DNA of 64,000 nucleotides, from NCBI GenBank assembly GCA_020849275.1, contig JADLGO010000037.1, forward strand, positions 1 through 64,000, given 5' to 3'. How positions within the stretch are numbered: the stretch's first letter is position 1; every line of letters starts with the position of its first letter. The translations under genes were made by a program, and so were the position numbers. This DNA comes from Chthonomonadales bacterium (lineage in GTDB: Bacteria > Armatimonadota > Chthonomonadetes > Chthonomonadales > CAJBBX01). Under the pieces are notes generated by a model. It was not told the DNA's origin. It saw nothing but the letters and a program-made list of their open reading frames with translations, and did not search any database. This document shows positions 1 to 64,000 of the stretch, piece after piece.

Positions 1-462
1 CCGCTCCACTCGCGCCGCCACTGCACGTTCCAGGAGCAGTCGGCGGCGCTGGTCACGCCAACAGAGGCGCTGTTGCGCTCCACGGACGCCAGCACCAGGT
101 CATCGAGGGAGATGCCGGCGGCGCGCACGTAGAGGGTGGCGCGGCGCGCGGCATCCTCCGGAGCGAGCCAGCGCTCCGGCGGGGGCGGCGGCGGGCTGCT
201 CAGGTGACGCATCAGGAAGCCATCGGTGAACGTGCGCACCGCGAGCCCGTGGTCGTCGACGTCCACGTTGATGTACTGCCCCAGGAAACCGACGCGCCAC
301 TCGGACCACGCCCGGATCGAGACCGCGACACCGGATCGGTGCTCGACCGTGGTCGCCGCGCGACGCGACGTAGCAGAGGTAGTCGGCGCGCGCGGCTGCG
401 CATGGCGCGAGCAGCATGAGGATCGTCACCCATATCGCGGGGTTCTGGCGAAAGAGGCGCAT
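1..462 (-). CDS. secreted protein of unknown function, 3' end outside window, apparent frameshift
   Basis: The ATG at 462 opens a clear signal peptide (charged start MRLFRQ, hydrophobic run ILMLLAPCAAARA). After about codon 27 this frame turns into arginine/proline-rich noise. The frame offset by +1 instead reads as an ordinary globular protein (segments AVSIRAWSEWRVGFLGQYIN, HGLAVRTFTDGFLMRHLSS, and LYVRAAGISLDDLVLASVER near the window edge) and stays open to base 1. That second frame has a TGA upstream near position 427 and no credible start of its own, so the two parts most likely belong to one gene broken by a single-base insertion. This could be a real mutation or a sequencing/assembly error. 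It is transcribed away from the ABC-F gene. A -10-like TACAAT lies at 586-581 on this strand. I do not recognise the family. Confidence 0.5.
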
Positions 463-776
463 GTCCTCCTCCCGGGCGGGCCGTGGTGGCCCGGTCGTTC
501 CCGTCGCGGGCGCGCAACCGCGCGTTGCGCCCTCGACGGGGCTTCTAGAGTCGCCTTCCCTGGCCGGGGGGGACTCCTCCATTGTAGTGGCGCTACACAA
601 AACGCCAGCACAACTGCGAGGCTTCGGTGTCGCCATCGTGAGCGGGGCCGTGGCAGGCGCGTGAAAGAGCGGGGGCCCACCGTGACACGCGCGGCGCGGC
701 GACGGGGCGGGGCTCCGGTATACTGCAACGGAACGCCGCCGCGACCACGCGCGGCGCGCAACAGGTGGTGGCGACG
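463..776. other. divergent intergenic region, no gene
   Basis: This 314-base spacer separates the frameshifted secreted-protein gene (minus) from the ABC-F gene (plus). I see no conserved reading frame. It holds TACAAT at 586-581 on the minus strand and TATACT at 719-724 on the plus strand. Both are plausible -10 boxes for the flanking genes, but neither has a convincing -35 partner. Confidence 0.4.
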
Positions 777-2579
777 ATGGGGATCCTGCTCTCGGCCAGC
801 GGGTTGAGCAAGGCGTTCGGGGCGCGCCGGCTGTTCGACGGCATCGCGTTCTCGGTGAGCGACGGCGAGCGCATCGGCCTGATCGGGCCGAACGGCGCCG
901 GCAAGTCGACGCTACTGGCCGTGCTCGCCGGCGAGGAGCCGCCGGATACCGGCGATCTCGCGCCGCGGCGCGGCCTGCGCATGGCCCACGTGGCGCAGGA
1001 CGATCGCTCCGAGCCGGGCGCCACCGTGGAGGGTGTGCTGCTGGAGGCGCTACGGCGGGATAAGCCGGACGAGGCGGAGCGCCGCGCGGCCGCCGACCTC
1101 TTCCTCGCGCGCGGGAGCTGGCCGCCCGTGGACCAGGCCGTGGACGCGCTCTCCGGCGGCTGGCGGCGCCGCCTCGCGATCGCGCGGGCCTGGATCCGCG
1201 AGCCCGACCTGGTGCTGCTGGACGAGCCCACGAACCACCTGGACATCGAGGGCATCCTCTGGCTGGAGGCACTCTTGCGGGAGCCGAGGCCCGCGGCCGT
1301 CGTCGTGACGCACGACCGCCGGTTTCTCGAGAACGTGGCGACCCGCGTGGTGGAGCTGAACCCGGCCTATCCGGACGGCCTCTTCGCCGTCGACGGCGCC
1401 TACAGCGCCTTCCTCGAGGAGCGCACCCTCTACCTGGCCGCCCGGGCGCACCGCCACGCCGCGCTGGAGACCAACGTGCGGCGCGAGGTGGAGTGGCTGC
1501 GGCGCAACCCGCAGGCGCGCACCACGAAGGCCGACCACCGCGTGCGCGAGGCGCACCGGCTCGTGGAGGAGCTGGCCGAGAGCGCGCAGCGACAGGCGCT
1601 GGATCGCGCTATCGACGTCGACTTCGCGGCCTCCGGGCGCCAGACGAAGGAGCTGCTCGTCGCGAGCGGCGTCGGCGCCGCGGTGGACGGGCGGCGTCTC
1701 TTCGCCGGGATCGACCTGACGCTGTCGCCGGGACGGCGCGTCGGCATCGTCGGCCCCAACGGCAGTGGCAAGTCGACGCTGCTGCGCGTGCTGAGCGGGG
1801 CGCGCGCGCCGGACGAGGGCCGTGTGCGGCAGGCGCCGGACCTGCGCGTGGCCTGGTTCGATCAGGAGCGCGCGCCGCTCGACCCGGACGAGACGCTGCG
1901 CCACGCGCTCTCGGCCGGCCGCGACGAGGTGATCTACCGCGGCTCGCGGATGCACGTGGCGGGCTGGGCGCGCCGGTTCCTCTTCGGCGCCGCCCAGCTC
2001 GACCAGCCTCTGTCGAGCCTCTCCGGCGGCGAGCGGGCCCGCGTGCGCATCGCGCAGCTCATGCTGATCCCCGCCGACGTGCTCCTCCTGGACGAGCCCA
2101 CCAACGACCTGGACATCCCGTCGCTCGAGGTGCTGGAGGAGAGCCTGGTCGACTTCCCGGGGACCGTGGCGCTCGTCACGCACGACCGGTACCTGCTGGA
2201 CCGCGCCTGCGGCGCGGTCCTGGGGCTCGACGGCCGCGGCGGCGCGCACATCGTGGCGGACTACGCCCAGTGGGAGCGCTGGCTCGCCTCCGCCGCGGCC
2301 GAGCCGGCGCCGCAGCGGACGGCGCCGCGCGCGGAGCGGCCGCGGCCAGGCCTGGCGGCCTTCGAGCGCAAGGAGCTCGGCCGGATGGAGGAGACTATCC
2401 TGGCCGCCGAGGAGGAGGTGGCGGCGCGCGAGGCGCGCCTTTCGGCGCCGGACGTGGCGACCGACGCGGCGCGCCTCCAGGAGTGCTGGGCGGAGGTGCA
2501 GGCCGCCCGCGACCGCGTCGCCGCGCTCTACGCGCGCTGGCAGGAACTCGAGGAGAAGCGCGCCGCCTCCGGGCGGTAG
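777..2579 (+). CDS. uup: ABC-F family ATPase, Uup-like
   Basis: This 600-residue soluble protein has two ABC ATPase domains and no membrane segment, the layout of ABC-F proteins that act on ribosomes or, for Uup, on DNA/ribosome quality control. Domain 1 has Walker A GPNGAGKST at residues 37-45, signature LSGGWRRR and Walker B LVLLDEPTNHLD. Domain 2 has GPNGSGKST, LSGGERARV and VLLLDEPTNDLD. A Glu/Ala/Arg-rich C-terminal tail of about 70 residues (around 525-600) reads as the coiled coil typical of Uup and absent from many other ABC-F members. I chose ATG 777 because AGGTGG at 763-768 sits 8 bases upstream; an in-frame GTG at 765 is possible. TATACT at 719-724 may be the -10 box. Antibiotic-resistance ABC-F proteins share the core, but the tail favours Uup. 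Confidence 0.9.
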   Translation: MGILLSASGLSKAFGARRLFDGIAFSVSDGERIGLIGPNGAGKSTLLAVLAGEEPPDTGDLAPRRGLRMAHVAQDDRSEPGATVEGVLLEALRRDKPDEAERRAAADLFLARGSWPPVDQAVDALSGGWRRRLAIARAWIREPDLVLLDEPTNHLDIEGILWLEALLREPRPAAVVVTHDRRFLENVATRVVELNPAYPDGLFAVDGAYSAFLEERTLYLAARAHRHAALETNVRREVEWLRRNPQARTTKADHRVREAHRLVEELAESAQRQALDRAIDVDFAASGRQTKELLVASGVGAAVDGRRLFAGIDLTLSPGRRVGIVGPNGSGKSTLLRVLSGARAPDEGRVRQAPDLRVAWFDQERAPLDPDETLRHALSAGRDEVIYRGSRMHVAGWARRFLFGAAQLDQPLSSLSGGERARVRIAQLMLIPADVLLLDEPTNDLDIPSLEVLEESLVDFPGTVALVTHDRYLLDRACGAVLGLDGRGGAHIVADYAQWERWLASAAAEPAPQRTAPRAERPRPGLAAFERKELGRMEETILAAEEEVAAREARLSAPDVATDAARLQECWAEVQAARDRVAALYARWQELEEKRAASGR

Positions 2580-2671
2580 CCCCCGATCGCCGCAGGAGCG
2601 CGCCGCGCGCGCCGCGAAGGAGGGAGCGGCTCCGCATCCCCCATACCGCGGTGCACACGGAAGGCATGCGC

Positions 2672-5479
2672 ATGAACTCCCTGCTCCTCGCCGCCGTGCT
2701 GGCGGCGCGGCCCCCCGCCGGTCCCTCGGTCGCCCTGCCCTGGTTCACCGGCGCGTCCATCGCGGGCGCCGTGCGCGTGGTGGCGCCGGCCGACGCGCCC
2801 CGCGCCGTGCCCGGAACGAGCGGTCCGGGCATCCGCCCCGACCGTGCGGTTCCCATCGAAGATCCCGTGCTCCGGCGCGAGCGCGGGATGATCTCCTTCT
2901 GGATCCGGCCCGAGTGGGACGGCGGCGACGGCCGCAGCCACCGGCTCCTGCGGATCGGCGACCCCGCCCGCAACGGCCTCCTCGTCGAGAAGGCGGCCAC
3001 GGGAATGCTGCGGTTCGTGATGGCCTCGCCGCGGAAGGTCACCGCCGCCCGCGCCGACGTCTCCGGCTGGCGGGCGGGAGAGTGGCACCACGTGGCGGTG
3101 GCCTGGATGGACCGCGAGGGCAAGCCGCTCGGCCTGCCGCTCTGGGTGGACCGCGTGGCGGTGGATGGCCCCGTTGCCGCCGACAACGACTTTCTGGACC
3201 CAGCCGCCATGCAGGACCGCCGCGTCTGGCTCGGCGACGCCTCCTCTCAGGCCGTCCTCGACGAGCTCATCTTTCGCGACCGGCTGGATGCCGAGGGGCC
3301 GCCCGGGCAGGCGGCGGTCGTCTACCGCGACTACTTCCGCACGGCTCCCTACCGGCGGATCGCGGTCGACCCGGACAGCTCCCGCGTGGCGTCCGACCGG
3401 CGCGTGGTGGCCGGATTCCAGAAGCAGTTCGGGCTGCTGGCCGGCGGCGACGGGCGCGGCATGGAGCGCGTCACGGACTTCGCCGTGCGCTACGGGCAGT
3501 GGGCCGAGTTCGACGCGAAGCCCTGCATCCGGTGGACGACGAGCGACCCGTCGGTGGCGACCGTCGACGCGAACGGCCTGGTCACCGGCCGGCGCGTGGG
3601 CCGCTGCCGGCTGACGGCGGAGTTCCGCGGGATGCGGGCGAGCTACGCACTCGAGGTGATCCCGGTCGAGCGGCCCGATCTCGACCTGGTCTGCGTGGAG
3701 CGGCTGCCGCGCTACCGGGCCGAGGAGGTGAAGAACGAGCCGGCGCCCGGCGACCCGGTGGAGTTGGTGGCGTGGGTCTGCAACTACGGCTACCGGCCCG
3801 TGCCGGCCGGCGCCGTGGTGCGCTTCGAGCTTCTGCCCGACGGGAACGGCAACTTCCGCCTGGACCCGGGCGAGCGGCGCGCAACCGTGCAGGAGACGGC
3901 GCTCGACGCGCCGCTGGAGCCCGGCGAGCGCCGCGACGTGCGCTTCCGCTGGCGCTGGCCGGCCGGCCCGGTGTGGGTGCGCGTCTCGCTCGATCCGGCG
4001 GACCGCGTGGAGGAGATCTGCGAGGCGAACAACGCGCGCTGCGAGCTCAACACGGGGCGCCCACTGCGCTTCGCCTACGACGAGAAGGTGCGGCGCGCCT
4101 GCCACGAGGAGCGCAAGATCAACCTGGTCGGCTCCTTCAGCTACTTCGACTGGTTCCACGCCGAAAAGGCGCGGCTGGACCAGCTCGTGCGCGAGACCGT
4201 GCTGCCGACCACGAGCCCGGACGGCATCCAGGACGCCTTCCGCACCGACTGCTTCTACGCGCTCCGGCACGGGAAGTGGGAGGAGGAGCCCTGGGTCGTC
4301 GCCGAGCCCTTCTTCGACGGCGGCTTCCCCGTGAACGAGCCCGTCAACGTGATGGCGATTGACGCGGCGATCATCCACGAGTTCGGCCATACCTGCCTGG
4401 CGCTGCCGGACCTCTACGGCTACCCGATGAAGGCCGACCGCGTGTTCCTGAAGGACGACGCCGGCAGTCTCTTCGCGGGCGGCCCGCTGATGCCGGTCAT
4501 CGACGCGCACGGCACGCTGCCGCTCTCCTCGGCGAACAACGTGCCGTGCGGCGTGGGCTACAACTCGCTGATGAACTTCTGCCACCTCTGGCTGCACCCC
4601 GCGCAGGCCGGCCAGGTGCAGCACTTCCGCGGCTTCCGCGGCAGCCGGTTCTGGGGCACGCAGGGCCGCTTCATCCCCAACCGCGAGCATCTGCTGCGGG
4701 TCTACGACGTGGAGGACCGGCCCCTGGCGGGCGCCGCCGTCTACGTCTACCACGTCAGCCAGACGGAGGCCCAGGACGCCGGCACGAAGTACTTCGCCGA
4801 CCGTCCCAAGTTCATGGGCAACACGGACGCGCAGGGGGTTTTCCGATTCCCGGGCGCCACCGACGAGGACTGGGACGACCCGAGCACCGACACGGTCGAC
4901 GGCGCCGTGCCCGTCTGGAACCCGTTCGGGTGCGTCAAGAGCGGCTCCGGCTCCCCTCCCGACACCGCCTTCACGCCGAACGTCTGGACCGTGGAGGGGC
5001 TGCTGCTGGTGAAGGTCGTGAGCGGCGCCGGGACAGAGTTCTCGTGGATGCCCCTCACCGAGTTCAACGAGGCGTTCTTCCGCGGCGAGCGCTTCCGCGG
5101 CCTCTACACCCTCCGTACGAGCCTCCCGCCAGCGAGCGGCGTCACGCCCGTCGTGCGCCGCCCGGTGCCGGAGGCCATTCGGAAGACCAACCTGCGGCCG
5201 GTCGCCGTCGCCGACGCCGAGGTGACGGTGCGCTGCGGCGCGGAGGTCACGCTGGACGGCTCGCGCAGCCGCGATCCCGAGGGACAGCCGCTCCTCTACC
5301 GCTGGCAGGTGTCGGAGGGAGACGCCTCGCCGCGCGAGTCCGCCGAGGCCGTCTACCGCGGCAAGGCGCCCGCGAAGCCGGGCACGGTCGTGCTGAGGTT
5401 TGACGTGCTGGACGGCGTGCGATGCAGCGAGACGATCACGGTGAGGGTGAAGGTGGAGGGGCCGCCGGCCGGCCCGTGA
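2672..5479 (+). CDS. secreted multidomain M6-like zinc metalloprotease
   Basis: This protein of about 935 residues starts with a short hydrophobic export signal. A LamG/concanavalin-like region follows at about 50-215 (MISFWIRPEW, GEWHHVAVAWMD). Next come a bacterial Ig-like Big_2 domain at about 285-335 (VATVDANGLVTG), a CARDB-type domain at about 345-455, and the putative peptidase domain. That domain contains HEFGH at residues 569-573 followed by LPDLYGY, the pattern of M6 (immune inhibitor A-like) metallopeptidases, where the two His bind zinc and Glu is catalytic. A PKD/cadherin-like C-terminal domain follows (LDGSRSRDPEGQPLLYRW). ATG 2672 is favoured because GGAAGG at 2659-2664 is 7 bases upstream; ATG 2666 would be too close. 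The binding domains suggest attack on an extracellular protein or glycan-bound target; the substrate is unknown. Confidence 0.75.
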   Translation: MNSLLLAAVLAARPPAGPSVALPWFTGASIAGAVRVVAPADAPRAVPGTSGPGIRPDRAVPIEDPVLRRERGMISFWIRPEWDGGDGRSHRLLRIGDPARNGLLVEKAATGMLRFVMASPRKVTAARADVSGWRAGEWHHVAVAWMDREGKPLGLPLWVDRVAVDGPVAADNDFLDPAAMQDRRVWLGDASSQAVLDELIFRDRLDAEGPPGQAAVVYRDYFRTAPYRRIAVDPDSSRVASDRRVVAGFQKQFGLLAGGDGRGMERVTDFAVRYGQWAEFDAKPCIRWTTSDPSVATVDANGLVTGRRVGRCRLTAEFRGMRASYALEVIPVERPDLDLVCVERLPRYRAEEVKNEPAPGDPVELVAWVCNYGYRPVPAGAVVRFELLPDGNGNFRLDPGERRATVQETALDAPLEPGERRDVRFRWRWPAGPVWVRVSLDPADRVEEICEANNARCELNTGRPLRFAYDEKVRRACHEERKINLVGSFSYFDWFHAEKARLDQLVRETVLPTTSPDGIQDAFRTDCFYALRHGKWEEEPWVVAEPFFDGGFPVNEPVNVMAIDAAIIHEFGHTCLALPDLYGYPMKADRVFLKDDAGSLFAGGPLMPVIDAHGTLPLSSANNVPCGVGYNSLMNFCHLWLHPAQAGQVQHFRGFRGSRFWGTQGRFIPNREHLLRVYDVEDRPLAGAAVYVYHVSQTEAQDAGTKYFADRPKFMGNTDAQGVFRFPGATDEDWDDPSTDTVDGAVPVWNPFGCVKSGSGSPPDTAFTPNVWTVEGLLLVKVVSGAGTEFSWMPLTEFNEAFFRGERFRGLYTLRTSLPPASGVTPVVRRPVPEAIRKTNLRPVAVADAEVTVRCGAEVTLDGSRSRDPEGQPLLYRWQVSEGDASPRESAEAVYRGKAPAKPGTVVLRFDVLDGVRCSETITVRVKVEGPPAGP

Positions 5480-5505
5480 GGCGCGGGAGGCGCGTGGGCG
5501 GCCGG

Positions 5506-6204
5506 CTATGCGCCGACCCCGAGCCGTAGCCACTGCGTGAGCAGGAACCAGACACGCTCGATGAACACGCTCATGCGCGTCATGATCGTGTTGCCGAAGA
5601 ACACGCCGAAGGTGATCATCAGGAAGATGCGTCCCGTGCGCGCGCTGGCCCGCATCGCCGGGTGCTTCTGCTCGAAGGAGAAGAAGAAGTACGAGAGCAC
5701 GGAGATCAGGATCAGCACGAAGACGATGTTGTTGAACGAGTTGTTGAACGTAGTCGCGTCGGCCGCCGGCACGTAGGGCGACTTGAACGAGGCGATCACC
5801 TGCGGCAGTTTGTCGTTCACCTCGGCCTTGAAGGCTAGCCCGGCGCCCGCCCCGATCGTCAGTCCCATCACGAGCCGCGAGAGCCATACGGTGCGGCGGT
5901 GGTAGAGACCGTACCATAACAACCCCAATGCTCCCTCCACCAGGGCGAGCGCGACCATGCCCCGACTGCCTGCGCGCCATCCACTCGCGAGCGGACTCCA
6001 CCACTTGGGGATCAGGATGTCCGTGACCGTGGCGGCCACCGCGAAGCCGATGCCGAGGCCGAGAAGGATGTGCTCGGCGAAGCGGTAGGCGCGGTTCTCG
6101 CGGAAGAGGAAGGAGAAGATGGCGAGGGTCGCCACGGCTCCTAGCCAGACGATGAGGCCCTGGTGCGAGAACGGACTGACCGGGCGCGGGACCCACGGGC
6201 TCAT
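5506..6204 (-). CDS. six-TM membrane protein of unknown function, last gene of four-gene operon
   Basis: The 232 residues show six hydrophobic segments: about 17-36, 42-63, 83-100, 107-125, 157-175 and 190-205. A polar loop at about 126-155 (KAEVNDKLPQVIASFKSPYV) probably lies outside the membrane. The start codon overlaps the stop of the upstream gene as ATGA at 6201-6204, so the two are translationally coupled. The gene converges with the metalloprotease gene, leaving 26 bases between the stops. I do not recognise the family. Its fixed position behind two membrane-anchored Rossmann-like proteins and a propeller-membrane fusion suggests it is the integral-membrane part of the same machine. 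Confidence 0.7.
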   Translation of the reverse strand: MSPWVPRPVSPFSHQGLIVWLGAVATLAIFSFLFRENRAYRFAEHILLGLGIGFAVAATVTDILIPKWWSPLASGWRAGSRGMVALALVEGALGLLWYGLYHRRTVWLSRLVMGLTIGAGAGLAFKAEVNDKLPQVIASFKSPYVPAADATTFNNSFNNIVFVLILISVLSYFFFSFEQKHPAMRASARTGRIFLMITFGVFFGNTIMTRMSVFIERVWFLLTQWLRLGVGA

Positions 6205-7067
6205 GACGGGGGCTCCGCGCGCCGTCGCCTCGCGGCCACGAACGCCACGTTGCCCAGTACCACCGCCAGGATGATCAGCACGTGCCCGAACGACTGGGCC
6301 ACGATGATGTCGACGCCGATTCCGGGCGCGCCCACCAGCATCTCATACTCGGCGCCGCCGCGCGCGCCCACGAGCATTCCCACGATCTGCCCGGAGTCCA
6401 TGTACGTGTAGGTCATCGTTGAGTTGATGGCGGCGATGGCGAAGGCGACGTGCGTGCCGTAGACGGCCTGCACGAACTGCACGAACTCGACGGTGGGGTT
6501 GTAGCCGACGCTGATCGCCAGGTCGAAGGAGGTGGCGTCGCGCACCCCGCGCATGACGGGCAGCGCCCCCACCGGCGTGCCGTTGACGTCGCTCTTCATG
6601 TAGCCGGCGAAGTCGTGCGCCATGCTCTGCACGCCGAAGGCGAGCTGCGCCGCGGGCACCTTGTAGCCGAAGTCCGCCCAGTCGCGGCCGTAGATGCGGC
6701 CGTAGCGCCGGGCGGCGCGCGCGATCACGCGGTTGTAGAACTCCGGCGACTGGGGATTGGAGGTCCAGACCACGAAGGGAACCCCTTTGCGCATCAGGTG
6801 CACGATCAGGCCGTGGAACTGGCCCTCGCACTCGCCGATGGTTCCAGCGTCCCATGTGCTGTGGAGCATCACCAGCCGGCCCGGCGGCACGCTCTCCACC
6901 GCGCGGTAGACCCCGAGCGTCTCGATGGTCGGCGGGATCGGCGGGCGCACGCGCACGAACACCGGGATCGCGACGGCGATGGCCAGTGCCGCGTAGAGGA
7001 TGCGGTTGTCGATGCGTTGGAGGCGTTCGGCCCAGCCTCCCCGCGCGGCGGCGTCCGGCGCGGTCAT
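6201..7067 (-). CDS. membrane-anchored protein of unknown function (paralogue-like to the gene at 8638-9429)
   Basis: This 288-residue protein has one hydrophobic segment near the N-terminus (about 25-43, ILYAALAIAVAIPVFV), a soluble domain of about 210 residues and a C-terminal hydrophobic segment (about 258-278). The soluble part alternates strand-like and helix-like stretches (VMLHSTWDAGTIGECEGQFH, GVPFVVWTSN), consistent with an alpha/beta fold. Both ends overlap neighbours by 4 bases as ATGA, which fixes the start at 7067. Its layout and several pattern matches (TGQ/SGQ followed by IG/VG; GQDYGK against AQSFGH before the last TM) resemble the 263-residue product of the first operon gene. 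No function is recognised. Confidence 0.7.
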   Translation of the reverse strand: MTAPDAAARGGWAERLQRIDNRILYAALAIAVAIPVFVRVRPPIPPTIETLGVYRAVESVPPGRLVMLHSTWDAGTIGECEGQFHGLIVHLMRKGVPFVVWTSNPQSPEFYNRVIARAARRYGRIYGRDWADFGYKVPAAQLAFGVQSMAHDFAGYMKSDVNGTPVGALPVMRGVRDATSFDLAISVGYNPTVEFVQFVQAVYGTHVAFAIAAINSTMTYTYMDSGQIVGMLVGARGGAEYEMLVGAPGIGVDIIVAQSFGHVLIILAVVLGNVAFVAARRRRAEPPS

Positions 7068-8635
7068 CCGTCGAACATCCGCATGGAGGCCCGATCCATG
7101 CTGAGCCAGACGCGCAGCGCGGTGGCGAGCGCGCCCACGAACAGGCCGAAGTTGACGGCGCGCACCACGGCGTTGTTGGCCACGAAGAGCACCCACGCCA
7201 TGATGGTCGGGATCTGCATGCCGTGCGGCAGGCTCTGCGTGAGCCAGTTGCCCACGGGCACCTGCCCGAGCATGATCAGCGTGGCGGAAGCGGCCATCAG
7301 CGTGGCCTCGAGGCTGCGCACCTTGAAGGCGCGGTAGGCGGCGGACACCAGGTAGGCGGCCAGCAGCGAGAACATCGCCGCTCCGAGCGGCTGCAGCATC
7401 CCTTTGAACAGCACGTCGTAGGTGCTTTGCGCCCAGTCTGAGGCGCCCGGGTGAAGGCGCGCGTAGAGTGTGAAGCCAGACATCGAGGCCGCCGCCGCGA
7501 AGAAGGTCAGGCTCTCCGGCCAGCCGCGGCGCAGGCCCAGCACCCGCTTTCCGTGCACCTGCGCAAGGCCGACCAGGCCCAGGCCGATGGCGAAGCTGCC
7601 CACCACGACGATGATGTCATCCACCGTGCCGCGCGCGTCGGAGAGGTGGGTCTGCAGTGGCGCGGGCCCGGCCGCGACGATGGGCGCCGCGGTGACCGCG
7701 AGCGCGCCTCCAGGCCCGGCGTCCGCCGCCAGCCCCACCGCCGGAAGGCCTCCGGACGCCGTGTAGGTGAACAGGAAGCGGCCCTGCTCTCCGGCCGTGG
7801 CGGCGCGAATGCGTCGCAGGTCGTTCAGCGTCGCTCCGGGAACGGGCACGGGCGACGGCCTCGCCGCGCCGGCCCACGCCAGCGGACGCCGCGCGCCGCG
7901 GGGCGCCGCTCCCTCCGGGCCCAGGCTCACGGCCATCGCCTCGCCGGCCGGGCTCGCGGTGCTCGTGCGGACCAGCCACGCATCGTAGCCCCCGGCCGTC
8001 CGCTCCACGCTCACGCTCTCGATGCTCTCGTCGGCCGGCGCGCCGACCGCCAGGCCGCGCTTGGTCCATCGCACGCCGTCCATCGACTCCGCCAGGCCGA
8101 CGCGTCCCACCGAGCCGCGTCGACCGACGTACCACATGCGCCAGGTCCGGCTGCCGGGGGCGGGTGGGAGCACCGAGACCCACGTGACCCCCGAGGCGTC
8201 CCAATCCCCCGGCTTGCCCCGGTCGAGCACCGCGTGGGCCAGAGGGCGCCACGCGCCGCCGCGCAGACGCGCGAGGCAGGCGCGCGGCGTCCGGTCGTCC
8301 CAGCCCAGGCCCACGTAGTAGAGGCGCTCGGGCGGCACGAACTGCGGGCGGAGCGCGCCACGGTAGTCGTCACGCCGTGCGAACGACGGGGCGAGGAGTA
8401 CGACGCGAGGGCGCGGGCCGGCCCCGGGCCCGAGCGGCGTCGCGACGATCCGGGGCGCCTCGCCGGCGCGCAGGCCGGTGTAGGCGAGCGCGTCGGCCCC
8501 CGGCGCCGGCAGGAGCGTGGCGGAGGCGGCGCCCGCGCTGTCGGGGGCGCCGCCGACGCGCGGGGGCACGAGGAACTCGAGGAGGTAGTAGAGGCCGGCC
8601 AGGAAGGTGACGAGCACGACGAGGCGCTTCTTCAT
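7064..8635 (-). CDS. secreted beta-propeller-like domain fused to a multi-TM domain
   Basis: The 523-residue protein opens with an uncleaved-looking hydrophobic anchor (MKKRLVVLVTFLAGLYYLLE). About 280 residues follow with recurring W-x-x-S/T/G motifs (GDWDASGVTWVSVLP, RTWRMWYVGRRGS, AESMDGVRWTKRGL). These resemble the repeated blades of GH43/GH32-type or sialidase-type propellers that describe per-item records. The C-terminal 200 residues contain five or six membrane segments (starting at about 325, IIVVVGSFAIGLGLVGLAQV). The stop overlaps the start of the next gene as ATGA. The upstream gene ends 2 bases before this start. The fusion suggests an extracytoplasmic sensor or binding domain tied to a membrane channel or scaffold; this is inference. 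Confidence 0.7.
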   Translation of the reverse strand: MKKRLVVLVTFLAGLYYLLEFLVPPRVGGAPDSAGAASATLLPAPGADALAYTGLRAGEAPRIVATPLGPGAGPRPRVVLLAPSFARRDDYRGALRPQFVPPERLYYVGLGWDDRTPRACLARLRGGAWRPLAHAVLDRGKPGDWDASGVTWVSVLPPAPGSRTWRMWYVGRRGSVGRVGLAESMDGVRWTKRGLAVGAPADESIESVSVERTAGGYDAWLVRTSTASPAGEAMAVSLGPEGAAPRGARRPLAWAGAARPSPVPVPGATLNDLRRIRAATAGEQGRFLFTYTASGGLPAVGLAADAGPGGALAVTAAPIVAAGPAPLQTHLSDARGTVDDIIVVVGSFAIGLGLVGLAQVHGKRVLGLRRGWPESLTFFAAAASMSGFTLYARLHPGASDWAQSTYDVLFKGMLQPLGAAMFSLLAAYLVSAAYRAFKVRSLEATLMAASATLIMLGQVPVGNWLTQSLPHGMQIPTIMAWVLFVANNAVVRAVNFGLFVGALATALRVWLSMDRASMRMFDG

Positions 8636-8637
8636 GG

Positions 8638-9429
8638 CTACCTTCCCAGCAGCCCGACGAACGGGTTGAAGCCGCCGGCGCCTCCGCCGTGCAGCGACGC
8701 CCAGAGGGCCGCCGCCACGCCGACCACCAGCAGGGCCACGAGGCCGAGCTTGCCGTAGTCCTGCCCGATCAGGCTGCCGAGCATGATCGGCTCGCGCGAG
8801 AGGTAGGCGCTTGCGGCGTAGAGCTCCTCGCCGATGATGGTGTAGTCGCAGGCGGTCAGGAAGAAGGGCACCTGGAAGAAGGAATCCGTGGCGGCCACCT
8901 GGATGGCGCCGATGCGCTGGCCCGTCTCGGCCAGCAGGAGCGACTCGAAGCCATAGGAGCCGAAGTAGAAGGCCGCGCCCACGCGGTCGCGCTCCATGAT
9001 GCCGGTGACGGCCGCCGCGAACGCGTTCTGGTCGCCCGAGAGGAAGAGCACGTCGTCCGAGCTGTAGAGCTCCGGACGCCCCTCGGCGCCGAACGCGTCG
9101 CGCACGGTGTCCTGCGCGACGGGGAACACGGTCGCGGAGGGGATGGGCACGATGACGCGCAGGCCGAAGCGCGCGGCCCGCCGCACGGCGTACTCGAGGA
9201 CCGCAAGGCCGGCGAACGTCGACATATTGCTCAGCTCGCCGAAGCCCGGGCTGAAGAGGATGGGCCGGCCCATCTCGGTCGCCCGCCCGAGGGCCTCCTC
9301 CAGGTGGTCCAGGCCGGCGATGCGCCGGACGAAGACTGGCTGACCCCGGCGCGCGGCCTGTATGCGGTTCATCACGGCCGCGCAGAGCGCCAGGATCAGG
9401 AGCGCGGCGGTCCAGGTGGCGTGTTCCAT
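8638..9429 (-). CDS. membrane-anchored alpha/beta protein, DUF6754-like, first gene of four-gene operon
   Basis: This 263-residue protein has an N-terminal TM (about 6-24, TAALLILALCAAVMN), an alpha/beta soluble domain with motifs such as GRPILFSPGFGELSNMSTFA, VIVPIPSATVFPVAQDTVRD and ETGQRIGAIQVAATDSFFQV, and a C-terminal TM at about 230-250. The pattern recalls proteins annotated as DUF6754, but I hold this from memory with modest certainty. ATG 9429 is chosen because the reading frame upstream of it is arginine-rich shadow sequence. The gene begins a run of four genes (9429 to 5506) with gaps of 2, -4 and -4 bases, almost certainly one transcript. The fold could be a nucleotide- or ligand-binding Rossmann-like domain; no catalytic residues are evident. 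Confidence 0.7.
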   Translation of the reverse strand: MEHATWTAALLILALCAAVMNRIQAARRGQPVFVRRIAGLDHLEEALGRATEMGRPILFSPGFGELSNMSTFAGLAVLEYAVRRAARFGLRVIVPIPSATVFPVAQDTVRDAFGAEGRPELYSSDDVLFLSGDQNAFAAAVTGIMERDRVGAAFYFGSYGFESLLLAETGQRIGAIQVAATDSFFQVPFFLTACDYTIIGEELYAASAYLSREPIMLGSLIGQDYGKLGLVALLVVGVAAALWASLHGGGAGGFNPFVGLLGR

Positions 9430-9583
9430 GCGGCGGATTCCGAGTCCGGCGGGAGGCGTGCGCGGCGCGACGCGCGCGGGGTGGCGTCGGCCAGGAGGCA
9501 CGGCCACGTTCATGGGGTGTGCCGAGGTTGCGTGCCGACTGCGATGTTCGGCGCCGAGAGGGCGCTCTCCTGCGCCGCGCCGA

Positions 9584-11326
9584 TCAGGGCGCGGCAACCT
9601 CGTAGACGTCGGCATCGGCGCTGGACGCGCCGGGAACCAGGCGGAGGTACGGCCGAGGCGAGGAGAGGAAGGGGGCCAGGACGAGCGCGGCCGTGCGGGG
9701 GTCGCGCGTCTCCTCGCGTTTCTGCGAGAAGACGAGGTAGCGGACGCCGCTCTCGCGCAGCAGGCCGCGCCTCCAGGCGTCGGTGGTGTCCGGCGCCAGG
9801 AAGCGCGCCCACCGGTTCATGGCGCGGCTGAAATCGGGCGTCTCGCCCCAGTGCCCGGCGTTCACGGGCCGGCCGGCGATCCCCGGCGTATAGCAGGCCA
9901 GGCTGTTGTCGAAGAAGCCGAGGCGGCCCTCGGCGTCGAGCGCCACCCACGGCAGCGGCTGCACGGGCGTGCCCGGTGGGGTGGCGGCCCGGATCCACTC
10001 GATGGCGGCCACCTCGCCCGCGTAGAGATAGGAGCGGACGGGGCCGGGGTTCTCGGGCAGGCGGGCCATGTCGCGCGCCAGGAAGCGCGCGTTCGTGATG
10101 GCGGTGAGCGCGACGGCGGCCACCAGAGCCGCCGCGCGCAGGCGGGCCGGCACCGCCCGTTCGATGAGCCACGCCAGCCCGATCCCGCCGAGGATGGCGA
10201 CCGGGAGGTGCGCCCCCATCAGCATCTTGCGCTGGAAGGCGACCGGCAGGTAGGCGGCGCCCACGTTGGCGGCGGCCCAGGCGCCGAGGAACAGGCGATC
10301 GGCGCGCGTCCCCGTCGTCCCGTCGGCGACGGCCGTCGGCCTGCGCGCCAGGCCGAGCGCGGCCAGGAGCAGCACCAGGCCAAAGCCGAGCAGCACCATG
10401 CCGATTGGGGGCGAGAGCGTGGGCACCGCGACGCGGCGCGCGAACACCAGCTCGGTGCGATAGACCCAGAGCATCTGGCCCGTACTGACCGCTGTCATGG
10501 CGCCGGCCAGGGCGGCCCGGCCCCAAGAGCGCGGGTCCACCCGACGGTCGCGAACGCTCTGCGCGGCCAGGTAGACGGTCCACACCAGCGCCAGAGTGAT
10601 CACGTCGTAGGTATGGATGTTGCCCAGCAGCGATCCGCAGGCGCCGGCGGCCGCCGCCCAGCGAGCCCGGCCGGTGCGCTCCCCCTTCAAGAGGAAGCCG
10701 AGCACCGCCACCATCAGCAACTGCGAGACGAGGAACAGCGGGAACAGGTAGAGCGAGAGGAACGTGACGGCCTCGGGCTGCCAGGTGTCGACCGGCCCAC
10801 CGAATCCGCGCCTCCACAGCGCCGGCAGCCAGCCGAGCCCCGCCGAAAAGCAGACGAGGAGGAGCGCGGCCCGCCTCGGGCCGGGACGCGCGGCAACCAT
10901 GCCGAGCAGCCACCAGACCGCGTGCAGCAGCGCCATCGCGAGAACGACCCGAGCGCCCTGGTAGACCGCCGTCAACGGCAGGCCCGTTAGCCGCGCGATG
11001 GCGCCGAGCGCCAGGAAGAACAGGCTGAACCACTGGCCAGACTGCGGCTCCGTCGTGAACAGATTGCGCTGGTGGAGTGCCCCGTCGGCCGCCTGGCGCA
11101 TCCACGAGAGGTAGACGCACTGGTCGGTGGCGTTGAAGGTGAACCAGGAGAACCAGCCCAGCGCCGGGCGGGCGCCCTGGAGGGTGGCGCCGAGCAGGTA
11201 GGGCGCCATCGTGATGGCGACGGCCACGAGCGAGACGCCGACGGCCCAGTGGCGGTCGGCGCGGGCGGGCGGGGGCAAGCGCTCGCCGCGGTCGCGCCCG
11301 CCCGCGCCGACGCTGGAGCGAGCCAC
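9584..11326 (-). CDS. polytopic membrane protein, GT-C-like glycosyltransferase candidate
   Basis: The 580 residues contain about 11-13 hydrophobic segments. A large non-cytoplasmic-type loop lies after TM1 (SWFTFNATDQCVYLSWMRQA, then TTEPQSGQWFSLFF), and a soluble C-terminal domain of about 150 residues carries WIRAATPPGTPV and RYLVFSQKREE. An Asp in the first loop, many TMs and a C-terminal soluble domain are the layout of GT-C lipid-linked sugar transferases (ArnT/PMT-like). I cannot see a diagnostic motif, so the enzymatic call is inference. The start is GTG 11326, 2 bases after the purB stop, implying co-transcription with purB. Confidence 0.6.
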   Translation of the reverse strand: MARSSVGAGGRDRGERLPPPARADRHWAVGVSLVAVAITMAPYLLGATLQGARPALGWFSWFTFNATDQCVYLSWMRQAADGALHQRNLFTTEPQSGQWFSLFFLALGAIARLTGLPLTAVYQGARVVLAMALLHAVWWLLGMVAARPGPRRAALLLVCFSAGLGWLPALWRRGFGGPVDTWQPEAVTFLSLYLFPLFLVSQLLMVAVLGFLLKGERTGRARWAAAAGACGSLLGNIHTYDVITLALVWTVYLAAQSVRDRRVDPRSWGRAALAGAMTAVSTGQMLWVYRTELVFARRVAVPTLSPPIGMVLLGFGLVLLLAALGLARRPTAVADGTTGTRADRLFLGAWAAANVGAAYLPVAFQRKMLMGAHLPVAILGGIGLAWLIERAVPARLRAAALVAAVALTAITNARFLARDMARLPENPGPVRSYLYAGEVAAIEWIRAATPPGTPVQPLPWVALDAEGRLGFFDNSLACYTPGIAGRPVNAGHWGETPDFSRAMNRWARFLAPDTTDAWRRGLLRESGVRYLVFSQKREETRDPRTAALVLAPFLSSPRPYLRLVPGASSADADVYEVAAP

Positions 11327-11328
11327 CG

Positions 11329-12618
11329 TTAGATGCCGAGCTTCTCGAAGGTGTGTGCGAGGTGCTTCAGATGGTAGCCGACATCGAAGCAGCGGTCAAG
11401 CTCCTCCGGGCTCAGGAGTTCTCGCACGGCGTGGTCCGACGCGAGCGCCTGGCGGAAGTCGGCGCCGCCCCACGCCTTCGCCGCGTTGCGCTGCACCGCC
11501 GTGTAGGCCTCCTCGCGCGAGAGGCCTTCGGCGATCAGCGCGAGCATCACCTGTTCGGAGCAGACCAGGCCCCCCATCTTCTCAAGATTGCGGCGCATGT
11601 TCTCCGGATAGACGATGAGGCGGTCAAGAATGTCGGTGAAGCGGGCCAGCATCCACTCGACGAGCGCGCACGTATCCGGCAGGATGATGCGCTCGACCGA
11701 GCTGTTGGCCAGGTCGCGCTCGTGCCAGGTGGTCACGCTCTCCAGCATGGGTACCAGGTTGCCGCGGACGACGCGCGCCAGGCCGGTGACCGTCTCGCAG
11801 TTCCAGGGGTTGCGCTTGTGGGGCATGGCCGACGAGCCCTTCTGGCCCTCGGCGAAGTACTCCTGTACCTCGAGGATCTCGGTGCGCTGAAGGTTGCGGA
11901 TCTCGGTGGCGAAGCGCTCGAGCGAGGCGGCGGTGATGGCGAGGGCGCACATGAGCTGCGCGTGCCGGTCGCGCGCGATGATCTGCGTGGAGACCGGCGC
12001 GACCGCCAGGCCCAGGGTCTGGCAGACGTGCTCCTCCACTCGCGGGTCGATGTTGGCGTGCGTGCCGACGGCGCCGGAGACCTTGCCCACCGCGATCATC
12101 TCCCGGGCGGCGCGCAGGCGCTCCAGGTTGTGCTGCATCTCGTCGACCCATCCCGCCAACTTGAAGCCGAAGGTGATCGGCTCGGCGTGGATGCCGTGGG
12201 TGCGGCCGATCTGCAGCGTGTCGCGATGCTCGCGCGCGCGCCGACGGATTACGTTGACCAGGTCGTCGGCTCCGGCGACGATCAGGTCGGCGGCGTCGCG
12301 CAGGAGCATACAGAGGGCGGTGTCCACCACGTCGTAGGAGGTGATGCCGTAGTGGAGGAAGCGACCCTCCTCACCGAGGCCCTCCTGCACGTTCTTGACG
12401 AACGCCATCACGTCGTGGCGCGTCTCCCTCTCGAGCTCGGCCATGCGCGCGAGGTCGAAGTGCGCCGCCGCGCGAATCCGCTCCGTGACGCCCGCCGGGA
12501 TGTGGCCGAAGCGCTCCAGACCCTCGCATACGGCGATCTCGACATCGAGCCAGCTCCGGGTCTTGTTCTCCGCCGACCACAGCGCTTTCATGCGGGGGGT
12601 CGCGTACCGATCGATCAT
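11329..12618 (-). CDS. purB: adenylosuccinate lyase
   Basis: The 429-residue cytosolic enzyme catalyses two purine-pathway steps: SAICAR to AICAR plus fumarate, and adenylosuccinate to AMP plus fumarate. The fumarase/aspartase superfamily signature GSSAMPHKRNP is present at about residues 264-274, as are the conserved regions HYGITSYDVVDTA and GRTHGIHAEPITFG that contribute active-site His and Thr/Ser. Length and ends match the short bacterial PurB form (about 430 residues). A near-consensus promoter reads TTGACA at 12701-12696, 17-base spacer, CATAAT at 12678-12673 on this strand, giving a leader of about 45 bases. No other purine genes are in the window. Confidence 0.96.
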   Translation of the reverse strand: MIDRYATPRMKALWSAENKTRSWLDVEIAVCEGLERFGHIPAGVTERIRAAAHFDLARMAELERETRHDVMAFVKNVQEGLGEEGRFLHYGITSYDVVDTALCMLLRDAADLIVAGADDLVNVIRRRAREHRDTLQIGRTHGIHAEPITFGFKLAGWVDEMQHNLERLRAAREMIAVGKVSGAVGTHANIDPRVEEHVCQTLGLAVAPVSTQIIARDRHAQLMCALAITAASLERFATEIRNLQRTEILEVQEYFAEGQKGSSAMPHKRNPWNCETVTGLARVVRGNLVPMLESVTTWHERDLANSSVERIILPDTCALVEWMLARFTDILDRLIVYPENMRRNLEKMGGLVCSEQVMLALIAEGLSREEAYTAVQRNAAKAWGGADFRQALASDHAVRELLSPEELDRCFDVGYHLKHLAHTFEKLGI

Positions 12619-12672
12619 CGCCTGCCTTCACCTTTCGCGCGCGAGGGCGGCCGCCGCGCGGGCGCCGGCCGT

Positions 12673-12701
12673 ATTATGCGGCCCGCGCTCGCGAGTGTCA
12701 A
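12673..12701 (-). promoter_or_regulatory. sigma-A type promoter of purB
   Basis: On the minus strand TTGACA (12701-12696) is followed by a 17-base spacer and CATAAT (12678-12673). The -35 box is perfect, the -10 box matches five of six positions, and it lies 55 bases upstream of the purB ATG. No other gene is close enough on that strand. Confidence 0.75.
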
Positions 12702-12816
12702 GGCCGCCGTGCCGCGCGGAGGACGCGGGCGGCCAGCCCGCGAACTCCCAATCAGGCCGGCCGCCGGATCGGGCTCGCGCGAACGGCGCCGCGAAGACCT
12801 ACAAGGAGACGCTGCG

Positions 12817-14193
12817 ATGAAGGAAGCCATCTCGCGCCGGGAACTGATCCGGGAAGGGAGCAAGATCGCCGCCGGCGTCGGTATCGGCCTGGCGGCGACG
12901 GGCTGGGTCGAGTCCGGGGTGCACGCGGAGACGACGGCGTCGGCGCGTCCTCGCGCCGCGCAGGCCAGCGATCGGGTGGTGCTCGGCCTGATCGGGGCGG
13001 GCGGCATGGGCTGCGCCAACATGTACAACCTGATGGGTAAGCCGGACGTGGAGGTCGCCGCGATCTGCGATGTCGACTCCAGCCACCTTGGCGAGCCCGC
13101 CAAACGTGTCGAGGAGAAGTACGGGCGCGCGCCGCGCCTTGTCAAGGACTATCGCAAGCTTCTGGAGATGAAGGACGTCGACGCCGTGATCGTCGGCACG
13201 CCCGACCACTGGCACGCGCTGCCCACTATCCATGCGTGCGAGGCGGGCAAGGACGTCTACTGCGAGAAGCCCATCTCGCACAACATCGTGGAGGGCGTCG
13301 CGATGGTGAACGCGGCGCGCAAGTTCGGCCGCGTGGTGCAGGTGGGTACCTGGCAGCGCAGCACGCAGCACTACGTGGACGCCGTGGACTACGTGCGCTC
13401 CGGGAAGCTGGGCAAGATCTCGCTGTGCCGCGCCTGGACGCTGGGCCACGCCGGGCAAGGGAAGGGGCATGCCGAGACGCCGCCGGCGAGCCTGGACTAC
13501 GACTTCTGGGTGGGGCCGGCGGCCTTCGAGCCCTACCAGTCCAATCGCTGCCATGGCAGCTTCCGATGGTTCTTCAACTACGCGGCCGGACTTACGGGCG
13601 ACTGGGGCGTGCACATGATCGACATCGTGCTGCTTGCCATGAGCCCGGGCACCGACCTCGTGATGCCTTCGCGCGTCAGCTCGGTGGGCGGCAAGATCGT
13701 CTGCGGCGCGGACGATGACCGCACGACGCCCGACACCCAGCAGGCCGTCTACCGCTTCGACAAGCCCGACGGCACGCCGGACTGGGTGATGCAGTGGGAG
13801 GTGCGCGTCGGCGGGCCGGGGATCGATGGGGGCGGGCACCACGGCTCGGAGTTCATCGGCCAGAACGGGCGCTTGCTGGTGGACCGGGGCGGCTGGAGCG
13901 TGTGGACGCCCGACAACAAGCCGCTCGAGAAGACCTCCAGCCCCGCCGTCGAGGACCACTGGCGCAACTGGCTGGACTGCATCAAGACACGCGAGCAGCC
14001 GCGCTCGCACCTGGCCTCCATGTTCCAGACGACGGCCGCCTGCCACCTGGCAAACATCGCCTACCTCTCCGGCGAGACGGTGGAGTGGGACAACGAGGCG
14101 CTGGCCGTGCGCGGATCGCGCAAGGCTCTGGAGGCGCTGCCCAACCGGCGTCGCTACCGCCGGCCCTGGACGCTCCCCATGCACCGCGCCTGA
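12817..14193 (+). CDS. Tat-exported Gfo/Idh/MocA family oxidoreductase
   Basis: This 458-residue protein begins with a twin-arginine signal (SRREL at 6-10, then a hydrophobic stretch to about residue 30), followed by an NAD(P)-binding Rossmann domain. Its motifs are [29 protein letters not shown] and [11 protein letters not shown]; the EKP Lys is the usual catalytic/cofactor residue. The C-terminal alpha/beta domain carries [10 protein letters not shown]. Tat export implies folding with cofactor before secretion, as for glucose-fructose oxidoreductase and many planctomycetal/armatimonad paralogues. ATG 12817 has AAGGAG at 12803-12808, 8 bases upstream. A strong hairpin (14199-14231) follows the stop, so the gene looks monocistronic. 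The sugar substrate cannot be told from sequence. Confidence 0.85.
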
Positions 14194-14198
14194 AGCGC

Positions 14199-14231
14199 GG
14201 GGCCCGCGCGTCGCCCCGGCGCGCGGGCCCC
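14199..14231 (+). terminator. perfect 12-bp inverted repeat after the Tat oxidoreductase gene
   Basis: GGGGCCCGCGCG (14199-14210) and CGCGCGGGCCCC (14220-14231) form a perfect 12-bp stem with a 9-base loop, 5 bases after the stop codon. There is no T tract behind it, so it is either an intrinsic terminator of the GC-only kind or an RNA 3'-end stabiliser. Confidence 0.55.
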
Positions 14232-14265
14232 GCCTTGCATGTGCCGGGCCCGCCGAGCCGTGGTG

Positions 14266-14271
14266 TATAAT
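14266..14271 (+). promoter_or_regulatory. consensus -10 box upstream of rmlA
   Basis: A perfect TATAAT lies 34 bases before the rmlA ATG. The preceding 25 bases show no good -35 at standard spacing; TTGCAT at 14235-14240 would need a 25-base gap. Expect transcription to start near 14278 and carry the sugar cassette. Confidence 0.5.
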
Positions 14272-14305
14272 GCTACTGACCACCTCTCCGCGACAGGGAG
14301 CGCCC

Positions 14306-15184
14306 ATGAAGGGAATCGTCCTCGCCGGCGGCAGCGGAACGCGGCTCTACCCGATGACCCATGCCGTATCGAAGCAGCTCCTGCCGGTGTACGACAAGCC
14401 GATGATCTACTATCCGCTGTCGACACTGATGCTAGCGGGCATTCGGGACATCCTCCTCATCTCCACCCCCCACGACCTCCCGCTGTTCGAGCGCCTCTTG
14501 GAGGACGGCAGCCGGTTCGGTATCCGGATCGGTTACGCGGCGCAACCGCGCCCCGAGGGGCTCGCCCAGGCGTTCCTGATCGGCCGCGACTTCGTGGGCG
14601 GTGGGCCCGCCTGCCTGGTGCTGGGCGACAACATCTTTCACGGCCACGGCCTGCCGGAGAAGCTGCGCGCCGCCGCGTCGCTCCAGCAAGGCGCCACCAT
14701 TTTCGGCTATCGCGTGCAGGACCCCGAGCGGTACGGCGTGGTGGAGGTTGGCCCGGAGGGGCGCGCGCTCTCCATCGAGGAGAAGCCGGCGCGGCCGCGC
14801 TCGGACCACGCGGTGGTCGGGCTCTACTTCTATGACCACCGGGTTACCGAGATCGCCGAGGGCATCCGTCCCTCGGCGCGCGGGGAGCTGGAGATCACCG
14901 ACGTCAACCGGGTCTACCTGGAGCGCGGCGCCCTCCGAGTGGAGATGCTCGGCCGCGGCTTCGCGTGGCTGGACACGGGGACGCACGAGTCGCTGATGGA
15001 GGCCAGCAACTTTATCCAGACCATCGAGAAGCGCCAGGGGCTCAAGATCGCCTGCCTGGAGGAGGTTGCGCTGCAGTGCGGCTACATCGGCGTCGATGAC
15101 GTGCTCGCGGCGGCCGACCGGATGGGCAAGTCCGAGTACGCGCAATACCTGCGCCGGATCGCGGCGGAGACCGGCCGGCCATAG
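14306..15184 (+). CDS. rmlA: glucose-1-phosphate thymidylyltransferase
   Basis: The 292-residue enzyme makes dTDP-glucose from dTTP and glucose-1-phosphate. Its nucleotidyltransferase signature [13 protein letters not shown] sits at residues 6-18. [19 protein letters not shown] follows with the catalytic Lys, then LGDNIFHG (metal-binding Asp) and the C-terminal [16 protein letters not shown]. All are characteristic of RmlA rather than GlmU or GalU, and the length is typical. AGGGAG at 14294-14299 provides the ribosome site for ATG 14306. It is first in a run of genes to about 20160, with rmlB starting 56 bases after its stop. rmlC and rmlD are not in the window, so rhamnose is not the obvious end product. 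Confidence 0.95.
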
Positions 15185-15240
15185 CGGCCGGTGGAGCGGG
15201 CCGACGGCGGAGCACCCGCCTCGGCGAGGGGGGTGACGGC

Positions 15241-16320
15241 ATGGGAACGGGCGGCCGCGCGGAGGCGACGCGCCTGCTGGTGACGGGCGCCGCGGGCTTC
15301 ATCGGCAGCAGCTTCGTGCGTCTGGCGCTGCGCGAGCCGGCGCCGGTATCGGCGCTGGTCCTGGATGCGCTGACCTATGCGGGGAACCTGGAGAACCTGG
15401 CGCCCGTGGCGGACCTGCCGGGCTACGCCTTCCATCGCGGCGACATCTGCTCCGAGGAGGATGTGCGGGCCGGCTTCGACCGGGCCGAGGCCGCGTTCGG
15501 CGGGCCGGTGGACGCCGTGGTTCACTTCGCCGCCGAGTCCCATGTGGATCGCAGTATTGAGGACCCCGCCGGTTTCCTGCGGACCAACGTGCTCGGCACC
15601 GAGGTGCTGCTGCGCGTCGCCCGCGAGCGCGGCGTCTCGCGCTTCCTGCATGTCTCCACCGACGAGGTGTACGGCACGCTCGGGCCGGACGACCCGCCGT
15701 TCAGCGAGACGACGCCCATCGCGCCGAACAGCCCCTACGCGGCGAGCAAGGCGGCGTCGGACCTGGTGGTCCGGGCGTACCAGGAGACCTATGGCTTCCC
15801 GGCGCTCGTGACGCGCTGCTCCAACAACTACGGGCCGTACCAGTTCCCGGAGAAGCTGATCCCGCTGATGATCGCCAACGCCCTGGAGGATCGGCCGCTG
15901 CCGGTCTACGGCGACGGAAGGAACGTGCGCGACTGGATCCACGTGGACGACCACTCGCGCGGCATCCTGGCCGTTCTGCGCGCTGGCGAGCCCGGCGGCA
16001 TCTACAACCTGGGCGGGAGCGCCGAGCGCGCCAACATCGACGTGGTCCGCACGCTTCTGCGGCTGCTGGGCAAGCCAGAGAGCCTCATCCAGTACGTTCC
16101 TGACCGCCCCGGCCACGACCGGCGCTACGCGATCGACTCGTCGAAGGCACGGCGCGAGCTCGCATGGACGCCGGAGTGGACGTTCGAGCGCGGCCTGGAG
16201 GCGACGGTGGCGTGGTACCGGGGGAACGCGGCCTGGGTCGCCAGCGTGCGCTCTGGCGCCTACCGCGACTACTACGAGCGCATGTACGGCGAGCGCGAGG
16301 CATGGATGCGCCGCGTGTAG
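15241..16320 (+). CDS. rmlB: dTDP-glucose 4,6-dehydratase
   Basis: The 359-residue extended short-chain dehydrogenase converts dTDP-glucose to dTDP-4-keto-6-deoxyglucose. The Rossmann motif TGAAGFIGS is at 15-23. HFAAESHVDRSI, the STDEVYGTLG loop with catalytic Thr/Asp/Glu, and the YxxxK pair (YAASK, Y166 and K170) are all in the expected order, as is NNYGPYQFPEKLIP. This set is diagnostic for RmlB within the family. The start follows GGGGGTGACGGC with no strong Shine-Dalgarno. Co-direction and adjacency to rmlA support operation on the RmlA product; the following genes act on the keto-sugar or on a related UDP-sugar. Confidence 0.95.
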   Translation: MGTGGRAEATRLLVTGAAGFIGSSFVRLALREPAPVSALVLDALTYAGNLENLAPVADLPGYAFHRGDICSEEDVRAGFDRAEAAFGGPVDAVVHFAAESHVDRSIEDPAGFLRTNVLGTEVLLRVARERGVSRFLHVSTDEVYGTLGPDDPPFSETTPIAPNSPYAASKAASDLVVRAYQETYGFPALVTRCSNNYGPYQFPEKLIPLMIANALEDRPLPVYGDGRNVRDWIHVDDHSRGILAVLRAGEPGGIYNLGGSAERANIDVVRTLLRLLGKPESLIQYVPDRPGHDRRYAIDSSKARRELAWTPEWTFERGLEATVAWYRGNAAWVASVRSGAYRDYYERMYGEREAWMRRV

Positions 16321-16375
16321 GCGGCGCGGCGTCTGGCCGGCTCGAGCCCGCGCAAGAGGGGAAGCACCACAACCG

Positions 16376-17386
16376 ATGGCAACTGTTGGTCTCATTGGAT
16401 GCGGGTACTGGGGCAAGAACCTGGCCCGAAACCTGCACGAGCTCGGAGCGCTGCGCTTCGTCTGCGACGCGACTCCGGCGGGCCGCGAGCAGGCGGCGAA
16501 GTCGGCGCCGGGCGTGCCGCTGGTGGGCACGGCCGCCGAGCTGCTGGCGGCGGACGTGGACGGCGTGGCGATCGCGACGCCGGCCGAGACCCACTACGCG
16601 CTGGTCTGCCAGGCGCTCGATGCGGGCAAGGACGTCTTCGTTGAGAAGCCGATGGCGCTCACCGCCGTGGAGGGGGCGCGCCTGGTGCGGCTTGCCGAGG
16701 AGCGCGGCCGCATTCTCATGGTAGGCCACGTGCTCGAGTACCACCCCGCCATCGTGCAGCTCGCGAGCCTGGTGCGCTCCGGCGAGCTGGGCCGAGTCGC
16801 CTACATCTACTCGAACCGACTCGCCCTTGGCAAGATCCGCCGCGAGGAGAACATCCTCTGGAGCTTCGCGCCGCACGACGTGGCCGTCATCCTCCGGCTG
16901 ATGGGCAGCATGCCGTTTCAGGTGGTCGCGTGCGGGGGCACCTATGTACAGCCCAACATCGCCGACGTCACCGTGACCAACCTGCTCTTCGACAACGGCG
17001 TGCGCGCGCACATCCACGTCTCCTGGCTGCACCCGTTCAAGGAGCAGCGCCTTGTGGTTGTCGGGCAGAAGAAGATGGCCAGTTTCGACGATGTGGCAAA
17101 GGAGCTGCTGCTCTACGATCAGCGCGTGGAGTGGCGCGAGGGGCAGCCCATCCCGGTGAAGGGCGTCGGTGACCCGGTTCCGTACGCCGCCGACGAGCCG
17201 CTGCGCCGCGAGTGCCAGTCTTTCCTGGAGTCCATCGAGACCCGCTGCGCGCCGCTGACGGACGGACCGAGCGGCCTTCGCGTGCTGCGCGTGCTTCAGG
17301 CCGCCCAGCGCTCCCTGGTGATGAATGGGCAGCCGGTGGACCTGCCGATCGAGACTTTCAACGGAGGCGGCGGAGCGGCCCGATGA
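16376..17386 (+). CDS. Gfo/Idh/MocA sugar-nucleotide dehydrogenase, WlbA/WbpB-like
   Basis: This 336-residue cytosolic oxidoreductase has no signal peptide. The N-terminal Rossmann motif is [16 protein letters not shown] (5-20), followed by [23 protein letters not shown] and [10 protein letters not shown], then a C-terminal domain with [10 protein letters not shown]. WlbA/WbpB enzymes oxidise the 3'-OH of a UDP-sugar so that an aminotransferase can add nitrogen. The next two genes encode exactly the acetyltransferase and aminotransferase partners. The stop overlaps the next start (ATGA, 17383-17386), so the proteins are translationally coupled. The sugar donor could be a UDP- or a dTDP-sugar because rmlA/rmlB precede it. 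Confidence 0.85.
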
Positions 17387-17967
17387 GCGACGCGAGCTAC
17401 TTCGTCCATGCCTCCTCCTACGTCGACGAGCCGTGCACGATCGGCGCCGGCACGCAGATCTGGCACTTCTGCCACATCATGCGCGACTGCGTGATCGGCG
17501 AGCGCTGCCGGATCGGCCAGAACGTGGTGGTCTCGCCCGGCGTGCGCATCGGCAGCAACGTGAAGATCCAGAACAACGTCTCGGTCTACTCGGGCGTCGA
17601 GTTGGAGGACGACGTGTTCTGCGGACCAAGCATGGTGTTCACGAACGTGAGCACGCCGCGATCGGCCTATCCGCGCAACACGGGCGACGACTACCTGCGC
17701 ACGCTCGTTCGGCGCGGCGCGTCGATCGGCGCCAACGCCACCATCGTGTGCGGCCACACCATCGGCGAGCACGCGTTCGTCGGCGCGGGCGCGGTCGTCA
17801 CAACGGATGTGCCGGCCTACGCGCTGGTGTACGGCAACCCGGCGCGGGTGCGCGGCTGGGCGTGCGAGTGCGGGGCGAAGCTGACCTTCGCGGGGGAGAC
17901 GGCCGAGTGCGGCGCCTGCGACAAGGCCTACGCGATGGTCGGGGGAAAGGTGACACCCAAACCATGA
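17383..17967 (+). CDS. left-handed beta-helix sugar N-acetyltransferase, WbpD/WlbB-like, with Zn-ribbon-like tail
   Basis: The 194-residue protein is built of hexapeptide repeats ([60 protein letters not shown]) that form a trimeric left-handed beta-helix acetyl-CoA site. WHFCHI and NNVSVY are typical of the WbpD/WlbB branch that acetylates a 3-amino sugar. The last 35 residues carry four cysteines, CEC then CGAC, resembling a small zinc ribbon; whether they bind metal is unknown. Both ends overlap neighbours by 4 bases as ATGA. Together with the dehydrogenase before it and the aminotransferase after it, this makes the three-enzyme set for a 3-acetamido sugar. Confidence 0.88.
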
Positions 17968-19067
17968 TACCGATACTGGACCTGCGGATACAGTACCAGC
18001 GTCTGAAGCCCGAGATCGACGCGGCGATGCAGGCGTCGGCGGCCGACGCCCACTACATTCTAGGGCCCAACGTCAAGGCCCTGGAGGCCGCGGTGGCCGA
18101 GTACTGCCAGTGCCAGCACGGCGTCGGGGTGGGCAACTGCACCGACGCCCTCCACCTGGCGCTGCGCGCCTTGCGCATCGGCCCCGGCGACGAGGTGATC
18201 ACGAGCCCATTCACCTTCGTGGCGACCACGGAGGCGATCGGCATCGTCGGCGCCACGCCCGTGTTCGTCGACATCCTACCCGCCACGTTCAACATGGACC
18301 CCGGCCATCTGGAGGCCGCCATCACCTCGCGCACGAAGGCGATACTGCCGGTGCACCTCTACGGGCAGCCCTGCGACATGGGCCCGGTCATGGCGACGGC
18401 GCGCAAGCACGGGCTTGCCGTGGTGGAGGATTGCGCCCAGGCCATCGGCGCCACCTATCACGGCCGCAAATGCGGCTCGTTCGGCGACGTCGGCTGCCTG
18501 AGCTTCTTCCCGAGCAAGAACCTGGGCTGCTTCGGCGACGGGGGCATGGCGGTGTCCAACGACGCGGAGACCGCCGGGCGCGTCGAGATGCTGCGGCGCC
18601 ACGGCGGAAAGGTGAAGTACCACCACACCGAGCTCGGGCTCAACAGTCGTCTTGACGACCTGCAGGCCGCCATCCTGCGGGTCAAGCTGCCGCGCCTGGA
18701 CGAGTGGACCGAGGCGCGTCGGGCGCACGCGCGCCGCTACGACGCGCTGCTCGGCGACGTGCCTGGCGTCGTCGTCCCCTGTGAGATTCCGGACGTGCGG
18801 GCCGTCTACCACCAGTACACCATCCGCGTGCGCGACCGCGACGGCGTTCAGGCGCGCCTGAAGGAGCTCGGGGTTCAGACGATGGTGTACTACCCCGTGC
18901 CGCTGCACCTGCAGGAGGTGCACGCGCATCTGGGGCTCCGCCGCGGCGCCTTCCCGCACGCGGAGGAGGCCGCCGACACCTGCCTGAGCCTGCCGATGTT
19001 TCCGGAGATGACCGAGGCGCAGCAGGACGCGGTGGTCGAGGCGCTCGGCAAGGCCGTGGCGGCCTGA
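17964..19067 (+). CDS. DegT/DnrJ/EryC1 PLP-dependent sugar aminotransferase, WbpE/WlbC-like
   Basis: The 367-residue fold-type I PLP enzyme transfers an amino group to a keto-sugar nucleotide. It shows [45 protein letters not shown] (Asp that pairs with the PLP nitrogen) and the Schiff-base lysine in [14 protein letters not shown] (K185). The C-terminal [20 protein letters not shown] is typical of the family. The start at 17964 overlaps the upstream stop as ATGA. In Wbp/Wlb pathways this enzyme works between the dehydrogenase and the acetyltransferase, so the gene order dehydrogenase-acetyltransferase-aminotransferase matches a functional set. Confidence 0.92.
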
Positions 19068-19077
19068 GCGGCGCCGC

Positions 19078-20160
19078 ATGAGCCGCGCCGCCGTCATTCC
19101 CGGCCCCGGCGTGCCGATCGAGGTGCGCGAGTACGCGGATCCCGAGCCGGCTCACGGGGCCGTCGTTCTTCGCGCCCTGGCCGCCGAGGTGTGCGGCACC
19201 GACGTGCACCTCTGGCACGGCCGCCTTTCTGGCGTGCCCTATCCGCTCATCCCCGGGCACATCAGCGTGGGCGAGGTGGAGGCTGTGGGCGGCGCCGTAT
19301 GCGACGTGGACGGGGATCCGGTGAGCCCCGGCGACGTCGTGACGTTCCTCGACGTGCACGAGACGTGCCACAACTGCTGGTACTGCCTGGTGGCGAAACA
19401 GACGAACCGCTGCCCGAATCGGCGGGTCTACGGCATCACGTACGGCGCGGACGAGGGGCTACTGGGGGGCTGGAGCGAGCGGATCTACCTGAAGCCGGGC
19501 GTGAAGATCGTGCGGCTGCGCGAGCCGGTGACGCCGGATCTCTGGATCGCGGCGGGCTGCGGCCTGCCAACGGCGCTGCACGCGGTGGACCTGGCCGGCG
19601 TCCGGTTGGGCGACCGCGTGCTGGTGCAGGGCGCGGGGCCGGTGGGGCTCAGCGCCTGCGCGCTGGCGGCCGCCAGTGGGGCCGGCTGGGTGGGGGTGAT
19701 GGACTACTCGGAGAGCCGCCTGCACGCCGCCCGCCGGATGGGAGCCGACCGCTGCTTCTACCCCAACGAGGCCGGCATGCGCGCCGTGCGCGCCGGCACG
19801 GGCGGGCGCGGCGCCGACGTGGTAATCGAGGCGAGCGGCAGCCCCGCCGCCCTCCCGATCGGCTGCGACGTGGCCCGTGACGGCGGGCGATACGTGGTGG
19901 TGGGTCAGTATACCGACAACGGCGACGTGCCCATCAACCCGCACCGACACCTCAATCGCAAGCACCTGGAGGTGCGCGGCTGCTGGGGCTCCGACCTGAG
20001 CCACGTGTGGCGCGGCATGGAGGTGCTGGCGCGGCTCTCTGGGCGCTACCCCTGGGAGAGTCTGGTCACCCGCCGCTACGGCCTGGCCGAGGCCGGGCAG
20101 GCCCTCCGCGACGTGGAGACCCGCCGCGTGGTCAAGGCGATCATCCTGCCGAACGGGTAG
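19078..20160 (+). CDS. zinc-dependent alcohol dehydrogenase (MDR superfamily)
   Basis: The 360-residue protein has the MDR catalytic zinc residues VCGTDVH (C39) and PGHISVGEVE. The structural zinc loop has cysteines in ETCHNCWYCLVAKQTNRCPN, and the NAD-binding motif is VQGAGPVGLSACAL followed by an acidic residue in VMDYSES. It most resembles sorbitol/threonine-dehydrogenase-type MDRs with an unknown secondary alcohol substrate. It starts 10 bases after the aminotransferase stop and is co-directional, so it may be part of the nucleotide-sugar operon, reducing or oxidising a sugar side chain. It converges with the peptidase gene 3 bases further on. Confidence 0.85.
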   Translation: MSRAAVIPGPGVPIEVREYADPEPAHGAVVLRALAAEVCGTDVHLWHGRLSGVPYPLIPGHISVGEVEAVGGAVCDVDGDPVSPGDVVTFLDVHETCHNCWYCLVAKQTNRCPNRRVYGITYGADEGLLGGWSERIYLKPGVKIVRLREPVTPDLWIAAGCGLPTALHAVDLAGVRLGDRVLVQGAGPVGLSACALAAASGAGWVGVMDYSESRLHAARRMGADRCFYPNEAGMRAVRAGTGGRGADVVIEASGSPAALPIGCDVARDGGRYVVVGQYTDNGDVPINPHRHLNRKHLEVRGCWGSDLSHVWRGMEVLARLSGRYPWESLVTRRYGLAEAGQALRDVETRRVVKAIILPNG

Positions 20161-20163
20161 GCC

Positions 20164-20889
20164 TCAGCGCGCGGCGCGGCGTAGCCCGTCCACATACTCC
20201 GTCCACAGCGCGTCAAGCGTCTTGCCCGTCGCCTCCTCGAAGAGCGAAGGCCGGTACTTGCGCTCCCTCAGCGCCCCGTCCAGCTTGCGCACCAGGCCGC
20301 GGTCATAGCGGTAGACGGCCCATGCGAGGAACGCCGCGGTCGTGCGATAGGAGTCGGTGTACCCCGCGCGGTCCGGGTCGACGCGCGGGCGCGGCGCTTC
20401 CGGCTCGTAGCGCCACCATCGGATGTAGTCCGCGATCCCCTCCACGAGCCAGCCGGGCTTGTCGCCGCCTCCGGGGTAGTGCTGGATGACGTGGGTCATC
20501 TCATGGATGACCATCCCGAAGTCGTCTGGATGCTGCGCGATCCACCTGGCGTTGATGGTGATCTCGTCGCCGCCCGCGTAGGCGGGTGCGTCGATGTCTG
20601 GCTTTAAGACGAGCCGAATCCCGCGTGGGGGGCGGTAGTCCTCGGTGGCGAGGAGGCCGCAGACGAGCGGGAACCAGTCGCGGACGAGCTCGGCGGCCTT
20701 GCGCGCCCATGCCCCGGCTTCTGGCGCGGACCTCACGTCGATCGAGACCCGCGGCGCGGGCTTGGCGGCGGCGAGAGAGTCCACGTAGCGCGAAAGCGAG
20801 CCATCGAACCGCAGAGAGTGCGCGGGCACGGTCTGGAGGCAGAGCGCGGCCGCGAGCGTCGCGGCGCCGAGACGGGCGCGGCGCGGCAT
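20164..20889 (-). CDS. secreted basic-secretory-protein-like metallopeptidase
   Basis: The 241-residue protein has an N-terminal signal peptide (RRARLGAATLAAALCLQTVPAHS). Its zinc motif VIHEMTHVIQHY matches the HExxH of the plant and bacterial basic secretory protein (BSP) peptidase family, and the conserved downstream GWLVEGIADYIRWWRYE is also present. ATG 20889 is chosen because the open frame upstream is compositionally noise. BSP-family proteins are secreted, poorly characterised peptidases; the substrate is unknown. It is transcribed divergently from the DNA-repair operon. Confidence 0.85.
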   Translation of the reverse strand: MPRRARLGAATLAAALCLQTVPAHSLRFDGSLSRYVDSLAAAKPAPRVSIDVRSAPEAGAWARKAAELVRDWFPLVCGLLATEDYRPPRGIRLVLKPDIDAPAYAGGDEITINARWIAQHPDDFGMVIHEMTHVIQHYPGGGDKPGWLVEGIADYIRWWRYEPEAPRPRVDPDRAGYTDSYRTTAAFLAWAVYRYDRGLVRKLDGALRERKYRPSLFEEATGKTLDALWTEYVDGLRRAAR

Positions 20890-21095
20890 GGGCGGATCTC
20901 CTCTCGCGGCGCCCACCGGGGGCGGCCGGCGGGTCGGGGGTGGGGCGCGGGGCGCGCGCTCGGGAGCGGGCCATCCGGGCTGCGCCGATCGGTTCGTCGC
21001 GCCGCGAGCCGTTTCCTTCTCGCCACGGGCGGCGCCTGGCGGCAGGAAGACGAAGGATCCCATGCCGATCCGGCGAAGAGTAGCAGATAGAGCCC

Positions 21096-22385
21096 ATGAA
21101 GACCTCCTTCGTCCACATCGCCGACGTGCACCTCGGCAACCGGCAGTACGGTCTCGACGAGCGGTTCGACGACTTTGGCAGGGCCTTCGCCGACGCCGTG
21201 GACCGCGCCATCGACCGCCGCGTCCGCTTCGTTCTGATCGCTGGCGACCTCTTCCACAGGCGGGCCGTGGAGCCGCTCGCGCTGCGTCAGGCGCTGCACG
21301 CCCTTAAGCGCCTTCGCGAGGCCGCGATCCCGGTCATTGCGGTCGACGGCAACCATGACCGCGCGCTCTCCGCCGACGCGTATCCCTGGACGCGCTTCCT
21401 GAGCGACGAGGGGTATCTCACGCTGCTCGACGCCATCCAGCCTGGTCAGGGAGTGCGCTACGCGCCCTGGGACCCCGAGACGGGCATCGGCTCATGGGTC
21501 GATGTGGAGGGCGTCCGCGTGGTGGGCCAGCAGTACCTGGGCGCCTCGGCCGGCGCGGCGTGCGCGGGCATGGCCGCGCAGATGGCCGAGGCCGGCCGCC
21601 GGGCCGCGTACGTCGTCTTCCTGTGCCATGCGGGCCTGGAGGGCGTCATACCCAGCTACCCCGGCTGCCTCCCCTACGAGGCGCTCACGCCGCTGCGGCA
21701 GCACGTCGACTACGTGGCGCTCGGCCATATCCATCGCCGCTACGCCCGCGACGGTTGGGTCTACAACCCCGGCTCGCTGGAGGTCTGCGGGTTCGATGAG
21801 GCGGACGCGGAGCACGGTTTCCACGTGGTTGATGTCGACACGGCTTCGCCGGAGCGTCATCGGGTCCTGTATGAACCCGCGAAGCGTCGGCCGTTCGTGC
21901 GGCTGCGGCTGGACGTGGGCGGCTGCGACTCGCCCGCCGAGGTGGACCGGGCCGTGGAGCGGGCGGCGGCCGCCGCCGCTCGGGCCGATGGCGGCGCGTC
22001 GCCGGTGGCCGAGGTGGCGCTCACCGGTCAACTGCGCTTTCGCGCGGCCGAACTCGACCTGCGCGCTCTGGAGGCCGTCGCGCGGCAGGCGCTGGGCGCG
22101 CTGCACGTGGAGATGCGCTGCCACGCCGCGATACCGGGGGTGGACCCGGACGAGTACCGCGAGTTCTCGCGCGACGAGCTGGAGACGGCCGTGCTCACGG
22201 CGCTCTTCGGTCGCGACGAGCGCCGCCGTGCCAACGCATCCCGTTGGGCCGACCTGGCGCGCGGCGTGAAGGACCTTGCCCTGGCGGATGCCTCGCCCGA
22301 GGCGATCGCCGAGACCGTGGAGCGCGCCGCGTGCGGGCTGCGGGCCGCGCACACGGCGGCGGCCGCGGAGCAGGCGCCGTGCTGA
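21096..22385 (+). CDS. Mre11/SbcD-like DNA double-strand-break nuclease subunit
   Basis: The 429-residue calcineurin-like phosphoesterase carries the five metal-binding motifs in order: ADVHLG (D10, H12), GDLFH (D51), GNHD (N86, H87), the His in LCHAGLEG (H178) and GHIHRR (H211, H213). This set is diagnostic of the Mre11/SbcD nuclease, which with Rad50/SbcC binds and trims DNA ends in a Mn-dependent manner. The C-terminal third (about 265-429) would hold the capping and Rad50-binding regions. Its TGA overlaps the GTG start of the Rad50-like gene. The company of NurA and HerA, rather than a lone sbcDC pair, makes archaeal-style Mre11 the closer analogy. Confidence 0.93.
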   Translation: MKTSFVHIADVHLGNRQYGLDERFDDFGRAFADAVDRAIDRRVRFVLIAGDLFHRRAVEPLALRQALHALKRLREAAIPVIAVDGNHDRALSADAYPWTRFLSDEGYLTLLDAIQPGQGVRYAPWDPETGIGSWVDVEGVRVVGQQYLGASAGAACAGMAAQMAEAGRRAAYVVFLCHAGLEGVIPSYPGCLPYEALTPLRQHVDYVALGHIHRRYARDGWVYNPGSLEVCGFDEADAEHGFHVVDVDTASPERHRVLYEPAKRRPFVRLRLDVGGCDSPAEVDRAVERAAAAAARADGGASPVAEVALTGQLRFRAAELDLRALEAVARQALGALHVEMRCHAAIPGVDPDEYREFSRDELETAVLTALFGRDERRRANASRWADLARGVKDLALADASPEAIAETVERAACGLRAAHTAAAAEQAPC

Positions 22386-25075
22386 TCCGCAGCGTCGAGC
22401 TGCGCGACTTCAAGTCGCACGCCCGCACGACCGCACGTTTCGCGCCGGGCACCAACGCGATCTGCGGCGAGAACACGGCCGGCAAGACGACGCTACTCCA
22501 GGCGATCGGGCTCGCCCTGTTCGACTACCCCCCGCGGGATCGGGAGGAGTTGGTGCGTGAGGGCGCCAGGACCGCGGTGATCACGGTCGCCTTCGAGTCG
22601 GCGCGCGACGAGCGGCTCTACGAGGTGACGCGGCGCATCGGCGCGGGCGCGGCGTGGCAGGTGCTCGACCCCGAGGTCGGTGTCCGGCTGGCGAGCGACG
22701 CCGCGGAGGTGCAGCGGTGGCTCCGCGAGCACTTCGGCCTGTCGCCTTCCACCGACCTGCGCTCGCTCTTCGAGAGCGCCGTCGGCGTGCCGCAGGGCGA
22801 GGTCGCTAGCATCTTCCTGCAGCCAGCGGGCGTGCGCGCTCCGTGCTTCAACCGAATCCTCCGCGTGGAGGAGTACCGCGACGCGTACGGGCGGCTGCTC
22901 CCGACGCTCAGCTACCTGCGCGAGCGCATCGCGGGCTGCGAGGTAGCCATCGCCGGCCTGGCCGGCCGCACGGAGGATCTGCCGCGCCTCGAGGAGCAGG
23001 AGCGTGCGCTGCGCGGCGAGATCGTGGTCCTGGAGGCCCGCGTCGCCGAGTTGGCGGGGCGCGGGGCCGCGCTCGGCGAAGAAGACCGCGCGCTGGAGGG
23101 CCGGCGGGAGGCTCTCGATTCGGCGCGTCGCGCGCTGGAGACGCGCCGGGCGAGCCGCGAGCTCGCGGAGGAGCGAGCCGCCGCCGCCCGCGTGCTGCTG
23201 GACCAGGCCGCCGCTGCCGCGCGAGCCGTTGAGGAGGCGAGCGAAGGGCACGTGGCCTACCTGGCCGCCGAGCGCGAGGCGCGCGACCTGCAGGAGCGGC
23301 AGGCCGAGCGAGATCGGCTTCGCCAGGCACGGGGGGCCGTGGAGGCCCGTCGCGCCGCCGCGCGAAGCGCGCGCGAGGCGCTCGGCGCCGAGTTGGCGCG
23401 GATCGAGTGCGCCGCGGCCGAGGTGGTCCGTCTTGCCTCCGGAGTTCTCGAGCAGACGCGGCTGGAGGGGGAGGTCGGCTCGGCTCGCAAGCGCGCCGAC
23501 CGGCTGGTCGAGCTGGAGCGCGGCCGTCCCGCGCTTGCGGGGCGCGCGGCGCGCCTGGTGGAGCGAGTCGCGCGGTGCGACGCCGACCTGGAGCGCCTGG
23601 CCCGCCTCGCGCCGCTGTCGGCAGAGGTCGAGAGCCGCCAGACCGCGCTGGACGCGGCGCGCCGGCGCGTGGCCGACCTCGAGGCCGACCAGCGCGCCAA
23701 TCGTGGCGGTCGTCGCTACAGCGAGGGCGGTCTCTGCCCATTCCTGAAGGAGACCTGCCGCAACGTTGCCGGCCGGGGAGGCACGCTCGCGGGGTTCTTC
23801 GAGGAGCGGCTGCAGGCGATCGGCGCGGAGCTGGAGGCCGCGGGCGCGGAGGCGCAGGTCCGGGAGCGCGCCCTGGCGGAGGCCCGCGATGCCGCGAAGG
23901 CGCTGGCCGCGCGCGCTCCGCTGGAGCGGGAGCGCGCGGGGCTGACCGAGCAACTGGTGGCGGAGCGGAAGGAGCTTGCCACGCTGGACCGCGAGCGCGC
24001 CGCCCTGGCCGGCGCCGCGGCGGCGCTCGGCGAGGCGCAGGCCGCGCTTGAGGCGCTGGGCGCGCCGCCCGCCGACCCGCGCACGCGCAGCGAGGTGGCG
24101 CGCTCGGCCGCGGCGCGGCGGCCCGAGGTGGAGAAGGCGATCGCGGAGCGGGAGCGCGCGCTCTCGGCGCTCGAGGCGGAGCTGCGCGCGGCCGACGACG
24201 CGCTGGGCCCGTGCGCCGACCTGGATGAGCGCCTCCGCGCCAACCGCGCGGCCCTGGAGCGTTACCGGGCCGCGAACATCGCCTGGCTGGCCAACCGCGA
24301 GGCCGCCTCCGAGGTCTCCGCTCGCCGCCAGGCGCTGCGCGAGCGCGAGGCTGAGGCCACGCGGGCGTCGGGGGCGGCCACTGCCGCCGAGGAGGTCGCC
24401 GCCGCCGCCGCGAAGGCCTACGATGCGGGGCATCACGCGCGGGTGCGCGCGGACCGCGCCGAGGCCGAGGCTGGCCGAGCCGCGGCCGGCGCCGAGCTCG
24501 CCGCCCGCCAGCAGCAGGCGGCCGCGCTGGAGGAGCAGATCGTTGGGCGGCGGCGCCTGCTGGAGGAACTGGCCGCCGCGCGTGCCGAGCACGCGCGCTG
24601 GACCGACCTGCACGGCGTGCTCGCGCACCTGCGGGACGCCATCAAGGAGGCGGGCCCGATGGTAACGGCCGCGCTCGTGCGCGGCGTCTCGCACGCTGCC
24701 AACCGCATCTTCGGCGACCTGATCGGCGATCACAGCCTTCGCCTGCGCTGGACCGAGGACTACGAGATCCGTCTGGAGCAGCAGGGCCGCGAGCGCGGAC
24801 TGCACCCCGCCGCCGGTAGTGAGCGCGTGACCGCCGCGCTCGCGGTGCGCCTGGCCCTGCTGCAGAGCCTGGGCGAGGTGCGCTTCGCCTTCTTCGACGA
24901 ACCGACGATCCACCTGGACGAGACGCGGCGCTTGGCGCTGGTGGATCAGCTTCAGAGCCTGCGCGGCTTTGATCAGCTCTTCGTGATCAGCCACGACGAC
25001 ACGTTCGAGCGCGCCACGGGCCATGTGGTGCGCGTGGAGAAGCGCGACGGCGTGAGCGTCGTCGCCGACGGGTGA
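22379..25075 (+). CDS. Rad50/SbcC-like SMC-family ATPase with CX6C hook
   Basis: The 898-residue protein has an ABC-type ATPase split by a long coiled coil. Walker A is GENTAGKTT (30-38), where GENGAGKT is usual. The signature region is GSERVTAALAVRLALLQSLG, and Walker B with D-loop is RFAFFDEPTIHLDE (around 835-848). The coiled coil is very rich in Ala, Glu and Arg. Near its centre lies LCPFLKETCRN with C453 and C460, probably the metal hook for dimerisation, but spaced CX6C instead of CXXC. The GTG start at 22379 overlaps the upstream stop by several bases. It partners the Mre11-like subunit to tether and process DNA ends. AT-poor composition matches its neighbours, so recent transfer is not indicated. 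Confidence 0.92.
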   Translation: MLIRSVELRDFKSHARTTARFAPGTNAICGENTAGKTTLLQAIGLALFDYPPRDREELVREGARTAVITVAFESARDERLYEVTRRIGAGAAWQVLDPEVGVRLASDAAEVQRWLREHFGLSPSTDLRSLFESAVGVPQGEVASIFLQPAGVRAPCFNRILRVEEYRDAYGRLLPTLSYLRERIAGCEVAIAGLAGRTEDLPRLEEQERALRGEIVVLEARVAELAGRGAALGEEDRALEGRREALDSARRALETRRASRELAEERAAAARVLLDQAAAAARAVEEASEGHVAYLAAEREARDLQERQAERDRLRQARGAVEARRAAARSAREALGAELARIECAAAEVVRLASGVLEQTRLEGEVGSARKRADRLVELERGRPALAGRAARLVERVARCDADLERLARLAPLSAEVESRQTALDAARRRVADLEADQRANRGGRRYSEGGLCPFLKETCRNVAGRGGTLAGFFEERLQAIGAELEAAGAEAQVRERALAEARDAAKALAARAPLERERAGLTEQLVAERKELATLDRERAALAGAAAALGEAQAALEALGAPPADPRTRSEVARSAAARRPEVEKAIAERERALSALEAELRAADDALGPCADLDERLRANRAALERYRAANIAWLANREAASEVSARRQALREREAEATRASGAATAAEEVAAAAAKAYDAGHHARVRADRAEAEAGRAAAGAELAARQQQAAALEEQIVGRRRLLEELAAARAEHARWTDLHGVLAHLRDAIKEAGPMVTAALVRGVSHAANRIFGDLIGDHSLRLRWTEDYEIRLEQQGRERGLHPAAGSERVTAALAVRLALLQSLGEVRFAFFDEPTIHLDETRRLALVDQLQSLRGFDQLFVISHDDTFERATGHVVRVEKRDGVSVVADG

Positions 25076-25084
25076 GGGGCGCCC

Positions 25085-26269
25085 ATGCTGATCCCCGCGC
25101 AGATCGCCCGGGCGCTCGAGATGGCGAGCCAGGGCTTCACGGAGCACCGCGAAGCCGCCGCCGCGACGGCGGCCCGCTACTGCCAGGCGCTGGAGTCGCT
25201 GGGCGCGCTGTCGGCTGCCGAGATTCGGGACCGGGCGCGGAGCCTGGCCGTCCCCGGCGCCCTGCCGACCGACGAGCACGACGCGACGGGCGGCGTGGTC
25301 CGCTTCGAGCCTCGCTTCGCCCACCACGAGGAGGCGCGCGGCTGGGCCGCCGGCGTCCTGCGCGGCGTGCCAGTGCTGGCCATTGACGGCTCGCAGATCC
25401 CGGCCGCCGCCGAGCTCTCGGTTCCCGTCGCGGTCGCGCAGGTGGGTTGGTTTCTCAATCCGCACGACTCTGGGCGGCCCTACGACAAGGGCGTGCGCGC
25501 CGTCGTGCTGACGCCGCGCGACCTGCGCTCCGATGGCCTGGAGGGGGACTACGTCGCCTCCAACGTGGTGGCGCTGCGCCGCTTTGAGCTGGAGGCGGGG
25601 CAGGCGGCGGAGGCCATGGAGGGTCAGCCGAGCTCGGGCCTGGTCGTGCTCTTCGACGGCTCGCTCGTCGTCACGTTCGCGGAGTTGTACGTGAAGCCCC
25701 TGCGCGCCCGCTATCTAGCCGCCATTCTTCGCTTGCTGGCGGCGTCGGGACGTGCCGGCGTGCCGGTGGTCGGCTACATCGACTCCAGCCGCGCGCGCGA
25801 CCTGTGCAAGCTCGTGGAGGGTCTCTTTCGCGCGGAGGGCGACGCACCGGTGACCGACGCCGGGCTCCTGGCCGGGCGTCTGGACTGGGGCGACCGCACG
25901 CCGGTCTACCGCTGCGCCCGTGGCGGAATCCTCGCGGACTACGTGAGCGCGGAGCACGGCGACCATCGCGGTGGAGTCTGCTTCGTCTACCTGCAACTGG
26001 CCACAGGGCAGCCTCCGGCGCGCGTGGAGTTCCCCTCCTGGGTCTACGACGCCGGCCTGCACGAGCGCCTGCTGGACGTGGTCCGCGCGGAGGTGGTGGC
26101 CGGCGCGGGCGGCTACCCCTACGCCCTCGAGACCGCCGACGCGGTGGCGGTGATCACGGCCGAGGACCGGGACCGGTTCTACGCGCTGTTCGAGCGATTC
26201 GCCGAAAGAAACCGGCTCGGCTTCCGGCGCTCGGCGAAGGCAGGCAGCAAGGCGCGCCGCCGCGCGTGA
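25085..26269 (+). CDS. nurA: NurA-domain 5'-3' nuclease
   Basis: The 394-residue protein carries NurA hallmarks: LAIDGSQ (catalytic Asp D101) and VVLFDGSL (second Asp D191), then VPVVGYIDSSRARDL, and C-terminal acidic/His positions in HERLLDVVRAE and YPYALETADAVAVI. NurA is an RNase-H-like nuclease that forms a complex with the HerA translocase and resects 5' strands after Mre11-Rad50 has opened a break. The gene starts 9 bases after the Rad50-like stop, with GAGGGG upstream of ATG 25085, and lies two genes before herA. Length is normal for NurA (about 330-400). Confidence 0.9.
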   Translation: MLIPAQIARALEMASQGFTEHREAAAATAARYCQALESLGALSAAEIRDRARSLAVPGALPTDEHDATGGVVRFEPRFAHHEEARGWAAGVLRGVPVLAIDGSQIPAAAELSVPVAVAQVGWFLNPHDSGRPYDKGVRAVVLTPRDLRSDGLEGDYVASNVVALRRFELEAGQAAEAMEGQPSSGLVVLFDGSLVVTFAELYVKPLRARYLAAILRLLAASGRAGVPVVGYIDSSRARDLCKLVEGLFRAEGDAPVTDAGLLAGRLDWGDRTPVYRCARGGILADYVSAEHGDHRGGVCFVYLQLATGQPPARVEFPSWVYDAGLHERLLDVVRAEVVAGAGGYPYALETADAVAVITAEDRDRFYALFERFAERNRLGFRRSAKAGSKARRRA

Positions 26270-26375
26270 GCGGCTTACGCCGTTTCCGGCGCGGCGCGCC
26301 CACGACGAGTGATCCGGCAGGCGGACCCGCGCGGCGGCCGCCTGGCAGGCGCTCCCAACGGAGGACGCGCGACGC

Positions 26376-26963
26376 ATGGAGATCGGCAGGATCGTGATGG
26401 CCAACTCGCACCTGGACTACGTGGCGCAAGTGTACGGCCCGTCGGAGGCGGCAGCCGTGCCGGCGCCCGAGGACTTCAGCTTCGGCACCTTCACCCTGAT
26501 CCGTGCGGGTGAGCGGGACGGCGACGGGCTCGTGGCCGTGGTCTACGACACGCTGCTCGTCAACCCGGACTTCGGGCGACAGGGGCCCCGGCTCTCGCCG
26601 CCCGGCGACGTGGGCGTCTTCGCGCCCGACTACCTCAACGAGCAGGCGACGCTCGTGGGGCTCGCGGTGCTGGGGCGGTGCCAGGACGGCGCCTACGCGC
26701 AGGGCGTGTCCCGGGTGGCTGCGCAGGCGAACGCGCCCGTGGACACGATGGACGACGCCGCGTTCGCGCGTTTCCACCGTGACGGGAGCGGCGTGGCGCT
26801 CCGCTACGCTCCGATCCTGCAGGCGCAGGGCAAGCTCCTGCTGAGCGAGCTGCTCCAGCAGGTTGTCCGCCGCCTGGAGGGCGCGTTTCCGGCGCGAGCG
26901 GAGCATCTCCGCACGCTGCGGGCGAACCTGCTATGGCAGTCGCGCGTGGAGGCGCAGCGATGA
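26376..26963 (+). CDS. small conserved protein between nurA and herA, HAS-barrel candidate
   Basis: The 195-residue acidic soluble protein has no signal peptide or TM. Its N-terminal 110 residues look all-beta (GRIVMANSHLDYVAQVYGP, FSFGTFTLIRAG, LVAVVYDTLLVNPDFG) and end in ARLGxx-like turns. The C-terminus is helical (LLLSELLQQVVRRLEG). HerA proteins carry an N-terminal HAS beta-barrel; a free-standing barrel encoded just before herA and coupled to it by an ATGA overlap (26960-26963) would fit an accessory or assembly subunit. This function is inference from position and pattern. GGAGGA near 26360 is the likely ribosome site. It could also be an unrelated operon protein. Confidence 0.6.
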   Translation: MEIGRIVMANSHLDYVAQVYGPSEAAAVPAPEDFSFGTFTLIRAGERDGDGLVAVVYDTLLVNPDFGRQGPRLSPPGDVGVFAPDYLNEQATLVGLAVLGRCQDGAYAQGVSRVAAQANAPVDTMDDAAFARFHRDGSGVALRYAPILQAQGKLLLSELLQQVVRRLEGAFPARAEHLRTLRANLLWQSRVEAQR

Positions 26964-28624
26964 CGCAACGTGAAGACACGCCGGTCGGGACGGTCCGCGG
27001 GCCCGGCGACAGCGCGCACGAGTACGTGTTCGTGACGCAGGATCCCGAGCAGCGCGTCGGCTACGGGGAGTTCGTGACGTACCGCGCCCTGGCCGACGGT
27101 GAGGAGCGGGCGATCTTCGGGCGAGTCAGCGCGCGCGTGCCGGAGCGGCGCTACCCCGTCGGCTTGCTGGCGGCGCCCGGCGCGCCGCCCGACGAGATCG
27201 CCGCAATGCTGGGCTACGATGCCGATCTCGGCGGGACGGAGCTCGACGCGGTGACCGCCACGGTGCTCGGGTATCACGACGCGGCGCTCGGCGAGTTCGT
27301 GAACCCGCGCTGCCCGCCACGGCAGGGCATGCCCGTGCGCATCGCCGGTGACGCGGAGCTGATGGCCGTGCTGGGCAGCAGGCGCCGAGGCGAGGTCGGC
27401 TCGGCGGAGGTGGGCAGCCTGCTCAGTCGGCCACAGGGCGCCGTGCCGATCGTCCTGGACGTGCGCGCCATCACGAGCACCCACCTGGCCATCATCGCCG
27501 GCACCGGCTCGGGCAAGAGCTACCTGGCGGGCGTGCTGCTGGAGGAGATGCTCCAGCCCTGGAATCGGGCCGCCGTGCTGGTGATCGACCCGCACGGCGA
27601 ATACGGCACGCTCGACCGGCTCGCTGACTGCGAGGCGCTGCGCGGCGACGATGGCTATCGTCCGGAGGCGCGCATCGTGCACCCCGGAGACATCCGCGTG
27701 AAGCTCTGCTCGCTCCAGCGCGGCGACTTTCGCTACCTGATGCCCGAAATGAGCGAGCGCATGTTCCACGTGCTCGAGGAGGCGATCCGCCGGCTGGAGC
27801 GGGAGCGCCGGGGCGCATGGACGCTCGACGACCTGCTGCGCGCCGTGGAGGGGAGCGACCCCACGGAGCGAGGCGAGCCCGGCATGACCGCGTTCGCGCT
27901 GCACTGGCGGCTCAAGTCTACCTTCCGCGACGCCACCGACATCTTCTCGGACCACGAGAACCTGCGCCTGGACGATCTGTTCGCGCCGGGCCGCTGCACC
28001 GTGCTGCAGCTCAACGAGGTGGACCACCGCGCGCAGCAGGCCGTCGTGGCCACGCTCCTGCGGCGTCTCTACGCGGCACGCATGCGCACGCACAGGGGCC
28101 AGGCGGACGAGGACGGCGCCGACTACCTGCCGTTCCCGGTCTTCACGTTGATCGAGGAGGCGCACAACTTCGCGCCGGCCTCCGGGGACGGAATCGCGAC
28201 CGGCATTCTGAAGACGATCCTGGGAGAGGGACGCAAGTTCGGAGTGGGTGTCGGGCTGATCAGCCAGCGGCCGGGCCGGCTCGACGGCGACGCGCTCTCG
28301 CAGTGCATGACGCAGTTCCTGCTGCGCATCGTCAACCCGCTTGATCAGGAGAGCGTGTCGCGCGCGGTGGAAGGGGTGGGCCGCGATCTGCTGCGCGAGC
28401 TCCCGGCGCTCAGCAAGGGCCAGGCGCTGATGGCCGGACGCGCGGTGAACACGCCGGTGCTTTGCCGCGTGCGACAGCGCCTGACGCCGCACGGCGCGGA
28501 GGACCCGGATGCACCGGCGGCCTGGGTGGAGTACCACCGGCGCGCGGCCCAGGAGGAGCAGCGGAAGCTCGCGCTGCCTGGCGCAGCCGCCCGCGTGACG
28601 CCGCGCTCGCCCTTCCGTACCTGA
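26960..28624 (+). CDS. herA: HerA-type FtsK/VirB4-like hexameric DNA translocase
   Basis: The 554-residue ATPase has an N-terminal beta-rich region (about 1-150) consistent with a HAS barrel. Walker A is AGTGSGKSYL (G181-K186), and VLVIDPHGEYGTL is a HerA hallmark. Walker B is FTLIEEAHNF with E399/E400. The segment GEGRKFGVGVGLISQRPGRL contains the sensor and arginine residues near 435-440. HerA pumps DNA and stimulates NurA nuclease within the same complex. The start overlaps the small upstream gene as ATGA. This is the last gene of the five-gene repair operon; the next gene starts 30 bases later with its own ribosome site and an unrelated function. Confidence 0.93.
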   Translation: MTQREDTPVGTVRGPGDSAHEYVFVTQDPEQRVGYGEFVTYRALADGEERAIFGRVSARVPERRYPVGLLAAPGAPPDEIAAMLGYDADLGGTELDAVTATVLGYHDAALGEFVNPRCPPRQGMPVRIAGDAELMAVLGSRRRGEVGSAEVGSLLSRPQGAVPIVLDVRAITSTHLAIIAGTGSGKSYLAGVLLEEMLQPWNRAAVLVIDPHGEYGTLDRLADCEALRGDDGYRPEARIVHPGDIRVKLCSLQRGDFRYLMPEMSERMFHVLEEAIRRLERERRGAWTLDDLLRAVEGSDPTERGEPGMTAFALHWRLKSTFRDATDIFSDHENLRLDDLFAPGRCTVLQLNEVDHRAQQAVVATLLRRLYAARMRTHRGQADEDGADYLPFPVFTLIEEAHNFAPASGDGIATGILKTILGEGRKFGVGVGLISQRPGRLDGDALSQCMTQFLLRIVNPLDQESVSRAVEGVGRDLLRELPALSKGQALMAGRAVNTPVLCRVRQRLTPHGAEDPDAPAAWVEYHRRAAQEEQRKLALPGAAARVTPRSPFRT

Positions 28625-28654
28625 GCGGCGCGCACGGGGTGGGAGAGGAGAGCG

Positions 28655-30124
28655 ATGAGGCGCCTCACATCGGCGACCCTTGCGGCGATGCTGCTGGCCG
28701 CCGCTGGCCTGGCGGCGGCCGCGCCCGCGACGCGCCTGTTTGACGGGCACACGCTGGCCGGCTGGCAGGGCGACACGCGCGGCACCTGGCGCGTGGAGGA
28801 CGGCGCGATCGTCGGCGGATCGCTGGAGCGCGCGGTGCCGCGCAACGAGTTCCTGTGCACCGGGCGCGCCTACGGCGACTTCGTGCTGCGGCTGAAGTTC
28901 CGTCTTCGCGGCGAAGGCGCGCCGAACGCCGGGGTGCAGGTGCGGAGCCGCCGGCTGCCGGAGCCGGCGAACGAGATGGAAGGTTACCAGGCCGACCTGG
29001 GCGACGGGTACTGGGGCGCGCTCTACGACGAATCGCGGCGCAACCGCGTGCTCGCCGCGCCGGACCCCGAGGTCGTCCGGCGCGCCCTGCGCCCCGGTGA
29101 GTGGAACGACTACGAGGTGCGCTGCGAGGGACGGCGGATCCAGATCCGGCTCAACGGCGCGCGGACGGTGGACTACACGGAGCCGGACCCGAGCGTCGAG
29201 CAGGTCGGCCTGATCGGTCTGCAGGTGCACGGCGGCGGCAAGACGGAGGTGCGATATCGCGACCTCGTGCTGGAGGAGCTAGCGGTCGCCGATCCCGTTG
29301 AGACGCCCGGCCCGGCCGGACCCGGCCTCTGGGAGGATCTGGCGCCGGAGCTGCCCGATGCGGCCGTGCGCCGCGCCAACGACCGGTTCCCTCTCTCCGA
29401 TCAGCGCAACCGCGCGGGGTGGACCCCCTACCGGCCGATGTGGGATGAGTTCGGCGGCGACGGCCTCGACGCGTCGAAGTGGCTGCCGCGCAACCCCGGC
29501 TGGAAGGGCCGTCAGCCCGCCTTCTTCTCGCCGCGCAACGTGGAGGTGCGCGAGGGCGAGCTGCGCCTGACGATGCGGCTGGAGGAGGCGCCGCCGGAAC
29601 TGCGCGGCGAGGGGTACCACACCTTCAGCTCGGCGGCCGTGCAGAGCGTTGGCACGGTGCGCTACGGGTACTTCGAGGTGCGCGCGAAGCCGATGGCCTC
29701 GGCCGGCTCGAGTTCGTTCTGGTTCTACAAGGGCGATCCGGATCGCTGGACGGAGATCGACGTGTTCGAGATCGGTGGGCGCGCCGCCGGCTTCGAGCGC
29801 AGACTGCACATGACGCTGCACGTGTTCCACACGCCCACCCACAAGACTCACTGGTCGGTGGGCGGCGTCCTCGCGGCGCCCTTCGACCTGGCGGGCGGTT
29901 TCCACGTCTACGGGCTGGAGTGGGACCCTGCCGAGGTCCGCTTCTACCTCGACGGGGCGCTCGTCCGGCGCGGTCCCAACACCCACTGGCATCAGGCGCT
30001 GACGCTCAACCTCGATTCGGAGACGATGCCGGACTGGTTCGGGCTTCCGCTCCCGGCCGACCTGCCCTCGGCCTACCGCGTGGATTACGTACGCGCCTGG
30101 CAGCGGGCCCCCTGGCGTCAGTGA
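28655..30124 (+). CDS. secreted DUF1080 (3-keto-disaccharide hydrolase-like) / GH16-like fusion
   Basis: The 489-residue protein starts with a signal peptide (TLAAMLLAAAGLAAAAPA). Residues about 25-210 form a DUF1080/3-keto-disaccharide hydrolase-like jelly roll: LFDGHTLAGWQ, GDFVLRLKFRLRG, GVQVRSRR, EWNDYEVRCEG and GLIGLQVHGGG are all family patterns. Residues about 245-489 are a GH16-like concanavalin domain with catalytic motif EIDVFE (E367 nucleophile-type, E372 acid/base-type) and YGYFEVRAKPM, FHVYGLEWDPAEVRFYLDG. The fusion suggests stepwise attack on a beta-glucan or galactan with an oxidised sugar. GGAGAGGAG precedes ATG 28655. Neighbouring genes on the minus strand are also carbohydrate-related. 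Confidence 0.85.
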   Translation: MRRLTSATLAAMLLAAAGLAAAAPATRLFDGHTLAGWQGDTRGTWRVEDGAIVGGSLERAVPRNEFLCTGRAYGDFVLRLKFRLRGEGAPNAGVQVRSRRLPEPANEMEGYQADLGDGYWGALYDESRRNRVLAAPDPEVVRRALRPGEWNDYEVRCEGRRIQIRLNGARTVDYTEPDPSVEQVGLIGLQVHGGGKTEVRYRDLVLEELAVADPVETPGPAGPGLWEDLAPELPDAAVRRANDRFPLSDQRNRAGWTPYRPMWDEFGGDGLDASKWLPRNPGWKGRQPAFFSPRNVEVREGELRLTMRLEEAPPELRGEGYHTFSSAAVQSVGTVRYGYFEVRAKPMASAGSSSFWFYKGDPDRWTEIDVFEIGGRAAGFERRLHMTLHVFHTPTHKTHWSVGGVLAAPFDLAGGFHVYGLEWDPAEVRFYLDGALVRRGPNTHWHQALTLNLDSETMPDWFGLPLPADLPSAYRVDYVRAWQRAPWRQ

Positions 30125-30157
30125 ACGGGCGGAGCGTGCTCCCGTGCGCCGGCCAGG

Positions 30158-32110
30158 CTACTCCAGGCTGACCTCGAACGGCCGGCCCGACGGCAGCGTC
30201 TCGTCGTGAAGCAGGCGTCGGCCGCGCCGGATGACGAGGCGCACGGCGTCCGCGGACCGAGCCACCGCGAGGTCGAAGCCGCCGAGGGCGCGCACTCTAC
30301 GCAGGGCCATGTCCGGCCATCCATCGGGCAGGCGCGGCAGGCAGCGGAGGGATCGGAAGCCGGTGGGAACGATGCCGAACAGCCCCTCGGTGATCGCGCG
30401 GCAGTAGAGCGCGCTCTCGGCAGAGAGGTGCGCCTGCCCTCCCTCCGGCCACGCCTCCACGGGGTAGGGTACGTGTTCGCCGAGGAGCCGGCGCCGCGTG
30501 TAGGCGAGCAGGTGGCGGATGCCGGCCTCCGTGGCGCCGGCCGCGAGCACGCCGCGAAGCGCGTAGAGGGTGGACCGGTCCCAGAAGGTGCGCTCGCCGG
30601 CCTGGGTCGCCAGCCCATCCGGTGTCCACAGGCGGGGGGAGAGAAGAGCCTCGACGGTGCCGGCGGCGCGCTCATCGATGCCCATCACGAGGGGCAGGCA
30701 GATCCACGAGCGCAGCACGTGGTTGCCCTCGAAGTAGCGATAGGTGGCATGGCCCTCCACCTGAGCGCCGAAGTGACGTTCGATGGCGAGTCGGAGGGCG
30801 TTGGCGCGCGCGTCAAGGTCGGCCGCGGCGGCCGGGCGACCAAGGGCACGGCCCAGGTCGGCCGCGGCGCGCAGCGCCCCGTACGCGAGCGTGGAGGTCG
30901 ACAGGTTCGCAGAGCCCGTGGGAAATCGGCCCTCGAGCTCGTCGGTGTCCGACTCGACGACGCCGGCGGCGTTCGTCTTGCGGCGGCAATACTCGATGCA
31001 CCATGCGATTGCGGGCCACAACTCGAGGCCGATGGCGCGGTCGCCGGTCGCCAGGGCATAGCGCGCGGCGCCGTAGCCCACCATCGCGGCGTCGCCGCGA
31101 TCGCCGCCTGCGTGGTAGACCACGTCGCCCTCCACCTCGAACGACGAGGGGAGCATCTCGAACGCGGGCGTCATGGCGCGGGCGCAGATTCGGTAGGCAT
31201 TGAGCGCGGCCTCGCAGGCGTCCGGCTCGCCGAGGAAGGGGAAGAAGGGGCCGCCGTACTCGCCCTGATCGTTGGCCCAGATGCCGCCGTAGTAGCGGCC
31301 GCCTCCGGGCGAGTGGACCGGGCCCATCCGCGTGTCGAAGATGCTCTCGGCGGCGCGCAGCTTGGCCAGCTCGAAGGCGCGGTCGATCGCCGGCTCGGGG
31401 GTCTGCAGGACGAGCGCCGATCGCGTGCGGGCGATCAGCTCGCGCCGCCCTCGCAACGCGGCCGCGGCGTCCGTGGGCCGGAGCGGCTCCACGACTCGCC
31501 AGGCCTCGAAGGCCAGCGAGAGGCGTGTGCGAGTCCCGGACGCCAGGTCAGGCCGCGGCGGGCCCACCATACCCGCTCTCAGGGTGTACTCGCCGTAGAG
31601 ACCGGCGTCGCAGTCGTGGAGCCGCGGGCCGTTCGCTTCCACCGTCCGCGCGCCGCCGACGGCCGTCAGGATCCACTCCTCGAAGGCGCGCGTCTCGGCG
31701 GGTGAAGGGAAGATGCGCCGCGTCAGGCGTAGGCCGAGCGCCGCACGGTGGGCGATGGTCAGCACGCCGTCGAACGCGACGCTTGCTACCGGGCCGGGCC
31801 GCCACGCCTGGCCGTCGACGCGCAGGCGCGGCTCGACCTCGGCGCCGAAGGTGCGGCGCAGGTACCCGCGCACATCGTCGCGCGCGCCGCGCAGCATTGG
31901 CCAGATCACCTCCCGCGCCAGCGACAGGCGCCGCTCCTCGTCGACGCCGTACCGCACGATGAGCGATACGCGCCGACCGCTCATCTCCAGGTGATCCTCA
32001 TGGGGTAGGCGCCGGTCATGTCGCACGTCCCACCGGATGCCATGCGGGCGCAGATGCCAGCGGTCGGCCTGCCCGTCCGCGGCGGGGTCCACCCTCGCGA
32101 GGTGGCGCAT
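30158..32110 (-). CDS. six-hairpin glycosidase-like protein
   Basis: The 650-residue protein lacks a signal peptide. Its N-terminal about 210 residues look like a beta-sandwich (MSGRRVSLIVRYGVD, LRLTRRIFPSP). The C-terminal about 400 residues are helical, with the repeats and aromatic motifs of (alpha/alpha)6 glycosidases: YYGGIWANDQGEYGGPFF, ESDTDELEGRFPTGSANLST, GERTFWDRSTLYALRGVL and GQAHLSAESALYCRAITEGL. The family could be GH78-, GH63- or GH15-like; I cannot decide. The final segment (GFRSLRCLPRLPDGWPDMAL) resembles the C-terminal beta domain of GH95/GH78-like enzymes. It starts 1 base after the stop of the propeller gene, so both are probably co-transcribed. Confidence 0.72.
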   Translation of the reverse strand: MRHLARVDPAADGQADRWHLRPHGIRWDVRHDRRLPHEDHLEMSGRRVSLIVRYGVDEERRLSLAREVIWPMLRGARDDVRGYLRRTFGAEVEPRLRVDGQAWRPGPVASVAFDGVLTIAHRAALGLRLTRRIFPSPAETRAFEEWILTAVGGARTVEANGPRLHDCDAGLYGEYTLRAGMVGPPRPDLASGTRTRLSLAFEAWRVVEPLRPTDAAAALRGRRELIARTRSALVLQTPEPAIDRAFELAKLRAAESIFDTRMGPVHSPGGGRYYGGIWANDQGEYGGPFFPFLGEPDACEAALNAYRICARAMTPAFEMLPSSFEVEGDVVYHAGGDRGDAAMVGYGAARYALATGDRAIGLELWPAIAWCIEYCRRKTNAAGVVESDTDELEGRFPTGSANLSTSTLAYGALRAAADLGRALGRPAAAADLDARANALRLAIERHFGAQVEGHATYRYFEGNHVLRSWICLPLVMGIDERAAGTVEALLSPRLWTPDGLATQAGERTFWDRSTLYALRGVLAAGATEAGIRHLLAYTRRRLLGEHVPYPVEAWPEGGQAHLSAESALYCRAITEGLFGIVPTGFRSLRCLPRLPDGWPDMALRRVRALGGFDLAVARSADAVRLVIRRGRRLLHDETLPSGRPFEVSLE

Positions 32111-32111
32111 G

Positions 32112-33035
32112 CTACGGCGCCCACCAGAGCGGGCAGGGGCTCCCCTCGGCGGTGGTAAGCAGTGAGCGGTTGTCGCTGTCGTAGGTCAGTGCCTCGAACT
32201 GGCCGAGGAACGGGACGCCGCGCGTGCGCGGGCGTGCGCGGAGCGCCTCGCCGAGCGCCTGACCGGGCCTCAGGCTCCACTCGAACGCCTCCGCGTAGGT
32301 GCGAATCGCCACGTGCCGACCGTCGCGCGAGAAGTCGCCACCCGTTGCCAGCCGCCCGACAGCGTGCCCGCCGAACTCCAGCGGGTTGGTGAAGCGGATC
32401 GTGGCTACGCGCTCGGCGGTCACGGTCCGGTCGCGCGCGAGCGGCATCGGCAGGCGATAGGCGCCGCTCACGCCCGACTCCTCCTTCGATATGACGAACA
32501 CTTCGCCGGAGGCGGGGTGGACGAGGAGCGTCTCGGCGTCGCGCGGGCCGTCGGGGTAGCGGAACGCAAATCGCTGGGCCAGGTGCGTGTGGCCGCGATG
32601 GTCGGTATGCGCACGGTCCACCGGCGGCTCATCGACGCGGTAGACGACGACGCTCGACCGCGCATGGCCGTTGTCGCCGATATCGCCGATGAACAGGGCG
32701 GGCTCGCCAGCAGGGCCGGGCCCTGCCGCGATGCCCTCCCAGTCGACTGCGGTCGCGCCCACCACCGTGAAGCGGGCGAGCGCGCGGCCCGCGCGGTCGG
32801 TGGCATAGAGCACGGGGTCGCCGCCCGAGTCGTTGTGGGTCCAGAGCACCTTCGGATCGCGGCGACTCACGGTCAGGCCGGAGCTCTCGGCGACGGCGTT
32901 GTCCTTGAGCATGGCCAGCAAACGCGGCTGCGCGGCCGCTCGCGGCCGGGACTTCTGCCCGGCGACGGGCGCGCCGGCGGCGAGCGCGAGCAGCGCGGCG
33001 AGCGCCGCCGCGCCAAGGTAGGGCGATCGCGTCAA
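32112..33035 (-). CDS. exported beta-propeller protein of unknown function
   Basis: The 307-residue product starts at TTG 33035, supported by AAGGAG at 33047-33042, 6 bases upstream, and by a good signal peptide immediately after it (YLGAAALAALLALAAGAPVA). The mature part has propeller-like repeats around VLWTHNDSGGDPVLYATD, DWEGIAAGPGPAGEPALFIG, DIGDNGHARSSVVVYRVDEP and RDAETLLVHPASGEVFVISK. These patterns occur in secreted WD40-like or phytase-like propellers that lack known catalytic residues. The stop is 1 base before the glycosidase gene, indicating one transcript. Function is not assignable. Confidence 0.7.
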   Translation of the reverse strand: MTRSPYLGAAALAALLALAAGAPVAGQKSRPRAAAQPRLLAMLKDNAVAESSGLTVSRRDPKVLWTHNDSGGDPVLYATDRAGRALARFTVVGATAVDWEGIAAGPGPAGEPALFIGDIGDNGHARSSVVVYRVDEPPVDRAHTDHRGHTHLAQRFAFRYPDGPRDAETLLVHPASGEVFVISKEESGVSGAYRLPMPLARDRTVTAERVATIRFTNPLEFGGHAVGRLATGGDFSRDGRHVAIRTYAEAFEWSLRPGQALGEALRARPRTRGVPFLGQFEALTYDSDNRSLLTTAEGSPCPLWWAP

Positions 33036-33069
33036 GATGGTCTCCTTCCGGCGCGGCGCACGAGGCCGA

Positions 33070-33099
33070 TTGCCGGGCGCGCGCCGCGTCTGGTACACT
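33070..33099 (+). promoter_or_regulatory. extended -10 promoter of the CbiX-like gene
   Basis: TTGCCG (33070-33075), an 18-base spacer and TACACT (33094-33099) preceded by TGG give an extended -10 element, 20 bases upstream of ATG 33120. GCGTCTGGTACA is shared with the phnE-type gene upstream region (59986-59997). Confidence 0.6.
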
Positions 33100-33119
33100 C
33101 AGAGCGGGAGCGAATCCAC

Positions 33120-34016
33120 ATGGACGGCCTGATCCTGGTCGGCCACGGGTCGCTGCTATGCGGCGCCCGCCGGGCATTGCAGGCGCACGCGGAGCGGCTC
33201 TCTGGCCGCGTTGAGTTCGGCATCGTCGAGGCGGCGTTTCTGCGTTTCCGCACTCCCACGCTCTCCCAGGCCGCGACGCGGTGCGAGCTGGCGGGCGCGG
33301 CCCGCGTGGTGGTGACGCCCTACTCGATCGGTCGCGACCGCCTGGTCGAGGTGGACATCTCGGAGCAGGTGGCCGCCGCCGCCCTCGAGCTTCCCGGCGT
33401 GCGCTTCGTGACCGCGGAGCCCCTCGGGTTCGACCCACGGCTGACGGACGCCATCCTGACCAGCGCGCACGCTGCCGTGGCCCCGGAGGTGTGGGCGGAG
33501 CGGCTGCGGCTTGCCGGCGGCTACTGCGAGGACGACCCGCGCTGCCCGCTGCACGCCACTCCATCGTGCCCCACCTCGTCCGGCCGTGCCGCGCGCGCGG
33601 CCCCCGCGGAGCCGCCCGCCGTCCGAACGCCCGATGGGGCGGCCGACGCGCTGGTCGTGGCCGCCCACGGCGACGCTGACGAGGCCGCGGTGGCGCCGGT
33701 GCGGAGGCTGGTCGAGCATCTCGGAGGCCGGCGACCGGTGCATCCGGTGGCGCTCGGGTTCCTGGAGACGAGCGCGCCCGGCATCGCGGCGGCGCTGGAG
33801 CGTTGCGCGCGCTCCGGCGCGCGGCGCGTAGCCGTCGTGCCGTATCTGCTGCACCCCGGCACCCATCTTGCCGAGAGCCTGCCGGCCGTCCTCGCCGCCG
33901 CACGGACGCGGCGGCCCGACGTGGAACTGCTCCTTGGCGACTTCGCGGGCCGTTCGCCGCACGTCGCGGCGGTCCTCGCCGACCGCGCGCTCGCGGCGCT
34001 GCGCGGCGCCGGGTGA
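33120..34016 (+). CDS. two-domain CbiX/SirB-like chelatase
   Basis: The 298-residue soluble protein contains two tandem CbiX-type domains. Domain 1 (1-130) has LILVGHGSLL, with the metal-handling His of sirohydrochlorin chelatases, and VVTPYSIGRDRLVEVD. Domain 2 (about 170-298) has LVVAAHGDADE and VAVVPYLLHPGTHLAESLP. The linker carries a short Cys/His cluster (CEDDPRCPLHATPSC) that could bind a metal. CbiX enzymes insert Co2+ or Fe2+ into sirohydrochlorin for cobalamin or siroheme, but no corrin or heme gene is nearby. Domain 1 lacks the second conserved His of TPxFLxxGxH, so domain 2 may be the catalytic one. A promoter lies just upstream. Confidence 0.78.
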   Translation: MDGLILVGHGSLLCGARRALQAHAERLSGRVEFGIVEAAFLRFRTPTLSQAATRCELAGAARVVVTPYSIGRDRLVEVDISEQVAAAALELPGVRFVTAEPLGFDPRLTDAILTSAHAAVAPEVWAERLRLAGGYCEDDPRCPLHATPSCPTSSGRAARAAPAEPPAVRTPDGAADALVVAAHGDADEAAVAPVRRLVEHLGGRRPVHPVALGFLETSAPGIAAALERCARSGARRVAVVPYLLHPGTHLAESLPAVLAAARTRRPDVELLLGDFAGRSPHVAAVLADRALAALRGAG

Positions 34017-34175
34017 CGCCGTACCCGGCGCTGCGGCGCCCGGGCCGCATCGCGTTAGGCCCCATTATACTTCAGCCGCGAAACGCGCCCCCGCCGCAAG
34101 CGCGCCTGTGCGGCTCCAGTGGAATCCTGGCCGGCCCGCCCTCACGCGCGGGCCGCGCCGCCGAGGAGGACGCGC

Positions 34176-36350
34176 GTGGAGGGAAGACCTGTCGGGCGCC
34201 GGCGCCTGACTCTGGAGGCCATCTTCGACTCCGAGGAGCTCAGCGAGCGCTCGATCGAGCAGCCCCGGTGGATGACGGACGAAACGCGGCTGTCCTATCT
34301 CGATCGGGCCCCGGCCGGCGGTCGCAAGACGGTCTGGATCTATGATAGCGTCACACGCGAGCGCCAGCCGGTCCTCGATCCCGACGTGCTTGTCGTGGAG
34401 GGGCGCTCCGACCCGCTGCCTGTCCACGCCTATCAGTGGTCGCCAGACGAGCGCCTGCTGCTCCTGACACAGGTGGCGCCGGCCCGGTTCAAGCCGTGCG
34501 GCGACCTGTTTGTCTACGAGGTGGACCAACGGCGCCTACACCGCCTCACCGCGACCGATCGGCCCCAGCGCTTTCCACGCTTCTCGCCAGACGGTCGCCG
34601 GATCGGCCTGGTGCGCGACGACGACCTCTGGCTGATCGACGTGGCGACCGGTGAGGAGCGCCGGCTGACCTGCGATGCGGCCGAGCGCGTCTATAACGGC
34701 CGCTTCGGCTGGGCCTACGAGGAGGAGCTCGGCCAGGCCAGCGGTTGGGAGTGGTCGCCGGACGGCGCGCGCATCGCTTTTGTGCAGCAGGACGAGCGCG
34801 GCGTGCCCGAGGTGCTCCTGCCGCGCTACGAGGACCCGCACGCGGCGCCGCGGGTCACCGTCTACCCGAAGGCCGGCGACCCGGTACCCTCCGCGCGCGT
34901 GGGCATCGTGGCGACCGACAGCGGCGAGGTGCGCTGGCTTGACCTGGGCTTCGCCGCCGACGAGCCGGGCGAGGAGCACTACGTGGCGCGGGTCCAGTGG
35001 ACCCCGTCCGGCGGCGGCCTGCTGATCCAGTGGATGAACCGCCTCCAGAACACGCTACGCCTGCTCCACGTCGACGCCGGCAACGGCGAAGGCGCGGTGG
35101 CCGCGGTGGAACGCGACCCGGCCTGGGTGGAGGCTCCGGGCGAGCTTCGCTTTGTCCCCGCGCCCGCGGGCGCGTCCGAGCGCTTCGTGTGGCCGGGTGT
35201 GCGCGACGGCTACACGCACCTGGAGTTGCGCGACGTGCGCGGCGCCTGCCTGACGACACTGACGGCGGGCGACTGGGATGTGGAGGGCGTCTGCGGGGTC
35301 AGCGAGGCCGGCGTCCACTTCGTGGCGGCGCGTCCCAACCCCACCGAGCGGCGGATCTATCGCGTCGGGTTGCGCGGCGGCGAGCCCGAGTGCCTGACGC
35401 CGGAGCCGGGCAGCCACTCGGCGCTGTTCAACAAGCGCTGCGAGCGCTTCGTTCACACGCACTCCTCGCTCAACCATCCACCGGTCGTGGCGGTGCGCGA
35501 TGCGCGAGGTCGGGTCCTGGGCGAGCTGCTGACCGACCCGGCGCCGAACCACGCGCGCTTCGGGCTCGGCCCGAGGGCGCGGCCGCCCACGTCCGATTGG
35601 GAGGTGCTGACGTTCGAGACAAGCGACGGGGAGACGCTCTATGCGCGCATGCTGCGGCCGCGCCGTTTCCACCCGTCGCGCCGTTACCCCGTGCTGATGA
35701 CGACCTATGGCGGGCCGGGCTCGCAAGTGGTGACGAATGCCTGGGGCGGCAAGGCCGCGCTGTGGCACCAGTTCCTGGCACGTGAGGGGTACGTGCAGCT
35801 CCTGGTGGACAACCGCGGCACCGGCGCACGCGGGCGCGACTTCAAGAAGCAGACCTATCTCCGACTGGGCGAGTGGGAGGTGCGCGACCAGATCGAGGGA
35901 GCTCGCTACGCGCAAGGGCTGGGGTTCGTCGACCCCGCGCGCATCGGCATCTGGGGCTGGAGCTACGGCGGCTACGTGGCCGCGATGTGTATCCTGAAGG
36001 GCGCCGATGTGTTCCGCGCCGCCATCGCCGTGGCGCCCGTCACCGACTGGGCGCTCTACGATGCCATCTACACCGAGCGCTACATGCGCCGGCCCGCCGA
36101 CAACCCGGAGGGATATCGCGAGAGCGCGCCCGTCAACCACACCGAACGGCTGCGTGGGCGCTTTCTGCTGGTGCACGGCACGATGGACGATAACGTGCAC
36201 TTTCAGAACAGCGCCCGCCTGGCCGCGGCGCTCCAGGAGGCCAAACGACCGTTCGACGCCATGTACTATCCGGGCAAGCACCACGGCATCGAGGACCGGC
36301 ACCTGCACCTCTATCGCCTGATGACGGACTTCCTCAAACGCAGCCTCTGA
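34176..36350 (+). CDS. S9 family dipeptidyl-peptidase IV-like serine peptidase
   Basis: The 724-residue protein has a DPP-IV-type beta-propeller (about 40-470) followed by an alpha/beta-hydrolase domain (about 480-724). The propeller motifs are WSPDERLLLLTQ, FSPDGRRIGLVRDDDLWLID and YEEELGQASGWEWSPDGARI; the last contains a Glu-Glu pair that binds substrate N-termini in DPP-IV. The triad is Ser in GWSYGGY, Asp in GTMDDNVHF and His in YPGKHHGI. GTG 34176 is chosen because GAGGAGGA (34163-34170) is 5 bases upstream. I see no clear signal peptide, so location could be cytosolic. It would remove X-Pro/X-Ala dipeptides from peptides. A TATACT at 34066-34071 may be its -10 box. Confidence 0.92.
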   Translation: MEGRPVGRRRLTLEAIFDSEELSERSIEQPRWMTDETRLSYLDRAPAGGRKTVWIYDSVTRERQPVLDPDVLVVEGRSDPLPVHAYQWSPDERLLLLTQVAPARFKPCGDLFVYEVDQRRLHRLTATDRPQRFPRFSPDGRRIGLVRDDDLWLIDVATGEERRLTCDAAERVYNGRFGWAYEEELGQASGWEWSPDGARIAFVQQDERGVPEVLLPRYEDPHAAPRVTVYPKAGDPVPSARVGIVATDSGEVRWLDLGFAADEPGEEHYVARVQWTPSGGGLLIQWMNRLQNTLRLLHVDAGNGEGAVAAVERDPAWVEAPGELRFVPAPAGASERFVWPGVRDGYTHLELRDVRGACLTTLTAGDWDVEGVCGVSEAGVHFVAARPNPTERRIYRVGLRGGEPECLTPEPGSHSALFNKRCERFVHTHSSLNHPPVVAVRDARGRVLGELLTDPAPNHARFGLGPRARPPTSDWEVLTFETSDGETLYARMLRPRRFHPSRRYPVLMTTYGGPGSQVVTNAWGGKAALWHQFLAREGYVQLLVDNRGTGARGRDFKKQTYLRLGEWEVRDQIEGARYAQGLGFVDPARIGIWGWSYGGYVAAMCILKGADVFRAAIAVAPVTDWALYDAIYTERYMRRPADNPEGYRESAPVNHTERLRGRFLLVHGTMDDNVHFQNSARLAAALQEAKRPFDAMYYPGKHHGIEDRHLHLYRLMTDFLKRSL

Positions 36351-36359
36351 TGGGTGGCC

Positions 36360-36917
36360 TCAGAACGCGACGACCGCCAGGGCCAGCCGGTCGGCCATCT
36401 CCTCGTAGCGGGCGGCCGTCCCGTCGCCGAGGGCCTCGTCCGCCTTGCGGAACGCCTCCATCAAGACGGCCTGCTCGGTGTCCTCGAGCAGCTTGTTCGT
36501 CATGGGGAAGAGGAGGTAGTCTTCCTTCCATATGTGGGACGGGTAGAACTCGGCCAGGTCGCGCAGCACGGCGATGAGCGGCTCGCGTGCGCCCGGGCGC
36601 CCGGCAGCGTAGGCCGTCACCGCCTCGGCTAGATGTGCCACCTTTTCCCGTCCCTCCACGTGCTCGGCATTCAGCGCGCCGATGGGACAGCCGCGCGGCC
36701 CGACGCCCTTCTCGATCAGCAACGGGAAGAGGAGGACCTCCTCCTTGCCGTGGTGGGCCAGGTCCGCGTACCCGCGGAGGAAGTCGGCCGCCCCTTCCAG
36801 TGTGGTCACATCGGCCTCGGCGCCGGCTTCCAGGCGATCCGCCATCAGGGCAAGGACGCCCACCACCTTTTGGATGTAGTGGTGCTCACGTTCCAGCAGG
36901 TCGGTCGGTCGGCTCAT
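36360..36917 (-). CDS. hemerythrin-like HHE domain protein
   Basis: The 185-residue all-helical protein has the His/Glu-rich pattern of a hemerythrin HHE domain: LEREHHYIQKVV (H12, H13), LAHHGKEEVLLFPLL, LNAEHVEGREKVA and YPSHIWKEDYLLFPM. These residues bind a di-iron centre used for O2/NO handling or iron repair. It is encoded alone; the nearest gene on the minus strand is over 2 kb away. It ends 9 bases from the DPP-IV stop, with which it converges. Close relatives are cytosolic stress proteins of uncertain role. Confidence 0.85.
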   Translation of the reverse strand: MSRPTDLLEREHHYIQKVVGVLALMADRLEAGAEADVTTLEGAADFLRGYADLAHHGKEEVLLFPLLIEKGVGPRGCPIGALNAEHVEGREKVAHLAEAVTAYAAGRPGAREPLIAVLRDLAEFYPSHIWKEDYLLFPMTNKLLEDTEQAVLMEAFRKADEALGDGTAARYEEMADRLALAVVAF

Positions 36918-37122
36918 CGGTCTTCTCCATGCGCGTGGGGCCCGGGGTTGATAGGGTTCTGTACGAGGCGCGCGGGCGCCTGGTTCGGCGCGCGGCGGCG
37001 ATGGCCACGCGGTGGCAGGAGCGCGCCCGGCGCGCCGCGAACATGGCTGCGTCGGCCGCTATGGCGCAATCGGCGTCCGGCGAGGCCGTCGGCAAGGGCA
37101 CCCGAGTCCCTGGAGGAGAGAC

Positions 37123-39159
37123 GTGCTGCACAAGTGGATGCTCGCGGCGGTGACCGCCCTCTGCCTGGCGCCCGGAGCGCGCGCGGACGGCTACACCTAC
37201 GCCGATCTCGTTAAGAGGCTGACCGACCTGGAAGCGCTGGCCGTACTGCCGAAGCCTGGCAACACGTGCCAGCAGGCGTCGAGCTACGACCGCGCCAGCA
37301 GGCTCGACCCCGCCACCGGCCGCTATGTGGCCTGGGACGCCAACGGCGACGGCGGCGGCGTCATACGCGCCGAGGGCGATCAGTTGGTGCTCGCCGAGAT
37401 GGAGGGGCCCGGCTGCATCTGGCGCATCTGGTCGGCGGCGCCGGGCAAGGGCCGCGTCCGAATCTACCTGGACGGTGACCCGATCCCCGCCGTCGATCTG
37501 CCGTTCGCGGCCTACTTCGACGGCAAGCACGCCCCCTTTGTTTACCCGTCGCTCGTGCACGACGCGGCCAGCGGCAAGAACGCCTACGTGCCGATCCCGT
37601 TCCAGAGGTCGTGCAAGGTGGTGGCGGAGAGGAACTGGGGGCTCTACTATCATTTCACCTGGGAGCGCTTCCCGGCCGGAACCACGGTGCCGACGTTTCG
37701 GCAGGTGATGCCCCAGGCCGACCTGAGCGCGCTGCGCCGAGCCGACGAGTACCTGACCGGCCGGTTGGGCGAGGACCCGGCCGGCCCGCGGCGCGACGAG
37801 CAGAGCATCGAGCGCCGCACGCGCGTGGCGCCCGGCGCCGCCGTGACCGTCGCTCGCATCGACGGACCCCGGGCGGTCACGGCGCTCCGGGTGCGCCCGC
37901 GCCTCGGCGACCGCAAGGACGAGGTGATGGCCCTCCGCGAACTCGTGCTGCGCGTCACCTTCGACGACGCGGCCGCCCCCGCGGTCTGGTCGCCGCTCGG
38001 CGACTTCTTCGGCACCGCGCCCGGCATCAACCACTACCGCTCACTGCCGCTCGGCATGACCGAGGATGGCTTCTACTCGTTCTGGTACATGCCCTTCGCG
38101 CGCGGCGCCACCGTGGAGATCGTCAACGAGGGGAAGAGCGCGCGCACGCTCGACTGGCGAATCACCCACGCGCCGCTGGACCGGCCCGTCGAGCAACTCG
38201 GCCGCTTCCACGCCAAGTGGCATCGCGACGCCTTCCTACCGCCGGAGCCCGAGCGCCACATTGAGTGGACGATGCTGCAGGCCAGCGGCGCCGGCCGCTT
38301 CTGCGGCGTGTCGCTACACGTGTGGAACCCCAAGGGCGGTTGGTGGGGCGAGGGCGACGAGATGTTCTACGTGGACGGCGAGCGGTTCCCGTCGACGTTC
38401 GGCACCGGCTCGGAGGACTACTTTGGCTACGCCTGGTGCAACCCCGCGCGGTTCGTCAACGCCTTCCACAACCAGCCCTTCAACAGCGGCAACAACCGTG
38501 GCCACGCCAGCGTGAACCGTTGGCACGTGGCAGACAGCGTTCCGTTTCAGACTTCCTTCTTCGGCAGCATCGAGAAGTACTATCCCAACGACCGCCCCAC
38601 TCTCTACGCCGCCGTGCCCTACTGGTATCAGCGGGCCGGATCCGCCGACGCGTACGGCCCCACGCCCGTGGCCGAGCGCATCGGCTACTTCGAGGTCGGG
38701 CCGCTACCGGCCACCGAGGTCAAGGGCGCTACCGAAGGCGAGACGATGGTGGTGCTGGAGCGCACCGGGGGCGACACGAGCGTGCAGGATCTCAGCGCCT
38801 TCGGCCCCGCCTGGAGCAAGGACAAGCAGGTGTGGTGGACGGGCGGCAGGCCCGGGGACCGGCTGACCCTGACGCTTCCGGTGCGGCGCGCGGGGCGCTA
38901 CGACATCAAGTTGCAGATGACCTGCGCCCGCGACTACGGCATCGTGCAGTGGTGGCTGGACGGCGAGAAGCTGGGTGACCCGCAGGACCTCTACAGCGCC
39001 GAGGTCGTTCCGACCGGCGAGCTGATCCTGGGCACCCGACAGCTCACGGCCGGCGAGCACCGGCTGGTGGCCGAGATCGTCGGCGCCAACCCGAGCGCGG
39101 TCCCGGCCCACATGGTCGGCCTGGACTACGTGCTGCTCGCCCCGGCTAACGCACGGTGA
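37123..39159 (+). CDS. secreted DUF2961 / GH172 family protein
   Basis: The 678-residue exported protein (signal at about 1-23) matches the DUF2961 pattern now classed as GH172, which includes enzymes acting on difructose dianhydride I and alpha-arabinofuranose: MEGPGCIWRIW, RVRIYLDGDPIPAVDLPF, GEGDEMFYVDGERFPSTFG and GTGSEDYFGYAW. The acidic residues in GEGDE and GTGSEDYF are the expected active-site region. A C-terminal domain of about 140 residues (from about 535) has a beta-sandwich look and may be carbohydrate-binding. GTG 37123 follows GGAGGAG at 37112-37118. The 3' end overlaps the convergent beta-helix gene by 14 bases. Context is plant or microbial polysaccharide use. Confidence 0.88.
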   Translation: MLHKWMLAAVTALCLAPGARADGYTYADLVKRLTDLEALAVLPKPGNTCQQASSYDRASRLDPATGRYVAWDANGDGGGVIRAEGDQLVLAEMEGPGCIWRIWSAAPGKGRVRIYLDGDPIPAVDLPFAAYFDGKHAPFVYPSLVHDAASGKNAYVPIPFQRSCKVVAERNWGLYYHFTWERFPAGTTVPTFRQVMPQADLSALRRADEYLTGRLGEDPAGPRRDEQSIERRTRVAPGAAVTVARIDGPRAVTALRVRPRLGDRKDEVMALRELVLRVTFDDAAAPAVWSPLGDFFGTAPGINHYRSLPLGMTEDGFYSFWYMPFARGATVEIVNEGKSARTLDWRITHAPLDRPVEQLGRFHAKWHRDAFLPPEPERHIEWTMLQASGAGRFCGVSLHVWNPKGGWWGEGDEMFYVDGERFPSTFGTGSEDYFGYAWCNPARFVNAFHNQPFNSGNNRGHASVNRWHVADSVPFQTSFFGSIEKYYPNDRPTLYAAVPYWYQRAGSADAYGPTPVAERIGYFEVGPLPATEVKGATEGETMVVLERTGGDTSVQDLSAFGPAWSKDKQVWWTGGRPGDRLTLTLPVRRAGRYDIKLQMTCARDYGIVQWWLDGEKLGDPQDLYSAEVVPTGELILGTRQLTAGEHRLVAEIVGANPSAVPAHMVGLDYVLLAPANAR

Positions 39160-40726
39160 CCCCGCGTACCCAGGAGTTCGTCTTGATGCGGCGGTCACCG
39201 GGCGCCAGGCGCCGCCCGTTAATCGTCACGTTGTCGAACGTGACTCCCTCGATGGGGCTCTGCGAGGCGTCGGCCATCAGCACCACGTCCGGGCAGCGCG
39301 CGCGCAGAACGCGCACGTTGCGGAAGAGCACGTCGCGGATGGCGCCGCTCGGCTTGGCGCGCTTCGGCGGGTCGCGCAGTTCGTAGGGCGAGCCGCGCTT
39401 GCGCGGATGCTCCATGTGCCAGTCGTCCCAGTTGTTGATGACCTTCAGCGACGGGCGGTGCGGCCCCACCACGTCCTCGATCACGATGTTCTCGAAGCGG
39501 AAGGCGCGGGCACTGCCGGCCCCGGTCAGCTTCAGGCCGGCCACCGGGCAAGCCGACATGTCGTCGGTCGAGTGGATCACCGTGCAGTCCTCGTAGGCCA
39601 CGTTCTCGATGTCGGCGTCGGCCTCGTGCATGAGCCCCAGGCTGCCGCCCACGTCGTTCCACACCACGCAGCGCCGAAAGGTCACGTTGCGCTGCGGGAT
39701 CCAGACCTTGACCTCCATCGTGTCGTCCGCGTTGTGGCTGAAGCAGTCCTCCACCAGGGCGTCGGAGGTACCGCCGATCGCGATGCCGTCGTTGTTGACG
39801 TAGTGACCGACGATCTTCACGTTCGAGACGCGAACACGGCGACAGTTCACCACGTTCAGCGACCACACGGAGGACTCGCGGATCACGATGCCCTCCACGG
39901 TCAGGTCCTCGACATCCTGCACGCGCAAGAGGTGACCGCGCTGGTGCGCCTCCAGTCCCCGACGGCCGCACAGGATGCCGCGCCCGCGGATGGTGACGCG
40001 CTTGCGCCCCTGGCTGCCGAAGAGGCCCGGCGCCCACCAGACCGGGACGCCGTACGCCTCGTGCAGCGTCCCGGGGCCGAGCTTGTTGGAGGGCGTGGGG
40101 CGCAGGCTTACGATGGCGCCGCCGGCGATGTACACCGTCTCGCCGCTGAGCAGGTCGACCTCGCTCGCCTCGTGATAGCCCGGGCCGTAGTAGCGCACGC
40201 CGGGGTCGCCGGGCCGCGGCGCGCCGCGCTCCGGCGGGTTCACGAAGATGTGCAGCGGGTGCCGGAGGCCGCCGCCAGGCTCCAGGCTGAGCTGGCAGGG
40301 CTTCGCCACGCGGAAGCGCACGCGCCCGTCGCGTACGCGCGGACAGATGCGGTGGGCCAGGGGGCGCACGGTGACGCGCGCGGTGTCCAACCCGGCGTGG
40401 CGCAGGCCGTCCAGAAGGCGCACCTCGATCTCGGCCCCGCCACCCTCGCCCAGATCGAAGTAGCAGAAGGTGATTGGCGACACGGGCCGCCCGGCGATGG
40501 CCGTGTGCGACTCCGCGTCGAAGCGCCACGAGGTGTAGCAGGAGGCGGGCCGGCCGTTGACGGTCACCGCGTAGTCCGGTGACGCCGGCTCGCCCGGCGG
40601 GGCAGGGTAGAGCGTGGGACCGCCACGCGCCTCTGCCGGCCGGGCCGCCGATCGTCCGGCCATCAGCGCGGCTCCCGCTATCGCCGCCAGCGCCGCGATC
40701 GCCGCCGCGCTCGCGCTCTGTCGCAT
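39146..40726 (-). CDS. secreted right-handed beta-helix protein, GH28/polygalacturonase-like
   Basis: The 526-residue protein has a signal peptide (AAAIAALAAIAGAALMAG), an N-terminal Ig-like region (about 40-165) and a long pectinase-type beta-helix with repeats of the kind RVSNVKIVGHYVNNDGIAIGG, VEDCFSHNADDTMEVKV and FENIVIEDVVGP. The NDG and DD pairs sit where GH28 enzymes have their catalytic Asp residues, though HG/RxK motifs are not clear. ATG 40726 is preceded by a strong AGGAGGAGG. It is convergent with the GH172 gene and 101 bases upstream of the Gfo/Idh stop frame on the same strand. Likely role: depolymerisation of galacturonan-like chains at the surface. Confidence 0.82.
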   Translation of the reverse strand: MRQSASAAAIAALAAIAGAALMAGRSAARPAEARGGPTLYPAPPGEPASPDYAVTVNGRPASCYTSWRFDAESHTAIAGRPVSPITFCYFDLGEGGGAEIEVRLLDGLRHAGLDTARVTVRPLAHRICPRVRDGRVRFRVAKPCQLSLEPGGGLRHPLHIFVNPPERGAPRPGDPGVRYYGPGYHEASEVDLLSGETVYIAGGAIVSLRPTPSNKLGPGTLHEAYGVPVWWAPGLFGSQGRKRVTIRGRGILCGRRGLEAHQRGHLLRVQDVEDLTVEGIVIRESSVWSLNVVNCRRVRVSNVKIVGHYVNNDGIAIGGTSDALVEDCFSHNADDTMEVKVWIPQRNVTFRRCVVWNDVGGSLGLMHEADADIENVAYEDCTVIHSTDDMSACPVAGLKLTGAGSARAFRFENIVIEDVVGPHRPSLKVINNWDDWHMEHPRKRGSPYELRDPPKRAKPSGAIRDVLFRNVRVLRARCPDVVLMADASQSPIEGVTFDNVTINGRRLAPGDRRIKTNSWVRGVTVR

Positions 40727-40826
40727 GGTGTCCTCCTCCTCTCGCCACCGCGCCTGTGCTCCGCCGCCGTGCCGCACGCGGGGCCATGCAGGCGTGTCGG
40801 CCCCGGAGCGCACCGTCGAGCACCGT

Positions 40827-41963
40827 CTATCCCTGCGGCAGATCGATCCAGCCGCCGCGCGAGGCGGAGCGCTGGCAAGCCGCGACGGCGCGCTGCGCCG
40901 CCAGTCCGTCCTCGAAGCTCGGGCCGCGCAACTCGCCCGAGGCCACGCTCTCGATCCAGTCGTAGAGGCAGTGCACATGGAACTGAGGCCAGCCCACGCT
41001 GTTCCTGGTGGCGCTCAGCGCGTAAGGGCGCGGGTAGCGCGCCACGCACTCGATGCGCTGCTGGCCGCGACGGCCACCCAGCGGCGCCTCCGGGAGCGTG
41101 TTGTCGTAGACGGTGAGCCAGTTGGGGTCCATCAGGTTGAAGGCGAGCGCGCCGCGGCTGCCGTGGATCTCGAAGCGCAGCTCGTCCTGCGCGCCGGTGG
41201 CCAGGCGCGACGCCTCCACGGTGCCTACGGCGCCACCCGCCGCGCGGGCCTGCACGAGCGCGATGTCGTCCACGTCAACCGCCGCCATGCCGCCAGCGGC
41301 CGGATCCGGCCGCTCGGCGATGCGCGTCTCCATCACCGCGCGCACGGCGGAGAGGGGGCCAAGAAGGTAGCGCATGAGGTCCAGTATATGGACGCCCAGG
41401 TCCATGATGGCGCCACCCCCGGAGCGGTCCATGCGCATGCGCCAGGAGATGGGCCGGCGCGGGTCCGTGTAGCCGGAGTGCAGGTAGGCGCCGCGGAACT
41501 GATAGACCTCGCCGAGGAAGCCCTCGTCCACAAGCTGCCTGGCGCGCAGCACGGCCGGCACGTAGCGGTAGTTGAACGTCATGCGGTGGACGAGACGGGT
41601 GCCGCGAGCGATGGCGGCGAGCTCCTCGGCCTCGGTCACGGTGCGCGCGAGCGGCTTGTCGCAGTAGACGTGCTTGCCGGCGAGCAGGGCGTCGCGCACC
41701 AGTGGGTAGTGCGCGTCGTTGGGCGTACAGCAGTGGATGAGCTGAATATCGGCGCGGGCGAGCAGGTCCGTATAGTCGGTGGTGGCGAAGGCGAAGCCTG
41801 CCTGCTCGCGCGCGCGCTCGCCGCTGGCAGGCGTGGCGGTGCAAACGCCCACCAGACGGGTGCGCGCCGGGAGCGGACTGTAGAAGAAGGGCAGCGCCGC
41901 GTGCGCGAACGCGTGCACCCTGCCGATGAAGCCGTAGCCGGCGATGCCGACGCCAAGTTCCAT
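40827..41963 (-). CDS. Gfo/Idh/MocA family oxidoreductase (cytosolic)
   Basis: The 378-residue protein has an N-terminal Rossmann motif GVGIAGYGFIGRVHAFAH (4-21), CCTPNDAHYPLV, KHVYCDKPLARTV (DKP replaces EKP) and a C-terminal substrate domain with GGGAIMDLGVHILDLMRYLL. There is no signal peptide, unlike the related protein at 12817. ATG 41963 is followed at once by the glycine-rich loop. It probably oxidises or reduces an intracellular sugar released by the neighbouring glycosidases; the gene order (oxidoreductase upstream of a beta-helix gene, same strand) supports a small catabolic cluster. Confidence 0.88.
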   Translation of the reverse strand: MELGVGIAGYGFIGRVHAFAHAALPFFYSPLPARTRLVGVCTATPASGERAREQAGFAFATTDYTDLLARADIQLIHCCTPNDAHYPLVRDALLAGKHVYCDKPLARTVTEAEELAAIARGTRLVHRMTFNYRYVPAVLRARQLVDEGFLGEVYQFRGAYLHSGYTDPRRPISWRMRMDRSGGGAIMDLGVHILDLMRYLLGPLSAVRAVMETRIAERPDPAAGGMAAVDVDDIALVQARAAGGAVGTVEASRLATGAQDELRFEIHGSRGALAFNLMDPNWLTVYDNTLPEAPLGGRRGQQRIECVARYPRPYALSATRNSVGWPQFHVHCLYDWIESVASGELRGPSFEDGLAAQRAVAACQRSASRGGWIDLPQG

Positions 41964-42130
41964 ATCGGTGACTCCCTCTGGGGCCGCTCCTCGCGGGCCG
42001 CCGCTCCGTGCGGGCGGCCGGCGGCCGGCGCATGCAGGATCCGGCGCTCGGCGTGGGGAACCGAGATGCGACACGTGTCCGCGTCCGGCGCGCCGCGCGC
42101 CGGAACGCGGCTGGAGGCGCTGGCGTCCAC

Positions 42131-44767
42131 ATGACGGACCGATTGCCGCGCGCGCCCGGCCGGAGGCACTGGATCCCCTGGTTCGTGCTGGCCGCCGCCC
42201 TCACCATGACCCTCGCCGCCGGCGCCTACGTCTCCGAGGCGACCGACGGCAGGGACCGCGTGCGCTTTGCCAGCGCCGTGCGGCAGACCCAGGACTGGAT
42301 CCGCGCCCGTCTGGAGACCTACATCGCCCTCCTGCGCGGCGGCGTCGGCCTCTTCTCCGCCTCCGGCACCGTCGATGCCCGTCAGTTCTACGCCTGGGCC
42401 GGCGCGCTCAACCTGCCAGACGACTACCCCGGCGTACAGGGCGTCGGCTACTCGACGCGAATACCGCGCGGGACCGAGAGTGCGCTCGTGGCGCGTATGC
42501 GCGCTCAGGGCTTCGCGGGTTTCCGCCTCTGGCCCGAGGAGCCGCGCGCGGAGCAGCACGCCATTCTGTACCTCGACCCTCTCGACGCGCGCAACCGGCA
42601 CGCGCTCGGCTACGACATGTACTCGGACCGTGTGCGGCGCGTCGCCATGGCGCGCGCCCGCGACACCGGCCAGCCCGCCGCGTCCGGCAAGGTGCAACTC
42701 GTGCAGGAGATCACCACGCGCAAGCTGCCGGGGTTCCTGGTCTACGTCCCCGTCTACGCCTCGGCCCGCGTGCCGGGCACCGTGGCGGAGCGCCGCGCCC
42801 AGTTGCGCGGCTTCGTCTACAGCCCCTTTCGCGCGCCGGTCTTCCTGGACAGACTGTTCGGCACGGAGCGCCAGCCTCCTGTCGACTACCGCGTCTACAG
42901 CGGCTCACGGGCCGACTCCGTTGCCCTGCTCTACGACTCGAACCCCGCGCCCCATCGGGCGCGCGTGCCGCGCCTGAGGGCGGTCGAGCGCTTGGATGTG
43001 GCGGGCACGCCCTGGACGCTCGAGTACGCTGCGCGACCGGAGTTCGAGCTCTCCTCGGGACACGGGCTCGTGCCCCTCACGTATGGGGGCGGGCTCTTCT
43101 TCAGCCTGGCGCTGTTCGCGGCCGCGATCGCGCAGTCGAGGGCGCGCTCGCGCGCCGAGCGGATCGCGGACCATCTGCGGCGCTCGGAGGCGACGGTGCG
43201 CGAGGACGCGCGCACGCTCGAGTTGGTCCGGCGCAGCGGCGCGCGGCTGGCGGCGGAGTTGGACCGTCGGCGGCTCGTAGAGGTGCTCACGCAGGAGGCC
43301 GGGCGGTTGGTGGGCGCGGAGCGTGGAGCCTACGTGCCCGCGCCGGGCAACGACGGGGCCAGGCTCGTCTCCGCGTGCATCTTCGCCGGCGAGACGGGCG
43401 CGACGGCCGACGAGCGCGACCCTGCGCTGCCGGGGGCGCTCGAGGCCGAGCTGGCCACGGAGGGAGTGGTCCGTGTGAGCGATACCGCGGCCGACGCCCG
43501 GTTCGGGCCGCAGGGCGCCGGCCGCCTGCGCAGCTATCTGGCCGTGCGCATCGTCTCGCGCGCGGGCGAGCCGCTCGGCGGTCTCTGGTTCGGGCACCGC
43601 GCCGCGGGCTGGTTCGCGGGCCGCCACCAGCACGCCCTCGCCGCGTTGGCCGCGCAGGCAGCGGTGGCGCTCGACAACGCGACGCTCTACGAGGAGGCAC
43701 AGCGCGAGATCGCCGAACGCAGGCAGGCAGAGGCAGCGCTGCGCGCGGGGGAGGAGCGCCTCAACGCCATCGTGACGGCCGCGCCCGACGGGATCATCAC
43801 GCTCGATGCCGCCGCGCGCATCGAGAGCCTCAACACCGCGGCCGAGGCGCTTTTCGGCTACGCCGAGGAGGAGTTGGCGGGCCGCCACGTGCGGGCCATC
43901 GTGGCCGAGGCGCCGGTCAACGGCGGCGTTGCGGCGATCGACGGCAGCAAGGCGGCGGACGGGCCGCTCGCGTGGGTGGCCGCGCCGGGAGCCGAGGCTG
44001 TCGGCCTGCGGCGCGACGGCCAGACGTTCCCCGTGGCCATCTCCTGCAGCGAGATGCGCGTGGAGGACCGAAGGCTGTTCGCGTGCATCGTGCGCGACAT
44101 CACGGAGCCGCGCCGCCATGCAGCCCATGTGGAGGCGCTCAACGAGCGGCTCCAGCGCGCGATGATGGAGACCCATCACCGCGTCAAGAACAACCTGCAG
44201 ACCATTGCCGCGATGGTGGAGATGAGCCTGCTCGACGGTAAGTCGGAGGTGCCCGTGGCGGACCTTCGGCGCATCGCGAGCCAGGTGCTGAGCCTTGCCG
44301 TCGTCCACGACATCCTGACGGAGCGTGCCCGCGCGGAAGGGAGTGCGCACGGCCTCTCGGCCCGGCGGATGCTGGCCAAGCTCCTGGCCATCCTGGAGCA
44401 GACCTCGGCGCGTTCGATCGGGCAGGAGGTGGAGGACGTCGAGCTCTCGACCCGTCAGGGGACCTCGCTCGCCATCGTGGTGAACGAGCTCGTGACAAAT
44501 GCGGTGAAGCACGGGTCGGCCAGCGTGATGGTGCGGCTGGCGCTCGCCGGGCCGGACGTGGTTCTGACCGTGTCGGACGACGGGCCCGGATTCCCCGACG
44601 GCTTCGACCCGGCAAGGGATGGGCACACGGGGCTGGAACTGGTGGAGCGCCTGAGCCGATGGGACCTGGCCGGCGCCGCGCGTTACGAGACGGCACCGGG
44701 GGGTGGAGCCCGTGTGTCGGTGCGGTTCCCGCACGCGCCGCCGGGCGCGGCCGCCCGCGAGACCTAG
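42131..44767 (+). CDS. CHASE-GAF-PAS sensor histidine kinase of the HWE/HisKA_2 type
   Basis: The 878-residue kinase has TM1 at about 17-35, an extracytoplasmic CHASE domain (about 65-275, with GVQGVGYSTRIPRG and HALGYDMYSD) and TM2 at about 315-337. A GAF domain (about 375-530), a PAS domain (about 550-670, FGYAEEELAGRHVRAIV) and the HisKA_2 motif METHHRVKNNLQTI (H682/H683) follow. The HATPase domain carries LVTNAVKHG and VSDDGPGFPDG. ATG 42131 follows the end of a GC-rich leader. It may sense small ligands through CHASE. No response-regulator gene is adjacent, so the partner must be elsewhere in the genome. It is divergent from the Gfo/Idh gene. Confidence 0.92.
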   Translation: MTDRLPRAPGRRHWIPWFVLAAALTMTLAAGAYVSEATDGRDRVRFASAVRQTQDWIRARLETYIALLRGGVGLFSASGTVDARQFYAWAGALNLPDDYPGVQGVGYSTRIPRGTESALVARMRAQGFAGFRLWPEEPRAEQHAILYLDPLDARNRHALGYDMYSDRVRRVAMARARDTGQPAASGKVQLVQEITTRKLPGFLVYVPVYASARVPGTVAERRAQLRGFVYSPFRAPVFLDRLFGTERQPPVDYRVYSGSRADSVALLYDSNPAPHRARVPRLRAVERLDVAGTPWTLEYAARPEFELSSGHGLVPLTYGGGLFFSLALFAAAIAQSRARSRAERIADHLRRSEATVREDARTLELVRRSGARLAAELDRRRLVEVLTQEAGRLVGAERGAYVPAPGNDGARLVSACIFAGETGATADERDPALPGALEAELATEGVVRVSDTAADARFGPQGAGRLRSYLAVRIVSRAGEPLGGLWFGHRAAGWFAGRHQHALAALAAQAAVALDNATLYEEAQREIAERRQAEAALRAGEERLNAIVTAAPDGIITLDAAARIESLNTAAEALFGYAEEELAGRHVRAIVAEAPVNGGVAAIDGSKAADGPLAWVAAPGAEAVGLRRDGQTFPVAISCSEMRVEDRRLFACIVRDITEPRRHAAHVEALNERLQRAMMETHHRVKNNLQTIAAMVEMSLLDGKSEVPVADLRRIASQVLSLAVVHDILTERARAEGSAHGLSARRMLAKLLAILEQTSARSIGQEVEDVELSTRQGTSLAIVVNELVTNAVKHGSASVMVRLALAGPDVVLTVSDDGPGFPDGFDPARDGHTGLELVERLSRWDLAGAARYETAPGGGARVSVRFPHAPPGAAARET

Positions 44768-44803
44768 CGGGTGGGGCGCGGTGGGCCGGGAGGGCGATGA
44801 ACG

Positions 44804-45229
44804 ATGCGGATCGCGGTGATCGATGGGATGGGGGGTGGCCTCGGCGCGCAGATCGTCGGGCGCGTGCGGCCACTGCTGCGCGCTCAGGACGAGCTGATCG
44901 CGCTCGGCGTGAACGCCATCGCGACGGCTGCCATGATGAAGGCCGGCGCGGCCGTGGGCGCCACCGGAGAGAACGCCATCGTGGTGAACGCGGCGCGCTT
45001 CGACCTGATCCTCGGCCCGGTCGGCGTGGCCATCCCGCACTCGCTGATGGGAGAGGTGACGCCAGCGATGGCGGGGGCCGTGGCGCTGAGCCCGGCCCGC
45101 AAGCTGCTGGTGCCCACGACGCAATCGCAGGGACACTTCGAGTTGATCGGAGTGGAGCCGCGCGCGCTGCACGCCTCGCTGGACGACCTCGCGGGGCGCG
45201 TGGCGCGCCTGCTGACGGAAGCGGGCTGA
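44804..45229 (+). CDS. DUF3842 family protein
   Basis: The 141-residue protein matches DUF3842: MRIAVIDGMGGGLGAQIVGR at the start with a glycine-rich loop, then the patterns IALGVNAIATAAMMKAGA, GENAIVVNAARFDLILGPVG and SPARKLLVPTTQS. The predicted alpha/beta fold and N-terminal GGGxG loop suggest nucleotide or flavin binding, but no function has been proven. It starts 36 bases after the kinase stop on the same strand and could be co-transcribed. A second possible ATG at 44796 is out of frame. It converges with nadD. Confidence 0.85.
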   Translation: MRIAVIDGMGGGLGAQIVGRVRPLLRAQDELIALGVNAIATAAMMKAGAAVGATGENAIVVNAARFDLILGPVGVAIPHSLMGEVTPAMAGAVALSPARKLLVPTTQSQGHFELIGVEPRALHASLDDLAGRVARLLTEAG

Positions 45230-45241
45230 ACGGATGCGGGG

Positions 45242-45847
45242 TCAGGGAACGGGCGTCGCGCGATAGAGACGCTGCTCGGAGATATAGGCCGCGACCGGGT
45301 CTGGCGTGAGGTAGCGCACGGGAAGGCCGCAGCGCGCCCGCTCGCGGATGGCCGTCGCGGAGATGTCGAGGTAGGCGCTGGTGAGCGGAACGAGGCGCTC
45401 CATGTAGCGCGGCTCGAGCACGCCGCACAGCCAGTCCAGGGAGTAGCCGGGGCGCGCCGCGACCACGATGGTGCTCAGGCGCAGCACCTCGGCCGGCCGG
45501 TGCCACGTGGCGATCTCGGCGACGGCATCGGAGCCGGTGAGGAAGAAGAGGTCGGCTCCCGGGTTCGCCTCGTGCAGCGCGGCAAGCGTGTCCGCCGTGT
45601 AGGAGGGACCCTCGCGGTCGATCTCGAGGCGCGACGCCTCGAAGGCGGGATTGGCGCGCACGGCCCGCTCCACCATCGCCACCCGGTGCTCGGGCGAAGT
45701 GGTCTCCGCGGCCGACTTGTGCGCGGGCGTGCCGTTGGGAATGAAGAGCACGCGGTCAAGACCGATCTGGACGCGCGCGTCCTCGGCAACGAGCAGGTGC
45801 GCGAAGTGGATGGGGTCGAAGGTGCCGCCGAGGATGCCCAGTCGCAT
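45242..45847 (-). CDS. nadD: nicotinate-nucleotide adenylyltransferase
   Basis: The 201-residue enzyme adenylates nicotinate mononucleotide in NAD synthesis. The nucleotidyltransferase motif GGTFDPIHFAHL (8-19) contains the variant HFAH in place of HxGH. The C-terminal LDISATAIRERA has the ISxTxIR motif, and FIPNGTPAHKS is the NaMN contact region. Length is typical. It lies 6 bases downstream of proA on the same strand; a proA-nadD pairing occurs widely in bacteria next to obg/proB, which are not in this window. It converges with the DUF3842 gene. Confidence 0.93.
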   Translation of the reverse strand: MRLGILGGTFDPIHFAHLLVAEDARVQIGLDRVLFIPNGTPAHKSAAETTSPEHRVAMVERAVRANPAFEASRLEIDREGPSYTADTLAALHEANPGADLFFLTGSDAVAEIATWHRPAEVLRLSTIVVAARPGYSLDWLCGVLEPRYMERLVPLTSAYLDISATAIRERARCGLPVRYLTPDPVAAYISEQRLYRATPVP

Positions 45848-45853
45848 GGGTGT

Positions 45854-47104
45854 TCAGGCGCGGATCTGCCCGGAGCCGCGGACGACATATTTATGCGTGG
45901 TGAGCTCGGCCAGGCCCATCGGGCCGCGCGCGTGGAGCTTCTGGTTGCTGATGCCCACCTCGGCGCCGAAGCCAAACTCGCAGCCGTCCGTGAAGCGCGT
46001 GGAGGCGTTGACATAGACGCACGCCGCGTCGACCTCGCGGCAGAAGCGCTGTGCCGCCGAGTAGTCCTCGGTGACGATGGCCTCGCTGTGGCGCGTGCCG
46101 TGGCGCTCGATGTGCTCGATTGCGGCTTCCAGGTCCGCCACCACGCGCACGGCGAGCACCAGGCTCAGATACTCCGTGTCCCAGTCCTCGTCGGTCGCGG
46201 CGCGAGCGCCGGGGAGGATCTCGCGGGCGCGCTCGCAGGCGCGCAACTCCACGCCAGCCTCCATCAACCGCGCCGCCGCCGCCGGTAGGAACTCCTCGGC
46301 CACCACGTCGTGCACCAGCAGCGTTTCCATGGCGTTGCACACCGAGGGGCGTGAGCACTTGGCGTTCACCACGATCTCGACCGCCATGTCCATGTCGGCG
46401 GTGGCGTCGACGTAGATATGGCAGTTGCCGGTCCCGGTCTCGATGACGGGTACGGTGGCGTTCTCGACAACGCTGCGGATCAGGCCGGCCCCGCCCCGCG
46501 GGATGAGCACGTCCACGAGGCCGTTCAGGCGCATGAGCTCCCGGGCCGACTCCCGATCGGCGGACGCGACTACCTGCACGGCGTCCGCGGGCAGTCCGGC
46601 CGCCTCCACGGCGGCCCGTAGCCGCTCGGCGATGGCCAGGTTGCTTCGGAGCGCGTCGGAGCCGCCGCGCAGGATGCAGGCGTTGCCGGACTTCAGGCAC
46701 AGGCCCGCGGCGTCCGCCGTCACGTTGGGGCGCGACTCGTAGATGATGCCGACGACCCCTAGCGGCACACGGACGCGCGCGATCTCCAGCCCGTTCGGCC
46801 GCTGCCAGCCCCCGATGACCTCGCCGACGGGATCCGGCAAGGCCGCGATCTGGCGCAGGCCCTCCGCCATGCCGGCGATGCGCGCCGGCGTGAGGGCGAG
46901 CCGGTCCAACAGGGCCGAGGCGGTGCCGTGCTCGCGGGCCCGCGCAAGGTCGACCCCGTTGGCCGCCAGCACGGAGTCCCCCTCGCGGCAGAGGGCGTCG
47001 GCCATCCCGCGCAGCGCGGCTTCGCGCGCGGCGGAAGGCGTGTTGCCGAGGAGGCGCGCGGCCGCGCGAGCGCGCAGGGCCATGTCGCGGACGGTATCAT
47101 TCAT
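45854..47104 (-). CDS. proA: gamma-glutamyl phosphate reductase
   Basis: The 416-residue enzyme of the aldehyde dehydrogenase superfamily reduces gamma-glutamyl phosphate to the semialdehyde in proline synthesis. The catalytic Cys is in [18 protein letters not shown]; the NADPH contacts are near [16 protein letters not shown] and [10 protein letters not shown]; and the C-terminal [19 protein letters not shown] is typical of ProA. ATG 47104 is preceded by GGGGGAGG, 7 bases upstream; a longer reading to 47350 would be noise. The partner glutamate 5-kinase gene (proB) is absent here and must lie elsewhere. Confidence 0.95.
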
Positions 47105-47250
47105 CGAAAGACCTCCCCCCTGCCGGCCCACGGGCCTAGGATGGCCGAATCCGCGCGCCGGGCGCGCGATTCCCATACTTCGGCGGGTTCGGCGCCGGGC
47201 CGCGAGACGGAAGAACACAGCGGGTTCCGGCGTCGCGGAGGAACGATGCC

Positions 47251-47496
47251 ATGGTGCAACGCACGACAGGGATCGGCGGTGCGCCTGAGTCGGCCACGCA
47301 AGAAGCCAGTGCTGTCGCCGCGGAGGCGCGGAGCCGCACCGTCCCTGCACATGTCAGGGCCCGGGAAGAGGCGGAACCCATTCGTACCGTGGTCATGCAA
47401 GCCCTGACACAGGCGCCGCACGTCGACGCGGTGACGGTGCAGCTCCGGTACGCCTCCAGAAAAGCGACGCCAGAGCGGCTAGACATGCTGGTCTAG
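47251..47496 (+). CDS. possible small hypothetical protein, 81 residues
   Basis: An 81-residue open frame starts at ATG 47251, 8 bases after GGAGGA (47237-47242), in the gap between proA and the proline-rich membrane protein. Composition is unusual for the region: few cysteines or aromatics, and a second half ([40 protein letters not shown]) that looks protein-like with amphipathic helix and strand. No family is recognised. It may be a real small cytosolic protein or chance; the good ribosome site is its main support. Confidence 0.35.
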
Positions 47497-47556
47497 GCGC
47501 GCCGAGGGGTACGGCCGCTCCGTACCCCTCCTGCCTGTGTGCCCGGCGTCCCACCT

Positions 47557-48249
47557 TCAGGGGTCGAGCGACTCGCCCTGCTGGATGCTTCCGCCGCTCC
47601 CGGAGCCGCGCGGCGGGGGCGCGGTGTCGGCGCGTCGGCTCCGCTGTCGGGGTCGACGCACGTCACTCTCCTGCTCTGAGGGAGGCCGATCCCGCGTCAC
47701 GCGCCGCTCGAGCTCGGCACGGGGCGCCCCGCGCTGACGGCGCGGTCGGTCCGCTGATCGGGTGTCGCCATCGTCGCGAGCCGGGTCGGACGAGGCGGTG
47801 TCCCCATTCGGCTCCACCGCGGGCGCCGGCCGTGAGCCGTCCGCCTGGTCCGCCGAGGTCTGCTCGGCCTGTGTGCCGGGGCCGTCCGCCGCCGGCTCGC
47901 CCGAGGGCTGGGCACCGGCGTCGGGCGTCTCGGCCGGCTGCACGCCGGCCGGCTTCGCCGGCGCGATGTCGATGTCCGGCTCCACGGCGCGGCTGCCACG
48001 GCGCGCGGCCTGGACCGGCGGCGCCGGCGGCGGGGGCGCTGTGCTGGCGCGGCTGGGGCTCTCCTGAACCGTGTGGGGCGACGGCTCGCCGCGATCGCCG
48101 CCAACGAAGCGGAGCAGCGGCGAGAGGACCAGGGCCCCGAGGACGAAAGAGGCGACGGCCAGGAAAACCCAGAAGGCGAGCGTCTTGAGCACGCTGCCAC
48201 CCCCGGGTCCCGCCGTCGCGCTTCCCCGGCCCCCCTTGCGAGCACCCAT
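47557..48249 (-). CDS. single-pass membrane protein with Pro/Ala/Arg-rich tail
   Basis: The 230-residue protein has one TM at about 22-43 (LAFWVFLAVASFVLGALVL) preceded by a basic, glycine-rich cytoplasmic stretch, so the C-terminus is probably outside. The remaining 180 residues are low-complexity (Pro, Ala, Asp, Glu, then Arg) and likely disordered, ending in a Gly/Ser stretch. No domain is recognised; such tails occur in envelope linkers and in RodZ-like or anti-sigma-like anchors. ATG 48249 is preferred over GTG 48261 because GAGGAAG lies just upstream of it. A strong promoter reads at 48325-48297 on the same strand. Confidence 0.6.
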   Translation of the reverse strand: MGARKGGRGSATAGPGGGSVLKTLAFWVFLAVASFVLGALVLSPLLRFVGGDRGEPSPHTVQESPSRASTAPPPPAPPVQAARRGSRAVEPDIDIAPAKPAGVQPAETPDAGAQPSGEPAADGPGTQAEQTSADQADGSRPAPAVEPNGDTASSDPARDDGDTRSADRPRRQRGAPRAELERRVTRDRPPSEQESDVRRPRQRSRRADTAPPPRGSGSGGSIQQGESLDP

Positions 48250-48662
48250 GAGCTTCCTCACTGCGCTTCGGCGCGCCGGCCGAACGGTGTCGGTGTAGTG
48301 TACTGTGCCGCCGGTGCGTTGTCAAGGCGACTCGGGAGCAGGCGACTCGCGAGCGGATCTGCCCTGCCAGGTGTGGCGATCTACTGGGTGGCGGTGCCGG
48401 GTACCGCGCGGTCGCGCCCGGCGCCGCCTCCGCATGAGTGTGCGGCTCGTGCGACGGTGGCAGCGAGTCGTCGGCCCAGCGGCGCGGCGCGCCGTCGAAG
48501 CATGGCATCGCGTCGGTGCTGGCTCAACGCCATTCCGGGTTGTCGCGGACGTTGCGCACACGCCTGCCCAGCATTGGCTCCCATGGGGCGGATTCCATAT
48601 TAAGCCCGCGCCCGCCATTATTTAGCCAGGTGTGTGTAATGGTCGTGGCGAGAGGAGCTATC
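48250..48662. other. intergenic region with two divergent promoters
   Basis: This 413-base spacer lies between the Pro-rich membrane protein (minus) and the SGNH lipoprotein (plus). It holds the TTGACA-TACACT promoter of the former and, for the latter, TTGGCT (48574-48579), an 18-base spacer and TATTAA (48598-48603), about 60 bases upstream of its start. I see no conserved reading frame in the remaining 200 bases. Confidence 0.4.
48297..48325 (-). promoter_or_regulatory. sigma-A type promoter of the Pro-rich membrane protein gene
   Basis: On the minus strand TTGACA (48325-48320), a 17-base spacer and TACACT (48302-48297) form a near-consensus promoter, 48 bases upstream of ATG 48249. This also supports the reality of that otherwise unrecognised gene. 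Confidence 0.75.
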
Positions 48663-49898
48663 GTGAACGTTACGAGGTATGTTGGCGCCTGGATCGATGC
48701 GTGCATGCTGTCCATCGTGCTCCTGCTGTCCGGGTGCGCCTCCGCGGGCGCGGCTCCGCTGCGGGTGGTGACGGTCGGCGACAGCATCACGAACGGGTAC
48801 ACCCCGTACCTGGCCGAGGGGTTGCCTGGCTATCGCGTGATCGGCCGCGGCGCGAGCGGCGCGAGCGCGCGGCAGTGGGCCGACACGACGCTGGAGACGG
48901 CCCTCGCCGATGACCCCGACGTCGTGTGTGTCCTGCTCGGCACCAACGACGCGGCCCGGGCCATCCACTCCCCCGGGCAGATCGCGATCTACCGCGCTGC
49001 CATGGGCGAGATCCTGGAGCGCGTCGCGGCCGCCAGGAACGGCAGGGATCGGGCGCCGCTCACCATCCTGGGCACCGTCATCCCCATCGTGGCCCCCAGC
49101 CCGTATGCGGCGGCGACACCCATGATCGCCGACACAATCGATCCCTGGCTGCGCGCCGAGGCCGACTCCCGCGGGATCCTCGTGGTCGACCTCTTCGCCG
49201 ACGTCGAGGCCCTCGACGACCATATGGCGCTCTACCGCGACGGAGTACACCTGAGCGCCGAGGGGTACCGGTGGATGGCGGGCGAGTGGGCCGCGGCGAT
49301 ACGCTCTCTGGTCAATACCCGTCCATGGGTCGGCGACCGCTCCGGCCTTGCGGGGCGCAGCGTCTCTTTCTGGGGCTACCTGTGGAACCGGGCCGGCCCG
49401 GCGATGCCCGACAGGCCGCTGACGCTCGAGGTGAACGGCGGGAGCGTGGCCGAGGGCGTCACCGGAGCCGACGGCCGCTGCCTGCTGACCTTCACGGTTC
49501 CCGAGGGCACGGATCCCGGCGTGCTTGAGGTGCGCCTGCGCTATGAAGGCGACATGAGCACCTTTGGAGGCGTGGCCGAGAGCCGGCTGCAGGTGAGCGT
49601 GCCCACCTGGATGTGGGTGGGCAACCGCGCGCAGACCGCGGGCAAGGCCATTCAGTTCTGGGGCTACCTGCAGCGCAAGGACACACGCGAACCCATCGTG
49701 GGCCGCACCGTCTGGCTTTCCATCGGCGGTGAGCGCGCCGCGAGCGCCGTCACGGGCTCCGATGGACGGGCGCTGCTCACCTACCGCATTCCGGCGACGA
49801 AGACGCCCGGAGCCTACGCGGTGTCCGTCGAGTTCGTTGGAGCCGATGGGTACCTCGCTGGACGCGCGGCGAGCACGCTGACCGTGACGGCGCCCTGA
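48663..49898 (+). CDS. SGNH/GDSL hydrolase lipoprotein with two Ig-like domains
   Basis: The 411-residue protein has a lipoprotein signal (LSIVLLLSGCAS; lipobox Cys at about residue 24), placing it on the outer or cytoplasmic membrane surface. The SGNH domain (about 30-220) carries VVTVGDSITNGY (catalytic Ser), VCVLLGTNDAA (Asn) and DGVHLS (Asp/His). Two similar Ig-like modules follow (about 222-312 and 313-411; TWMWVGNRAQTAGKAIQFWG and RPWVGDRSGLAGRSVSFWG). GTG 48663 follows GAGGAG, 5 bases upstream. Its last 36 codons and flank are copied almost exactly at 51781-51973 (see repeat). Likely an esterase or acetyl-xylan/glycan deacylase; the substrate is unknown. Confidence 0.85.
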   Translation: MNVTRYVGAWIDACMLSIVLLLSGCASAGAAPLRVVTVGDSITNGYTPYLAEGLPGYRVIGRGASGASARQWADTTLETALADDPDVVCVLLGTNDAARAIHSPGQIAIYRAAMGEILERVAAARNGRDRAPLTILGTVIPIVAPSPYAAATPMIADTIDPWLRAEADSRGILVVDLFADVEALDDHMALYRDGVHLSAEGYRWMAGEWAAAIRSLVNTRPWVGDRSGLAGRSVSFWGYLWNRAGPAMPDRPLTLEVNGGSVAEGVTGADGRCLLTFTVPEGTDPGVLEVRLRYEGDMSTFGGVAESRLQVSVPTWMWVGNRAQTAGKAIQFWGYLQRKDTREPIVGRTVWLSIGGERAASAVTGSDGRALLTYRIPATKTPGAYAVSVEFVGADGYLAGRAASTLTVTAP

Positions 49899-49983
49899 CG
49901 CTCGTGGCGAGGGCCGTGTGCCGCGCGGCGGGCCGGGCGACCCGCGTCGGCACGGCTCCTCGCCGGGGCTCCGGAAGCGATGG
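49791..49983 (+). repeat. 193-bp direct repeat, copy 1
   Basis: The last 108 bases of the SGNH gene plus 85 bases of flank are repeated at 51781-51973 at a constant offset of 1990 bases. Reading both copies by eye I count one mismatch in the coding part (C/T at position 49806) and about six in the flank between 49908 and 49929; the final 54 bases are identical. The copies frame a vapBC pair and an IS3 remnant. Copy 1 is the functional gene end. Confidence 0.9.
49906..49964 (+). terminator. long stem-loop after the SGNH gene
   Basis: GGCGAGG (49906-49912) pairs with CCTCGCC (49958-49964), extended inwards by GCCGTG against CACGGC. It starts 8 bases after the stop codon. No T tract follows. 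In repeat copy 2 the two changed bases of the outer stem still allow G-T wobble pairs. Confidence 0.4.
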
Positions 49984-50089
49984 CGCGCGGCGGCAGGCAG
50001 AGGCTGCTGAACGTAATCTCAGATCAGGTCTTCCGGCACCGAGATAGCCCCGACGTGCCTGCCCGTTCCATCATCACCTCACGCCTGCC

Positions 50090-50566
50090 CTATCTGCCAA
50101 CGGAACCCTCACCGTCCCTTTCGGCGATATCTCGCCAGTGCTTGGCCGGGATGAAGCGCGCCAAGTGCCCAACATTATCGCTGGCCACGATAATCTCGTC
50201 GGCGGGAACTCCTGCCGTGAGCGCCTGGGCTGCCAGGATCACGTCCCCATCCAGGGACTTCGCATCGGCGGTGGGCTGCCCCTGCCGCCGGGCCTCTGCC
50301 CAGAGGCGAGCCGCCAGCACCATCGCCTCCGTGGTGATGGGCAGGTACTCCAGCGCCTCCTTGACGCGGTCCAGGCGGGCAAGACCAGCACTCTTGGTGG
50401 CGCGCAGCAGCTCGCGGCGCACTTCATAGTCGGCGATCTCCGGCACGAGCACCCGGATGCCGGCCGCAATCTGCGCTTCCAGCCACTGCTGGCAGGCGTC
50501 GTTCAGGGGTGAGGATTTTGGGTTGGAGACCCTGCCGAGTGGTCCGGCATCCAGTGCAATGACCAT
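50090..50566 (-). CDS. VapC-like PIN domain toxin
   Basis: The 158-residue PIN domain protein has the usual acidic residues: D6 in IALDAGPLGR, E43/E48 in VPEIADYEVRREL, the LDGDVILAAQAL region and D129 in IVASDNVGHL. VapC toxins are Mg-dependent RNases, often against initiator tRNA or rRNA. Its start overlaps the stop of the antitoxin gene by one base (TGATG at 50564-50568), as expected for a toxin-antitoxin pair. The gene lies inside the interval bracketed by the 193-bp repeat, next to an IS remnant, suggesting acquisition with mobile DNA. Confidence 0.82.
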   Translation of the reverse strand: MVIALDAGPLGRVSNPKSSPLNDACQQWLEAQIAAGIRVLVPEIADYEVRRELLRATKSAGLARLDRVKEALEYLPITTEAMVLAARLWAEARRQGQPTADAKSLDGDVILAAQALTAGVPADEIIVASDNVGHLARFIPAKHWRDIAERDGEGSVGR

Positions 50567-50835
50567 CAGGCAAACCGCTCTCTCGCAGAAAGGCGGTCGT
50601 CGTTCACCGCAGTTTTGAGGTAGGCAAACGTCTCCCGCTGCTCGGCGTCATCCCCCAGGTCGCGCACGGAGCGCAGCAGGGAGAGCGAACGCTCCCGCTG
50701 CTTGGCTTTCGTGAGCGGTGGCATGGCGTCAGCGACCAGACGCACAATGAAGTCTTCGACTGGAAGCGACTGTTTGGCAGCTTCCGCTTGGATACGAGCT
50801 TCCACGTCCGGTGGCAGGTTGATGGTTACGCTCAT
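50566..50835 (-). CDS. VapB-like ribbon-helix-helix antitoxin
   Basis: The 89-residue protein starts with a ribbon-helix-helix motif (MSVTINLPPDVEARIQAEAA, then KQSLPVEDFIVRLVADAM), typical of DNA-binding antitoxins that autorepress. The C-terminal 45 residues are charged and likely bind and block the toxin. ATG 50835 is preferred because AAGGAG (50850-50845) is 9 bases upstream; an in-frame GTG at 50841 is too close to it. It is translationally coupled to the PIN toxin gene. Confidence 0.78.
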   Translation of the reverse strand: MSVTINLPPDVEARIQAEAAKQSLPVEDFIVRLVADAMPPLTKAKQRERSLSLLRSVRDLGDDAEQRETFAYLKTAVNDDRLSARERFA

Positions 50836-50841
50836 GCGCAC

Positions 50842-50984
50842 AGGCTCCTTTCGTCAAACCGGTCTCTTGGTCCCCTCAGTGTAGCCCAGTGGCGCCCAAG
50901 TCGCAAGGTCTGCCACGGCGAGCAGCGGAACGTGTCAAGGGTAGTGAGGCACTCTCCTCGCGTGATCTGGTGCCTCCCGCGGTC
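50842..50984. other. upstream region of vapBC, no gene
   Basis: About 140 bases between the antitoxin start and the decayed transposase. This should contain the autoregulated vapBC promoter. I see no clear -35/-10 pair and no recognisable operator by eye. Confidence 0.3.
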
Positions 50985-51701
50985 CGGCGCGCGGTCCACG
51001 AAGCGCGGCTCGTGCAGGAGGGCAAACGCCGCTTCCCTCTCCGCCGACGACAGCGCTCTTTCGGATTTGGGATTGGGACGCGGAGCCCTCTCCGCTGGCA
51101 GGGGAGCGGCCTTGGGCTGGCGGCGATGCAACTGGCGCGCGGCAGCCCCAGCGCGAGGCAGGCGGGCGCGGTTCCCAGGTTGGGAGCGAGCTCCTTCACG
51201 GCGCTCGTCAGTCGCTCCCTTCGCTGCCGGGCTGGTTCAGGGGGATCCCCAGGAGCTGAGAGGCTTTGTCAGGATGTCGATGATCGCCTCCGCCTGGGCC
51301 AGCCGACGCTTGAGGCGAGCGTTCTCCCCGGCGAGTTTGCGGCTCGATTCGAGCTGGGCGGCAAGGGCGGGGTCCTGGGGCTTGCGGCCCCGGCGTTTCG
51401 GAGCGGTTGCCAACTGCTTTCGCCAGGCAGCCAGATGAGAGGAACACGGGCCCTCCCTCCGAAGCACCGTGCCGACCTGACCGGGTTCCGGGCATGCCTC
51501 CGCTTCCCGAGCAATCCGCTGCTTGTCGGCAGTGGCGAACCGACGACGAGAAGAGGAAGGAAGCACCTCCGGGTCGGGCGGCGGGCTGCCTGGAGAAGTG
51601 GCGACCTGTTCCGTCTCGCTCCGCGAGCCTGACGGCGGAACCGGTCCCCCGAAGGGGCAGACCGAGGCCGAAGGGGTCTCGAAGTGGTTGTTGTTGCTCA
51701 C
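50985..51701 (-). pseudogene. degenerate IS3-family transposase (orfA plus 5' fragment of orfB)
   Basis: On the minus strand, from about 51701, the frame encodes an IS3 OrfA-like protein: RRRFATADKQRIAREAEACP, SHLAAWRKQLATAPKRRGRK, then SRKLAGENARLKRRLAQAEA as the leucine-zipper helix. The usual ending (IDIxxKxSxLLGIPL) is split over two frames near 51270, showing a frameshift. Further down another frame carries the OrfB N-terminal pattern (LSSAEREAAFALLHEPRFVDR), then stops matching at about 50985. The DDE catalytic part is missing, so the element cannot move by itself. No terminal inverted repeats are recognised. Confidence 0.75.
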
Positions 51702-52107
51702 GAATCCGTCTCCTTCCCGCCCTCATGTACACGGATTGGAGAGAAGCAAAGCGCCTCACCCGATCTTGGCACGTAGGATCCCGGCGACGAAGACGTCCGG
51801 AGCCTACGCGGTGTCCGTCGAGTTCGTTGGAGCCGATGGGTACCTCGCTGGACGCGCGGCGAGCACGCTGACCGTGACGGCGCCCTGACGCTCGTGGTGG
51901 GGGCCGCCTGGCGCGCGTCGGGCCGGGCGACCCGCGTCGGCACGGCTCCTCGCCGGGGCTCCGGAAGCGATGGCCTTCGCGCGACGGCGAGCGCGGGCGG
52001 CCGCGGCCGCCGCGGGGCGATGGCGCGAGGCGGGAGGAGGGGCACCCGGTGGGCGGTGTATAGTAGGCCGGCGGCGCGCTCGGCCGCTCATCGGGAGGCC
52101 AGATGAT
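51702..52107. other. intergenic region holding repeat copy 2 and a promoter-like box
   Basis: This 406-base gap lies between the IS remnant and the DUF6785-like gene. It contains repeat copy 2 (51781-51973) and TATAGT at 52059-52064, 44 bases before the next gene start, with no clear -35. I see no intact gene; an open frame running through copy 2 on the plus strand is a chimera of IS remnant and repeat. Confidence 0.5.
51781..51973 (+). repeat. 193-bp direct repeat, copy 2 (orphan SGNH gene end)
   Basis: Encodes the final 36 residues of the SGNH lipoprotein and its flank, cut off from any 5' part. The coding portion differs from copy 1 by one base. Either a second SGNH-type gene once stood here and lost its front to the IS, or the gene end was duplicated when the segment entered. 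Confidence 0.9.
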
Positions 52108-54120
52108 ATGCAGCCTCGTGGCGCGGCGCCCGCGTCGGTGCAGGTCCCGTCGCCGCGGCAGCCGGCGGGGGCGGCTCGGCCTGCCGCCGCCCGCATCCGG
52201 GGGCGCGCCCTGGCGATCGGAGTCGTCGCGCTGTGGGTCAACCAGATGTGGCTCGTGCAGGTCGAGCTCGTGCGGTGGTCGCTCTTCACGAACCTGGTGC
52301 CCTTCTGCAATGCCATCTTCACGCTGACCATCGTCCTCGGCCTCAACGCGCTCACCTGCCGGATCTCGCGGCGCCGCGAGCCCCTCCTTCATCGGGGCGA
52401 GTTGCTCTGTGTCTTCACGATGACCTGCATTGGCAGCGCCCTTGGCGCCCAGCAGTTCGGGCAGCTTCTCGTCTCGTTCCTGCCGTACCCGTTCCAGTAC
52501 GCGGGCGTGGGCAACCTGTGGCCCTCCACTTTCATGCCGTTCCTGCCCCGCCACCTCATGGTGAGCGACCCCACCGCGGTGCGCGGGTTCTACTCTGGCA
52601 ACACATCGCTCTACCGGCCGGAGAACTGGATCCCCTGGGTAGCCCCATGCCTCTTCTGGGTCGCCTTCCTGCTCGTGCTGCTCTGGACGATGCTCTGCGC
52701 CAATACGCTCCTGCGGCGGCGCTGGACGCTGTCAGAGCGGCTCACCTACCCCACGGTGCTGCTGCCGCTGGAGATGACGTCCGGGACCCCTTTCTGGCGC
52801 AACCGGGTGATGTGGGCGGGCTTCGCCCTGGCGGGAGGGGTGACGTTCCTGAACGGGCTGGCGTACCTGGCGCCTTCGCTGCCGTCGCTCCCCATCAAGC
52901 GGCAGGACGTGACCTATCTGCTCACGACGCCGCCGTGGAACGGGATCGGCTCCCTCCAGACGTCGTTCTACTTCTTCGCCATCGGGATCTCGTTCCTGAT
53001 GCCGCGCGACCTGTCGTTCTCGCTCTGGTTCTTCTACCTCATTTTCAAGCTCGAGTTGGTCACCGTGACGGCGCTCGGAATGCAGCAGACGTTCAGCAGC
53101 GGCACCGGCTTCGACAACTCGCCGCCCTACGAAAACGGGCAGGCCTATGGCGCTTATATGGCGGTATTCGCGATGGCGACCTGGAGCGCGCGCGGGTACC
53201 TTCGGGAGCTATGGCTGACGGCCTTCGGGCGTGGCCCGCGCCCACTGGACGACTCCGGCGAGCCAATGCGGTACCGCACGGCCATCCTGGGCGGCGGGGC
53301 CGGAGTCGTGGCGCTTGCGGCCATGTGCGCGGCCATCGGCATGTCGCCGGGCGTGGCCGCCGCGTTCCTCGTGCTCTACCTCATGCTCTCGATCGTCATC
53401 GCGCGCATCCGGGCGGAGTTCGGGTTCCCGGTCCATGACATGCACTTCATGGGGCCCGCCAACCCGCTGCTGGCGTCGATGGGCACCACGGCCGTGGGGC
53501 CGCGCGGCATGGCCGCCTTCGCGCTCACCTACTGGTTCAACCGCACCTATTTCGCGCACCCCATGCCGCACCAGCTGGAGGGCATGAAGCTCGCGGAGTC
53601 GAGCGCAACGGCGCAGCGGGACCTGCTGCGCGCCATGCTCGTGGCCGGCGCGGTCGGAGCCGTGGGCCTCTTCTGGTCGTACCTGCACGTGGCGTACGAC
53701 CTGGGCGCAGGGACGGCGCGCGTTGAGCGGTGGCCGCGCTCGTTCCCGCTGGAGAACTTCGACCGGCTCAACTCGTGGTTTCAGGCGCCGGGCGTCACCA
53801 ACGCGCGCAGCCTCACGGCCGCGCTCGTCGGCTTTCTGCTCGCCCTCACGCTCGGAGCGCTGCGGCAGCGGCTGGCATGGTTCCCGTTCCACCCGCTCGG
53901 CTATGCCGTGGCCAACTCGTGGGGCATGACGCAGATATGGCTCCCGGTGCTCATCGGCAGCGTGCTGAAGATCCTGAGCATGAAGTACGGGGGACTGGCG
54001 CTCTATCGGCGCGCGGTGCCCTTCTTCTTCGGCCTGATCCTCGGCGAGATGATCGTGGGGTGCCTCTGGACGCTGTACGGCGTGGCGCTCGGCATCCGCG
54101 CCTACGAGTTCTGGCCATAG
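52108..54120 (+). CDS. large polytopic membrane protein, DUF6785/DUF6784-like
   Basis: The 670-residue protein has roughly 12 hydrophobic segments, beginning at about 30-50 (ALAIGVVALWVNQMWLVQVE). Between them are conserved-looking polar loops such as LPRHLMVSDPTAVRGFYSG, QTFSSGTGFDNSPPYENGQA, GFPVHDMHFMGPANPLL and FAHPMPHQLEGMKLAES. The size and motifs recall proteins annotated DUF6785/DUF6784, found in armatimonads and planctomycetes and distantly similar to oligopeptide transporters; I hold this from memory. ATG 52108 has GGGAGG at 52093-52098, 9 bases upstream. A nearby ATG at 52103 is out of frame. It might transport peptides or be a scaffold; the YjbQ-like gene follows after 38 bases. 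Confidence 0.75.
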   Translation: MQPRGAAPASVQVPSPRQPAGAARPAAARIRGRALAIGVVALWVNQMWLVQVELVRWSLFTNLVPFCNAIFTLTIVLGLNALTCRISRRREPLLHRGELLCVFTMTCIGSALGAQQFGQLLVSFLPYPFQYAGVGNLWPSTFMPFLPRHLMVSDPTAVRGFYSGNTSLYRPENWIPWVAPCLFWVAFLLVLLWTMLCANTLLRRRWTLSERLTYPTVLLPLEMTSGTPFWRNRVMWAGFALAGGVTFLNGLAYLAPSLPSLPIKRQDVTYLLTTPPWNGIGSLQTSFYFFAIGISFLMPRDLSFSLWFFYLIFKLELVTVTALGMQQTFSSGTGFDNSPPYENGQAYGAYMAVFAMATWSARGYLRELWLTAFGRGPRPLDDSGEPMRYRTAILGGGAGVVALAAMCAAIGMSPGVAAAFLVLYLMLSIVIARIRAEFGFPVHDMHFMGPANPLLASMGTTAVGPRGMAAFALTYWFNRTYFAHPMPHQLEGMKLAESSATAQRDLLRAMLVAGAVGAVGLFWSYLHVAYDLGAGTARVERWPRSFPLENFDRLNSWFQAPGVTNARSLTAALVGFLLALTLGALRQRLAWFPFHPLGYAVANSWGMTQIWLPVLIGSVLKILSMKYGGLALYRRAVPFFFGLILGEMIVGCLWTLYGVALGIRAYEFWP

Positions 54121-54158
54121 CCGCGTCCGGCGGCGGCGAGACGAGAGGGGAGCGTGAG

Positions 54159-54575
54159 GTGACGCATCAGGAGCAGCTTACCGCGCCGACGCGCGGGCAC
54201 GGCGACATGCGCGACGTGACGGTGGACGTGGCCGCGGTGGTAGAGCGCGCGGCCGTGCGCACGGGGATCGCCCACGTGTTCGTCGTGGGCAGCACCGCCG
54301 CCCTGGGTACGGTCGAGTTCGAGCCTGGGCTGCGGCGCGATGTGCCCGAGGCGCTAGATCGGCTACTGCCGCCGGGCCGCGGCTACCACCATGAGCAGGC
54401 CTGGCACGACGGGAACGGCCACTCGCACCTGCAGGCGACGCTCCTGGGCCCATCGCTCACCGTGCCCGTGCGCGATGGCGCGATGGCCCTCGGCGCCTGG
54501 CAGCAGGTGTTCCTCCTGGAGTGCGACGTCCGGCCCCGCAGCCGCGAGATCGTGGTCACGGTGCTGGGCGACTGA
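54159..54575 (+). CDS. YjbQ/UPF0047 family protein
   Basis: The 138-residue protein matches the UPF0047/YjbQ family, some members of which show thiamine-phosphate synthase activity: STAALGTVEFEPGLRRD, the signature GNGHSHLQATLLGPSLTVPV with clustered His residues, and LGAWQQVFLLECDVRPRSRE. The usual HTTAA/HTSAA is STAA here, as in some archaeal and Thermus-type members. GTG 54159 has GAGGGGAG 6 bases upstream. It is co-directional with the large membrane protein and converges with nikR. Confidence 0.85.
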   Translation: MTHQEQLTAPTRGHGDMRDVTVDVAAVVERAAVRTGIAHVFVVGSTAALGTVEFEPGLRRDVPEALDRLLPPGRGYHHEQAWHDGNGHSHLQATLLGPSLTVPVRDGAMALGAWQQVFLLECDVRPRSREIVVTVLGD

Positions 54576-54614
54576 TGCGGGCTGGACGCCGCGAGCGCGG
54601 CAGCGCCGGGCGGC

Positions 54615-55034
54615 CTACGGCAGGCTGCCGCCCGCGCTGGTGCAGACCAGCTTCCCGTGCTTGACGCCTCTGGCCGAGATAAGCGCGGACGCGATCGCCT
54701 GGACCCTGGCCGCCGAGCCGCGCAGCACCACCACCTCCATGCAGTTGTGCGCGTCGAGATGGATATGCGTGGAGCAGAGGACGGATGCGTGGTGCTCATG
54801 CTGGAGCCGCGTCAGCATCCGGGCCAGGCCGGGCCGTCCATGGCCGAACACGAGGGTGGCGACCCCCACCACCCGGGTGTCGGCGTCTTCCCACTCCGCG
54901 TCGACGATGGCATCCCGCATCAGATCCCGCACCGCCTCCGAGCGGTTGGCGTAGCCCTGGTCGGCGATCCGCCGGTCGAATGCCTCGGCCAGGTCGCCCG
55001 GAATGGAGACGCTGAACCGCACGATGCTGCTCAT
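54615..55034 (-). CDS. nikR: NikR-type nickel-responsive ribbon-helix-helix regulator
   Basis: The 139-residue protein has an N-terminal ribbon-helix-helix (VRFSVSIPGDLAEAFDRRIA, RSEAVRDLMRDA) and an ACT-like C-terminal domain with the nickel site CSTHIHLDAHNCMEVVVLRG (His, His and Cys ligands in the usual spacing) plus the upstream His in LTRLQHEHHAS. NikR binds palindromes as a tetramer when nickel is present. ATG 55034 has AAGGAG 5 bases upstream. No nickel transporter or urease/hydrogenase gene lies in the window, but a NikR-like palindrome lies at 55209-55235 in the divergent spacer. Confidence 0.9.
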   Translation of the reverse strand: MSSIVRFSVSIPGDLAEAFDRRIADQGYANRSEAVRDLMRDAIVDAEWEDADTRVVGVATLVFGHGRPGLARMLTRLQHEHHASVLCSTHIHLDAHNCMEVVVLRGSAARVQAIASALISARGVKHGKLVCTSAGGSLP

Positions 55035-55387
55035 CACTGCTCCTTGTCCGTGTCATCGTTGGGTCGGCCGGTCGCGCGGTTGCCCTCGGGCTGGCTGAGC
55101 GCCCAGGCCGGCCCGCGAGCTTCCGGCAGCGTCCCTGCACGATGGGCCCGGCCGACGCCTCCGCCCGGACCCCCGCATCCCCCTTTGCCGGGTGCCGTGG
55201 GCGAGCAGGTATTATGTATTCGTAAACAGTAACACCGACGGCGAACGCCTGGCTCGCCCCTGTCGGCCGTCACGCCACGCGCGGCAGCATGGAGCCGGCA
55301 CGGGCCGGGTGCAAGGACCGTATGCGCCGCAACATCACACGGGCGACAGATCCGATCGCCCGCAAGCGCACCAAGGAGGCCGCCAAG
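55035..55387. other. divergent spacer between nikR and the DUF1559 gene
   Basis: This 353-base region has no convincing gene. It contains an unusually AT-rich island at about 55208-55235 within GC-rich surroundings; this includes TATTAT (55210-55215), a possible -10 box for the DUF1559 gene with TTGCCG 19 bases before it, and the candidate NikR operator. Confidence 0.5.
55209..55235. promoter_or_regulatory. candidate NikR operator
   Basis: GTATTAT (55209-55215), a 13-base spacer and GTAACAC (55229-55235) resemble the GTGTTAC-N13/14-GTAACAC palindrome I recall for Geobacter NikR (right half perfect, left half five of seven). It sits between nikR and a divergent gene and overlaps a possible -10 box, as expected for a repressor site. 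Inference from pattern only. Confidence 0.4.
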
Positions 55388-56293
55388 ATGCTCCGTCACC
55401 GCCGTGGCTTTACGTTAGTCGAGCTTCTCGTCGTGATTGCCATCATCGCGATCCTCGCCGCGATGCTCTTCCCGGTCCTGGCGCAGGCCCGCGAGTCCGC
55501 GCGCAAGACCGCCTGTCTCTCGAACCAGAGGCAGCTTGGCCTGGCGGCCCGCATGTACATGGAGGACAACGAAGGCGCACTCTTCCGCCACCACGAAGGC
55601 TGGGTGCTCGACGACGGCACGCAGGTGGCGGATCTGCCCGCGACGGCCAGCCAGTGCGCGGGCGGCGGCCAGGGCAACAGCAACGCGGAGAAGCCGTGGA
55701 TGATCTTCTTCCAGCCCTACATGAAGGGCCGCCACATCGGCTTCTGTCCGTCCGATCCCACCCCGAGATCGCGGTGGCTCGCCACCGACATTATGGCCTA
55801 CAACGGCGGCATCAGCGAGATCGGGACCGAGTGCGACGCCGCGCCCGACGGGGAGCAGTGCCTGGCGCAGCGAGGTCACCGCACCATGTGGAGCTATCTG
55901 CTCAACTCCGTCTTCACGCACAAGTCCTGTCGCTACGCGATGGAGGGCGTGCTGCCCGGCTTCGCCACGGACCCGGTGGTCGCGGGACTGCCTGAGCCAA
56001 ACCTCATCATGTTCTCGGAGCGCAACTCGGCGGCGCTCGACGCGCCCGACAACGCCGAGTACGGCTACGTGCCGCAGGACGACTACGACACCTGGGCGGG
56101 TGAGGCGGCGCTCGTGCGATGGGGCAGCGGTCCGTACGCCGATCACGGGTGGGTTCGGTACGATCGCCACCAACAGGGGGCCAACTACGTCTACGCGGAC
56201 GGCCACACGAAGTTCATGCGTTGGGCCCGCGCCCGCCTCGATCAGTACCCGGACCACGTGGTCCGCAAGCCGCTTGCCGATCCGCCTTCCTAG
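55388..56293 (+). CDS. DUF1559-type prepilin-like protein
   Basis: The 301-residue protein begins with a type IV prepilin/pseudopilin motif: [20 protein letters not shown], cleaved after Gly and N-methylated by prepilin peptidase. The mature part has the DUF1559 C-terminal H-X9-DG motif ([13 protein letters not shown]). Cysteines in [15 protein letters not shown] fit the family. DUF1559 proteins are expanded in planctomycetes and armatimonads. ATG 55388 is supported by AGGAGG 7 bases upstream. It lies divergent from nikR and may be controlled from the AT-rich spacer. Function: envelope or secretion-associated pseudopilin, exact role unknown. Confidence 0.92.
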
Positions 56294-56359
56294 GCGCCAT
56301 GCGCGGCCTTCGGCCGGGAGCGCGGCCCCGCCGTGCCAAGCGGCATCCGCCGTGGTCCG

Positions 56360-57142
56360 CTAGCCGTTCGGGGCCGGCCCGAGGCACTCCCGGAGGAAAC
56401 GGGTCATCGCCTCCCAGGAGCGGCGGGCGGCGCGCTCGTTGTAGCGAGCCGTGGGCGAGTTGGCGTCCGGGTTCGTGAACGCATGGACGGCACCGCCGTA
56501 GACGTCGAGTTGCCAGTCGGCCTTCGCGCGCTGCATCTCCTCACGGAAGGCGGTCACCTGCTCCCAGGCGACGGCCGGGTCGTCGGCGCCGTGGCACACG
56601 AGGACGCGCGCCCTGAGGTTGCGCTTCTCCTCCGGCACGCTGCTGGCCAGGCCGCCGTGGAAGCTGACGACGCCTGCAAGGGCGGCCCCCTGCCGCGCGA
56701 CCTCCAGCACGACGGTTCCGCCGAAACAGTAGCCGATCGCGCCGATGCGCGCAGGGTCGGTGAGCGGCCGGGCCTTCAGTGCCTCCATGGCGGCCGCGAA
56801 GCGCGAGAGCAATGCGGCGGGGTTGCCGCGCACCTCGCCCGCCCACTGCCCGGCCTGCTGCGCGCTGTCGGTAACGCGGCCCTTGCCGTACATGTCTACG
56901 GCGAGGGCGATGTAGCCCTGTTCGGCCAGCCGTCGCGCGGAGCGCTTCGGGTGCTCTGTCAGGCCCCACCACTCGTGCACGACCAGCACGCCGGGCCGGC
57001 GGACGTCGGTCGAGTCGTCATAGGCAAGGTAGCCATCGAAGGTGTTGCCGCCATCGCCATACTCGAGGGGCATCGTGCGAACGGCCGCGGCGGCGGGGCC
57101 GAGGGCGGCCAGTGTGAGCAGTACGACGAGCAGTGGTGTCAC
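56360..57142 (-). CDS. exported dienelactone hydrolase family protein
   Basis: The 260-residue alpha/beta hydrolase has a signal peptide (PLLVVLLTLAALGPAAAAV). The DLH-type nucleophile elbow GYCFGGTVVLE has Cys in place of Ser. Asp lies in VCHGADDPAV and His in YGGAVHAFTNPD, completing the triad; the oxyanion region is VLVVHEWWGLTEH. GTG 57142 is chosen because GGAGGAG sits just upstream; the ATG pair at 57157/57154 lacks a ribosome site. DLH proteins hydrolyse cyclic lactones or esters; the exported location suggests a periplasmic substrate from polysaccharide breakdown. Confidence 0.85.
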   Translation of the reverse strand: MTPLLVVLLTLAALGPAAAAVRTMPLEYGDGGNTFDGYLAYDDSTDVRRPGVLVVHEWWGLTEHPKRSARRLAEQGYIALAVDMYGKGRVTDSAQQAGQWAGEVRGNPAALLSRFAAAMEALKARPLTDPARIGAIGYCFGGTVVLEVARQGAALAGVVSFHGGLASSVPEEKRNLRARVLVCHGADDPAVAWEQVTAFREEMQRAKADWQLDVYGGAVHAFTNPDANSPTARYNERAARRSWEAMTRFLRECLGPAPNG

Positions 57143-57387
57143 GGTCTCCTCCATCATCAGGTGGACGCGACGGCCCGTTCCGTTCGGCGGGCGCACGCTA
57201 CAAGACGATAAGGAGCCGCGGGCCGTCGAGTTCCCGCGGCGCCAGCTGAGGGGCGGCCCGGCTCGCGGCGGTCGTAACTTCCGGCGTCCCGGCGGCGTCT
57301 AACCGGTGTGCGGAGAGCGCCCGGCGGGCGTCCGGAGAGTGGCCGGCGCGCCGGGCCAGCGCAGCAGCCGCGCGAACCGGTTAGCCG

Positions 57388-58038
57388 ATGCCGACGATGC
57401 GTGAGGGCGTCTATCCGTTGGTCCTTGGGAGGCCCGTGAACGCCGACCCGCCAGCCTCCGCGTCCAGCCCGGACGGGGACGTGATCGCGCGCTTCCTGGC
57501 CGGCGAACGGGCCGCGTTCGACGAGCTGTTCGAGCGCTATAGGGACTACGTCTACAACATCGTCTACGGAATCGTGGGCCGCGCGGATGAGGCACGCGAC
57601 GTGACCCAGGAGGTGTTCCTCCAGGTCTACCGGTCGCTGGGCAGCTTCCGGCGCGGCTCGCGATTCGCCACATGGCTCTACCGCATCGCGGTGAACCGGG
57701 CGCTCGATGCGACGCGCAGCGAGAAGCGTCGGCGCTGGCAGTCGATCGACGAGTGCGGCAAGGCGCTCCCGGACGCCGCGCCCACTCCAGAGCAGGCGGC
57801 GGCCCGCGGCGCCGAGCGCGACGAGGTCCAGCGCATCCTGATGAGCATGCCGCCGAAGCAGCGCGAAGTGATCGTGCTGCGCTACTATCAAGAACTCGAC
57901 ATCGAGGAGATCGCCGCCATTCTGGGCTGCTCGACGACGGCGGCAAAGGTGCGCCTGCACCGCGCCCGGATGCATTTCAAGGAACGGTACCTCGTCGAGC
58001 ATGGAGACGCCAGCGATGACTCGCAGCCCGTGCCGTAA
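57388..58038 (+). CDS. ECF-type RNA polymerase sigma factor
   Basis: The 216-residue protein has sigma region 2 (about 36-110, with FDELFERYRDYVYNIVYGIV, DVTQEVFLQVYRSLGSFRRG and FATWLYRIAVNRALD) and region 4 (about 145-205, MPPKQREVIVLRYYQELDIE, IAAILGCSTTAAKVRLHRAR). There is no sigma 1 or 3 region, so it is an extracytoplasmic-function factor. The start is uncertain: ATG 57388, ATG 57397 or GTG 57436, the last with GGGAGG close before it. Its 3' end overlaps the anti-sigma gene, a standard sigma/anti-sigma arrangement, implying co-expression and autoregulation. Confidence 0.93.
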   Translation: MPTMREGVYPLVLGRPVNADPPASASSPDGDVIARFLAGERAAFDELFERYRDYVYNIVYGIVGRADEARDVTQEVFLQVYRSLGSFRRGSRFATWLYRIAVNRALDATRSEKRRRWQSIDECGKALPDAAPTPEQAAARGAERDEVQRILMSMPPKQREVIVLRYYQELDIEEIAAILGCSTTAAKVRLHRARMHFKERYLVEHGDASDDSQPVP

Positions 58039-58981
58039 CGCCCGAGCGCTCCTTCCGGCCTACGTGGCAGGGGAGCTGACGGAGCGCGAGCAGCGCCTCG
58101 TGCGCTCCCACCTCGATCGCTGCGGCGCGTGTGGGGCCGAGGAGGGCGCCATGCGGGGCGCGCTCTCGCTGCTCGCCGCGCGGGCGCCCCGGGCGGCGCC
58201 TCCGGACCTGTGGGCTGGCCTCCAGGCCCGGATCGACCTCGAGGCGCCGCGCCGACCAGGACCGACCGGAGCGCCGCGATGGGCCCTTGGCGCCGCCTGC
58301 GCGCTTCTGGTTGCGCTGACGGCCTGGGCGACGATCTCCGTCGGCCGCGTCGGTCCGACCTCGGCCGCCGTCGGCCCGGCACGACAGCCGCTCGTCGCCC
58401 TTGTGGTCGAGCCCGTGAGCCCGTCGAGCCGGCTGCAAGCAGCGGACGCGAACGCTCCGGCCCAGGCCCGCGAGGCCGGGCCGTCTGCCGCGTTGCCCGC
58501 GCAGGCGGAGCCGCGGAGCCGCTCCGGGCCCGCCCCTCCCGCCCCGGAGCGCGCGGAGGCCGAACCATCGCCGGCGCGGCGCGCGCGCCGCGCCCCGCGC
58601 CGCCAGCGGCTGACCGCCGCGCCGCCGCCGGCGCCCTCGAGCTTCCTTGACGTGCGCGACGCCTCCGGCCGCTCGGCGCGCGACGTGATGCGGCTGGCGG
58701 AGGCGCGACGGATCGACCGTGCGGCTCGCGCCGATGCGCGCGAGTTGACGCGGCCGGAGGCGGTGACGGTGCCCGCGCCGATGGCGGAGGCGCGAGGGCG
58801 CCGCCCAGTGGTGTTCGTGGAGGTTCCGGAGGAGCGGGTGCGCGTGGGCGATCGGGTGATGCGCGTGCGGGGCGAGTCTGGTTGGGACGCGCGCGGCCAG
58901 CTCGCGGTGATCCGCGTTCGAGCGGAGGCGAGGGCCGTGCCAGACGGGGCGCAGGCGAGCCCGGCGCACCGGGACGAGTAA
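58016..58981 (+). CDS. membrane anti-sigma factor with zf-HC2 domain
   Basis: The 321-residue protein has an N-terminal zinc finger of the anti-sigma (ZAS/zf-HC2) type: C6, then H32, C36 and C39 in HLDRCGACG, which binds the partner sigma factor in the cytoplasm. One TM at about 92-112 (LGAACALLVALTAWATISVG) is followed by a long Ala/Pro/Arg-rich extracytoplasmic region. A small folded stretch near 265-315 (RRPVVFVEVPEERVRVGDRV) may be the sensor. ATG 58016 is chosen because GGAGA precedes it; ATG 58001 is possible. It overlaps the sigma gene. Confidence 0.85.
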   Translation: MTRSPCRNARALLPAYVAGELTEREQRLVRSHLDRCGACGAEEGAMRGALSLLAARAPRAAPPDLWAGLQARIDLEAPRRPGPTGAPRWALGAACALLVALTAWATISVGRVGPTSAAVGPARQPLVALVVEPVSPSSRLQAADANAPAQAREAGPSAALPAQAEPRSRSGPAPPAPERAEAEPSPARRARRAPRRQRLTAAPPPAPSSFLDVRDASGRSARDVMRLAEARRIDRAARADARELTRPEAVTVPAPMAEARGRRPVVFVEVPEERVRVGDRVMRVRGESGWDARGQLAVIRVRAEARAVPDGAQASPAHRDE

Positions 58982-59024
58982 CCGTGCGGTCGGTCGGCGG
59001 CCGTCGCGGCGGGAGAGGGCAGGC

Positions 59025-59924
59025 ATGCCGCGGGCAGGGGTGATCGGGATGCTGGGGCTGGCGGCGGCGCTCGCAGGGCCGGCGGCGGCGCAGTCGAGCG
59101 GCCCGAGGTCGTCGCGACCGGGCTTCGTGCTCGCCGAGACCGCGCCGGCGCGCGGCATCCGGCCGGCCCGCTACGATCTGGAGGCCTACGGGGCCGACAT
59201 CGGCGAGGTACTGACCGCGATCCTGCGCAAGGCCGGCCGGGAATTCAGCATCGATCAGGATGTGCGGGGTCCCGTCAGCCTCATTGCGCGTGATGCCACG
59301 CTGGAGCGGATCCTGGAGCGCGTGGGCCAGGCCGCGCGGCCCCCGCTCCGCGTCACGCGCGATGGCTTCGTTCGCGTCTCGCTGGCGTCCCTCGGTCGGC
59401 TCCCAGCCACGGATACGGCGGACCAGCCGCCGGGTGGCCCGCATCCAGCCCTGCAGGGCCCGCTGCGGATGCCCGGCGGCTACCCGCAGGCGCCGCTTCT
59501 GCAGCAGATGGCGCTCGCCCGGCCGGTCACGCTGCACATCCCCGACGACCGGGCGGTGCCGCTCGCGACGGCGATGCGCGAGATCTCGGCGCAGACGCGC
59601 GTGCCGATCCGCCTCGATCGGCGCATTCCGCCCGATATCACCTTCGCCGCCAGCTTCAGCCAGGCGCCCCTCTCGCTCGTGATGGACACGATCTCGCGCA
59701 CCGGCGCGATGAAGTGGATGCTTCAGCCGGACGGCTCGCTGCTCCTCTCGCCGACCGACTGGGTGCGTCTGGCGCTCGGCCGCTCGGTCGTGGCGGGCTT
59801 TCCCGGCCAGCCATGCCCGAAGTGTGGCCGGGCGATGATGCCGACGTGGAGCTACTGCCCATACGACGGCCGGTCGCTGAGCCAGCGCAAGGGGCCGTCC
59901 TCGCAGCCGCCCAGCCGGCCGTAG
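59025..59924 (+). CDS. exported STN/secretin-N-like protein with zinc-ribbon-like tail
   Basis: The 299-residue protein has a signal peptide (VIGMLGLAAALAGPAAAQ) and two STN-like modules (about 50-125 and 165-245). The first has VLTAILRKAGREFSIDQDVRG and LERILERVGQA; the second has PLATAMREISAQTRVPIRLD and PLSLVMDTISRTGAMKW. Secretins, TonB receptors and FecR-regulated systems use such modules at the periplasmic face. The last 40 residues contain CPKC and CPYDG (C264, C267, C278, with Asp replacing the fourth Cys), which looks like a zinc ribbon. It follows the sigma/anti-sigma pair by 43 bases and may be controlled by it. Function unknown; possible sensor or secretin accessory. Confidence 0.72.
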   Translation: MPRAGVIGMLGLAAALAGPAAAQSSGPRSSRPGFVLAETAPARGIRPARYDLEAYGADIGEVLTAILRKAGREFSIDQDVRGPVSLIARDATLERILERVGQAARPPLRVTRDGFVRVSLASLGRLPATDTADQPPGGPHPALQGPLRMPGGYPQAPLLQQMALARPVTLHIPDDRAVPLATAMREISAQTRVPIRLDRRIPPDITFAASFSQAPLSLVMDTISRTGAMKWMLQPDGSLLLSPTDWVRLALGRSVVAGFPGQPCPKCGRAMMPTWSYCPYDGRSLSQRKGPSSQPPSRP

Positions 59925-59949
59925 CGCGGGCGCGCCGAGGAGAGCCGCG

Positions 59950-59981
59950 GGGCGCGGTCCTCGTTCCGAGGGGCCGCGCCC
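59950..59981 (+). terminator. GC-rich stem-loop after the STN-like gene
   Basis: GGGCGCGG (59950-59957) pairs with CCGCGCCC (59974-59981) and an inner CCTCG/CGAGG pair (59959-59963, 59967-59971) extends the stem. It lies 25 bases after the stop and just before the phnE-type promoter. No T tract. Confidence 0.5.
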
Positions 59982-59985
59982 GCTT

Positions 59986-59999
59986 GCGTCTGGTACAAT
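59986..59999 (+). promoter_or_regulatory. extended -10 promoter of the PhnE-like gene
   Basis: TGG followed by TACAAT (59994-59999) forms an extended -10 box, 16 bases before ATG 60016, so the transcript would have a very short leader. No -35 is evident. The segment GCGTCTGGTACA is shared with the promoter at 33088-33099. Confidence 0.5.
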
Positions 60000-60015
60000 G
60001 TGCCGGAGACGACCG

Positions 60016-60786
60016 ATGAGCGGGCGCGCGCGCAGGAACCTGGGCCGGGCGGTGGTCGCCCTCGTGATCGCCGGCGTCGTGTGGTGGGCGCTGCGTGGCA
60101 GCGAGTTCGACGCGGCGCGGCTGACCGAGGGGCTCGGGCGCGCCCGGCAGTACCTGGGCCAGATGTTCCCGCCGGACTGGTCGGTGCTGGGCAAGGCCGG
60201 GCGCGCGGTGGTCGTCACGCTGCAGATGGCCATCGTCGGCACCGTACTCGGCGCGGCCGGCGCGCTCCCGGTCAGTTTCCTGGCGGCCCGCACCCCCGCG
60301 CTGCCACGAGCCTTCAGCTCGGCCGTCAAGACGCTCCTGAACGTGCTTCGGGCCGTGCCGCCCCTCATCTACGCGCTGCTCTTCGTCTACATGGTGGGGC
60401 TCGGGCCGTTCCCCGGCGCGCTCGGGATCGCGGTGGGCTCGTTCGTGATGCTCGCCAAGCTCTTCGCCGAGGCGCTGGAGAGCGTCCACCCGGCGCCCGT
60501 GGAGGCCGTGAAGGCCGTCGGCGGAGACCCGGCGCAGGTGTTCGCCTACGGGATGCTGCCACAGGCGCTGCCGCTCTTCGTCTCGCAGACGCTCTACGCC
60601 TGGGAGCTAAACATCGGAGCGGCGACGATCCTGGGCGTAGTGGGGGCGGGGGGCATCGGCTTCGAGTTGGTGGCGGCGATCAACTACTTCCAGTGGCCGC
60701 AGGTCTGCACCTACGTGCTGGTGCTCGTGGCGATGGTCCTCGTCGCGGACGCGGTGAGCTACCACCTTCGCAAGCGGTACACGTAG
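60016..60786 (+). CDS. phnE: PhnE-type phosphonate/phosphate ABC transporter permease
   Basis: The 256-residue inner-membrane permease has a first TM at about 12-29 (AVVALVIAGVVWWAL) and then a BPD_transp_1 domain with TMs near 65-88, 108-130, 140-160 and 225-248. The EAA-like loop EALESVHPAPVEAVKAVGGDPAQVF (about 155-180) contacts the ATPase. The motifs VTLQMAIVGTVLGAAGALPV and GAGGIGFELVAAINYFQW are typical of PhnE. GGAG at 60005-60008 serves ATG 60016. No phnC ATPase or phnD binding-protein gene is adjacent, so this copy is an orphan or its partners are elsewhere. A promoter lies directly upstream. Confidence 0.85.
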   Translation: MSGRARRNLGRAVVALVIAGVVWWALRGSEFDAARLTEGLGRARQYLGQMFPPDWSVLGKAGRAVVVTLQMAIVGTVLGAAGALPVSFLAARTPALPRAFSSAVKTLLNVLRAVPPLIYALLFVYMVGLGPFPGALGIAVGSFVMLAKLFAEALESVHPAPVEAVKAVGGDPAQVFAYGMLPQALPLFVSQTLYAWELNIGAATILGVVGAGGIGFELVAAINYFQWPQVCTYVLVLVAMVLVADAVSYHLRKRYT

Positions 60787-60789
60787 GCG

Positions 60790-60832
60790 GGGCGGCGCGC
60801 GGCCGACGAGTGCGCCGAACCGTGCGCCGCCC
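60790..60832. terminator. 9-bp stem-loop between convergent genes
   Basis: GGGCGGCGC (60790-60798) pairs with GCGCCGCCC (60824-60832), loop 25 bases, 4 bases after the phnE stop and 11 before the end of the lipoprotein gene. Symmetry would let it serve both strands; no T tract is present. Confidence 0.4.
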
Positions 60833-60843
60833 GGATAGGGCCG

Positions 60844-61578
60844 CTAGCGGCTGACGGAGGTGAGGACGATGGAGCCCTGCACGCGCGCTCCGCTGGCGAG
60901 CGTGGTGTCCAGGAGGCCGCTGACCAGCCCCACATCGGGCACGAAGCCGCCGTTCGTGATGGCGAAGCCGTCGAACCTCTCGACCTGGCTGACGCCCTTG
61001 GCCAGATAGTGGCCCGCGGGGACCTCCACGGCCTGCCGGCCAGAGCCGAGCGTGAGCGTGTAGCTGTGGTCGCCGGGCGTCGTGAGGCCGAGGGGGTTCG
61101 TGTAGGAGAGCGTTCGGCCGTCCGGCGCCGGGTCCGGCAGGTAGAGGAACCTGGATGGCGGGTTGGCCGTCCGCGGCACCCACACGTCGTTGGCCGGGTC
61201 GATGGTGTCCGAGGCCGCCACGTTCATGCCGTGCACGAAGATACCGGTCGCGTTCTGCGATACGTACAGGCGCTGAGTCGCGGCGATGCCGCGCCCATCG
61301 AGCAGAAGCAGGTCGAACTTGCGGTCGAGCGCGCGCGTGTCGTTGCCGGCGGGGTCCTTGACGACGGCCGTCCCGGCCTGCACGGTCAGGGTGCTGGTGG
61401 TTTGCAGGTTCTGGGTTCCGCCTCCCATGCTGGCGGGGAGCGCGACCGTGCCCGTAACCCGGTAGACCCAGCGGGAGCCGGGCCTGAGCGTGTAGAGCGA
61501 CTCGGTCGGCTCCTTCCCGCCGCCGCAGCCGTTCAGGGCGGCTAGCAGGACCAGCAGGGCGAAGAGGCGTTTGATCAA
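60844..61578 (-). CDS. lipoprotein of unknown function
   Basis: The 244-residue protein starts at TTG 61578, with GGAGG (61590-61586) 7 bases upstream and a lipoprotein signal right after (LFALLVLLAALNGCGGG; lipobox Cys at about residue 18). The mature part is predicted beta-rich, with YTLRPGSRWVYRVTGTVALP, STLTVQAGTAVVKDP, VERFDGFAITNGGFVPDVGL and ASGARVQGSIVLTSVSR. It may be a small surface-exposed structural or binding protein. A promoter-like pair lies at 61754-61725 on this strand. No family recognised. Confidence 0.72.
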   Translation of the reverse strand: MIKRLFALLVLLAALNGCGGGKEPTESLYTLRPGSRWVYRVTGTVALPASMGGGTQNLQTTSTLTVQAGTAVVKDPAGNDTRALDRKFDLLLLDGRGIAATQRLYVSQNATGIFVHGMNVAASDTIDPANDVWVPRTANPPSRFLYLPDPAPDGRTLSYTNPLGLTTPGDHSYTLTLGSGRQAVEVPAGHYLAKGVSQVERFDGFAITNGGFVPDVGLVSGLLDTTLASGARVQGSIVLTSVSR

Positions 61579-61724
61579 AGCTCGTCCTCCTTCTGGCGAT
61601 GCCGCCGCGAGCACCGTTCGGCCGGGGCGGCCGCTCCGCGGGCTGGCGCGGCGCGCTCTCGCCGCGAGCCACCCACCCTCGCCACGCCGCGGCTGGCTAC
61701 GGCCGTGCCGGGTTACCGCATTCC

Positions 61725-61754
61725 ATCGTATCACCTCGCCAGTCGTTCCGTCAA
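61725..61754 (-). promoter_or_regulatory. promoter-like pair for the lipoprotein gene
   Basis: On the minus strand TTGACG (61754-61749), an 18-base spacer and TACGAT (61730-61725) lie about 147 bases upstream of TTG 61578. The -35 is one base off consensus, the -10 two bases off. Confidence 0.45.
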
Positions 61755-61791
61755 TAGAGGGGGCCAACTTGCGGGCAGGGGCGGGTTGCCG

Positions 61792-63831
61792 ATGAAGAGC
61801 GTCGTAGCCGACGGGCGATCGGCCGGGATCGCGCTCGTTGGCGTTGACACCGGCGGCACCTTCACGGACCTTGTCTTTCTGGGCGCGGACGGGCAACTCA
61901 TCGTGCACAAGGTGGCCTCGACGCCCGCGGACCCCTCCGTGGCGGTCGCGCGCGGCCTGGCGCTGGAGGGGCTTGCGAGGGACTCCACGGTAGTCCACGG
62001 GACGACGGTGGCCACCAACGCACTGCTTCAGCGGCGGGGGGCGCGCGTCGGCCTCATCACCACGCGCGGCTTCGCCGATGTGCTGGAGATCGCGCGCCAG
62101 CAGCGCGACGCGCTCTACGCCCTGGAGCCCACCCCGAGGCTTCCGCTCGTGCCGCGCGAGCGGCGGGCGGAGGTCAACGAGCGCGTGGACTGGCGCGGAG
62201 CTGCCGTGGAGTCGCTCGACACCGGCACCGTCGAGCGCGCCCTGGACGAGCTTGTGCGCGCTGGCGTCGACTCGGTGGCGGTCTGCCTGCTCTTCTCGTT
62301 TCTTCTGCCCGACCACGAGCGCGAGGTGGGCCGGCGCGCCGCCGCGCGCGGCCTGCCGGTGTCGCTGTCGGTTGATATCGCCCCGGAGTACCGCGAGTAC
62401 GAGCGGACCGCGACGGTGTGCGCCAATGCGTTCGTGGCCCCGGCGGTCGGCGGCTACCTGGCGCGGCTCTCCGGCGTGGTTGGCGCCGCGGGCGCCGCGC
62501 GTCTGCGCGTGATGCAGTCCGATGGGACGACGGCGAGCGCCGAGGCGGCTGCCGCCGCGCCGGTGCGCACGGCGCTGTCGGGGCCGGCGGCGGGCGTGGT
62601 CGCGGCGGCGCGGGCCGCGCGCGCAGCGGGGCTGCGCCGGGCGGTCACGCTCGACATGGGCGGCACTTCGACCGACGTCGCCTTGCTCAACGGCGCGCCG
62701 GAGACGATGCGCGCCGGCGAGGTGGCGGGCGTGCCGCTCCTGACGCCGATGGTGGACATCCACACGATCGGCGCCGGAGGCGGCTCGCTCGTGCGGGTGG
62801 ACGCGGCGGGCGGCCTGCGCGTCGGCCCGGAGAGCGCCGGGGCGGACCCCGGGCCGGTGGCGTGCGGCGGTGGCAGCGTGCTCACCGTGACCGACGCCAA
62901 CGTGCTGCTCGGACGCATCCCGGCGCACGTTCGGCTTGCGGGCTCGGTGGCGCTTGATCTGGAGCGTGTGCGCTCGCGCTTCGCGGACCTCGGGCGCGCG
63001 CTCGGCGTTGAGCCGGAGGTCGCCGCCGAGGGCGTCCTGGAGGTGGTGAACGCGCGGATGGCCCGCGCGCTGCGCCGCGTCTCCGTGGAGCGTGGCCACG
63101 ACCCCGCGCGCTACACGCTGGTGGCCTTCGGCGGCGCCGGCGGCCTGCACGGCTGCGCGCTGGCCGACGCCGTGGGGCTCGCGCGCGTGCTGGTGCCGCG
63201 CTACCCCGGAGCGCTCTCGGCGCTCGGGCTCGCGCTTGCGCCGGCCGGCCGCGAGCTCGCGCGCTCCTGGTTCGCCCCGGCGCTTCCGGAGCACGACGGC
63301 TCGGTACGCGCCATCGCCACCGAGCTGGAGTGGCGGGCCCGCAAGGAGCTTGAGGGCGAGGTCGGGCAGGGGACGCGGCTTCGCGTCGAGGCTTTCCTCG
63401 AGATGCGCTACCGCGGCCAGTCCTACGCGCTGCGCGTGCGCCTGGCGCCGCTCGCCGACGCCGCACGCGCCTTCCACCGCGCCCATCGGCGGCGCTACGG
63501 GCACGCCGACCCGTCGCTGCTCGTGGAAGTGGTCGCCGTCGGGCTCGCCGCGCGCGCCGCCGGCTCCCCGCCACGAATGTCCGGCGCGAAGGGCCGGCAG
63601 GCAGAGTTCCTCGCGGATCGGCGGAGCGGCCCGGGCTCGACGCGCGTGTGGTGGCGTGGCCGGCCCGAGGAGTGGCCCATCCTGGATCGCGCGGCGCTTC
63701 GAGCCGACGACGAGGCGCTCGGACCGGCGATCCTGCTCCAGGAAGACGCGACGACCGTCGTCGAGCCCGGTTGGCGCGCTCGCGTCCTTACCTACGGTGA
63801 CCTGCTGTTCGCGCGGGGCGGTTCGGGTTGA
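61792..63831 (+). CDS. hyuA: hydantoinase/oxoprolinase alpha subunit (HyuA-type)
   Basis: The 679-residue protein has the ASKHA-fold N-terminal hydantoinase/oxoprolinase domain: GVDTGGTFTDLVFL (phosphate 1 loop), VHGTTVATNALLQRRGARVG, the DMGGTSTDVAL and HTIGAGGGSLVRV motifs, and the C-terminal region EMRYRGQSYALRVRL. HyuA works with HyuB as an ATP-dependent 5-oxoprolinase or N-methylhydantoinase; HyuB is normally encoded next to it. It is not seen before base 64000, so it may be the gene that starts at the window edge. The start at ATG 61792 follows a GC-rich leader; a longer frame to 61705 lacks support. Confidence 0.9.
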   Translation: MKSVVADGRSAGIALVGVDTGGTFTDLVFLGADGQLIVHKVASTPADPSVAVARGLALEGLARDSTVVHGTTVATNALLQRRGARVGLITTRGFADVLEIARQQRDALYALEPTPRLPLVPRERRAEVNERVDWRGAAVESLDTGTVERALDELVRAGVDSVAVCLLFSFLLPDHEREVGRRAAARGLPVSLSVDIAPEYREYERTATVCANAFVAPAVGGYLARLSGVVGAAGAARLRVMQSDGTTASAEAAAAAPVRTALSGPAAGVVAAARAARAAGLRRAVTLDMGGTSTDVALLNGAPETMRAGEVAGVPLLTPMVDIHTIGAGGGSLVRVDAAGGLRVGPESAGADPGPVACGGGSVLTVTDANVLLGRIPAHVRLAGSVALDLERVRSRFADLGRALGVEPEVAAEGVLEVVNARMARALRRVSVERGHDPARYTLVAFGGAGGLHGCALADAVGLARVLVPRYPGALSALGLALAPAGRELARSWFAPALPEHDGSVRAIATELEWRARKELEGEVGQGTRLRVEAFLEMRYRGQSYALRVRLAPLADAARAFHRAHRRRYGHADPSLLVEVVAVGLAARAAGSPPRMSGAKGRQAEFLADRRSGPGSTRVWWRGRPEEWPILDRAALRADDEALGPAILLQEDATTVVEPGWRARVLTYGDLLFARGGSG

Positions 63832-63857
63832 CAACGTGACGGCGGCTCCGATATACT
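63828..63857 (+). promoter_or_regulatory. strong sigma-A promoter for a gene starting at the window edge
   Basis: TTGACA (63828-63833), an 18-base spacer and TATACT (63852-63857) make a near-perfect promoter; the -35 overlaps the hyuA stop codon. A ribosome site AAGGAG lies at 63988-63993, so the next gene should start at about 64000 or just beyond. An ATG at 63978 is an alternative start. I see no gene in 63832-63990. Confidence 0.8.
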
Positions 63858-64000
63858 GAACCCGCATGGTTACCGGGATCCGGTCGCCGGGGCTCGTGGG
63901 CGCTCCAGGCAGCCATCTCGGGCGGCGCCGCCTCCGGTTCCACCGCCGTCCGCGCTCCCCCCCCGGATCAGACAACCATGCTCGACCAAGGAGACATTCG

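Follow-up and report, generated by a model that had tools for sequence, protein, structure and literature searches.

A herA-mre11-rad50-nurA operon was reportedly described in archaea (Sulfolobus, Thermococcus) by Constantinesco in 2004. The HerA and NurA proteins of Deinococcus and Thermococcus have been shown to work in vitro as two components (PMC9960219; PMC12977600). The six HAS domains of HerA form a crown on which the NurA dimer is seated (PMC9960219; PMC12977600), and in Thermococcus kodakarensis HAS helix alpha1 and the loop preceding it contact NurA (PMC12977600). These two-component studies disagree on the outcome, which is one-strand resection in one case and destruction of both strands in the other (PMC9960219 versus PMC12977600). 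According to a 2023 structural study of the Deinococcus proteins, bacterial NurA-HerA is limited to few bacteria, e.g., Deinococcus-Thermus (PMC9960219).

In this study, a stretch of 64,000 nucleotides (the window; positions 1 to 64,000 of contig JADLGO010000037.1) from a Chthonomonadales bacterium of the phylum Armatimonadota was analyzed. The genome bearing it is 4.8 Mb in size and 99.9% complete. In an earlier note made from the sequence alone, five co-directional genes were described as a bacterial Mre11-Rad50-NurA-HerA set of the archaeal type, with a small fifth gene. The five genes were confirmed from the open reading frames and all are intact (Table 1); the archaeal-type set is likewise supported, the four known genes being clustered and co-directional. 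The archaeal operon encodes the same four proteins in the same clustered, co-directional manner; however, the order here is mre11-rad50-nurA-X-herA, and the fifth gene, with its predicted HAS-barrel product, is absent from the archaeal loci examined. The Deinococcus-Thermus system (drHerA/drNurA; PMC9960219) is also a bacterial HerA-NurA in which the HAS domain of HerA docks NurA, but it is two-component, lacks Mre11-Rad50 in the operon, and occurs in hosts without RecBCD/AddAB, whereas in our case AddAB-like enzymes coexist with the operon and a third gene is present. Defense HerA systems (SIR2-HerA/Nezha, DUF4297-HerA, TdpAB) share the HerA hexamer with HAS barrels, and their HAS region is matched by the small-protein model; unlike the window locus, they possess a SIR2/DUF4297-type effector and neither Mre11-Rad50 nor a solo HAS protein. 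We consider it probable (roughly 60%) that this is a bacterial operon for DNA-end processing of the Chloroflexota kind, complete in Mre11, Rad50, NurA, and HerA, with the small HAS-barrel protein as a third HerA-NurA component.

Table 1. Genes of the operon and the most conserved stretch of the small protein (positions in the window).
Feature	Position	Strand	Description
mre11	21096..22385	+	429 aa; Mre11/SbcD-type phosphoesterase, archaeal-like
rad50	22379..25075	+	898 aa, GTG start; SMC-like ATPase
nurA	25085..26269	+	394 aa; NurA nuclease
small gene	26376..26963	+	195 aa; predicted free-standing HAS-barrel protein, without ATPase domain
most conserved stretch of small protein	26541..26594	+	residues 56-73, VYDTLLVNPDFGRQGPRL; conservation profile
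herA	26960..28624	+	554 aa; HerA of archaeal/Chloroflexota type, a hexameric ATPase that pumps DNA; own N-terminal HAS domain

The genes mre11 and rad50 overlap by 7 bp, rad50 and nurA are separated by 9 bp, and the small gene overlaps herA by 4 bp (ATGA), the herA start codon (ATG at 26960) overlapping the small-gene stop. The 106 bp gap between nurA and the small gene is the sole loose junction. Many Chloroflexota genomes have the same genes in the same order, which indicates that the cluster is not due to chance. Pfam matches were obtained for Metallophos (mre11, 1e-13), SMC_N (rad50, 2e-13; AAA_23 also), NurA (2e-34), and DUF87/HerA (9e-37). The best NCBIfam models for Mre11, Rad50, and HerA are archaeal ones: the mre11 product matches Mre11_Pyroc (8e-30; sbcd 2e-11, with the canonical SbcD model below its cut-off) and the rad50 product PRK03918 Rad50 (2e-58). 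The best PDB match of HerA is the T. kodakarensis protein (9x1l, 5e-46), and its Walker A/B motifs are conserved in 42 relatives.

All Mre11 motifs noted earlier (DVH, GD, GNHD, CHxG, and GHIH) are present and were kept in an alignment of 18 operon relatives. The catalytic residues of NurA were also conserved: among 25 aligned relatives D101, E170, and D191 are invariant, and D258 and Y344 are conserved as well. Residue 352 of NurA is Asp in 26/26 window-type sequences, and His (TEAHE) in bacterial-type NurA. In Rad50, Walker A and Walker B are intact in the alignment of operon relatives, and the hook cysteines are found in a variant spacing (CPFLKETC). The ABC signature at 24806-24829 (residues ~810-817) reads AAGSER, while (L/F)SGGEQ was found in 21/21 operon relatives; judged from this degenerate signature, the Rad50 of the window copy may be altered.

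Searches of Pfam, NCBIfam, and PADLOC with the small protein gave no hit, and a single-sequence search of the PDB gave no meaningful sequence match. Its 30 homologs (family A5) align over the full length. The curated cut-off of PF09378 was not reached by the small protein, the best value among the 30 relatives being 0.075. An AlphaFold2 model was obtained with a pLDDT of 87.5 and a pTM of 0.82, poorly predicted only at residues 83-88; the modeled protein consists of a beta barrel followed by two long helices at the C-terminus (154-170 and 172-194). In a Foldseek comparison of this model with the PDB, all 47 best matches were HerA chains (E 2e-5 to 7.5e-4, probability 1.00; TM of the query moderate, 0.41-0.49), defense HerAs and the T. 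kodakarensis HerA-NurA among them, and the 48th was the HerA-family protein TdpA. With 129-144 columns aligned in the cleanest of these matches, the small protein corresponds by its predicted fold to HerA's N-terminal HAS region, minus the ATPase. The advice of the earlier note to compare it with HAS barrels thus proved right, and by its predicted fold it is a free-standing HAS-barrel protein, a copy of the HerA docking domain. The protein is not itself a HerA ATPase: at 195 aa it has no Walker motifs, and its C-terminus is helical. No significant sequence homology to the HAS N-terminus of the operon's own HerA was detected (hhalign, 0.5%); the HAS assignment is carried entirely by the fold comparison and the Pfam match of some members of a second family, A6, described below.

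The most conserved stretch of the small protein, VYDTLLVNPDFGRQGPRL, sits between two barrel strands, and the least ordered part of the model comes next. In the register of the HerA alignment, which is not significant alone, this stretch falls where the HAS domain of HerA has its NurA-docking helix/loop. Such a combination of a conserved and a less ordered segment is as would be expected of a docking loop.

Across 43 window-type HerA loci the genes are repeatedly arranged as (mre11-rad50-nurA-)small-herA, and some 20 Chloroflexota loci have kept the full five-gene operon. Gene calling recovered the small gene in 41/43. One locus that it missed (L135) holds the gene by tblastn, 97% identical to the neighbor's copy; in the remaining one, from a Pseudomonadota MAG, the small gene adjoins nurA and lies ~9 kb from herA on the same contig. 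Lack of co-occurrence with herA/nurA in relatives had been named in the earlier note as evidence that would speak against a shared machine. We surveyed 396 Anaerolineae-class genomes chosen regardless of the small gene (small-gene cut-off E < 1e-50). The small gene was found in 70/396, and window-type HerA was present in 70/70 of these; conversely, 70/71 genomes with window-type HerA carry the small gene, the exception being a partial HerA match (Fisher p 8e-78, which counts genomes and not independent events). Most copies (60/71) lie no more than 200 bp upstream of herA. In Caldilineaceae the small gene and herA are still neighbors even though nurA, mre11, and rad50 are found elsewhere in the genome; the coupling is therefore to HerA first. 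The genes upstream of the pair in this family were considered as replacement nucleases and rejected, being by eye sugar-transport permeases and secreted proteins. In total, the small gene accompanies HerA in about 100 bacterial genomes. It was absent from 37 archaeal loci retrieved by the same HerA search and from archaeal-type operons of Heimdallarchaeota (L181/L185/L196), of locus L193, and of three Armatimonadota genomes (G209-211), so the small protein is not required by every HerA-NurA. This near-absolute co-occurrence with HerA, together with the HAS-barrel fold, strongly supports the earlier proposal that the small protein belongs to the same machine.

A second branch, an older and independent lineage, was found in Armatimonadota, where a gene of 190-280 aa (family A6) lies between nurA and herA of the bacterial type. 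Alignment of the A5 and A6 profiles with hhalign gave a probability of 97.3% over 159 columns, versus 0.5% for A5 and HerA N-termini in the same tool. The first A6 HMM scored the window small protein at 3 bits, which is not significant, and the link was obtained once the Chloroflexota (A5) family had been built. A Pfam HAS-barrel match was found for 4/12 A6 members (best 5e-6). The A6 nurA-X-herA loci of Armatimonadota and Chloroflexota are like the window in that profile comparison makes X a homolog of the small gene and X occupies the same position; they differ in that HerA is 23% identical to that of the window, mre11/rad50 are usually not adjacent, and X is longer. Family A6 is present in 31/291 Armatimonadota genomes, and NurA, with the window protein as query, in 31 besides the window's own. 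The two occur together in 28/34 Armatimonadota genomes carrying either (p 3e-32), and the discordant genomes are mostly incomplete (61-69% in 4/6). In several Armatimonadota genomes nurA, A6, and herA are far apart (in G015, at 2.28 Mb, 2.23 Mb, and 0.60 Mb). Genes that co-occur without being linked argue more strongly for a common function than genes that form an operon. The genes upstream of unlinked herA in these genomes are not hidden A6 members; the A6 gene is elsewhere in the genome. As a blind check, we inspected seven genes from Anaerolineae-class genomes that match the A5 profile weakly (E 1.7e-7 to 4e-4): 6/7 adjoin nurA and/or herA, and the seventh sits on a 3.8-kb contig. NurA-HerA with Mre11-Rad50 is thus found across Chloroflexota, and a second form across Armatimonadota.

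Based on these observations and on the known docking of NurA by HAS domains, the position of the conserved VYDTLLVNPDFGRQGPRL favors an accessory subunit at the crown/NurA interface. In the proposed scheme, Mre11-Rad50 would open and clean the break, and the HerA hexamer would pump duplex into the NurA dimer seated on the crown of six HAS barrels. The small protein could bind where the crown and NurA meet, serving as an adaptor or cap to fit the ring to the dimer or to gate strand access to NurA; this last step is the least supported. We infer that the small protein is physically a subunit of HerA-NurA. More broadly, and with somewhat less than even confidence, we suggest that the free-standing HAS-barrel family is an obligate third subunit of NurA-HerA in at least two phyla (Chloroflexota and Armatimonadota), lodged between the NurA dimer and the ring of HerA and determining which strand is cut. 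The two-component in vitro work may miss a piece in these lineages, provided that the solo HAS-barrel protein is indeed a subunit. This protein might instead be a loader of the HerA ring, an assembly factor, or an inhibitor, acting before or instead of NurA binding, with the HAS barrel capping or opening the ring or occupying the NurA docking face. The retention of the small gene with herA where nurA, mre11, and rad50 are elsewhere would fit such a role, as would the translational coupling of herA to the small gene in many loci (4-bp overlaps), and a HAS barrel without an ATPase would be a natural decoy. However, A6 tracks NurA as tightly as HerA and often adjoins nurA, and nothing favors inhibition over partnership, which makes such a role unlikely. 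A subunit at the HerA-NurA interface is the reading that we prefer. A literature search yielded no account of this operon in Chloroflexota or of a HAS protein that stands alone; a 2004 FtsK-HerA survey, outside that search, may mention solo HAS barrels. In all probability the HerA machine has in this small protein a part not described before.

It had also been proposed that the operon may be an anti-phage unit. HerA-nuclease pairs are known defense systems, both strands are cut by the HerA-NurA of T. kodakarensis, for which a defense-like role has been proposed (PMC12977600), and PADLOC HerA models match the window HerA by superfamily. PADLOC nevertheless gave no match for Mre11, NurA, or the small protein. 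The operon neighbors are sugar-nucleotide, cell-wall, and metabolic genes, and the adjoining gene calls include no defense gene and no SIR2, DUF4297, or DUF4007-type partner. Conservation extends through whole bacterial families, including all sampled Caldilineaceae, rather than being scattered in islands. A nuclease system that destroys phage or plasmid DNA is accordingly unsupported here and very unlikely.

The nearest kin of the operon are in Chloroflexota. The window HerA is 47-60% identical to HerA of Anaerolineales, Ardenticatenia, Caldilineaceae, and Aggregatilineales, and 37-43% identical, over a partial match only, to the best HerA of its own phylum; its NurA is 40-46% identical to Chloroflexota NurA. 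In the HerA tree the window falls within the Chloroflexota HerA clade (100/99; four-gene tree 98.8/87), where its branch is long and the exact sister not resolved. On the basis of this kinship the operon was probably acquired by horizontal transfer, and the breadth of occurrence points to the direction Chloroflexota to Armatimonadota. The small gene was found in 0/40 close relatives of the host, which at first resembled a refutation but reflects only the horizontal acquisition. Codon use of all five open frames is host-like (GC3 0.89-0.92), so the transfer, if such, was not recent. An empty insertion site was sought by synteny in same-family genomes, in which the gene order around the operon is not conserved. 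A contaminant contig was rejected as an explanation: the purB gene that the contig also carries shares 82% identity with that of a same-family genome, and identity falls with kinship, to 70-79% for most members of the family and order and to 53-67% for most genomes elsewhere in the phylum. The Pseudomonadota genome Centralia_MAG_106 (L164, L260) carries mre11-rad50-nurA-small with herA ~9 kb off; this set is likely a further transfer of the operon, unless the MAG is mis-assigned.

The suggestion that HerA-NurA replaces a missing RecBCD/AddAB was not supported. The host genome encodes an AddB-like protein (1053 aa; TIGR02773 3e-32) and a UvrD/AddA-like protein (1133 aa), both with a PDDEXK nuclease domain, and HerA-NurA is therefore not the sole candidate resection route. 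No canonical SbcD above the family cut-off was found in the host genome; G002, a relative from the same family, has one, as does most of the order. Apart from the operon, the host has a single Mre11-like gene, which is divergent and located on contig C34 (2815-7529 of locus L230) beside a 1129-aa ATPase; by eye, this pair is YhaO/YhaN-like. As no canonical SbcCD is found elsewhere in the genome, the operon Mre11-Rad50 may stand in for it. A copy in decay, acquired horizontally and of little effect in its host, would account for the lost Rad50 signature and for the AddB-like and AddA/UvrD-like enzymes still being present, but the five frames are open with host-like codon use, the other catalytic motifs are kept, and this nearly complete genome has no canonical SbcCD elsewhere, so that decay seems quite unlikely.

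Another archaeal-type herA-mre11 set, without the small gene, was observed in one Armatimonadota family (G211, G210, G209; L112, L113, L115). It is followed by a gene for a ~920-aa protein and preceded by one for a 374-407-aa protein. In the window itself, two small genes at 54615-55034 and 50090-50452 are by eye NikR-like and PIN-domain-like, respectively.
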